The translations under genes were made by a program, and so were the position numbers. From NCBI GenBank assembly GCA_035540975.1, contig DATLFN010000127.1:1-33361 (forward strand): a stretch of DNA of 33,361 bases, read 5' to 3'. The notes beneath the pieces are model-generated. The model was not told the origin of the DNA and made no database searches. It saw only the letters and a list, made by a program, of their open reading frames with translations. The DNA comes from Acidimicrobiales bacterium. GTDB lineage: Bacteria > Actinomycetota > Acidimicrobiia > Acidimicrobiales > GCA-2861595. Of this stretch, positions 1 to 33,361 are shown piece by piece. Position 1 is the stretch's first letter; every line of letters starts with the position of its first letter.

Positions 1-93
1 GCCTTCGTCCTCGTCCCCCTCCACGACCTCGCCCCCGACCTCGCCGGCCCCCGGCCCGACGCCCCCGGCGTCCGCCGGGTCGCCGACCTCTGA
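1..93 (+). CDS. folK: Partial CDS: C-terminal 30 residues of a probable HPPK (FolK)
   Basis: The reading frame is open from the first base of the window and stops with TGA at 91-93. The visible tail ([14 protein letters not shown], then GVRRVADL) resembles the C-terminus of 2-amino-4-hydroxy-6-hydroxymethyldihydropteridine pyrophosphokinase. That enzyme transfers pyrophosphate from ATP to the pterin in folate synthesis. Position supports the call, because in many actinobacteria folP-folB-folK lies just upstream of panC-panD. No catalytic residue is inside the window, so the identification rests on the tail and on synteny. Confidence 0.6.
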
Positions 94-118
94 CGCAGCA
101 AGCCGACCGTCCCTTCTC

Positions 119-156
119 GCACCAGGAATCGACCGTCACCGGTCGATTCCTGGTGC
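119..156. terminator. Perfect 17-bp inverted repeat, terminator or operator, between folK and panC
   Basis: The left arm (119-135, GCACCAGGAATCGACCG) is the exact reverse complement of the right arm (140-156), with a TCAC loop. It lies 25 nt after the folK stop and just before panC. No T-run follows on the plus strand, so a classical intrinsic terminator is not certain. A G+C-rich factor-independent terminator or a protein-binding palindrome are both possible. Confidence 0.5.
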
Positions 157-228
157 ACGAACCGGAGGGGTACGGTGGGACGAACGAACGGCACCCCGGA
201 TGGGGGCCGGAACGTCCGGGAAGGCTCC

Positions 229-1053
229 GTGGACCTCTTCGACACCGTGGCCGCGTTCCGCGCCGCGCTCGACGCCGAGCGGGCGGCGGGGCGCACGGTC
301 GGCCTCGTGCCCACCATGGGCGCCCTTCACGACGGGCACCTGTCCCTGGTCCGCCGAGCGGCGTCGGACTGCGACGTGGTCGCGGCCACGATCTTCGTGA
401 ACCCCCTCCAGTTCGGGCCCACGGAGGACCTGGCCACCTACCCCCGGGACCTGGCCGCCGACGCCGCCCTCGGCGAAGGGGCGGGCGTGGCCCACCTGCT
501 GGCCCCCGCCGTCGACGAGATGTTCCCCTCGCCGCCGCTCACGACCGTGCACGTGGCCGAGCTCACCGAAGGAGGCGAGGGGGCGTCCCGGCCCGGCCAC
601 TTCGACGGCGTGGCCACGATCGTGGCCAAGCTCTTCGCCGTCGCCGGGCCGTGCCGGGCCTACTTCGGCGAGAAGGACTGGCAGCAGCTCCAGGTCGTGC
701 GGCGCCTGGCGGCCGACCTGTCCTTCCCGGTCGAGGTCGTCGCCTGCCCCACGGTGCGGGAGGCCGACGGCCTCGCCCTCTCCAGCCGCAACCGCCACCT
801 GTCGGCCGCCGAGCGGGGGGCGGCGCCCGTGCTGCACCGGGCCCTGCTGGCCGGGCGCGCCCTGGTGGCCGGTGGCTGCTCCGACCGGGACGAGCTGCGC
901 CGGGCCATGGCGGGCGTGGTGGCCGCCGAGCCCCTCGCCCGCCTCGACTACGCCGAGGTGGGCGACGGCGGCCCGGGCGCCCTCCGCCTGCTGGTCGCCG
1001 CCCGCATCGGCGCCACCCGCCTGATCGACAACCTGGAGGCGCCCCTGCCATGA
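229..1053 (+). CDS. panC: Pantothenate synthetase PanC
   Basis: PanC condenses pantoate with beta-alanine using ATP, the last step of vitamin B5 synthesis in the cytosol. The protein (274 residues from this start) has the family signature [10 protein letters not shown] near residue 28, then [32 protein letters not shown] and [10 protein letters not shown], in the usual order for this nucleotidyltransferase. The length fits the family (about 280). Start choice is open. GTG at 229 has GGGAAGG 4 nt upstream and gives the family-typical N-terminus. GTG at 175 is in frame, has a strong GGAGG at good spacing, and would add 18 hydrophilic residues. TACGGT at 171-176 may be a -10 box, which would favour 229. 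The stop overlaps the panD start (ATGA), so the two are translationally coupled, and PanD supplies the beta-alanine. Confidence 0.93.
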
Positions 1054-1409
1054 GACGGCACATGCTCAAGTCCAAGATCCACCGGGCGACCGTCACCGGC
1101 GCCGACGTCGACTACGTCGGCTCGATCACGGTCGACGCCGCCCTCCTGGCGGCCGCCGACATCCGCGAGCACGAGCAGGTCCACGTGCTCGACGTCGACA
1201 ACGGGGCCCGGGTCGTCACCTACGCCATCGCCGGCGGCCCCGGCGAGATCTGCGTCAACGGCGCCGCCGCCCACCTGGTCCGGCCCGGCGACCGCGTGAT
1301 CGTGCTCACCTACGCCGAGTACGACGAGGCGGAGCTGGACGGGTACGGGCCGGTCGTCGTCCACGTGGACGGCCGGAATCGCCCGCTGGCGGCCGGGCTC
1401 GCCCGGTAG
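1050..1409 (+). CDS. panD: Aspartate 1-decarboxylase PanD
   Basis: PanD decarboxylates L-aspartate to beta-alanine for PanC. It is a pyruvoyl enzyme made as a proenzyme that cleaves itself. The 119-residue protein has the expected small size. The cleavage site YVGSIT is visible, with Gly24-Ser25, so Ser25 becomes the pyruvoyl group. The conserved Lys9 and Tyr22 precede it, and NGAAAH (residues 71-76) marks the central part. The ATG at 1050 overlaps the panC stop by 4 nt. The TAG stop at 1407-1409 is also the first half of a TAGCCT hexamer 9 nt before nadB, which may be a -10 element. Confidence 0.95.
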
Positions 1410-1412
1410 CCT
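1407..1412 (+). promoter_or_regulatory. Possible -10 box (TAGCCT) for nadB
   Basis: TAGCCT lies 9 nt before the nadB GTG, which has no SD sequence. It overlaps the panD stop codon. No clear -35 is visible. A leaderless or near-leaderless nadB transcript is possible. Confidence 0.35.
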
Positions 1413-1421
1413 CGCTCCGTC

Positions 1422-2987
1422 GTGGACCTGGACCTGCTGGTGCTCGGCTCGGGCGTGGCCGGCCTGTCGGCCGCGGTGCGGGCCGCGCTGGAGGAGCCCG
1501 GGGTGCGGGTCGGCGTGCTCACCAAGGCGGAGCTGGCCCAGACCGCCACCCGCTGGGCCCAGGGCGGGGTGGCCGCCGCCCTGGGCGGGGACGACGAGGA
1601 CTCCACCGACCTCCACCTGGCCGACACGCTGGCCGCCGGGGCGGGCCTGTGCGACGGGGACGCCGTGCGGGTGCTGGTGGACGAGGGGCCCGGGCGGGTC
1701 AACGAGCTCATCGCCCTGGGTGCCGTGTTCGACCGCAACCGCGAGGGGAAGCTGCTGCTGTCCCGCGAGGGCGGCCACTCGGTGGCGAGGGTCGTGCACG
1801 CCGGCGGCGCCGCCACCGGCGCCGAGATCGAGCGGGCCCTGGTCGACGCCGTGCGGGCCACGGCGGCCGCCGTGTTCGAGCGGTGGTTCGCCCTCGACGT
1901 GGTGGTGGAGGACGGCCGGTGCCGGGGCGTCGTGGCCCTCGACGAGGCGGGGGCGCGCCGCGAGGTGCGGGCCACCCACGTCCTGCTGGCGACGGGCGGG
2001 GCGGGCCAGCTGTACGCCGTCACCACCAACCCGCTGGAGGCGACGGGCGACGGCGTGGCCATGGCGCTGCGGGCGGGCGTGGCCGTCGCCGACGTGGAGT
2101 TCATGCAGTTCCACCCGACGGCGCTGCACCACCCGGCCATGCCCCGCCCGCTGCTCTCCGAGGCGCTGCGGGGCCACGGCGCGCTGCTGCGGGACGCCAA
2201 CGGCGAGCGGTTCGTGGACGAGCTCAAGCCACGCGACGAGGTCAGCCGGGCCATGATGGCGCTGATCCTGGAGCAGGGCGTGGAGCACCTGTGGCTGGAC
2301 GCCACCGGGCTGGAGCGCTTCGACGAGCGGTTCCCCACCATCGCCGCCTCGGTGCGGGCCGTGGGCCTCGACCCTGCCGCCGACTGGCTGCCCGTGGCCC
2401 CCGCCGCCCACTACGTGAGCGGAGGCGTGGTGACCGACCTCGACGGGGCGACCGCCCTGCCCGGCCTGTGGGCGTGCGGGGAGGTGGCGTGCACGGGCGT
2501 GCACGGGGCCAACCGCCTGGCGTCGAACTCGCTGCTGGAGGGGATGGTGTTCGGCCCCCGGGTGGTGGAGGCGGTACTGGCCGGCAAGGACGGCCCCGAG
2601 GCCACCGGCGCCATGCGCGACGTGCTCGACGCCCGGCCCGACCGGGTGCTCCCGCTGCGCCCGGTGGGGGCGGTGCGCCCGGTGGGGGCGGCGGGTACGG
2701 CCACGCCGGCGGGTACGGCCCCCGAGCCGGTCAAGGCCCGTTCCGTCCTCCAGCACGCCATGACGGGCGGGGCGGGCGTGCTGCGCACGGCCGCCTCGCT
2801 GGCCGCCACCACCGCCACCGTGGAGGCCGTCGACGCCGGTGCCGACCCCGAGCTGGCCAACCTCGTCCTCGTCGCCCGCGCGCTCCTCCTCGCCGCCACC
2901 GCCCGGGAGGAGACGCGGGGGTGCCACGCCCGCACCGACTTCCCGTCGGCCCGGCCCGACCTGGCCTCCCGGTTCGTGGTCCGGTGA
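1422..2987 (+). CDS. nadB: L-aspartate oxidase NadB
   Basis: NadB oxidises L-aspartate to iminoaspartate with FAD, the first step of de novo NAD synthesis. The 521-residue protein begins with the dinucleotide-binding motif GSGVAGLSAAVRA. It then has TRWAQGGVAAALGG, EFMQFHPTALHH, NGERFVDELKPRDEVSRA, HYVSGGVVTD and GANRLASNSLLEGMVFG, all typical of the succinate dehydrogenase/NadB flavoprotein family, and a helical C-terminal domain. The start is GTG at 1422, 12 nt after panD. Between the FAD part and the C-terminal helices is a low-complexity linker encoded by an 18-nt-periodic repeat (2657-2720). The stop overlaps nadC. No nadA lies in the window, so quinolinate synthase must be elsewhere. 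Succinate dehydrogenase flavoprotein is excluded by size and context. Confidence 0.94.
   Translation: MDLDLLVLGSGVAGLSAAVRAALEEPGVRVGVLTKAELAQTATRWAQGGVAAALGGDDEDSTDLHLADTLAAGAGLCDGDAVRVLVDEGPGRVNELIALGAVFDRNREGKLLLSREGGHSVARVVHAGGAATGAEIERALVDAVRATAAAVFERWFALDVVVEDGRCRGVVALDEAGARREVRATHVLLATGGAGQLYAVTTNPLEATGDGVAMALRAGVAVADVEFMQFHPTALHHPAMPRPLLSEALRGHGALLRDANGERFVDELKPRDEVSRAMMALILEQGVEHLWLDATGLERFDERFPTIAASVRAVGLDPAADWLPVAPAAHYVSGGVVTDLDGATALPGLWACGEVACTGVHGANRLASNSLLEGMVFGPRVVEAVLAGKDGPEATGAMRDVLDARPDRVLPLRPVGAVRPVGAAGTATPAGTAPEPVKARSVLQHAMTGGAGVLRTAASLAATTATVEAVDAGADPELANLVLVARALLLAATAREETRGCHARTDFPSARPDLASRFVVR
2657..2720 (+). repeat. 18-nt-periodic in-frame repeat within nadB
   Basis: Positions 2657-2674 and 2675-2692 are 18-nt copies differing at the last base. 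GGCGGGTACGGCC at 2690-2702 recurs at 2708-2720, again 18 nt apart. The repeats are in frame and encode RPVGAV-RPVGAA-GTATPAGTA, a linker. Confidence 0.8.
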
Positions 2988-3838
2988 TCTCCGGCCACCG
3001 GCCCTTCGACCCGCCGCCCGCCGCCGTCGCCGACGTGGTGGCCCGCGCCCTGGCCGAGGACGTCCTCCCCATGGGCGACCTCACCGCCGCCCTGGTCGAC
3101 GCCGACCTGGCCGCCACCGCCGAGGTGGTGAGCCGGGCGCCCGGCGTGCTCGCCGGCTCGGCCTGCTTCATCGAGGCCTACGCCCAGGTCGACCCCGGCG
3201 TGTCCGTGCGGTGGGCCCTCCTCGACGGCGACGCCGTGCACCCGGGCGCCCGGGTGTGCGAGGTGTCGGGCCCGCTGGCGTCGATCCTCACGGGCGAGCG
3301 CACCGCCCTCAACCTGCTGTGCCACCTCTCCGGCGTGGCCTCGCTGACCCGGCGCTACGTGGACGCCGTGGGCGCCTCGTCCACCCAGGTGCTCGACACC
3401 CGCAAGACGCTGCCGGGCCTGCGCGCCGTGCAGAAGGCGGCCGTGCGGGCGGGCGGGGGCTTCAACCACCGGGGCAGCCTCTCGGAGATGGTGCTGGTGA
3501 AGGACAACCACCGCGCCGCCCTCGGCATCGGCGAGGCCGTGGCCCGGGCCCGCCGGCGCTGGCCGTTCCGGGGCGTCGAGGTGGAGTGCGAGACGGTCGA
3601 GCACGTCCGCCAGGCGGTGGCGGCGGGGGCGTCCGCCGTCCTGCTCGACAACATGACGCCCGCCCAGGTGAAGGAGTGCGTGGCCGAGGTGGCGGGCCGG
3701 GCCCTCACCGAGGCGTCGGGCGGCGTGGACCTGCGCACCGTCGGCGCCTACGCGGCGACCGGGGTCGACTTCGTGTCGGTGGGCGCGCTCACCGCCTCGG
3801 CGCCGTCCCTCGACCTCGGCCTCGACCTCGAGCCCTGA
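2984..3838 (+). CDS. nadC: Nicotinate-nucleotide pyrophosphorylase (carboxylating) NadC
   Basis: NadC (quinolinate phosphoribosyltransferase) makes nicotinate mononucleotide from quinolinate and PRPP, releasing CO2. The protein has 284 residues, the usual size. Visible signatures are EDVLPMGDLT near the N-terminus, GERTALNLLCHLSGVAS, LDTRKTLPGLRAVQKAAVRA, NHRGSLSEMVLVKDNH, VEVECETVEH, AVLLDNMTP and GVDFVSVGALT; the basic residues of the DTRKT and HR segments bind the phosphates. The GTG start at 2984 overlaps the nadB stop (GTGA), implying coupling. The TGA stop shares its A with the ATG of coaX at 3838. Confidence 0.94.
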   Translation: MISGHRPFDPPPAAVADVVARALAEDVLPMGDLTAALVDADLAATAEVVSRAPGVLAGSACFIEAYAQVDPGVSVRWALLDGDAVHPGARVCEVSGPLASILTGERTALNLLCHLSGVASLTRRYVDAVGASSTQVLDTRKTLPGLRAVQKAAVRAGGGFNHRGSLSEMVLVKDNHRAALGIGEAVARARRRWPFRGVEVECETVEHVRQAVAAGASAVLLDNMTPAQVKECVAEVAGRALTEASGGVDLRTVGAYAATGVDFVSVGALTASAPSLDLGLDLEP

Positions 3839-4611
3839 TGCTGCTCGCCGTCGACACCGGGAACACCCAGACCGTCCTCGGGCTGTTCGACGGCGACCTG
3901 CTGGTCTCCAACTGGCGGTTGGCCACCGACGCCGCACGGACCGCCGACGAGCACGCCCTGGTCGTCTCCCAGCTCCTCGACCTGGAGGGCTACGGCGCCG
4001 AGGACGCCGTCACCGGCATTGCCATCTCGTCGACCGTGCCCACCGTCACGGCCACCCTGCGGGCCATGACCGAGCGCTGGTTCCCGGTGCCGACGGTGGT
4101 GGTCGAGCCGGGCGTGAGGTCGGGCGTGGCCATCCTGGCCGACAACCCGAAGGAGGTAGGCCCCGACCGGGTGGCCAACACCGTCGCCGTCTCCACCCTG
4201 TTCGGCGGGCCGGCCATCGTCGTCGACTTCGGGACGTCCACCAACTTCGACGTGGTCTCGGCCAAGGGCGAGTACCTGGGCGGGGCCATCGTCCCCGGCA
4301 TCGAGATCAGCCTGGACGCCCTGTTCGCCCGGGCCGCCGCCCTCCGGCGCGTCGAGCTGGTGGAGCCCCGCAGCGTGATCGGGAAGACGACCGTCGAGTG
4401 CATCCAGTCGGGCGCCCTGTACGGGTACACCGACCTGGTCGACGGCATGTGCCGGCGCATCCAGGCCGAGATCGGGGCGTGCACGGTCGTCTCCACCGGC
4501 GGCCTGAGTGGCCTGCTCAGCCCCCTGTCCGCCACCATCGACCGCCACGAGCCGTGGCTGACCCTGCACGGCCTGCGCCTGGTGTTCGAGCGCAACACCG
4601 GCGACGGATAG
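3838..4611 (+). CDS. coaX: Type III pantothenate kinase CoaX
   Basis: CoaX phosphorylates pantothenate to 4'-phosphopantothenate, committing it to CoA. The 257-residue protein has the ASKHA-fold N-terminal motif AVDTGNTQTVLGLFDG, the pantothenate-binding segment DNPKEVGPDRVAN (PxxGxDR type), the FGTSTNFDVV phosphate motif, and GAIVPGIEIS. It follows panC-panD, so the substrate and its user are made from one transcript. The ATG at 3838 overlaps the nadC stop by one base. Type III kinases are insensitive to CoA feedback, unlike CoaA. Confidence 0.94.
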   Translation: MLLAVDTGNTQTVLGLFDGDLLVSNWRLATDAARTADEHALVVSQLLDLEGYGAEDAVTGIAISSTVPTVTATLRAMTERWFPVPTVVVEPGVRSGVAILADNPKEVGPDRVANTVAVSTLFGGPAIVVDFGTSTNFDVVSAKGEYLGGAIVPGIEISLDALFARAAALRRVELVEPRSVIGKTTVECIQSGALYGYTDLVDGMCRRIQAEIGACTVVSTGGLSGLLSPLSATIDRHEPWLTLHGLRLVFERNTGDG

Positions 4612-4620
4612 GGGGAACCC

Positions 4621-6132
4621 ATGGCCGAGATCCCCTACCGGTTCGAACGCGACCGTGACGCCGCCTCGCTGCACGCCGAGCTCGCCGGCCTCGACCCGGG
4701 CGCCGAGACGGGCACCGTCGTGTCCGTCGCCGGGCGCCTGATGCTGCGCCGGGCCCAGGGCAAGCTGGCCTTCGGCACCCTCCAGGACTCGAGCGGCCGC
4801 ATCCAGCTCTTCGCCACCAAGGACCGCACCCCCGACTTCGACGGCTTCGGTGCCCTGTCCCTGGGCGACTGGATCGGCGTGCGGGGCGAGGTGGTCAAGA
4901 CCCGCCGGGGCGAGCTGTCGGTGATGGTGGACGAGTGGGTGCTCCTCGCCGAGGCCCGCCGCCCGTTCCCCGACAAGTGGCACGGCCTGTCCGACGTCGA
5001 CACCCGCTACCGCCAGCGCTACGTGGACCTGTGGGTCACCGAGGAGTCCCGCCGCGTCCTCCGGCTGCGCAGCCGCCTGGTCAGCCTCCTGCGCCGCTTC
5101 CTGGAGGACCGGGGCTTCGTGGAGGTGGAGACGCCGGTGCTGCACCACGTCGCCGGCGGGGCCCCGGCCCGGCCCTTCGTCACCCACCACAACGCCCTCG
5201 ACCTCGACCTGTCGCTCCGGGTGGCGACCGAGCTCCACCTCAAGCGGCTGGTGGTGGGCGGCTTCGAGAAGGTGTTCGAGGTGGGGCGGACGTTTCGCAA
5301 CGAGGGCCTGTCGCCCCGGCACAACCCGGAGTTCACCATGCTCGAGGTCTACGAGGCGTACGCCGACTACGGCGACATGATGGCCCTCACCGAGGACCTG
5401 GTCGTCCACCTCGCCACCGAGCTGCACGGGACGACGAAGCTGAGCTACGGCGACCGGGCCCTCGACCTCACGCCCCCGTGGCGGCGGGCCACGCTCGCCG
5501 AGCTGGTGGAGGAGCACGCTGGCCTGCGCGTCTCGGTCGACATGCCGGTGGACGAGCTGCGGGCGATCGCCTCGGCCCACGGCGTGGACGCCCACGACGG
5601 GTGGGGGCCGGGGAAGCTGGTGCTGGAGATCTACGAGAAGACCACCGAGCACGCCCTGTGGGGCCCGGTGTTCGTCTGCGACTACCCCCGGGAGGTGTCG
5701 CCCCTCGCCCGCGCCCACCGCAGCACGCCCGGGCTGGTGGAGCGGTTCGAGGTCATCGCCGCCGGGCGGGAGCTGGCCAACGCGTTCAGCGAGCTGGTCG
5801 ACCCCGACGACCAGCGGGCCCGCTTCGAGGACCAGGCCCGCCAGAAGGCGGCCGGGGACGACGAGACCATGGAGATCGACGAGGACTTCGTCAGGGCCCT
5901 GGAGTACGGCATGCCGCCCACCGGCGGCCTCGGCATCGGCGTCGACCGCCTGGTCATGCTCCTCGCCGACGCCCACCACATCCGCGACGTCCTGCTGTTC
6001 CCGACCCTGCGACCAGAGGTGATCGTTCGTGGCTCGCCGGCCGTCGAAGCAGACGCCGCCCTTCCCGGACCCGGGTCAGTCGCCGGCCGCCGGTTGCCGC
6101 CGGAGGCGGCCTCCCCGGATGGCGACAAGTAG
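4621..6132 (+). CDS. lysS: Lysyl-tRNA synthetase, class II (LysS)
   Basis: The enzyme charges tRNA-Lys. The 503-residue protein has an N-terminal OB fold (MLRRAQGKLAFGTLQD, residues about 30-130). The class II core follows, with motif 1 around LRLRSRLVSLLRRFLEDRGFVEVETP, shown here only by its central part FLEDRGFVEVETP. Motif 2 is VGRTFRNEGLSPRHNPEFT and motif 3 GLGIGVDRLVMLL. A GGGGGAA stretch precedes the ATG at 4621, 9 nt after coaX. The C-terminus runs about 35 residues past the usual end (after LLFPTLRPE) as a Pro/Ala/Gly-rich tail. In mycobacteria lysS lies between panC-panD-coaX and clpC, with lsr2; lsr2 is missing here. Confidence 0.95.
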   Translation: MAEIPYRFERDRDAASLHAELAGLDPGAETGTVVSVAGRLMLRRAQGKLAFGTLQDSSGRIQLFATKDRTPDFDGFGALSLGDWIGVRGEVVKTRRGELSVMVDEWVLLAEARRPFPDKWHGLSDVDTRYRQRYVDLWVTEESRRVLRLRSRLVSLLRRFLEDRGFVEVETPVLHHVAGGAPARPFVTHHNALDLDLSLRVATELHLKRLVVGGFEKVFEVGRTFRNEGLSPRHNPEFTMLEVYEAYADYGDMMALTEDLVVHLATELHGTTKLSYGDRALDLTPPWRRATLAELVEEHAGLRVSVDMPVDELRAIASAHGVDAHDGWGPGKLVLEIYEKTTEHALWGPVFVCDYPREVSPLARAHRSTPGLVERFEVIAAGRELANAFSELVDPDDQRARFEDQARQKAAGDDETMEIDEDFVRALEYGMPPTGGLGIGVDRLVMLLADAHHIRDVLLFPTLRPEVIVRGSPAVEADAALPGPGSVAGRRLPPEAASPDGDK

Positions 6133-6146
6133 AGGAATCGGGCGGA

Positions 6147-6171
6147 GGGTGACCGGCTCCGCCGGTCGCCC
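6147..6171. terminator. Bidirectional hairpin between lysS and the polyprenyl synthase gene
   Basis: The sequence GGGTGACCGG, loop CTCCG, CCGGTCGCCC forms a 10-bp stem (one T-G pair). It lies between the convergent stops of lysS (6132) and the minus-strand gene (6181), so it can end both transcripts. Confidence 0.6.
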
Positions 6172-6180
6172 GGAGCACCG

Positions 6181-7182
6181 TCAAGCTCGCCGAGGAACCT
6201 CTGGTTCCGAGGCGATGTCCTCCAGCAGGCGGTGGCCGAGGTCGGCCATGGCGTCGCGGATGGGACCGGCCGGGAAGGCGCCGGCCGACCGGGCCGCCTG
6301 TTCGGCGTAGCCGGTGGCGACGGCGTAGGCGGTGGCGATGGCGTCGGTGGACCGGACGATGTCCCGGGCCTTGTCCCGCTCGGGGGTGTCGAGGGGCTTG
6401 CCGAGGAGGGCGCGCAGCTCGTCGCCCGCCTCGGGCTCCGCCAGGGCGACGATCACGGGGAGCGTGTAGGTGCCCTGGACCAGGTCCTGGCCGGCGGGCT
6501 TGCCCAGCGACTCGTCGGTGCCCACCACGTCGAGGATGTCGTCGCGGATCTGGAACACCATCCCGAAGGCGTGCCCGTAGGCGGTGAGCGCGTCGACGGT
6601 CGCCCGGTCGAGCCCGGCGGTGAGGGCGCCGATCCGGCACGACGCCGACATGAGCGACGCCGTCTTCCCGCCGATCGAGGTGAGGTACGCCTCCTCGGTG
6701 CGGTCCACGTCGAAGGCGGTGCGCAGCTCGCCCACCTGCCCCTCGCACAACCGGCCGATGGTGGTGGCCAGCAGGCCGGCGACCTCGGTGCCCAGCGAGG
6801 CGGCGATCTCGGACGCCCGGGCCAGCAGGAAGTCGCCGGCCAGGATGGCGACCAGGTTCCCCCACCGGGAGTTGACCGTCTCCACGCCGCGGCGGCTCGT
6901 TCCCTCGTCCATGACGTCGTCGTGGTACAGCGAGCCGAGGTGCACGAGCTCGACCGACACGCCCCCGTGCACCACGCCGGGCACGGCGTCGACGCCGCCG
7001 ACCGCCGCCGCGGTGACCGCCAGGGCCGGCCGCAACCGCTTCCCACCGGCGCCGATCAGGTGGCCCGCCACCTGCGTCAGGAAGGGATCGTCGGCCTCGA
7101 CGGAGCGGTGCAGCGCCTCCTCGACGGTGGCCAGGTCCTCCCTCAACCGGGGAAGGTTCAGCAGGTCGGCGATGTTGACCAT
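6181..7182 (-). CDS. All-trans polyprenyl diphosphate synthase
   Basis: The enzyme extends allylic diphosphates with isopentenyl diphosphate, giving the long side chain of menaquinone or a related polyprenyl product. The 333-residue protein has GAGGKRLRP (IPP binding), the first Asp-rich motif LYHDDVMDEGTSRRG near residue 88, the GEGQ-like segment LCEGQVGEL, GKTASL, and the second Asp-rich motif FQIRDDILDVVG with the following KPAGQDL. Chain length cannot be fixed from sequence alone; heptaprenyl, octaprenyl or nonaprenyl synthase are all possible. The ATG at 7182 has no SD sequence. A TACGGT hexamer 8 nt upstream suggests a leaderless transcript. It is divergent from clpC. Its precursors come from the MEP pathway, part of which (ispDF) is also in this window. 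Confidence 0.93.
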   Translation of the reverse strand: MVNIADLLNLPRLREDLATVEEALHRSVEADDPFLTQVAGHLIGAGGKRLRPALAVTAAAVGGVDAVPGVVHGGVSVELVHLGSLYHDDVMDEGTSRRGVETVNSRWGNLVAILAGDFLLARASEIAASLGTEVAGLLATTIGRLCEGQVGELRTAFDVDRTEEAYLTSIGGKTASLMSASCRIGALTAGLDRATVDALTAYGHAFGMVFQIRDDILDVVGTDESLGKPAGQDLVQGTYTLPVIVALAEPEAGDELRALLGKPLDTPERDKARDIVRSTDAIATAYAVATGYAEQAARSAGAFPAGPIRDAMADLGHRLLEDIASEPEVPRRA

Positions 7183-7190
7183 CGGCTAAG

Positions 7191-7196
7191 ACCGTA
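7191..7196 (-). promoter_or_regulatory. Probable -10 box (TACGGT), polyprenyl synthase gene
   Basis: On the minus strand TACGGT ends 8 nt before the ATG, and TTGGTA lies 16 nt upstream of it as a weak -35. There is no SD sequence, which fits leaderless expression. The 7183-7306 gap also carries the divergent clpC promoter. Confidence 0.45.
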
Positions 7197-7263
7197 CGCC
7201 AGACCGTCGATGTACCAACAAACGGTGGTTCTGCCTCGATCGATCAAAGTTCTCCACCCTGGG

Positions 7264-7269
7264 TAGACT
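7264..7269 (+). promoter_or_regulatory. Possible clpC -10 box (TAGACT)
   Basis: TAGACT fits TAnnnT and lies 37 nt before the clpC TTG. The -35 is unclear. The leader then carries GAGGAGG at 7293-7299, 7 nt before the start codon. Confidence 0.35.
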
Positions 7270-7306
7270 GACCCCGAGACCACTCGCTCCACGAGGAGGC
7301 GGTCAC

Positions 7307-9805
7307 TTGTTCGAACGCTTCACCGACCGGGCTCGACGAGTCCTTGTGCTGGCGCAGGAGGAAGCGCGCCTGCTCAACCACAACTTCATCGGGACCGAGC
7401 ACATCCTGCTCGGGCTGATCCACGAGGGCGAGGGCGTCGCCGCCAAGGCACTCGAGTCGCTGGGGATCTCGCTGGAGGCCGTCCGGGAGAAGGTGGAGGA
7501 GACGATCGGGCCTGCCGGCTCGTCCACCACCGGCTCGCCGCCGTTCACGCCCCGGGCCAAGAAGGTCCTCGAGCTCTCGCTGCGCGAGGCCCTCCAGCTC
7601 GGGCACAACTACATCGGCACCGAGCACATGCTCCTCGGGCTGGTCCGGGAGGGGGAGGGCGTCGCCGCCCAGGTCCTGGTGAACCTGGGTGCCGACCTGT
7701 CGCGGGTCCGCCAGCAGGTCATCCAGCTGCTGTCCGGCTACGCCGGCGGCAAGGAGTCCACCTCGGCGCCCGGCGCCACGGGCTCGGGCAGCCCCGAGAC
7801 CCCTTCGGGCTCGCCGGTGCTGGACCAGTTCGGCCGCAACCTCACCACCCAGGCCCGGGAGAAGAAGCTCGACCCGGTCATCGGGCGCGAGCGCGAGATC
7901 GAGCGGGTCATGCAGGTCCTGTCCCGCCGCACCAAGAACAACCCGGTGCTCATCGGGGAGCCGGGCGTCGGCAAGACCGCCATCGTCGAGGGCCTGTCGC
8001 AGCGCATCGTCGCCAACGACGTGCCCGACACGCTCAAGGGCAAGCAGCTCTACACGCTGGACCTCGGCGCCCTGGTGGCCGGGTCCCGCTACCGCGGCGA
8101 CTTCGAGGAGCGCCTCAAGAAGGTGCTGAAGGAGATCCGCACCCGGGGCGACATCATCCTGTTCATCGACGAGCTGCACACGCTCGTCGGGGCGGGCGCC
8201 GCCGAGGGCGCCATCGACGCCGCCTCGATCCTCAAGCCCATGCTGGCCCGGGGCGAGCTCCAGACGATCGGCGCCACCACGCTGGACGAGTACCGCAAGC
8301 ACCTGGAGAAGGACGCCGCCCTCGAGCGCCGCTTCCAGCCCATCAAGGTGGACGAGCCCACGCTGGCCCACACCATCGAGATCCTCAAGGGCCTGCGCGA
8401 CCGCTACGAGGCGCACCACAGCGTCACCATCACCGACCAGGCGCTGGTCGCCGCCGCCAACCTGGCCGACCGCTACATCTCCGACCGCTTCCTCCCCGAC
8501 AAGGCCATCGACCTCATCGACGAGGCGGGCTCCCGGCTGCGCATCCGGCGCATGTCCACGCCCACCGACTACAAGCAGCTCGAGGACGAGATCGCCAAGG
8601 TCCGCAAGGAGAAGGAGCAGCACATCGAGCACCAGGCCTTCGACCTGGCCAAGGGCGCCTCGGAGAAGGAGAAGGCCCTCCTCCAGCGGCGCGAGGCCAA
8701 GGAGGCCGAGCTGCGGGCCGCCGGCGACAACCTGTTCGACGTCGTCGACGAGGAGGTCATCGCCGAGGTCCTGGCCAACTGGACCGGCATTCCCGTCACC
8801 CAGCTCACCGAGGAGGAGACGGCCAAGCTCCTCCGCATGGAGGAGGACCTGCACCGGCGGATCATCGGCCAGGAGGACGCCATCACGGCGCTGTCCCGGT
8901 CCATCCGCCGCACCCGGGCCGGCCTCAAGGACCCCAAGCGCCCGAGCGGGTCGTTCATCTTCCTCGGCCCTACCGGAGTCGGCAAGACCGAGCTGGCCAA
9001 GGCGCTGTCGGAGTTCCTGTTCGGCGACGAGTCCTCGCTGATCCAGCTCGACATGTCCGAGTACATGGAGAAGCACACCGTCTCCCGCCTGGTCGGCTCG
9101 CCCCCGGGCTACGTCGGCTACGAGGAGGGCGGCCAGCTCACCGAGGCCGTGCGCCGCAAGCCCTTCTCCATCGTGCTGTTCGACGAGATCGAAAAGGCCC
9201 ACCCCGACGTGTTCAACACCCTCCTCCAGATCCTGGAGGACGGGCGGCTCACCGACGCCCAGGGCCGGTCGGTGGACTTCAAGAACACCGTGCTGATCAT
9301 GACCTCCAACCTGGGCACGGCCGACCTGCGCAAGGCGTCGATCGGCTTCGCCAAGACCAGCGAGTCGGTCACCTACGAGCGGATGAAGGAGAAGGTCAAC
9401 GAGGCGCTCAAGCAGCACTTCCGGCCCGAGTTCCTGAACCGCATCGACGAGGTCATCGTCTTCCACGAGCTCACCAGGGAAGAGGTCACCCAGATCGTCG
9501 ACCTGATGATCAAGCGGGTGCGCGACCAGCTGGAGGGCCAGGGCCTGGGCTTCGAGCTCACCCAGCAGGCCAAGCTGTTCCTGGCCGAGAAGGGCTACGA
9601 CCCCACGCTGGGCGCCCGCCCCCTGCGCCGGGCCATCCAGACCTACATCGAGAACCCGCTGTCGGAGCGCATCCTGGTGAAGGAGTTCCCGGCCGGCGAG
9701 ACGATCATCGTCGACGTCGAGGACGGCGAGTTGGTGTTCCGGGCCATCGAGGGCTTCGAGCCCCCGCCGGTCGAGCTGGCCGGCACCGGCTCCGGCACCG
9801 ACTGA
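7307..9805 (+). CDS. clpC: ATP-dependent Clp protease ATPase subunit ClpC
   Basis: ClpC is the AAA+ unfoldase that feeds proteins to the ClpP peptidase; it is essential in many actinobacteria. The 832-residue protein has two N-terminal Clp repeats (residues about 1-145, each with an NYIGTEH-type motif). The first AAA module has Walker A GEPGVGKT at 217-224, and a middle domain carries a UVR-like helix (around [13 protein letters not shown]). The second AAA module has Walker A GPTGVGKT at 554-561, and the C-terminus ends with a Gly-rich tail. The start is TTG at 7307, supported by a strong GAGGAGG 7 nt upstream; it gives the family N-terminus [12 protein letters not shown] strong terminator follows at 9834. 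The neighbouring lysS and downstream radA-disA match conserved actinobacterial order. Confidence 0.97.
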
Positions 9806-9833
9806 ACCGGACCGCAGCACCGAGGTCGATACG

Positions 9834-9871
9834 CGAGGAGGGCCCCCGACGAGAGGCGGGGGCCCTCCTCG
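9834..9871 (+). terminator. clpC terminator hairpin
   Basis: A perfect 15-bp stem (CGAGGAGGGCCCCCG with its complement at 9857-9871) has an 8-nt loop and begins 29 nt after the clpC stop. Only two T follow. Confidence 0.8.
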
Positions 9872-9884
9872 TTGCACCCTGCGA

Positions 9885-9944
9885 TCAGTAGTTGGTGAAC
9901 AGCAGGTGGTTGTTGGCGGTCTTGGACGAGCGGTGGGCTTCGAC
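9885..9944 (-). pseudogene. Possible relic: C-terminal tail of a second subtilase
   Basis: On the minus strand this stretch reads SSKTANNHLLFTNY and stops with TGA at 9887-9885. The pattern, small polar residues then NxLLFT-aromatic-stop, resembles the last residues of many S8 peptidases (compare SPNRLLYT-type ends). The complete subtilase upstream ends differently (RENVATF) and has its own terminator in between, so this is not its tail. The rest of the supposed gene is absent. The evidence is short (14 residues), so chance is a real alternative. Confidence 0.3.
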
Positions 9945-9948
9945 GCGG

Positions 9949-9979
9949 CGAGGCCCCCGCCGGGAGGGCGGGGGCCTCG
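9949..9979 (-). terminator. Terminator hairpin downstream of the subtilase gene
   Basis: CGAGGCCCCCGCC pairs perfectly with its complement at 9967-9979 around a 5-nt loop. It begins 21 nt past the subtilase stop (minus strand). Its GAGGCCCCCG core is similar to the clpC terminator arm 100 bp away. Confidence 0.7.
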
Positions 9980-9999
9980 TTCGCCGCGCCGAGCGGTGG

Positions 10000-11169
<1,170 letters not shown>

Positions 11170-11394
11170 GTGTGGCCTCTCCCCCTTCGCCCCCCTCGGG
11201 CGCGTCGTGCGAATGGTCGGTTGCGGGAGGATCCCGCCCGTGTCGGCCCGCCGCCGGCTGTCAACTGCACCGGGCCCGGGCTAGTCGTGCGGATGCGCCG
11301 CTGCGCGAAAGATCTGTCCCGGCGGAAGCGTAACGAAGGGCGCCCGCCGCTCCAAGGGTCAAACGGCCCTGCCCGGCCCGCGGAGGCGGACGCG
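11170..11394. other. Divergent intergenic region, subtilase / LppM-like gene
   Basis: The gap holds the leader of the minus-strand subtilase and, near 11395, the -10 box of the plus-strand gene. On the minus strand TTGACA (11264-11259) could be a -35, but no TAnnnT lies 16-18 nt further on. I see no operator or RNA in it. Confidence 0.4.
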
Positions 11395-11400
11395 TACGCT
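11395..11400 (+). promoter_or_regulatory. Probable -10 box (TACGCT), LppM-like gene
   Basis: TACGCT ends 7 nt before the ATG at 11408 and no SD sequence is present, which fits a leaderless transcript starting at the ATG. There is no evident -35. Confidence 0.45.
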
Positions 11401-11407
11401 CGGGCGG

Positions 11408-12187
11408 ATGTTGCGCGCTCGTCGACGCCGACCTGACGCGGCCCCGTGGCGCCGCGCCGCGGGCGCCGTGGTGGCGGTCGTCGCCCTGGGCGGTTGCCGG
11501 GCGGACGTCTCGGTGGAGGTGGAGACGGCGGCGGGCGGCGGCGGCCGCGTCGTCGCCGTCGTGCGGCTCGACGGGCAGGCGGTCGAGCAGGTCCCCGACC
11601 TGGCCGACCAGCTCCGGGTGGACGACCTCGAGGCGGCGGGGTGGGTCGTGGAGGGGCCCACTCCTGCGCCGGGCGGCGGCGCCACGCTCGAGGCGTCGAA
11701 GCCGTTCTCGTCGACGGCGGGCGCCCGCCGGGCGCTCGACGAGCTTGGAGGGCCGTCGGGACCGTTCCGCAACCTGCGGCTCGCCCAGGACCGCGGCTTC
11801 TGGCGGACGCGCAGCACGCTGTCGGGCACCGTGGACCTGTCGGCCGGGCTGGGCGCCTTCGGGGACGACGCCCTCGCCGAGGAACTGGGCAGCCCCACGC
11901 TCGGCATCGACCCGGCGGGGCTCGAACGCGAGCTGGGCCGCCCCCTCGGCGACGTGCTGGGCTTCGAGGTGGTGGCCGACCTGGCCGGTCGCTCCGACGA
12001 CGACGCCCCGGGAACCCGCGCCGGCGACGCCGTGTGGCCGGTGCCGCTGGGCGCCACCGTGGAGGTGCGGGCCACGTCCGTGGCGTGGAACGCCGTCAGA
12101 GTGGCAACCAGCGCCGTCGCCGTCGGCTCGGGCCTGGCGCTGCTCGTGGTCGTCGTGCGGCGCAGTCGCGGGATGTCGTGGGGATGA
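11408..12187 (+). CDS. LppM-like lipoprotein with C-terminal membrane anchor
   Basis: The 259-residue protein has a basic N-terminus, a hydrophobic segment and a lipobox VALGGC, so Cys30 is likely lipidated. The exported domain contains VRLDGQAVEQVPDLADQL followed by VDDLEAAGWVVEGP. This pattern matches the LppM domain of mycobacterial lipoproteins (VPDLAxQLRVDDLxxAGW). A C-terminal transmembrane helix (SAVAVGSGLALLVVVV) is followed by a basic end. In mycobacteria LppM has been linked to cell-envelope and phagosome functions; here the role is unknown. The gene stands between the divergent subtilase and radA. Confidence 0.75.
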   Translation: MLRARRRRPDAAPWRRAAGAVVAVVALGGCRADVSVEVETAAGGGGRVVAVVRLDGQAVEQVPDLADQLRVDDLEAAGWVVEGPTPAPGGGATLEASKPFSSTAGARRALDELGGPSGPFRNLRLAQDRGFWRTRSTLSGTVDLSAGLGAFGDDALAEELGSPTLGIDPAGLERELGRPLGDVLGFEVVADLAGRSDDDAPGTRAGDAVWPVPLGATVEVRATSVAWNAVRVATSAVAVGSGLALLVVVVRRSRGMSWG

Positions 12188-12192
12188 GAGCC

Positions 12193-12235
12193 CCGGCGGC
12201 AGGAAGGGGCGCATAGCGCCCGTTCTTGCCGCCGG
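12193..12235 (+). terminator. Nested hairpin, terminator of the LppM-like gene; repeat copy A
   Basis: An outer 13-bp stem (CCGGCGGCAGGAA with TTCTTGCCGCCGG, one G-T pair) encloses an inner perfect stem GGGCGC-ATA-GCGCCC. It starts 6 nt after the stop at 12187. The first 30 nt recur at 32048-32077 with only the ATA loop changed. Confidence 0.65.
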
Positions 12236-12308
12236 AAGGCCGAGCCGAAGTGCCCCCCCGCCCCACCAGTCGATCGGCGGCATCCCCGCCCGCGTCACAC
12301 CCCGTCCG

Positions 12309-12314
12309 TAGCCT
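12309..12314 (+). promoter_or_regulatory. Probable -10 box (TAGCCT), radA
   Basis: TAGCCT ends 6 nt before the radA ATG. The sequence between is CGGGGG. A leaderless transcript is likely, although CGGGGG could also act as a poor SD. Confidence 0.4.
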
Positions 12315-12320
12315 CGGGGG

Positions 12321-13694
12321 ATGGCCACCAGGACGCGGCTCGTGCACCGGTGCAGCGACTGCGGCGGGACGGCGCCGCGGTGGTCGGGGCGGTGCCCGGC
12401 GTGCGGGGAGTGGAACACCCTCGTGGAGGAGGCGGAGCGGGCCCTCCCCGCCGCCGGCCCGGCGGCGGGGGAGGGCGGCGCCCGGCCGGTGCGGGTGGCG
12501 GACGTGGAGATGGCGGAGTGGCGCACCCGGCCCACCGGCGTGGAGGAGCTCGACCGCGTCCTCGGCGGCGGCCTCGTCCCGGGCTCGGTCACCCTGGTCG
12601 GGGGCGAGCCCGGCATCGGCAAGTCGACCCTGCTGCTCCAGGCCGCCGCCTCCATGGCGGCCACCGGCGCCCGCTGCCTGCTGGTGTCGGCCGAGGAGTC
12701 GGGCCAGCAGGTCCGGCTGCGGGCCGAGCGCATGGGAGCGGTGGGCGCCGAGCTGTGGCTGGTGGCGGAGACGTCGCTGCCCGCCGTCGTCGCCGCGGTG
12801 GACGAGGTGAAGCCCGACGTGCTCGTCGTCGACTCCATCCAGACCGTCTTCGACCCCGACGTCGGCTCCGCCCCCGGCTCGGTCTCCCAGGTCCGGGAGT
12901 GCGCGGCGCGGCTGGTCGCGCTGGCCAAGGCCAGGGGGCTGGCCACCGTCCTGGTCGGCCACGTCACCAAGGAGGGGACGCTGGCCGGCCCGCGGGTGCT
13001 GGAGCACGTGGTGGACACCGTGCTGTCCTTCGAGGGTGAGCGCCACCATTCCCTGCGCCTGCTGCGGGCGGTGAAGCACCGGTTCGGGGCCACCGGCGAG
13101 CTCGGGCTGTTCGAGATGGCGGGGACGGGCCTGGTGGGCGTGCCCGACGCCGGTGCCCTGTTCCTCGCCGATCGCCGGGCCGGCGTCCCCGGCTCCGTCG
13201 TCGTGCCGGCGATGGAGGGTCAGCGGCCGCTGCTGGTGGAGGTCCAGGGCCTGATCTCGCCCACCGACCTCCCCATGCCCCGCCGGTCGGCCCAGGGGCT
13301 GGACGGTGGGCGCCTCGCGCTCGTGCTCGCCGTCCTCGCCGAGCGGGCGGGGATGACGTTCGGCAAGGCCGACGTCTACGCCTCGGCCGTCGGCGGCGTG
13401 CGGGTCACCGAGCCGGCCGCCGACCTGCCCGTCGCCCTGGCCCTGGCGTCGGCCAGGACCGGCGTCCCCCTGCCGCCCGACCTGGTCGCCTGCGGCGAGG
13501 TCGGGCTGGGCGGCGAGCTCCGCCAGGTCGCCTCGCCCGGGCGCCGCCTGGCCGAGGCCGGCCGGCTGGGGTTCCGTCGGGCGATGGTGCCGCCGTCGGC
13601 CCCCGAGGTCGCCGCCGGCCTGCTCATCCTGCGCCCCGCCACCCTGGCCGAGGCGCTCGACCTCCTGGGCATGCCGGCCGCCTCGCGGCAGTAG
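12321..13694 (+). CDS. radA: DNA repair protein RadA (Sms)
   Basis: RadA is a RecA-like ATPase that promotes branch migration during recombinational repair. The 457-residue protein has an N-terminal zinc ribbon (Cys11, Cys14, Cys25, Cys28), a RecA-like core with Walker A GEPGIGKST at 95-103 and Walker B VLVVDSIQT near 168-176, and a C-terminal Lon-protease-like domain ending in a region with GEVGLGGELRQV. The RadA-specific KNRFG motif reads KHRFG here (residues 252-256), an Asn to His change with Lys and Arg kept. disA follows 10 nt downstream, the order seen in both Bacillus and mycobacteria; in Bacillus, RadA inhibits DisA. Confidence 0.96.
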   Translation: MATRTRLVHRCSDCGGTAPRWSGRCPACGEWNTLVEEAERALPAAGPAAGEGGARPVRVADVEMAEWRTRPTGVEELDRVLGGGLVPGSVTLVGGEPGIGKSTLLLQAAASMAATGARCLLVSAEESGQQVRLRAERMGAVGAELWLVAETSLPAVVAAVDEVKPDVLVVDSIQTVFDPDVGSAPGSVSQVRECAARLVALAKARGLATVLVGHVTKEGTLAGPRVLEHVVDTVLSFEGERHHSLRLLRAVKHRFGATGELGLFEMAGTGLVGVPDAGALFLADRRAGVPGSVVVPAMEGQRPLLVEVQGLISPTDLPMPRRSAQGLDGGRLALVLAVLAERAGMTFGKADVYASAVGGVRVTEPAADLPVALALASARTGVPLPPDLVACGEVGLGGELRQVASPGRRLAEAGRLGFRRAMVPPSAPEVAAGLLILRPATLAEALDLLGMPAASRQ

Positions 13695-13697
13695 CAT
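13692..13697 (+). promoter_or_regulatory. Possible -10 box (TAGCAT), disA
   Basis: TAGCAT ends 7 nt before the disA GTG and includes the radA TAG stop. There is no SD sequence. disA may have its own leaderless promoter besides readthrough from radA. Confidence 0.4.
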
Positions 13698-13704
13698 TCC
13701 CATC

Positions 13705-14778
13705 GTGATCAGCCGGCGCAGTACGGCGATGACCGAGGCGCTCGGCGCCGTCGCCCCCGGCCGCCCGCTCCGTGAGGGCCTCGACCGGATCCTCCAGGCG
13801 AACATGGGCGCCCTCATCGTGGTCGGGGACGGTCCCGAGGTCCTGGCCATCTGCTCGGGTGGGTTCCTGCTGGACGCCGAGTTCAGCCCGCAGCGCCTGT
13901 CGGAGCTGGCCAAGATGGACGGCGCCATCATCCTGGCCTCCGACGCCAGCCGCATCGCCCGGGCCAACGTCCACCTGGTGCCCAACCCCAACGTGCCCAC
14001 CTCGGAGACGGGGACGCGCCACCGCACGGCCGAGCGGGTGGCCCGGTCAGTCGACGTGCCGGTGATCTCGGTGTCGGAGGACATGTCGATCATCGCCGTG
14101 TACCGCCACGACCGGAAGCACCCCCTCGAGCTGGTGCCCCGCCTGGTCACCCGGGCCAACCAGGCCCTCCAGACGCTCGAGCGCTACAAGACCCGCCTGG
14201 ACGCCGTCAGCGGCGCCCTCTCGGCCCTCGAGGTCGAGGACCTGGTCACCGTGCGCGACGTGGTCACCGTGCTCCAGCGGGCCGAGATGGTCCGGCGCAT
14301 CGCCGAGGAGATCGACGGCTACATCGTCGAGCTGGGCACCGACGGCCGGCTGGTGCTGCTCCAGCTGGAGGAGCTCATGGGCGGCGTCGAGGACGACCGC
14401 CGCCTCGTCCTCAAGGACTACTACCAGGACCGGCCCCGCTGGCGGCTCGACAAGGCCATGGAGGCGCTGTCCAGCCTGAGCACCGAGGACCTGCTGGACC
14501 TCAAGTCGGTGGCCGCGGTCCTCCACCTGCCGGGCGACTCGGCCGAGCTGGAGGCCGGCGTGCAGCCCCGCGGGTACCGGCTCCTGTCGAAGATCCCCCG
14601 CCTGCCCGAGGCGATCATCGAGAACATCGTCGCCCGCTTCGGCAGCCTCCAGAAGGTGCTGCGGGCGGGCACCGACGAGCTCGACGACGTGGAGGGCGTG
14701 GGGGAGGTGCGGGCGCGCGCCATCAAGGAGGGCCTGTCCCGCCTGGCCGAGACGTCGATCCTCGACCGGTACGCGTGA
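13705..14778 (+). CDS. disA: DNA integrity scanning diadenylate cyclase DisA
   Basis: DisA makes cyclic di-AMP from two ATP and scans DNA for branched structures. The 357-residue protein has the diadenylate cyclase domain (about 10-150) with the catalytic motifs MDGAIIL (Asp72-Gly73-Ala74) and TGTRHRTAER (Arg105-His106-Arg107). A helical spine follows, and a C-terminal helix-hairpin-helix DNA-binding domain (about 285-350) carries DDVEGVGEVRARAIKEGL. The GTG at 13705 is used as start; ATG at 13729 is an in-frame alternative. The stop lies within an 11-nt tandem duplication that also carries the next gene's start. c-di-AMP commonly controls potassium and osmolyte balance; no c-di-AMP receptor is evident nearby. 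Confidence 0.96.
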   Translation: MISRRSTAMTEALGAVAPGRPLREGLDRILQANMGALIVVGDGPEVLAICSGGFLLDAEFSPQRLSELAKMDGAIILASDASRIARANVHLVPNPNVPTSETGTRHRTAERVARSVDVPVISVSEDMSIIAVYRHDRKHPLELVPRLVTRANQALQTLERYKTRLDAVSGALSALEVEDLVTVRDVVTVLQRAEMVRRIAEEIDGYIVELGTDGRLVLLQLEELMGGVEDDRRLVLKDYYQDRPRWRLDKAMEALSSLSTEDLLDLKSVAAVLHLPGDSAELEAGVQPRGYRLLSKIPRLPEAIIENIVARFGSLQKVLRAGTDELDDVEGVGEVRARAIKEGLSRLAETSILDRYA

Positions 14779-14790
14779 GGTACGCGTGAG
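14769..14790 (+). repeat. 11-bp perfect tandem duplication at the disA / hydrolase junction
   Basis: GTACGCGTGAG occurs at 14769-14779 and again at 14780-14790. The first copy carries the disA stop and the second the GTG start of the next gene. Confidence 0.85.
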
Positions 14791-15430
14791 GATCACCCTG
14801 CCGTCCGGAACCGCCGCCGAGGTGGCCGTCCCCGACGGGGCGCCCAGCCGGGGCGTGGTCGTCGCGCCCGACATCATGGGCCTGCGGCCCCTCTTCGACG
14901 ACCTGGTCGCCCGCCTGGCCAAGGAGCACGGCTGGGCCGTCTGCGCCGTGGAGCCGTTCCCGGGCCGGGAGGACCTGCCGCAGACCGAGCGGGACATCGC
15001 GTCGAACCCCGATGAGCGGGCGGTGGGCGACCTGGTCGCCGCCGCCGACCACCTGGGGGTCGAGCCGGTGGCGGTCATGGGCTTCTGCCAGGGTGGCGCC
15101 TGGGCCTTCAAGGCCTCGGCCGCCGGGCGCTTCGACCGGGCGGTGGCGTTCTACGGCATGATCCGGGTGCCGTGGGCCCGGGAGGGCCACGGCCAGCCGT
15201 TCGACGCCCTGTCCCGCCCCGGCCGCTGCCCCGTGCTGGCCATCGTCGGCGGCCTCGACGCCTTCACGCCGCCCGACGACGTGGAGGCGCTGGCCGCCCT
15301 GCCCGACGTGGAGATCGCCCGCTACCCCGAGGCGGAGCACGGCTTCGTCCACGACCCCGAGCGGCCCACCCACCGGGCCGACGACGCCGCCGACGCCTGG
15401 CGCCGGGCCGTGGCCTTCCTGAGCCGCTGA
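14786..15430 (+). CDS. Dienelactone hydrolase family protein
   Basis: This is an alpha/beta hydrolase of 214 residues. The nucleophile elbow is GFCQGG, with Cys in place of Ser as in true dienelactone hydrolases. The acid residue is in GGLDAFTP and the histidine in EAEHGFVHD, giving a complete Cys-Asp-His triad. VVAPDIMGL and FYGMI also match the family. The substrate cannot be inferred. The start is GTG at 14786, 7 nt after disA, so it is probably co-transcribed. No partner of an aromatic degradation pathway is nearby, so a general esterase or lactonase role is as likely. Confidence 0.88.
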   Translation: MRITLPSGTAAEVAVPDGAPSRGVVVAPDIMGLRPLFDDLVARLAKEHGWAVCAVEPFPGREDLPQTERDIASNPDERAVGDLVAAADHLGVEPVAVMGFCQGGAWAFKASAAGRFDRAVAFYGMIRVPWAREGHGQPFDALSRPGRCPVLAIVGGLDAFTPPDDVEALAALPDVEIARYPEAEHGFVHDPERPTHRADDAADAWRRAVAFLSR

Positions 15431-15474
15431 CCGGGCCGGGGCGCCGGTCGCGTCCCGACCCGTCGTGCCGTCGC

Positions 15475-16160
15475 TCAGCGGGCGCGGTCGGCCAGGCGCT
15501 GGCGGTCGAGGACCCGGTAGCGGCGGCCGGCCTGCTCCACCCAGCCCAGGCGCACGAAGGCGGCGATGGCCTTGTTGACCCGCTCCCGGGAGGCCCCGAC
15601 CATGGCGGCCAGCTCCTCCTGGGTCACCGACGGCCCGAACCCGTCGCCCGGCCCGGCCAGCTCCAGGAGGCGCTTGGCCGTCCGCCCGGGGACGTCCAGC
15701 AGCATGGCGTCGGCCAGGCTCTCGTCGGTGGCGCGCAGGCGCCGGGCCAGCAGGGCGAGCACCGCCCACAGCGCCTGCGGCCTCTCCTCCAGGGCGGCGC
15801 GCAGGTCGGGTAGGGCACCTCCAGCAGGTGGCAGGCGTCGAGGGCCCGGGCCTGGGCCGCCCGGCCGCCGCCGTCGAAGAGGCCCACCTCGCCGAACACG
15901 TCGCCCCGCTCCATGAGGGCGACCACCGACTCCCGGCCGGCCTCGCCCGCCCGCTTCACGATGGCGATGCGACCGGACACGACCACGTACACGGCCGCCG
16001 CCGCCTCGTCCTCTTCGAACAGCACGTCGTTGCGGGCCAGTCGCACGGGCCGGGCGGCGGCCGCCACCGCGGCGAGACCACCGGCGCCGAGCACCGAGAA
16101 CAGCGGGGAGGAGGCCAGGAGCTCGGCCGGCATTCGGGCGAATGGTACGCGCCGGTCCAT
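15475..16160 (-). pseudogene. Crp/Fnr family transcription regulator, frameshifted
   Basis: Two adjacent minus-strand frames make one Crp-like protein. The N-terminal part (from ATG 16160, MDRRVPFARM) has the cyclic-nucleotide-binding fold with VYVVVSGRIAIVKR and GDVFGEVGLFDGG, up to DACHLLEVP. The C-terminal part (PDLRAALEERP onward) has the dimer helix and the Crp helix-turn-helix VTQEELAAMVGASRERVNKAI, ending at 15475. The switch falls near 15807-15816. One extra base there (for example giving VPLPDLRAAL) would restore a normal protein of about 228 residues. Both halves show no decay, so a sequencing deletion in a G+C-rich run, or a very recent mutation, is likely. ATG at 16133 is an alternative start. 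It is divergent from carD. Confidence 0.8.
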
Positions 16161-16174
16161 CCCGCCACGTCGAG

Positions 16175-16204
16175 TTGTCCGCTCTGTGCCCACCCCGGTA
16201 CCCT
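16175..16204 (+). promoter_or_regulatory. carD promoter
   Basis: TTGTCC (16175-16180) and TACCCT (16199-16204) are 18 nt apart and stand 34 nt before the carD ATG. This leaves a short leader with an SD sequence. Confidence 0.55.
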
Positions 16205-16238
16205 GGGCCCATCCCTTCTTCGTCCAACCAGGAGAGGC

Positions 16239-16727
16239 ATGCCTGAAACTGCGTTCGACGTCGGTGACAAGGTCGTGTACCCCCACCACGGGGCGGCGGT
16301 GATCGAGAAGCGGGAGCAGAAGGAAGTCTTCGGGGAGAAGCGGGAGTACCTCGTCCTCAAGCTCGCCTACGGCGACCTCACGCTCATGGTGCCGTGCGAC
16401 AACACTGACGAGGTCGGGCTGCGTGAGGTCATCAACGACGAAGAGGTCGAGGAGGTGTTCGCCGTCCTTCGCAAGAAGGAGGCGCGCATGCCCACCAACT
16501 GGTCCCGTCGCTACAAGAACCACGTCGAGAAGCTGAAGTCGGGCGACATCTACCAGGTGGCCGAGGTCGTGCGGAACCTCTCGATCCGCGACAAGGACAA
16601 GGGCCTGTCGGCGGGCGAGAAGCGCATGCTCACCCGGGCGCGCCAGATCCTGGTGTCCGAGCTCACCTTCGCCATCGGGGTGACCGAGGAAGAGGCCGAG
16701 CAGAAGCTCAACGAAGCGCTGCCGTAG
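16239..16727 (+). CDS. carD: CarD/CdnL family RNA polymerase-binding regulator
   Basis: CarD binds the beta subunit of RNA polymerase and stabilises open complexes, notably at rRNA promoters; it is essential in mycobacteria. The 162-residue protein starts FDVGDKVVYPHHGAAVIE, the Tudor-like RNA polymerase-interaction domain, and continues into the helical DNA-binding domain (NWSRRYKNHVEKLKSGD, then SAGEKRMLTRARQILVSEL). AGGAGAGG directly precedes the ATG. Length and motifs match mycobacterial CarD. ispD follows carD in mycobacteria; here a PIN/TRAM gene lies between. Confidence 0.95.
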   Translation: MPETAFDVGDKVVYPHHGAAVIEKREQKEVFGEKREYLVLKLAYGDLTLMVPCDNTDEVGLREVINDEEVEEVFAVLRKKEARMPTNWSRRYKNHVEKLKSGDIYQVAEVVRNLSIRDKDKGLSAGEKRMLTRARQILVSELTFAIGVTEEEAEQKLNEALP

Positions 16728-16780
16728 GCCCCGCGCTCCAGCGCGCTCCAGCCGCCTCCGCCCGAGGCCGATACAGGGAC

Positions 16781-17836
16781 GTGTTCGTCGAGGTCGTCCG
16801 GCTGTTCATCGTCTTCCTGGCCACGGCGGCCGGCTTCGCCGTGGGCCACGGGCGGGCGGGCGGCGATCCGGGCACCGGCGCCATCATCGGCGCCACCCTC
16901 GGCGCCTGCGTCGGCTACGTCGCCGGCGGGATCCTCGGGCGCATCCTCGACGTCGCCATGGGCGTGGCCGAGCGGCGCATCGACACCGCACCGGCCCACC
17001 GGCTCTTCGCCGGCGGCGTGGGCTCGGTGGTGCTGGGCGGGCTCTCCGGCGTGGTCGTCCTCCCCGCCGCCTTCGTGTTCCCCGCCCAGGTCGGCTGGTC
17101 GATCGTGGGCCTGGTGGTGTGGGTCGGCACCTTCCTCGGGTTCCGCCTGGGGGCCCGCAAGAGCGACCAGCTGCTGGCCATGGCCGGCCTCTCCTCCCGC
17201 CCGCTGGTCCGGGCCACGTCGTACGGGCCCTCCGATACCGGCGGGGTGATGGTCGACGCCGCCGCCGTGGTGGACGGCCGGCTGCTGGCCCTGGCCCGCT
17301 CCGGGTTCCTCCGCGACGCCGTCCTCGTCCCCCGCTTCGTGCTCGACGAGCTGCACGCGATCGCCGAGTCGGCCGACGCCGCCCGGGGCCGGCGCGGGCG
17401 GCGGGGGCTGGAGATCCTCGACGCCCTGCGCAACCACCCCGGGGTGAGCGTGCACGTCCTCGACGACGAGGTGCCCGAGCACGACGACACCGATGCCCGC
17501 CTGGTCGCCCTGGCCCGCCGCCTCGGCGCCGGGCTCCTGACGCTCGACGAGGGCGTGCTCCGGACGGCCGAGCTCCAGGGGGTGCACTGCCTGAGCCTGC
17601 GCCGGCTGACCGAGGGCCTCCGCCCCGTCTACCTGCCCGGTGAGCGGGCCCGCATCCCGATCGTGCGGGAGGGCAGGGAGCCGGGCCAGGGCGTCGGCTT
17701 CCTGGAGGACGGGACCATGGTCGTCGTGGGCGGCGCCGCCTCGTTGGTAGGCAACGAGGTCGACGTGCGCATCACCAGCAAGGTCGAGACGTCGGTCGGC
17801 CGCATGCTCTTCGCGTCCATGGCCACCGAGGCGTAG
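16781..17836 (+). CDS. PIN/TRAM domain membrane protein (YacL-like)
   Basis: The 351-residue protein has an N-terminal membrane part with about four hydrophobic segments (VVRLFIVFLATAAGFAVG; two Gly-rich helices; WSIVGLVVWVGTFLGF). A PIN nuclease domain follows (about 155-275) with VMVDAAAVVDGR, PRFVLDELHAIAE and DTDARLVALARRLGAGLLTLD, which hold the acidic residues of the active site. A C-terminal TRAM RNA-binding domain contains EGREPGQGVGFLEDGTMVVV. This matches Bacillus YacL, which also lies between disA and ispD. A membrane-tethered ribonuclease is inferred. The start is GTG at 16781, 53 nt after carD; no clear SD is seen. Confidence 0.9.
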   Translation: MFVEVVRLFIVFLATAAGFAVGHGRAGGDPGTGAIIGATLGACVGYVAGGILGRILDVAMGVAERRIDTAPAHRLFAGGVGSVVLGGLSGVVVLPAAFVFPAQVGWSIVGLVVWVGTFLGFRLGARKSDQLLAMAGLSSRPLVRATSYGPSDTGGVMVDAAAVVDGRLLALARSGFLRDAVLVPRFVLDELHAIAESADAARGRRGRRGLEILDALRNHPGVSVHVLDDEVPEHDDTDARLVALARRLGAGLLTLDEGVLRTAELQGVHCLSLRRLTEGLRPVYLPGERARIPIVREGREPGQGVGFLEDGTMVVVGGAASLVGNEVDVRITSKVETSVGRMLFASMATEA

Positions 17837-18062
17837 GGCGGGGAGGGCCCGGAGGCCGCCCGGCTGGGAAAGGTCCGTGGCCGCACTCGCCGCCGCAGGC
17901 GGCCTCTCCGGCTGCGGACACCGGAAGGGACAGGGCGGAGCGCGGCGCGAGCTCCGCTCGCCCGCCGGAGCACGATCCGACTCGGCCGAGTGGAGTGAGC
18001 GAAGCGAACGAACGAGGCCGACGTACTCGCCGCCGCCCGGCCGCAGCCGCGAGTATGGGCCG
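17837..18062. other. Hairpin-rich intergenic region before ispDF
   Basis: No gene is evident in these 226 nt. They hold GGGCGG...CCGCCC (17836-17861, likely terminator of the preceding gene), GCCGCC-GCA-GGCGGC (17889-17903), GCGAGC-TCC-GCTCGC (17946-17960), and the palindrome ACTCGGCCGAGT (17979-17990). A purine-rich run GAGTGAGCGAAGCGAACGAA follows at about 17993-18012. A structured leader or small RNA is possible but unproven. Confidence 0.4.
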
Positions 18063-19166
18063 GTGAGCGTGTGGACCATCGTGGTGGCGGCCGGCGCCTC
18101 GAGCCGGTTCGGGCGCCCCAAGCCGTACTCGGCGCTGGGCGGGCGTCGGGTGCTCGACTGGTCCCTCGCCGCGGCGCGCCAGGTGGGCGACGGCGTCGTG
18201 CTCGTGGTGCCCGCCGACATGGCCGACCGCCCCGAGCCGGCCGCCGACGTGGTCGTGGCGGGCGCCGCCACCCGCTCGGGTTCGGTGCGCAGGGGGCTGG
18301 CCGCCGTGCCCGCCGACGCCGAGGTGGTGGTGGTCCACGACGCCGCCCGGCCGCTCGCCACGCCGGCCATGTTCCGCGCCGCCGTGGAGGCCGTGCAGGC
18401 GGGCGCGGAGGCGGCCGTGTGTGCCGTCCCCGTCACCGACACGGTGAAGGAGGTGGACGGGACCACCGTCGTGGCCACCCTCGACCGCACCAGGCTGTGG
18501 GCCGCGCAGACGCCCCAGGCCTTCTCGGCATCCGCCCTGCGGGCGGCCCACGAGGCGGAGGGCGAGGCCACCGACGACGCCGCCCTGCTCGAGGCGGCCG
18601 GCACGCCCGTGGTCGTCGTCCCCGGCGGGGCCGGCAACCTGAAGGTCACGGTGCCCGGCGATCTGGTCGTGGCCGAGGCGCTGGTGGGCACGTCGCCCCG
18701 GGTCGGCCAGGGCTTCGACGTGCACCCGTTCAGCGACGATCCCGGCCGCCCCCTCGTCCTCGGCGGCGTGGTGTTCGACGGAGAGCGGGGCCTGGCCGGG
18801 CACAGCGACGCCGACGTGGTGGCCCACGCGGTGGCCGACGCCCTGCTCGGCGCCGCCGGACTGGGCGACCTGGGCCGGCACTTCCCCGACACCGACCCGG
18901 TGTGGGCGGGCGCCGACAGCATCGGCCTGCTCGGCGAGGTCGTGCGGCGGGTGGGCGAGGCCGGGTGGCGGCCCGCCAACGCCGATTGCACCGTCGTTCT
19001 CGACCGCCCCCGCCTGGCACCCCACCGCGACGCCATGGAGAAGTGCCTGGGGGCGGCGGTGGGCGCTCCGGTCAGCGTGAAGGCGGCCCGGGCCGAGGGG
19101 CTGGGCGCGCTGGGCCGGGGCGAGGGCATCGCCTGCACCGCCGTCGCCCTGGTCGTCCCCGGATGA
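18063..19166 (+). CDS. ispDF: Bifunctional IspD-IspF (MEP pathway cytidylyltransferase / cyclodiphosphate synthase)
   Basis: This single 367-residue frame carries two enzymes of the non-mevalonate isoprenoid pathway. Residues 1-209 are IspD (MEP to CDP-ME): VVAAGASSRFG, RPKPYSALGG, VVVVHDAARPL, VPVTDTVKEVD and TPQAF. Residues 211-367 are IspF (CDP-MEP to MEcPP): VGQGFDVHPF with metal ligands Asp219 and His221, HSDADVVAHAVADALLGA with His255, HFPDTDP and the C-terminal GRGEGIACTAVALV. No stop or start separates them. The start is GTG at 18063 (GTG 18069 also possible). Its stop overlaps rlmB (ATGA). Most actinobacteria have separate ispD and ispF genes; fused forms are best known from alpha- and epsilonproteobacteria. 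Confidence 0.94.
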   Translation: MSVWTIVVAAGASSRFGRPKPYSALGGRRVLDWSLAAARQVGDGVVLVVPADMADRPEPAADVVVAGAATRSGSVRRGLAAVPADAEVVVVHDAARPLATPAMFRAAVEAVQAGAEAAVCAVPVTDTVKEVDGTTVVATLDRTRLWAAQTPQAFSASALRAAHEAEGEATDDAALLEAAGTPVVVVPGGAGNLKVTVPGDLVVAEALVGTSPRVGQGFDVHPFSDDPGRPLVLGGVVFDGERGLAGHSDADVVAHAVADALLGAAGLGDLGRHFPDTDPVWAGADSIGLLGEVVRRVGEAGWRPANADCTVVLDRPRLAPHRDAMEKCLGAAVGAPVSVKAARAEGLGALGRGEGIACTAVALVVPG

Positions 19167-20014
19167 CGCCGCCCCGGGGACGGCGACCGTCGGGGCCGTC
19201 GGGCCCGCCGCCGCGCCGCCGACCGGCCGCCGCCGGCCCCCCCCGGCGATCGCAGCCGAGGGACCCCCGCGGCCTCGGCGGCGAGCAGGTGGAGGGGCGC
19301 CGGGCGGTGCGCGAGCTGCTGGTCGCCGGGCGCCGCCGCGTGCGCGAGCTGTACGTGGCCGAGGGACTGGACCCGTCCCCCGTGCTGGGCGAGATCCTCG
19401 ACCTGGCGGCCAGGGCCCGGGTCCCGGTCCGCCGCGTGGGCCGCGGCCGCCTCGACGGGATGGCCGCCACCGACGCCCCACAGGGCGTCGTGGCCCGCGC
19501 CGCGCCGCTCGAGGAGGCGGACCTCGACGACCTGGCGTCGCCTGCGGACGGCCGCCCCCCCTTCCTGCTGGTGCTCGACGGCGTGACCGACCCCCACAAC
19601 CTGGGCGCCCTGCTCCGCACGGCCGAGTGCGCCGGCGCTACCGGCGTCGTCCTGCCCCGCCACCGCGCCGTCCACGTCACGCCCACGGTGGCCAAGGCGG
19701 CGGCCGGGGCCATCGAGCACCTCCCCATCGCCGTGGTGCCGGGCCTGCCCGCGGCGATGACCACCCTGCGCCGGGCCGGGGTGTGGACCGTCGGCCTCGA
19801 CGCGGGCGCCGACCGCAGCGTGTTCGACCTCCCGCTCGGGCCCGAGCCGGTGGCGCTGGTGCTGGGCGCCGAGGGCGGCGGCCTCTCGCGGCTCGTCCGC
19901 CAGCGCTGCGAGGTCGTGGTGTGCATCCCCCAGCGGGGCGCGCTGGCGTCGCTGAACGTCTCCGCGGCGGGCGCCGTGGCCTGCTTCGAGCTGGCCCGCC
20001 GCCGCAGCTCCTAG
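19163..20014 (+). CDS. rlmB: 23S rRNA (guanosine-2'-O-)-methyltransferase, TrmH/RlmB family
   Basis: This SPOUT methyltransferase has 283 residues. A Pro/Arg-rich disordered N-terminus of about 40 residues comes first. The substrate-binding domain (VEGRRAVRELLVAG to VVARAAPL) follows, then the knotted catalytic domain with motif 1 DPHNLGALLRTAECAGATGVVL, recognisable from its core NLGALLRTAE, motif 2 LVLGAEGGGLSRLV and motif 3 IPQRGALASLNVSAAGAV. These match RlmB, which methylates G2251 (E. coli numbering). The ATG overlaps the ispDF stop. In Bacillus and mycobacteria cysS lies between ispF and rlmB; it is missing here. Confidence 0.92.
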   Translation: MTPPRGRRPSGPSGPPPRRRPAAAGPPRRSQPRDPRGLGGEQVEGRRAVRELLVAGRRRVRELYVAEGLDPSPVLGEILDLAARARVPVRRVGRGRLDGMAATDAPQGVVARAAPLEEADLDDLASPADGRPPFLLVLDGVTDPHNLGALLRTAECAGATGVVLPRHRAVHVTPTVAKAAAGAIEHLPIAVVPGLPAAMTTLRRAGVWTVGLDAGADRSVFDLPLGPEPVALVLGAEGGGLSRLVRQRCEVVVCIPQRGALASLNVSAAGAVACFELARRRSS

Positions 20015-20126
20015 CCCGCCCGCAGCGGGTTGGGCGGCGGCGACGCGGTACGGGAATTCTTCGCGCCATTCGTGCCCCGGGGTCCGGTTCGCGGCCCGGG
20101 CCAGGGGCAGGGGCCCGACCGGGCCA
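20015..20126. other. Intergenic region with terminator-like repeats, rlmB to sigH promoter
   Basis: GCCCGCCCGC-AGC-GGGTTGGGC just after the rlmB stop can fold as a terminator. GGCCCG-AC-CGGGCC at 20112-20125 is a perfect inverted repeat abutting the -35 of the next promoter. No gene is seen. Confidence 0.4.
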
Positions 20127-20155
20127 TTGACACCCCGGGGGGCCGTAGCTACAAA
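20127..20155 (+). promoter_or_regulatory. sigH promoter (consensus TTGACA, 17-nt spacer, TACAAA)
   Basis: TTGACA at 20127-20132 is a perfect -35, and TACAAA at 20150-20155 is a fair -10 at ideal spacing. It is the only consensus -35 with well-placed -10 in the window. It predicts a leader of about 70 nt before the sigma factor ATG. A 6-bp inverted repeat touches its upstream edge. Confidence 0.65.
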
Positions 20156-20233
20156 TGACTAGTCCTACCCGCAACCCCTCGTTGCAAACGCCACGCTTCG
20201 GACTTTCTTCACACCACCGCAGGAGCAGAGCCG

Positions 20234-20890
20234 ATGACGACCCGCTGTGACGTCCCCCTCCTCGAGCTCGCGGACACCGAACTGGTCCGGAGGTACCACG
20301 CGGGCGACACCGACGCCCTGCTCGTCCTGCTGGAGCGCTACCGGCGCTTCGCCAAGGCCCGGGCCCGGAGCTACTTCCTGATCGGCGCCGACTCGGACGA
20401 CATCGAGCAGGAGGGGATGATCGGCCTGTTCAAGGCGGCGCGCGACTTCCGCCCCGACCGCGAGGCGTCCTTCCGAGCGTTCGCCGAGCTCTGCATCACC
20501 CGCCAGGTCATCAGCGCCGTGAAGTCGGCCACCCGCCACAAGCACCAGCCGCTGAACCAGTACGTCTCGCTGTCGGGCACCCGGGGCGGCGACGACGCCG
20601 GCGAGCGGTCGCTGGAGGACATGCTCGACCCGCTGGCCGTGCCCGACCCGGCCGACACCGTGGTGTCCAACGAGCGCCTGGCCGCCATGCGCCGCTCCAT
20701 CGGCGAGACGCTGTCGGGCCTCGAGGTCGACGTCCTGCGCCTCTACGTCGAGGGGAAGTCGTACCAGGAGATCAGCGAGCAGCTGGGCCGGCACGTGAAG
20801 TCGATCGACAACGCCCTCCAGCGCATCAAGCGCAAGCTCGAGGGCCACCTCCGGGAGGACGGCCCGGAGGCCGAGCGCCTCCCGGCGTGA
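20234..20890 (+). CDS. sigH: SigH (Spo0H)-type RNA polymerase sigma factor
   Basis: This sigma-70 family protein of 218 residues resembles Bacillus SigH in detail. Region 2 contains KARARSYFLIGADSDDIEQE, GMIGLFKAARDF, SFRAFAELCITRQVISAVKS and HQPLNQYVSL. Region 4 contains LEVDVLRLYVEGKSYQEISE and GRHVKSIDNALQRIKRKL. In Bacillus, SigH drives transition-state and sporulation genes and lies at the end of the same radA-disA-yacL-ispD-ispF-rlmB block, so position also supports orthology. It is not the actinobacterial ECF factor that shares the name SigH. No anti-sigma factor is adjacent. AGGAG lies 8 nt before the ATG. Its regulon is unknown. Confidence 0.92.
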   Translation: MTTRCDVPLLELADTELVRRYHAGDTDALLVLLERYRRFAKARARSYFLIGADSDDIEQEGMIGLFKAARDFRPDREASFRAFAELCITRQVISAVKSATRHKHQPLNQYVSLSGTRGGDDAGERSLEDMLDPLAVPDPADTVVSNERLAAMRRSIGETLSGLEVDVLRLYVEGKSYQEISEQLGRHVKSIDNALQRIKRKLEGHLREDGPEAERLPA

Positions 20891-20911
20891 CGGTGGAACG
20901 GCGCGGGGACG

Positions 20912-20985
20912 AGCCCGAGGTGGGACTCGAACCCACGACCTGACGCTTACAAGGCGCCTGCTCTGGCCGGCTGAGCTACTCGGGC
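20912..20985 (-). tRNA. tRNA-Thr (anticodon TGT)
   Basis: On the minus strand the 7-bp acceptor stem GCCCGAG/CTCGGGC, D arm with TAGCTCAG, anticodon stem GGCGC/GCGTC around loop CTTGTAA, and T arm GTGGG-TTCGAGT-CCCAC fold as a standard tRNA. Anticodon TGT reads ACA (threonine). CCA is not encoded; the base after the acceptor stem is T. It converges on sigH, ending 22 nt from its stop. The same gene often precedes the rpmG-secE-nusG block in bacteria, which is not here. Confidence 0.95.
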
Positions 20986-20997
20986 GACGAGGGGTCA

Positions 20998-21300
20998 CTA
21001 GCAGACCACAGCACCGGCCGCCGGGGCACGTGGCGCCCGGGGCCCGCTGGCCCAGCCCTCGCGGGCGGTGGCCGCCAGCAGGGCGTCGACGGCCTCGAGG
21101 TGTCGACGGCCTCGAGGTGAGGAGCCGGGCGAAGTGGTACCCCTGGGCCATCACGCGTCTCAGGGCGACGAGCTCCGCCACCTGGTCGGGGCGCTCGACG
21201 CCCTCGGCGACCGTCTCCAGGCCGAGCGTGCGGGCCGGCTTTTGGCGAGGGCGAATGCCGAGTCGCTCGGGTCCTGCCCTCGGGCAGGTAGGCGACCAGC
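20998..21300 (-). pseudogene. Decayed EAL-domain (cyclic di-GMP phosphodiesterase) gene, C-terminal part
   Basis: On the minus strand, RTLGLETVAEGVERPDQVAELVAL followed by VMAQGYHFAR is the end of an EAL domain; its hallmark core is TVAEGVE and QGYHFAR. The frame then breaks: PAPHLEAVD continues in another frame, and ALLAATAREGWASG to the stop at 21000 in a third. A 17-bp tandem duplication (21085-21118) causes one of these shifts. Upstream, SAFALAK in yet another frame may be the preceding helix. The EAL catalytic region and any GGDEF or sensor domain are missing or unreadable. The extent beyond 21300 is uncertain. Confidence 0.72.
21085..21118. repeat. 17-bp perfect tandem duplication in the EAL pseudogene
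   Basis: GTCGACGGCCTCGAGGT occurs twice back to back. Since 17 is not a multiple of three, it shifts the reading frame of the decayed gene. Confidence 0.9.
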
Positions 21301-21458
21301 CCCGCCGCCAACCTGCCGACGCCCCGGTGCGGCGGCCTGCGCATTCGTCCTCTTCGGCACTCCGGGCGGAACTTTTCGGTACATCGGAGGAAAGCCCCGT
21401 TGGTCCCCGAAGCCGACAGGGTCGGACGCCTCCCGGGCGACGGGACGGGGGAGGGTCC
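21301..21458. other. Region upstream of DUF3263 gene, no gene recognised
   Basis: This stretch may hold further eroded upstream sequence of the EAL gene, but no frame gives a recognisable protein. Base composition is slightly less G+C-rich around 21350-21420 (for example AACTTTTCGGTACATCGG). No riboswitch or RNA gene was recognised. Confidence 0.3.
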
Positions 21459-21487
21459 TTGAACTGGCCACGACCGGCTGGCAGGCT
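21459..21487 (+). promoter_or_regulatory. Candidate promoter for the DUF3263 gene
   Basis: TTGAAC (21459-21464), a 17-nt spacer and CAGGCT (21482-21487) end 7 nt before the ATG. The spacing fits a leaderless transcript, but the -10 lacks the usual leading T. Confidence 0.35.
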
Positions 21488-21494
21488 GCCCGGG

Positions 21495-21755
21495 ATGCCG
21501 CTCTCCGATCGCGACCGCTCGATCCTCGACTTCGAGCGCATCTGGTGGACCCTGCCGGGCCCCAAGGAGCTCGCCATCCGTGAGCACCTCGACGTGTCGG
21601 CCACCCGGTACTACCGGCTGCTCGCCGAGCTGACGGACTCCAGGGAGGCCGAGGCGTACGACCCGCTGGTGGTGCGCCGGCTCCGCCTTGCCCGCGATCG
21701 CCGGCGCCGGGCGCGCTACGAGGGGCGGGCGGACGGGCGGCCCCAGATCCGGTGA
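21495..21755 (+). CDS. DUF3263 domain-containing protein
   Basis: This small protein of 86 residues contains SDRDRSILDFERIWWTLPGPKE and VSATRYYRLLAELTDS, here given by the cores LDFERIWW and RYYRLL. These match DUF3263, an actinobacterial family with a probable helix-turn-helix fold, and the C-terminus is strongly basic (RRLRLARDRRRRARYEGR). A DNA-binding role is inferred. In mycobacteria the same family member (Rv0430) directly precedes the LytR_C gene Rv0431, exactly as here. The stop overlaps the next start. Confidence 0.88.
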   Translation: MPLSDRDRSILDFERIWWTLPGPKELAIREHLDVSATRYYRLLAELTDSREAEAYDPLVVRRLRLARDRRRRARYEGRADGRPQIR

Positions 21756-22411
21756 GGAACATGAGGCGGGCCGGGCACGCCGCCCAGGACGGGTCGTTCG
21801 GGCGGTCGGCCGGCATGGCCGCGGGCCGCGGTGCCGTCCTCCTCGCCGTCGCCGTCATCCTCGGCATCGTCCTGCTCAACGCGGCCGACGACCCCGGGCC
21901 CGACCGCATCTCGGCCGGCGCGGAGGAGGAGGACGACGACGACGGCGGCGGCTCGTCGGACGACCCCGCCACCACCCTGCCGCCGACCACGCTGGCCACC
22001 GTCCCGCCCCGCTCGCCCCAGGAGGTGAAGGTCCTCCCCACCAACGGCACGCCGGTGAAGGGGGTGGCCGGCAAGGCCCGCGACACCCTCCAGGCGGCGG
22101 GCTACAACGTCCTGGCGCCCACCGATGCCACGAGGGCGGAGGCCAGCAACGTCTACTTCACGTCGGCCGACTTCGAGCGGGAGGCGCAGGCCGTGGCGTC
22201 GGCCCTCGGCCTGCCGGCCAACGTCGTCGTCGCCTACCCGACGGCACCGCCCCTGCCGGTCACCGACCCCAAGGGCGCCAACGTGGTGGTCGTCGTCGGC
22301 CCCGAGCTGGCCCAGCAGCTGGCGCCGGCCCCCTCCACGACGGCGACCACCCGGGCGGCGACGGCGTCGACCACGGCCACCACCCGGGCCACGGCCACCA
22401 CCGCGCCGTAG
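21752..22411 (+). CDS. LytR C-terminal domain protein, VirR-like
   Basis: The 219-residue protein has one transmembrane helix (GAVLLAVAVILGIVLLN, about residues 28-44), an acidic and Thr/Pro-rich linker, and a LytR_C domain (about 90-185). That domain contains EVKVLPTNGTPVKGVAGKA, DTLQAAGYNVLAPTDA and NVYFTSADFEREAQAVA. A Thr/Ala-rich tail of about 30 residues (TTATTRAAT-type repeats) ends it. It matches Rv0431 (VirR), a membrane protein involved in vesicle release and envelope maintenance in mycobacteria. The catalytic LCP domain of LytR is absent. The GTG start at 21752 overlaps the DUF3263 stop; ATG at 21761 is an alternative. Confidence 0.85.
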   Translation: MRNMRRAGHAAQDGSFGRSAGMAAGRGAVLLAVAVILGIVLLNAADDPGPDRISAGAEEEDDDDGGGSSDDPATTLPPTTLATVPPRSPQEVKVLPTNGTPVKGVAGKARDTLQAAGYNVLAPTDATRAEASNVYFTSADFEREAQAVASALGLPANVVVAYPTAPPLPVTDPKGANVVVVVGPELAQQLAPAPSTTATTRAATASTTATTRATATTAP

Positions 22412-22440
22412 GCGGTCAGCCCACCCGCCGGGTGGTGGAG
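22411..22440. repeat. 30-bp direct repeat, copy 1
   Basis: This copy is identical to 22547-22576. Copy 2 is the last codons and stop of the minus-strand lipoprotein gene; copy 1 starts at the last base of the LytR_C stop codon. Confidence 0.9.
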
Positions 22441-22546
22441 GCGGCCGAAAAACCGCTGCTCAGGCCACCCGAGCCGTTCGGCCGCGTCAGCGGCCGACCC
22501 GTTTGACACCAGTCTCCCAGGGGCTCTGGCCCCTCCCGCCGAGCAG
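22441..22546. other. Segment between the 30-bp repeats with two hairpins
   Basis: GCGGCCGAA (22441-22449) and its complement (22477-22485) can pair across 27 nt, and AGGGGC-TCTG-GCCCCT (22519-22534) is a compact hairpin. Either may terminate the convergent transcripts. No gene is seen. Confidence 0.45.
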
Positions 22547-22576
22547 GGCGGTCAGCCCACCCGCCGGGTGGTGGAG
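22547..22576. repeat. 30-bp direct repeat, copy 2 (3' end of the lipoprotein gene)
   Basis: This copy is identical to 22411-22440, 136 bp away. On the minus strand it encodes the terminal TTRRVG and stop. Confidence 0.9.
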
Positions 22577-23343
22577 TCGACGTCCACGACGAGCGTCCCC
22601 GGCACCGGCGGGCCGACGACGCCGTCGGGCGGGAGGAGGGTCACCCGGTAGCGGCCGGTGGTGCGCGCCCGTACGGAATGCACGACGTCGTCGTCAAGGT
22701 CGTACGCCACCCGGGCCGTCGTGTCGAGCGACCCGTCCAGCACCAGCCGCCCGCCCGTCTGCTCGGCCGTGCGCCGCACCGGCAGGCGGTAGCCGCTCTC
22801 CACCCGGGCCAGGCGCCGACCGCCCGCCGCCTCCAGGGCCACCAGCCGGCCCTCGCCCGCCAGCCGGGCCCGGGCCGGCCCGGCCAGGGCCACCGGTGCG
22901 TCGATCGTCCACCGGTCGCCGGGTGCCAGCCGCCGCTCCGGCGGGACGCCGGCGGCACCGGGGAAGAGCTCGGACAGGCCGAGGTCGGCGACGGCGGCGG
23001 CCGCGCCCTCGGTCTGCTGCACCTCCACCGGCCGGCCCCGTTGGTCGAAGCGGACGACGAAGGCCGACGGCGCCTTCCCCTCCTCGGCCAGGCGCACCGA
23101 CACCCGGCTCCCGCCCTCACCGGAGTCCAGCACCTCGTGCGACGCCACGAGCTCGGTGTCGTCGACCGTGCGCCGGGCCGGCTCGTCGCCCACGGTGGTG
23201 ACCGCCTCGGCGCGGACCCGGATGCGGTACTCGGCCCGCTCGCCCGCCGCCGGGACGAAGCTGAGGCGCACGGTGTCGTCCCCGCACGACGGGAGCAGGG
23301 CGAGCGACGCGAGCAGCGCACCTGCGAGCACCCGGCGTCCCAC
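22552..23343 (-). CDS. Predicted lipoprotein of unknown function
   Basis: The 263-residue protein has a signal sequence (GRRVLAGALLASLALLPSC) with a lipobox ending in Cys20 and Gly-Asp-Asp after it, so it is probably an exported, lipid-anchored protein. The mature part is rich in beta-strand-like segments: GERAEYRIRVRAEAVTTVG, SRVSVRLAEEGKAP, APGDRWTID and VLDGSLDTTARVAYDLDDD. The layout (a modified-beta-barrel-like series, conserved GDRW) recalls DUF6263-type lipoproteins, but this is a guess. The start is GTG at 23343, 24 nt from the divergent otsB start. Confidence 0.7.
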   Translation of the reverse strand: MGRRVLAGALLASLALLPSCGDDTVRLSFVPAAGERAEYRIRVRAEAVTTVGDEPARRTVDDTELVASHEVLDSGEGGSRVSVRLAEEGKAPSAFVVRFDQRGRPVEVQQTEGAAAAVADLGLSELFPGAAGVPPERRLAPGDRWTIDAPVALAGPARARLAGEGRLVALEAAGGRRLARVESGYRLPVRRTAEQTGGRLVLDGSLDTTARVAYDLDDDVVHSVRARTTGRYRVTLLPPDGVVGPPVPGTLVVDVDSTTRRVG

Positions 23344-23354
23344 CCTGGGCAGGG

Positions 23355-23360
23355 TACGGT
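23355..23360 (+). promoter_or_regulatory. Probable -10 box (TACGGT), otsB
   Basis: TACGGT ends 7 nt before the otsB GTG, which lacks an SD sequence. The pattern GGTACGGT also occurs near panC. Confidence 0.45.
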
Positions 23361-23367
23361 CCGGGCG

Positions 23368-24162
23368 GTGGAACGAGTCGACGAGCAGCTCCTCGCCCCG
23401 TTCCTCGCCGCTCCCGACCGCACCGGCATCCTGACCGACTTCGACGGGACGCTCGCCCCGATCGTCGACGACCCCACGACCTCCCGCCCCCTCCCCGAGG
23501 CGGTCGACGCCCTGCACGCGCTGGCCGCACGGTACCGGCGGGTGGCCGTCATCTCGGGGCGGCCGGCCGAGTTCCTGGCCACCCACCTCGATCTGGCCGG
23601 CCGCCCCGGGGGCGTCGTGGCCGTCGGCCTCTACGGCCTCGAGCGGGCCGACGGCGACGAGATCGTCACGCACCCCGACGGCGCCGACTGGCGGGCCGTG
23701 ATCGCCGAGGTGGCCGAACGGGGCGACGAGGCGGCGCCGCCGGGCGTGATCCTGGAGCGCAAGGGCCTGTCGCTCACCGTCCACTACCGCACGTCGCCGG
23801 AGTCCCTCGAGTGGGCCCGGTCGTGGGTGGCCGAGCAGGCGGAGCGCACCGGCCTCGTGCGCCACCCGGCCCGGATGTCCGAGGAGCTGCGGCCGCCGGT
23901 GCCGGTCGACAAGGGGACGGCGCTGGCCGAGCTGGCCGAGGGCCTCGGCGCCGTGTGCTTCTTCGGGGACGACGTGGGCGACCTCCCGGCGTTCGCCGTG
24001 CTCGACCGCCTGGCGGGCGAGGGCGTGGCGACGCTGAAGGTGGGCGTGCGCAGCGAGGAGGCGCCCCCCGACCTGCTCGACGCGGCGGACGTGGTGGTCG
24101 ACGGACCCGAGGGCGTGGTCGCCGTGTTCAGCCGGCTGCTGGAGCGGCGGGTGCCGGGTTAG
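23368..24162 (+). CDS. otsB: Trehalose-6-phosphate phosphatase OtsB
   Basis: OtsB removes phosphate from trehalose 6-phosphate, giving trehalose, an osmolyte and stress protectant. The 264-residue HAD-superfamily protein has motif I DFDGTLAPI (nucleophile Asp24, acid Asp26), motif II VAVISGRP, the segment VGLYGLE, and the late acidic motif FFGDDVGDLPAF. The start is GTG at 23368, next to a -10-like TACGGT. The stop TAG (24160-24162) overlaps the otsA stop on the other strand, so the two genes of one pathway meet tail to tail. Confidence 0.93.
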   Translation: MERVDEQLLAPFLAAPDRTGILTDFDGTLAPIVDDPTTSRPLPEAVDALHALAARYRRVAVISGRPAEFLATHLDLAGRPGGVVAVGLYGLERADGDEIVTHPDGADWRAVIAEVAERGDEAAPPGVILERKGLSLTVHYRTSPESLEWARSWVAEQAERTGLVRHPARMSEELRPPVPVDKGTALAELAEGLGAVCFFGDDVGDLPAFAVLDRLAGEGVATLKVGVRSEEAPPDLLDAADVVVDGPEGVVAVFSRLLERRVPG

Positions 24163-25541
24163 GGCGCGCCCTTGGCGGCGGCCAGCTGGTCGCCCAGCCA
24201 GTCGAGCGGGCCCCGCCGGCGGGCGACTGCGCACAGTGCGGCGGCCCGGGTCGCCCTCTCCTCGCCCCCCATGGCCAGCGCCCGGGCCAGCACGTCGGCC
24301 GTCCCCGCGATGTCGTACGGGTTGACCGCCAGTGCCGATCCGCCCAGCAGGTCGAAGGCGCCCGCCTCCCGGCTGAGCGCCAGCACGCCGTCGCGCTCGT
24401 TGAGGCACGGGCCCTCCAGGGCGACGAGGTTCAGCCCGTCGCGCACGGGGTTCACCAGCAGCACGTCGTAGCGGCGGAGGGCGGCGACCGAACGGGGGAA
24501 CGAGTCGGAGGCGTCCATGACGATGGGGGTCCACGACGGCGTCGACCAGGTGTTGTTGATGCGCTCGACCAGCGCCTCCACCTCGTTGCGGTAGGCGAGG
24601 TACTCGGGAAGCGAATCCCGGGAGGGGTAGACGGAGGCGGCGAAGACGACCTCCCCGCGCCAGGCCGGCTCCGCCTCCAGCAGCGCCTCGAAGGCGAGGA
24701 AGCCGCGGAGGAGGTTCTTGGACAGCTCGATGCGGTCCACCCGCACGATGAGCTTGCGGTCCCCCACCCGTTCGTCCAGCAGGGCCAGCTGGGCGTTGCA
24801 CTCCTCGCTCGCCACGACGTCGGCGAGGTCGGCGCCGTCCACGGCCGCGGGCGACACGAACGTGGGCGGGGCGGCGCCGAGGACCTCGCGGGCGCACGCC
24901 TCGAAGGCCTGCGCCCACCTCGGGGAGTGGAACCCGCAGGCGGCCGAGGCCGCCATCCCCCCGAGCAGCTCGGCGGCGACGTCCTCGGGCAGCACGCGCA
25001 GCGAGTTGGGCCCGCAGAAGGGCGTGTGGTGGAAGTACACGCTCCGCACGTCGGGCCGCAGCTCGGCCAGCGCCGGCGCCACCAGCGGGAGGTGGTAGTC
25101 GTGGACGACCACGGTCCCGTCCTCGGGCGCCTCGTCCGCCACCGCCCGGGCGAACGCCCGGTTGACGTCCCGGAACGTCGACCACGCCTCGTGCCACCGG
25201 CGGTCGATCCGGGGCCGGCGGGGGAGGTCGAACAGGCCGTGGTTGAGGAACCACAGCGTGGCGTTGGCGACGACGTCGTAGTACTGCCGGTAGGCGCCCG
25301 GCTCGATCACCAGCGGGCGGAGCCGGAACCCTTCGGCCTCCACCACGCCCCGGCCGGCGGCCACCCGGTCGGCGTCGGAGATGGCGGCCGCGACCCACGT
25401 GGCACCCGTGCTCGCCACCGCCGGGCCCAGGCTGGTGACGAGGCCGCCGGCGCCGCGGCGGGCGACGGGCTCACCGTCGGGGCCTAGTTCGAAGGCGAGC
25501 GGTCCGCGGTTCGAGACGATGACCAACTCGGGGTGGCCCAT
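24159..25541 (-). CDS. otsA: Trehalose-6-phosphate synthase OtsA (GT20)
   Basis: OtsA transfers glucose from a nucleotide sugar to glucose 6-phosphate. The 460-residue GT20 protein begins ELVIVSNRGPLAFE. It then shows GGLVTSLGP, NATLWFLNHGLFDLP, VVHDYHLPLVAPAL, VYFHHTPFCGPNSLRVLP, VDRIELSKNLLRGFLAFEALL (conserved Arg and Lys within DRIELSKN), VNPVRDGLNLVALEG and LSREAGAFDLLG. The RIELSKN form, rather than RLDYSKG, is typical of Streptomyces-type enzymes. Substrate choice (UDP- or GDP-glucose) is unknown. ATG 25541 gives the family N-terminus; GTG 25553 is an alternative. It converges with otsB and diverges from the glycerate kinase gene. Confidence 0.92.
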   Translation of the reverse strand: MGHPELVIVSNRGPLAFELGPDGEPVARRGAGGLVTSLGPAVASTGATWVAAAISDADRVAAGRGVVEAEGFRLRPLVIEPGAYRQYYDVVANATLWFLNHGLFDLPRRPRIDRRWHEAWSTFRDVNRAFARAVADEAPEDGTVVVHDYHLPLVAPALAELRPDVRSVYFHHTPFCGPNSLRVLPEDVAAELLGGMAASAACGFHSPRWAQAFEACAREVLGAAPPTFVSPAAVDGADLADVVASEECNAQLALLDERVGDRKLIVRVDRIELSKNLLRGFLAFEALLEAEPAWRGEVVFAASVYPSRDSLPEYLAYRNEVEALVERINNTWSTPSWTPIVMDASDSFPRSVAALRRYDVLLVNPVRDGLNLVALEGPCLNERDGVLALSREAGAFDLLGGSALAVNPYDIAGTADVLARALAMGGEERATRAAALCAVARRRGPLDWLGDQLAAAKGAP

Positions 25542-25551
25542 GCCGGGTGGC

Positions 25552-25557
25552 ACGATA
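25552..25557 (-). promoter_or_regulatory. Possible otsA -10 box (TATCGT)
   Basis: On the minus strand TATCGT ends 10 nt before the otsA ATG. Only 21 nt separate this gene from the divergent glycerate kinase, so their promoters must overlap the opposite coding regions. Confidence 0.3.
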
Positions 25558-25562
25558 CCCGG

Positions 25563-26579
25563 GTGAAACGCGTCGTCGCCGCCCCCGACAAGTTTCGCGG
25601 GACGGCCACCGCGGCGGAGGTGGCGGGCGCGATCGCCAGGGCGGCCGGGGCCTGCGGTTGGGGTTGCGACCGGGCGCCGGTGGCGGACGGCGGCGAGGGG
25701 ACGCTGGAGGCGGTGGGTGGGAGCGCCCGGCGGACGCGCGTGCGCGGGCCGCTGGGCGAGGCGGTGGAGGCGGAGTGGCGGATGCTCGCTCCCGGCGCCG
25801 GCGCGGCCCGCCCCGGGACGTCCACCGCCGTGGTGGAGATGGCGAGGGCAGCGGGGCTCGAGCTGGTGGGCGGGCCCGAGTGGAACGACCCGGTGCGCGC
25901 CTCGACGGAGGGCGTGGGCGACCTCATCACCGCCGCCCTCGCCGCCCGCGCCCGCCGGGTCGTCGTGGCGGTGGGGGGCTCCGCCTCCACCGACGGCGGC
26001 CTCGGCTGCCTCAGCGCACTCGAGCCGCACGCCCGCCTGGCGGGCGTCGAGCTGGTCGTGGCGTGCGACGTCACCACGTCCTTCGTCGACGCCGCCGAGG
26101 AGTTCGCGCCGCAGAAGGGCGCCACGCCGACCCAGGTCGAGCTGCTGCGCCGCCGGCTGGAGCGGCTGGCCCAGGTGTACCTCGAGCGTTACGGCACCGA
26201 CGTGCGCGCCATCCCCGGCTCGGGTGCGGCCGGCGGGCTGGCGGGCGGGCTGGCGGCCATCGGCGCCACCCTGGTGCCGGGCTTCGACCTGGTCGCCGAC
26301 ACCATCGAGCTGGCCGACCGCATCGAGGGCGCCGACCTGGTGGTGACGGGCGAGGGCTTCCTCGACGAGCACAGCTTCGCCGGCAAGGCGGTGGGCGGCG
26401 TCGCCGACCTGGCCGAGGAGGCGGGCGTCCCCGTCCTCGTCGTCGTGGGCGAGGCGTTCGACGAGAGCCGGGTCCCGACCGTGTCGCTCGTCGAGCGGTT
26501 CGGCCGCCAGCGGGCCTTCGCCGACACCCTGGCGTGCGTGGAGGAGGCCGTGACGGCGCACCTGCGGGAGTTACCCTGA
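25563..26579 (+). CDS. Glycerate kinase family protein (GarK/GlxK type)
   Basis: The family phosphorylates D-glycerate, usually at C2. The 338-residue protein starts RVVAAPDKFRGTATAAEVAGAI and has PVADGGEGTLEAV, VVVAVGGSASTDGGLG, VACDVTTSF, EFAPQKGATP, IPGSGAAGGLAGGL and VVTGEGFLDEHS, in the normal order. It is about 40 residues shorter than typical GlxK, mainly between GGSASTDGG and VACDV, where the usual loop is reduced to LSALEPHARLAGVEL. Activity is therefore likely but not assured. The start GTG at 25563 lies 21 nt from the divergent otsA. Confidence 0.88.
   Translation: MKRVVAAPDKFRGTATAAEVAGAIARAAGACGWGCDRAPVADGGEGTLEAVGGSARRTRVRGPLGEAVEAEWRMLAPGAGAARPGTSTAVVEMARAAGLELVGGPEWNDPVRASTEGVGDLITAALAARARRVVVAVGGSASTDGGLGCLSALEPHARLAGVELVVACDVTTSFVDAAEEFAPQKGATPTQVELLRRRLERLAQVYLERYGTDVRAIPGSGAAGGLAGGLAAIGATLVPGFDLVADTIELADRIEGADLVVTGEGFLDEHSFAGKAVGGVADLAEEAGVPVLVVVGEAFDESRVPTVSLVERFGRQRAFADTLACVEEAVTAHLRELP
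26572..26577 (+). promoter_or_regulatory. Possible -10 box (TACCCT), AI-2E family gene
   Basis: TACCCT lies in the last codons of the glycerate kinase gene and ends 6 nt before GTG 26584, which supports that GTG over the one at 26581. Confidence 0.35.
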
Positions 26580-26583
26580 CGTG

Positions 26584-27801
26584 GTGACGGATGGAATCCG
26601 CCGCGCCGGCCAGGTGGCGTGGGCCGTGATCGGGATGGCGGCGGTCGTGTTCGTCATCGGGGTCGTCGCCTGGCAGGTGCGGGTCGTCTTCCCGCCCCTG
26701 ATCCTCGCCGGTGCCATCGTCTTCCTGCTCAACCCGGTGGTGACGGCCCTCCAGCGCCGCGGCATCCCCCGGGCCGCCGGCGCCGGGCTGGCGTACCTGG
26801 GCGTGCTGGGCCTGTTCATCGTGGCCGCGTCGCTGATCTATCCCATCGCCGCCGACCAGGCCGACGAGCTGAGCGGCGAGTGGCCCGAGATCCAGGACAA
26901 GGCCGAGCAGTGGGTCGACGACGTGTCCAGGGCGTCCGAGGGCACGTTCCTGGAGTTCACCCGCCAGGAGCTCGAGGACGCGTTCCAGGACGACAACGCC
27001 ACGTTCCGCCAGCAGCTCAACCAGGCGCGGGACATCGGGGTGCGGATCTTCCATGTCCTGCTCATCCTGGTGCTGGCGCCGATCATCGCCTTCTACCTGC
27101 TGGTCGACGCGCCGCACATCCGCGACGTCATGGAGTCGCTCGTCCCCGACGACGCCCGGCCCGAGGTCGACCACGTCGCCAAGCGGCTGAACCGGGCCAT
27201 CGGCGGCTTCTTCCGGGGCCAGCTGGTGGTGGCCGTCATCGTCGGCGTGATGTGCTCGGTCGGGCTCTTCGCCATCGGGCTCAAGTTCTGGTTCCTGGTC
27301 GGCATGATCGCCGGGTTGTTCAACGTCATCCCGCTGATCGGGCCGTGGGTGGGAGGCGTCCCCGGGCTCGTCATCGCCCTCACCACGGGCAGCAGCCTCC
27401 AGGCCCTGGGTGTGGTCGCGGTGATGGTCGTCGTCCAGCAGATCGACAACCACTTCATCACCCCCCAGGTGATGCAGCGGGCCGTTCAGCTCCATCCCGC
27501 CGCCGTCGTCCTGGCCCTGCTCGCCGGCGGCTCGCTGGGCGGGTTCTTCGGGCTCCTCCTGGCCGTTCCCGTCGCCGCCGTGCTCAAGATCCTCGGCGCC
27601 CACCTCTGGCGCGTCCACGTGCTCGGCGAGCCGCTGCCCCGGGTGGCGGCGGAGGAGGAGGCCGGGGAGGGGCCGGGGATCGTCGAGTCGCTGGGCGGCG
27701 ACGCCGATCCCGACCCTCAGGGGCCGCCGGGGGGCGACGGCTCGGGCGACGGCTCGGGCGCCGGCGTGGGCGAGCCGGCGGCAGCGGGGCCACCGGCCTG
27801 A
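26584..27801 (+). CDS. AI-2E family transporter (PerM/TqsA-like membrane protein)
   Basis: The 405-residue integral membrane protein has two N-terminal helices (VAWAVIGMAAVVFVIGVVAW; FPPLILAGAIVFLLNPVV) and a third around LAYLGVLGLFIVAASLI. An extracellular-type helical loop (about 95-150) and a C-terminal helix bundle follow, with GFFRGQLVVAVIVGVMC, GLFNVIPLIGPWVGG and QQIDNHFITPQVM. These are hallmarks of the AI-2E family (PF01594), whose members export varied substrates or act as Na+/H+ antiporters; autoinducer-2 export is not implied. A hydrophilic Gly/Pro/Asp tail of about 50 residues follows. The start is GTG 26584 (GTG 26581 also in frame). Confidence 0.9.
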   Translation: MTDGIRRAGQVAWAVIGMAAVVFVIGVVAWQVRVVFPPLILAGAIVFLLNPVVTALQRRGIPRAAGAGLAYLGVLGLFIVAASLIYPIAADQADELSGEWPEIQDKAEQWVDDVSRASEGTFLEFTRQELEDAFQDDNATFRQQLNQARDIGVRIFHVLLILVLAPIIAFYLLVDAPHIRDVMESLVPDDARPEVDHVAKRLNRAIGGFFRGQLVVAVIVGVMCSVGLFAIGLKFWFLVGMIAGLFNVIPLIGPWVGGVPGLVIALTTGSSLQALGVVAVMVVVQQIDNHFITPQVMQRAVQLHPAAVVLALLAGGSLGGFFGLLLAVPVAAVLKILGAHLWRVHVLGEPLPRVAAEEEAGEGPGIVESLGGDADPDPQGPPGGDGSGDGSGAGVGEPAAAGPPA

Positions 27802-27832
27802 CGTCGCTCGCCGGCAGGAGACCCGGTCGCGG

Positions 27833-27860
27833 CCCGAAGACGGTTTGCGAAGGGCTTCGG
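27833..27860 (+). terminator. Weak hairpin after the AI-2E family gene
   Basis: CCCGAAG and CTTCGG can pair around a 14-nt loop, 32 nt after the stop. It may end the upstream transcript before the riboswitch. Confidence 0.3.
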
Positions 27861-27878
27861 TGCCGGTCCACGATGGAG

Positions 27879-27970
27879 CGTCATCCAGAGCGGTCGAGGG
27901 ACCGGGCCCAGCGACACCGCGGCAACCAGCGGGCGACCCCCGCCAGGTGCCAATGCCCGGAACGATGAGG
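27879..27970 (+). promoter_or_regulatory. SAM riboswitch (SAM-I / S-box class) of the thrC-type gene
   Basis: The conserved core is present in order: AGAGCGGTCGAGGGACC (27887-27903, kink-turn side), GGGCCC (P2 loop), GCGGCAACC (27919-27927), a P3 hairpin GCGGG/CCCGC (27929-27943), AGGTGCCAAT (27945-27954) and GATGAGG (27964-27970). P1 is TCATC (27881-27885) with GATGA (27964-27968). P4, normally between CAAT and GATGAG, is reduced to a few bases, as in SAM-I/IV variants. The SD GAGGAGGG (27967-27974) overlaps the P1 3' strand, and the start codon is 8 nt away with no terminator between. Control must therefore act on translation. GATGG at 27872-27876 could pair with TCATC to release the SD. 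The expected effect of SAM is repression. Confidence 0.85.
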
Positions 27971-27978
27971 AGGGAACC

Positions 27979-29238
27979 GTGCCGTCGACGCCATCGGGAG
28001 GTCCGTTCGTCACGGGTCTGTCCTGCCGCGAGTGCGGGCGCCCGTACCCGGCCGAGGCGCTGCACGTGTGCGAGTACTGCTTCGGGCCGCTCGAGGTCGT
28101 GTACGACTACGACGCCGTGCGCGCCGCCGTCAGCCGGGAGCGCATCGCCGCCGGCCCCACGAACATCTGGCGCTACGCCCCCCTGCTGCCCGCCGAGGCG
28201 GCCGACCCGGTGGACCTGGGCGCCGGGTTCACGCCGCTGGTGCGGGCGGAGCGGCTGGCGGCCGAGCTGGGCCTGGGCGAGCTTTGGGTCAAGAACGACA
28301 CGCTGAACCCGACGGGCTCGTTCAAGGACCGGGTGGTCTCGGTGGCCCTCACCAAGGCCCGCGAGCTGGGCTTCAAGGTGGCGGCGTGCGCTTCCACCGG
28401 CAACCTGGCCAACTCCGTCGCCGCCCACGCCGCCCACGCCGGCATGGACTCCATCGTCTTCATCCCCCACGACCTCGAGCACGCCAAGGTCGTCACCACC
28501 GCCGTCTACGGCGGCCGGCTGGTCGCCGTCCAGGGCAACTACGACGACGTGAACCGCCTGTGCGCCGAGCTGGCGGGCCAGCACCCGACGTGGGCGTTCG
28601 TGAACGTCAACATCCGCACGTACTACGCCGAGGGGTCCAAGACCCTGGCGTTCGAGGTGGCCGAGCAGCTCGGGTGGCGGGCCCCGGACCACGTCGTCGT
28701 GCCCATCGCCTCCGGCAGCCAGCTCACCAAGGTGCACAAGGGTTTCGGCGAGCTCCACAAGGTCGGCCTCCTGGACGAGGAGCCCCACGTGCGGGTGTCG
28801 GGCGCCCAGGCCGCCGGCTGCTCGCCGGTGGCCACCGCCTTCGCCGACTCCTCCGACGTCATCCGCCCGCAGAAGCCGAGGACCATCGCCAAGTCGCTGG
28901 CCATCGGCAACCCGGCCGACGGGTGGTACGCCCTGGACGTGGTGCGCTCCTCCGGGGGCGCCATCGCCTCGGTCACCGACGAGGAGATCGTGGAGGGCAT
29001 CCGCCTCCTGGCCCGGACCGAGGGCATCTTCGCCGAGACGGCGGGCGGGGTCACCATCGCCACGCTGGCCAAGCTGGCCGCCCAGGGCGTCGTGCAGCCC
29101 GACGAGCGGGTGGTGGCGCTGGTCACCGGCCACGGCCTGAAGACCATCGACGCGGTGAGCCCCCACGTCGGCCCCACCGTGACCATCCCGCCGACCCTGG
29201 ACGCCTTCGCCGAGGCGCTGGACGCGGAGCAGTCGTAG
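27979..29238 (+). CDS. thrC: Threonine synthase family protein (ThrC type), SAM-riboswitch controlled
   Basis: This is a PLP enzyme of fold type II, 419 residues. An N-terminal zinc ribbon (Cys16, Cys19, Cys31, Cys34) comes first. The catalytic domain has NDTLNPTGSFKDRVVS with PLP lysine Lys116, ASTGNLANSVAAHAA, PIASGSQLTKVHKGF, SGAQAAGCSP, AIGNPADGW and ETAGGVTIATLAKL. Family function is O-phosphohomoserine to threonine. The SAM riboswitch upstream and the sulfur-carrier gene 12 nt downstream raise the alternative that this paralogue makes a homocysteine precursor by sulfur transfer (see findings). In Streptomyces a thrC-type gene and a MoaD-like gene also stand before groEL2. The start is GTG with SD GAGGAGGG. 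Confidence 0.88.
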   Translation: MPSTPSGGPFVTGLSCRECGRPYPAEALHVCEYCFGPLEVVYDYDAVRAAVSRERIAAGPTNIWRYAPLLPAEAADPVDLGAGFTPLVRAERLAAELGLGELWVKNDTLNPTGSFKDRVVSVALTKARELGFKVAACASTGNLANSVAAHAAHAGMDSIVFIPHDLEHAKVVTTAVYGGRLVAVQGNYDDVNRLCAELAGQHPTWAFVNVNIRTYYAEGSKTLAFEVAEQLGWRAPDHVVVPIASGSQLTKVHKGFGELHKVGLLDEEPHVRVSGAQAAGCSPVATAFADSSDVIRPQKPRTIAKSLAIGNPADGWYALDVVRSSGGAIASVTDEEIVEGIRLLARTEGIFAETAGGVTIATLAKLAAQGVVQPDERVVALVTGHGLKTIDAVSPHVGPTVTIPPTLDAFAEALDAEQS

Positions 29239-29241
29239 AGT
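29236..29241 (+). promoter_or_regulatory. Possible -10 box (TAGAGT), carrier protein gene
   Basis: TAGAGT ends 9 nt before the ATG and starts with the thrC stop codon. There is no SD sequence. It may give an additional SAM-independent transcript. Confidence 0.3.
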
Positions 29242-29250
29242 GACCGCGCC

Positions 29251-29529
29251 ATGAGCGTCACCGTGCGGATCCCCACCCAGCTGCGCACCCTCACCGGCGG
29301 GGCGGCCGACGTCGACCTCGACGGCGGGACCGTCGGCGAGGTCCTGGCCGCCCTCGACGCCGCCCACCCCGGCTTCGGCGAGCGCCTCTTCGACGGCGAC
29401 CGCAAGCTCCGCCGCTTCGTCAACGTGTTCGTCGCCGACGAGGACGTGCGGTTCCTCCAGGGGCTGGAGACGCCGGTGACGCCCGGCCAGACGGTCTCGA
29501 TCGTCCCCGCCGTGGCCGGCGGCGCCTGA
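29251..29529 (+). CDS. MoaD/ThiS-type sulfur carrier protein (CysO/HcyS-like), ends GGA
   Basis: This ubiquitin-fold sulfur carrier has 92 residues. It closely resembles mycobacterial CysO: VRIPTQLRTLTGG, GTVGEVLAALDAAHPG, LRRFVNVFVADEDVRF and the end VSIVPAVAGGA. Such proteins are adenylated at the C-terminal Gly-Gly and converted to a thiocarboxylate that donates sulfide. Here an extra Ala follows Gly-Gly, so the protein would need C-terminal trimming first, as HcyS of Wolinella does by the metalloprotease HcyD. No E1-like enzyme, JAMM protease or sulfurtransferase lies in the window. It is 12 nt after thrC and thus likely under the same riboswitch-controlled operon, although with its own translation start. 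Confidence 0.88.
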   Translation: MSVTVRIPTQLRTLTGGAADVDLDGGTVGEVLAALDAAHPGFGERLFDGDRKLRRFVNVFVADEDVRFLQGLETPVTPGQTVSIVPAVAGGA

Positions 29530-29591
29530 ACCTCCCGAATCCGCCGGATCCGCTTCTCAACCCCCCGAACCGGGCTGCCGATAGCCTCAGC

Positions 29592-30083
29592 ATGGCCGAG
29601 GTCCTGATCGTGGACGACGACGTCGACATCCGCGCCATCCTCGCCTTCACCCTGGAGGACGCCGGCTTCGAGGTGCGGGAGGCGGCCGACGGGAACCAGG
29701 CCATCGCCGCCCTCCAGCGCTCGGCGCCCGACTGCCTGGTGCTGGACGTCATGATGCCGGGGTTCGACGGGTTCGGCGTCCTCCGGGCCCGCCGCCAGTC
29801 GAACCTGGCCCCCGAGGCGAGGGTCATCCTGCTCACGGCCCGGACGGCCGAACGCGACTTCGTGCGGGGCTGGGAGCTCGGGGCCGACGAGTACCTCACC
29901 AAGCCCTTCGACCCCGACGAGCTCGTCGTCACCGTGCGCCGCCTGCTCAAGACGTCGCCCACCCAGCTGGCCGAGCGCCGCGAGGCCGAGCTGAAGAAGG
30001 CCGAGCTGCTCGAGCGCCTGGAGTCGGCGTTCAACCGCCCCCGCCGCTTCGGCGCCGAGCCCGAGGCGGGGCGCCGGGCCTGA
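29592..30083 (+). CDS. Single-domain response regulator (CheY-like receiver)
   Basis: The 163-residue protein has a receiver domain (about 3-122): acidic pocket Asp8-Asp9-Asp10, phosphorylation site Asp52 in LVLDVMMPGFDGFG, Thr82 in VILLTA and Lys104 in YLTKPFDPDEL. A 40-residue charged helical extension (ERREAELKKAELLERLESAF) follows; it has no DNA-binding domain. It probably acts by protein-protein contact. No histidine kinase is nearby. TAGCCT lies only 4 nt before the ATG, so its role as -10 is doubtful. The stop codon sits in the loop of a terminator hairpin. Confidence 0.92.
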   Translation: MAEVLIVDDDVDIRAILAFTLEDAGFEVREAADGNQAIAALQRSAPDCLVLDVMMPGFDGFGVLRARRQSNLAPEARVILLTARTAERDFVRGWELGADEYLTKPFDPDELVVTVRRLLKTSPTQLAERREAELKKAELLERLESAFNRPRRFGAEPEAGRRA

Positions 30084-30092
30084 CGGCCCGGC
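30073..30092 (+). terminator. Hairpin spanning the response regulator stop codon
   Basis: GCCGGGCC-TGAC-GGCCCGGC is a perfect 8-bp stem whose loop holds the TGA stop. A near copy (7-bp stem) lies at 30168-30185 in the duplicated unit. Confidence 0.55.
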
Positions 30093-30213
30093 GATGCCCT
30101 CCTCCCGGCCGGAGCCCCATCCCCGGCCTCCTCGCCGAGGCGGGGCCCCAGCCCCGCCCGGCGCCGTCCGGGCCTGACGGCCCGGCGATGCCCTCCTCCC
30201 GGCCGGGGCCCCA
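30075..30213 (+). repeat. 45-bp direct repeat (30075-30119 and 30169-30213) duplicating the gene end
   Basis: The two copies are 94 bp apart and differ at one base (A30113 / G30207). Copy 1 includes the response regulator stop. Between them CGGGGC-CCCA-GCCCCG (30141-30156) forms another hairpin. Confidence 0.85.
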
Positions 30214-30219
30214 GGGCCG

Positions 30220-30246
30220 TTGGCACTCGCTTGCGTTGAGTGCCAG
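30220..30246 (+). promoter_or_regulatory. CIRCE operator 1 (HrcA site) of groEL
   Basis: TGGCACTC, 9 nt, GAGTGCCA: an 8-bp inverted repeat of CIRCE type with G/C replacing the usual A/T at one pair. It overlaps the -35 region. Confidence 0.8.
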
Positions 30247-30260
30247 CTTGGTCGTACGCT
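30231..30260 (+). promoter_or_regulatory. groEL promoter
   Basis: TTGCGT (30231-30236) and TACGCT (30255-30260) are 18 nt apart. The -35 lies in CIRCE 1 and the -10 touches CIRCE 2, so HrcA would block RNA polymerase directly. Confidence 0.5.
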
Positions 30261-30286
30261 TAGCACTCAGATACCGAGAGTGCTAA
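30260..30286 (+). promoter_or_regulatory. CIRCE operator 2 (HrcA site) of groEL
   Basis: TTAGCACTC, 9-nt spacer, GAGTGCTAA: a perfect CIRCE consensus, 31 nt before the groEL ATG. It would also form a hairpin at the mRNA 5' end. Confidence 0.95.
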
Positions 30287-31954
<1,668 letters not shown>

Positions 31955-31987
31955 CCCTCCCCGGACGGCCTTTCCGGTCGGCCCGCC

Positions 31988-32022
31988 GAACGGCCCCGGC
32001 GCCTGGTGCGCCGGGGCCGTTC
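31988..32022 (+). terminator. groEL terminator hairpin
   Basis: GAACGGCCCCGGCGC pairs perfectly with its complement at 32008-32022 around CTGGT. It starts 34 nt after the groEL stop. No T-run follows. Confidence 0.75.
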
Positions 32023-32047
32023 CGCGCCTACGCCCGGTGCCGCGGTT

Positions 32048-32085
32048 CCGGCGGCAGGAAGGGGCGCTGTGCGCCCGAATCCGCC
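32048..32085. repeat. Dispersed hairpin repeat, copy B
   Basis: The first 30 nt match 12193-12222 except the 3-nt loop (TGT for ATA) of the inner stem GGGCGC/GCGCCC. The outer stem is less complete here. Confidence 0.7.
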
Positions 32086-32131
32086 GCCAGAGCCCCGTGC
32101 GCCGGGGGCCCGTTCCGCGTACGACCGGCGT

Positions 32132-33361
32132 TCAGTCGGCGGGAGCGGGGAGATCGCCCGCCGGCCCGGCCGTCGTCGGACCAGTCCGTCCGGGACGACG
32201 GCCGCCGAGCCCCGTCCCGATGCCCGCCCCGGCGACGCTCACCAGGAGCAGCCAGGCGATGCCGCCGAGCAGCGCCTTGCTCGCCGCGCTGGGTGCGCCG
32301 GCAGGACCGGGCGCCGGCGAGGCGGCCGCCGGTCCGGCGGGCCCGGCGGCGGTCGCGGCCGCCGTGTCGACGGCCAGGTCACCCGTCGCCGCCGGGGCAT
32401 CGCCGCCCGGGAGCGCCTGCACGGGCCCGTCGGCGGGCGGCGGCGGGGCGGGCGCGGTGGCCGACTCCCCGGTGCGCACCGTGAACATGGTCGAGCGCAG
32501 CCCGAGGGCGCGGTCGAAGTCGATGCCGCTGACGGTGCGGGCGCCGCCCGTCCCCGCGACGTCGACCTCGAGCACACGCCCTGACGGGCCGGCCGTCCTG
32601 GTCGCCACGGCGGCGATGCGGCCGCGGTAGCCGATGCGGGCCGCCACGTCGCGCAGCGACACCGTGAGCGACCACGCCCCCGGGTCGTTGGTCGGGTAGG
32701 GGGCGGGGCGCAGGTACGGGTATCCGGCGCCGGTCGTGCCGAAGCCCTCCTCCGGGCTGGCCGAGAACCCCCCGCCGTTGGCCGAGTACACCGTCGACGC
32801 CAGCCCCTTGCCGAACAGGACGACCTGGCCCCGGGTCGCCGTGACGGCACGGTCCATGGCCGCGTACTCGACCTGGGCGCCCAGGTAGACCTGGCACTGC
32901 TGGGTGTCGCACAGTTCGCCGCCGCCGCCCATGGCTCGCAGCGCGTAGGTCCGGGCGGCGACGGCCTGCGCCCGGAGGGACGCCGCCGGCCAGCCCGGGT
33001 CGCGGACCTCGCCCATGCCCCGGAGGTACTGCTCGACGTCGACGTGGTTGACGAGGCGCAGCCCGTCTCCCGCCACCGCCTGGATGACGCCCCGGTAGCG
33101 GCTGCCCCGGGCGGCCACGCTCACGGTGCCGCCCTCGGCGGGGACCGCCCACAGTCCGCGCGGCGACGCCGCCCGGCCCGGCGTACCGCTCGCCGGAGCC
33201 GCCGCCGTGGGGGGTGTCGTCGGATCGGGGATGGTCGGGACGGGCGGCAGCGTGGCGATGGGCAGCGACGGCAGGGGCAGGAGGGGCTTGCCGCCGGGGA
33301 GCGGCAGGAGCCCGGGCACCGTCGTCGTGGTGGAGGGCGGGACCGGGGCGGCGGTCGTGGG
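32132..33361 (-). CDS. Partial CDS: SpoIID/LytB domain protein (N-terminus beyond window)
   Basis: The frame stays open to the right edge, so the start is outside; 409 residues are visible. A Pro/Thr-rich segment comes first, then the SpoIID/LytB domain: GLRLVNHVDVEQYLRGMGEV, with the glutamate that is catalytic in SpoIID, SLRAQAVAARTYALRAMG, LCDTQQCQVYLG with two cysteines, and YSANGGGFSASPEEGFG. A Pro/Ala linker and one hydrophobic helix near the end (LGGIAWLLLVSVAGAGIG) follow. SpoIID is a peptidoglycan lytic transglycosylase that cuts denuded glycans in Bacillus sporulation; LytB-domain relatives act in wall remodelling in non-sporulating species. C-terminal membrane anchoring is inferred. 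GTG 33319 would be an internal start but is not preferred. Confidence 0.85.
   Translation of the reverse strand, partial: PTTAAPVPPSTTTTVPGLLPLPGGKPLLPLPSLPIATLPPVPTIPDPTTPPTAAAPASGTPGRAASPRGLWAVPAEGGTVSVAARGSRYRGVIQAVAGDGLRLVNHVDVEQYLRGMGEVRDPGWPAASLRAQAVAARTYALRAMGGGGELCDTQQCQVYLGAQVEYAAMDRAVTATRGQVVLFGKGLASTVYSANGGGFSASPEEGFGTTGAGYPYLRPAPYPTNDPGAWSLTVSLRDVAARIGYRGRIAAVATRTAGPSGRVLEVDVAGTGGARTVSGIDFDRALGLRSTMFTVRTGESATAPAPPPPADGPVQALPGGDAPAATGDLAVDTAAATAAGPAGPAAASPAPGPAGAPSAASKALLGGIAWLLLVSVAGAGIGTGLGGRRPGRTGPTTAGPAGDLPAPAD

Follow-up and report, generated by a model that had tools for sequence, protein, structure and literature searches.

The locus raises the question of why a sulfur carrier gene should encode an alanine behind the Gly-Gly end that adenylation requires as the C terminus. 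The window, that is, the whole stretch of 33,361 nucleotides that was analyzed, is a complete contig of a 3.4-Mb genome of an Acidimicrobiales bacterium (97% complete, 171 contigs). The answer that we favor, with a probability of about 75%, is that the gene codes for a MetO precursor that would be trimmed by the protease Mec, then activated and used in the metM-metO pathway.

The carrier gene and its capped end

Positions 29512 to 29529 read GTG GCC GGC GGC GCC TGA, that is, V-A-G-G-A-stop, in the frame of the ORF at 29251 to 29529 (Table 1). The 92-amino-acid product contains a beta-grasp domain of the ThiS family (PF02597, 57.6 bits with the Pfam profile), and its closest solved structures are 3DWG, which is CysO of Mycobacterium tuberculosis (E value, 1e-22), and 4N6E, a ThiS/MoaD-family protein. 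Gly-Gly is kept among the carrier orthologues, with one further residue encoded after it in the window gene, and this in-frame reading of a ThiS-family ORF confirms the masked Gly-Gly end (VAGGA) proposed in the preliminary description. The same description named orthologues ending in GG, with the Ala codon arising from a sequencing error, as the outcome that would speak against it. Most orthologues do end in GG, but a slip of one base in sequencing does not explain a codon that adds a whole triplet in frame.

Table 1. Features of the carrier operon in the window
Feature	Position	Strand	Evidence
SAM-I riboswitch aptamer (S-box leader), operon leader	27878..27971	+	Rfam RF00162, 60.2 bits (gathering 44.4)
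metM-like PLP enzyme, predicted homocysteine synthase, threonine synthase by similarity	27979..29238	+	PALP 251 bits; TIGR00260 thrC 308 bits
Sulfur carrier precursor, metO-like, 92 aa, end PAVAGG-A	29251..29529	+	Pfam ThiS 57.6 bits; closest solved structures 3DWG, 4N6E
Gly-Gly codons, required C terminus for adenylation	29518..29523	+	Sequence; present in orthologues read to their end
Extra Ala cap codon, just before the TGA stop	29524..29526	+	Sequence; not conserved in orthologues

A probable methionine operon under a SAM riboswitch

Between the riboswitch and the first start codon of a ThrC homologue (27979-29238) lie 7 bases, and the carrier ORF starts 12 bases after this homologue. A SAM-I riboswitch also precedes the metM homologues in 17 of the 20 loci searched from other genomes, and the pairing of the carrier gene with a ThrC homologue is seen across the phylum. 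The ThrC homologue of the window is the second of the genome, 41% identical to the other thrC (at G000:C6, away from the window), which directly follows a gene that we take, from our own reading of its sequence, to be a homoserine dehydrogenase. In work from 2024 by Hasebe et al., metO is reportedly located downstream of metM, with the MetO thiocarboxylate acting as the sulfur donor in the conversion of O-phosphohomoserine to homocysteine. As the window has a SAM riboswitch, a second ThrC homologue, and the same architecture as in Streptomyces, the pair is most likely metM-metO and the carrier MetO, the function of MetM being assigned by synteny, the riboswitch, and a secondary citation. This would correct the annotation "threonine synthase plus MoaD" to a methionine pathway in Acidimicrobiales.

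The genome contains only one enzyme of the Cys_Met_Meta_PP family, and as its gene adjoins that of cystathionine beta-synthase (CBS), it is probably a cystathionine gamma-lyase rather than a homocysteine synthase. This neighborhood suggests that reverse transsulfuration is present and that a classical homocysteine synthase is absent.

The metM-metO pair was also found in Mariprofundaceae (Zetaproteobacteria; L336, L342, L349, and L362), where four of four carriers are tailed (C, R, NA, and CA).

Protease, E1 enzyme, and other carriers of the genome

A trimming protease of the JAMM or HcyD type had been predicted elsewhere in the genome, and a search for a MoeB/HcyF-like activating enzyme had been proposed; one of each was found. 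Exactly one protein matches Prok-JAB (G000:C8:42159-42503, 80.9 bits). This is Mec, coded directly upstream of a CysO paralogue (48% identical to the window carrier) and cysM. Its JAMM motif, HSHx7SxxD, is intact, with E22, HSH, S, and D aligned to PfJAMM1 (5LDA). The only E1 enzyme, at G000:C88, combines a rhodanese domain at its N terminus with a MoeB domain and scores above the PRK08762 cut-off. Five carriers are present, and the residues after GG are A in MetO, AGG in CysO, SR in MoaD (a separate protein, at G000:C5), AR in the SAMP2/TtuB-like carrier, and none in ThiS. The small SAMP2/TtuB-like carrier (L119, G000:C63) has the end ISGG-AR.

Tails in orthologues and other carriers

Tails are found in 20 of 78 metM-linked carriers, 54 of 87 mec/cysM-linked carriers, 21 of 30 MoaD proteins, and 1 of 17 ThiS-like proteins, although the difference between the metM-linked and ThiS groups is not significant (Fisher p 0.11). 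How often tails occur thus depends on which type of carrier is considered, and for any one gene the tail is not conserved. Within the family of the window, the metM-linked carriers end in A, I, I, none, and none; G002 and G004 have one extra codon at the same place, ATC (Ile), and G001 and G003 end in a bare GG. Thus, the alignment of orthologues proposed earlier (GG versus GGA) recovers an extra codon in some relatives but not a conserved Ala, and as most metM-linked orthologues (58/78) end in a bare GG, the Ala is dispensable. Among the 57 named metM-linked loci, 10 are tailed, Cys being the commonest residue.

The residue that follows Gly-Gly is far from random. Ala opens 34 of the 95 tails of MetO/CysO-like carriers, Ser 13, and Cys 12 (59/95 together), a large excess over the 13.7, 3.5, and 0.7 expected from the amino acid composition of the window's own genes; the tails, counted from one to three genes per genome and uncorrected for phylogeny, are not fully independent, although most families are represented by a single genome. 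The shortage of Pro is weaker (0 versus 4.4 expected, p 0.02; p 0.0002 against the remaining tails). This bias would fit a site of cleavage that is natively occupied by the cysteine of a CysO-Cys adduct, and together with the co-occurrence of carrier and JAMM protease described below, it makes the tails look like protease substrates. Within the phylum, capped carriers are thus frequent, and they obey a rule on the residue after GG (Ala/Cys/Ser, not Pro) by which a role of Mec as a general maturase becomes testable.

Stop codon loss was considered as the source of the tails and rejected: it fails for Ala (34/95), which is not one step from a stop codon, and for Cys, with 12 cases versus a single one among the 95 tails for Trp, which can be reached from a stop in one step.

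Co-occurrence of carriers and JAMM proteins

A Prok-JAB match was found in 266 of 395 genomes of the phylum. We picked two groups of 80 genomes from this list, spread over genera and with the JAMM-positive set taken from outside the order, and a MetO/CysO-like carrier is present in 70 of the 80 JAMM-positive but only 7 of the 80 JAMM-negative genomes (Fisher p 1e-25, uncorrected for ancestry). The co-occurrence partly reflects shared ancestry, and CysO recycling requires the JAMM as well, so trimming of MetO by Mec is not proved by it. The JAMM-negative genomes have 11 carriers, of which 3 are tailed, in two genomes whose assemblies may miss the JAMM; capped carriers with no JAMM detected are those of G224, where the contig ends 1.3 kb past the second carrier, and G014, which is 70% complete. 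As too few JAMM-negative genomes have the carrier, we make no claim on tails versus JAMM absence.

Fusions after Gly-Gly

In some genomes, what follows GG is a complete protein. In G096 (L241, G096:C157:1-3500), CysO runs in frame into CysM directly after GG, with mec upstream, although an assembly indel is possible, and in G126 (L251, G126:C1:138000-146500), a carrier is in frame with a MoeB-rhodanese E1 after GG. Such fusions should need cutting after GG to work. There is a precedent in MoaX of M. tuberculosis, which is cut between Gly82 and Ser83 by an unnamed protease (PMC4326299), and in 2006, JAB enzymes were predicted to release the C terminus of carriers in fusions, with a JAB listed alongside the Wolinella carrier (PMC1779556).

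Three loci (L254, L263, and L264) contain a MoaD joined after Gly-Gly to a membrane-like sequence of 280 to 370 amino acids; the extension in L254 has a weak CTP_transf_1 match just below the cut-off. These products, too, should need cutting after GG to work.

Proposed maturation and alternative readings

What we observe is the sequence, operon, riboswitch, set of enzymes, tail variation, and co-occurrence, and from these we infer every catalytic step that follows for the Acidimicrobiales bacterium. MetO would first exist in an inactive form in which a single residue, Ala, follows Gly-Gly, and Mec, the single JAMM protease of the genome, would remove this Ala. The single rhodanese-MoeB enzyme would then adenylate and thiocarboxylate the exposed glycine, and MetM would form homocysteine from the MetO thiocarboxylate and O-phosphohomoserine. 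As hydrolysis of a Gly-Gly-X amide is the same chemistry, Mec probably also frees the amino acid from carrier-amino-acid adducts, and with such a dual role, caps could be gained and lost at no cost.

The preliminary description saw in the tail a switch on carrier activity, which would mean that sulfur transfer is turned on or off through control of trimming. HcyS is reportedly inactive while it is capped. A carrier with a cap should in general stay inactive before cleavage, as reported for those of Streptomyces platensis (PMC6006322). However, the tail is not conserved in presence, residue, or length, the SAM riboswitch already serves the operon as a sensor, and the single mec gene is linked to cysO and not to metO. 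Constitutive trimming fits better than regulation, because the tail is mostly absent and variable in orthologues, so the claim of a switch is unsupported, and we regard it as highly improbable. The same variability, with most orthologues having no tail, would suit a neutral extra codon removed by an ordinary carboxypeptidase or some protease other than Mec. We nevertheless find this unlikely, given the strong bias to Ala, Cys, and Ser and the lack of any Pro after GG, the full-length domains after GG in some homologues, which an exopeptidase could hardly trim to a defined glycine, and the phenotype of the JAMM knockout in S. platensis (PMC6006322).

Two other readings concern the carrier itself. 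Instead of MetO, it could be a MoaD that serves molybdopterin synthesis, or else a protein modifier similar to SAMP, as its best NCBIfam match is SAMP1 (57.6 bits, cut-off 60) and MoaD2 of M. tuberculosis is CysO-like (PMC4326299). Yet both NCBIfam matches are below the cut-off, the genome has its separate MoaD, and the gene has, across the phylum, a ThrC homologue as its partner, together with a SAM riboswitch, which makes this assignment quite improbable. That the carrier stays untrimmed and inactive while the CysO paralogue takes over its role is hardly credible: the paralogue does exist, but the carrier has a conserved core, with 90% identity to G002 and G004, and belongs to an operon that is still intact, riboswitch included.

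Maturation of MetO by Mec could be one case of a wider rule. It is possible, at somewhat less than even odds, that in Actinomycetota the CysO, MetO, and MoaD carriers, but not ThiS, share Mec as their maturase and that the caps, encoded in the genes, mimic the carrier-cysteine adduct, which Mec already cleaves. If true, this would explain the Ala/Cys/Ser bias, the easy gain and loss of caps, and the carriers fused to CysM, MoeB, or a membrane protein.

Comparison with known systems

The combination of a capped carrier and a JAMM protease is known as a kind from the pairs QbsE/QbsD, HcyS/HcyD, and PtmS3/PtmS1; the case described here is new, but it is a further instance and not a new switch. 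HcyS of Wolinella succinogenes, which works with HcyD and HcyF, is a homocysteine carrier whose terminal Ala is removed by a metalloprotease; its partner is MetY, with O-acetylhomoserine, in a dedicated cluster. The window carrier shares the terminal Ala and, as predicted, the homocysteine role and Ala removal by a metalloprotease, and as it also lies in a homocysteine/methionine operon (SAM riboswitch), the analogy with HcyS drawn in the preliminary description is stronger than could be known from its vantage point. Unlike HcyS, the window carrier has a ThrC homologue as its partner, with the protease gene elsewhere, beside cysO. Clustering of the HcyS type with MetY, HcyD, and HcyF was not found, the protease and the E1 being on other contigs and the sole Cys_Met_Meta_PP gene beside CBS. 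The linkage of the W. succinogenes carrier to JAB and E1 has been listed (PMC1779556).

S. platensis has two carriers capped with MV or C (PtmS2/PtmS3, GG-MV and GG-C), one JAMM (PtmS1), and one E1, and deletion of the JAMM gene stopped the thiocarboxylate products made with the capped carriers (PMC6006322). In both cases, the capped carriers are actinobacterial and each genome has a single JAMM and a single MoeZ-type E1, the JAMM being required in S. platensis, but the PtmS system was shown for a natural product pathway, with no methionine link there (PMC6006322). In M. tuberculosis, Mec hydrolyzes the carrier-amino-acid adduct (PMC3227635), and CysO/CysM/Mec resembles the window system in the carrier fold (3DWG) and the PLP-dependent partner; however, CysO corresponds to the paralogue at G000:C8, while the window gene is linked to metM. 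In Streptomyces albulus, MetM is a homocysteine synthase with a SAM riboswitch upstream, and the carrier gene is metO (PMC12172450). This system shares with the window a ThrC-like PLP enzyme, a ThiS-like carrier, and a riboswitch upstream of metM, but most Streptomyces orthologues read end in a bare GG and a few in GG-Cys, while the window carrier has an Ala after Gly-Gly.
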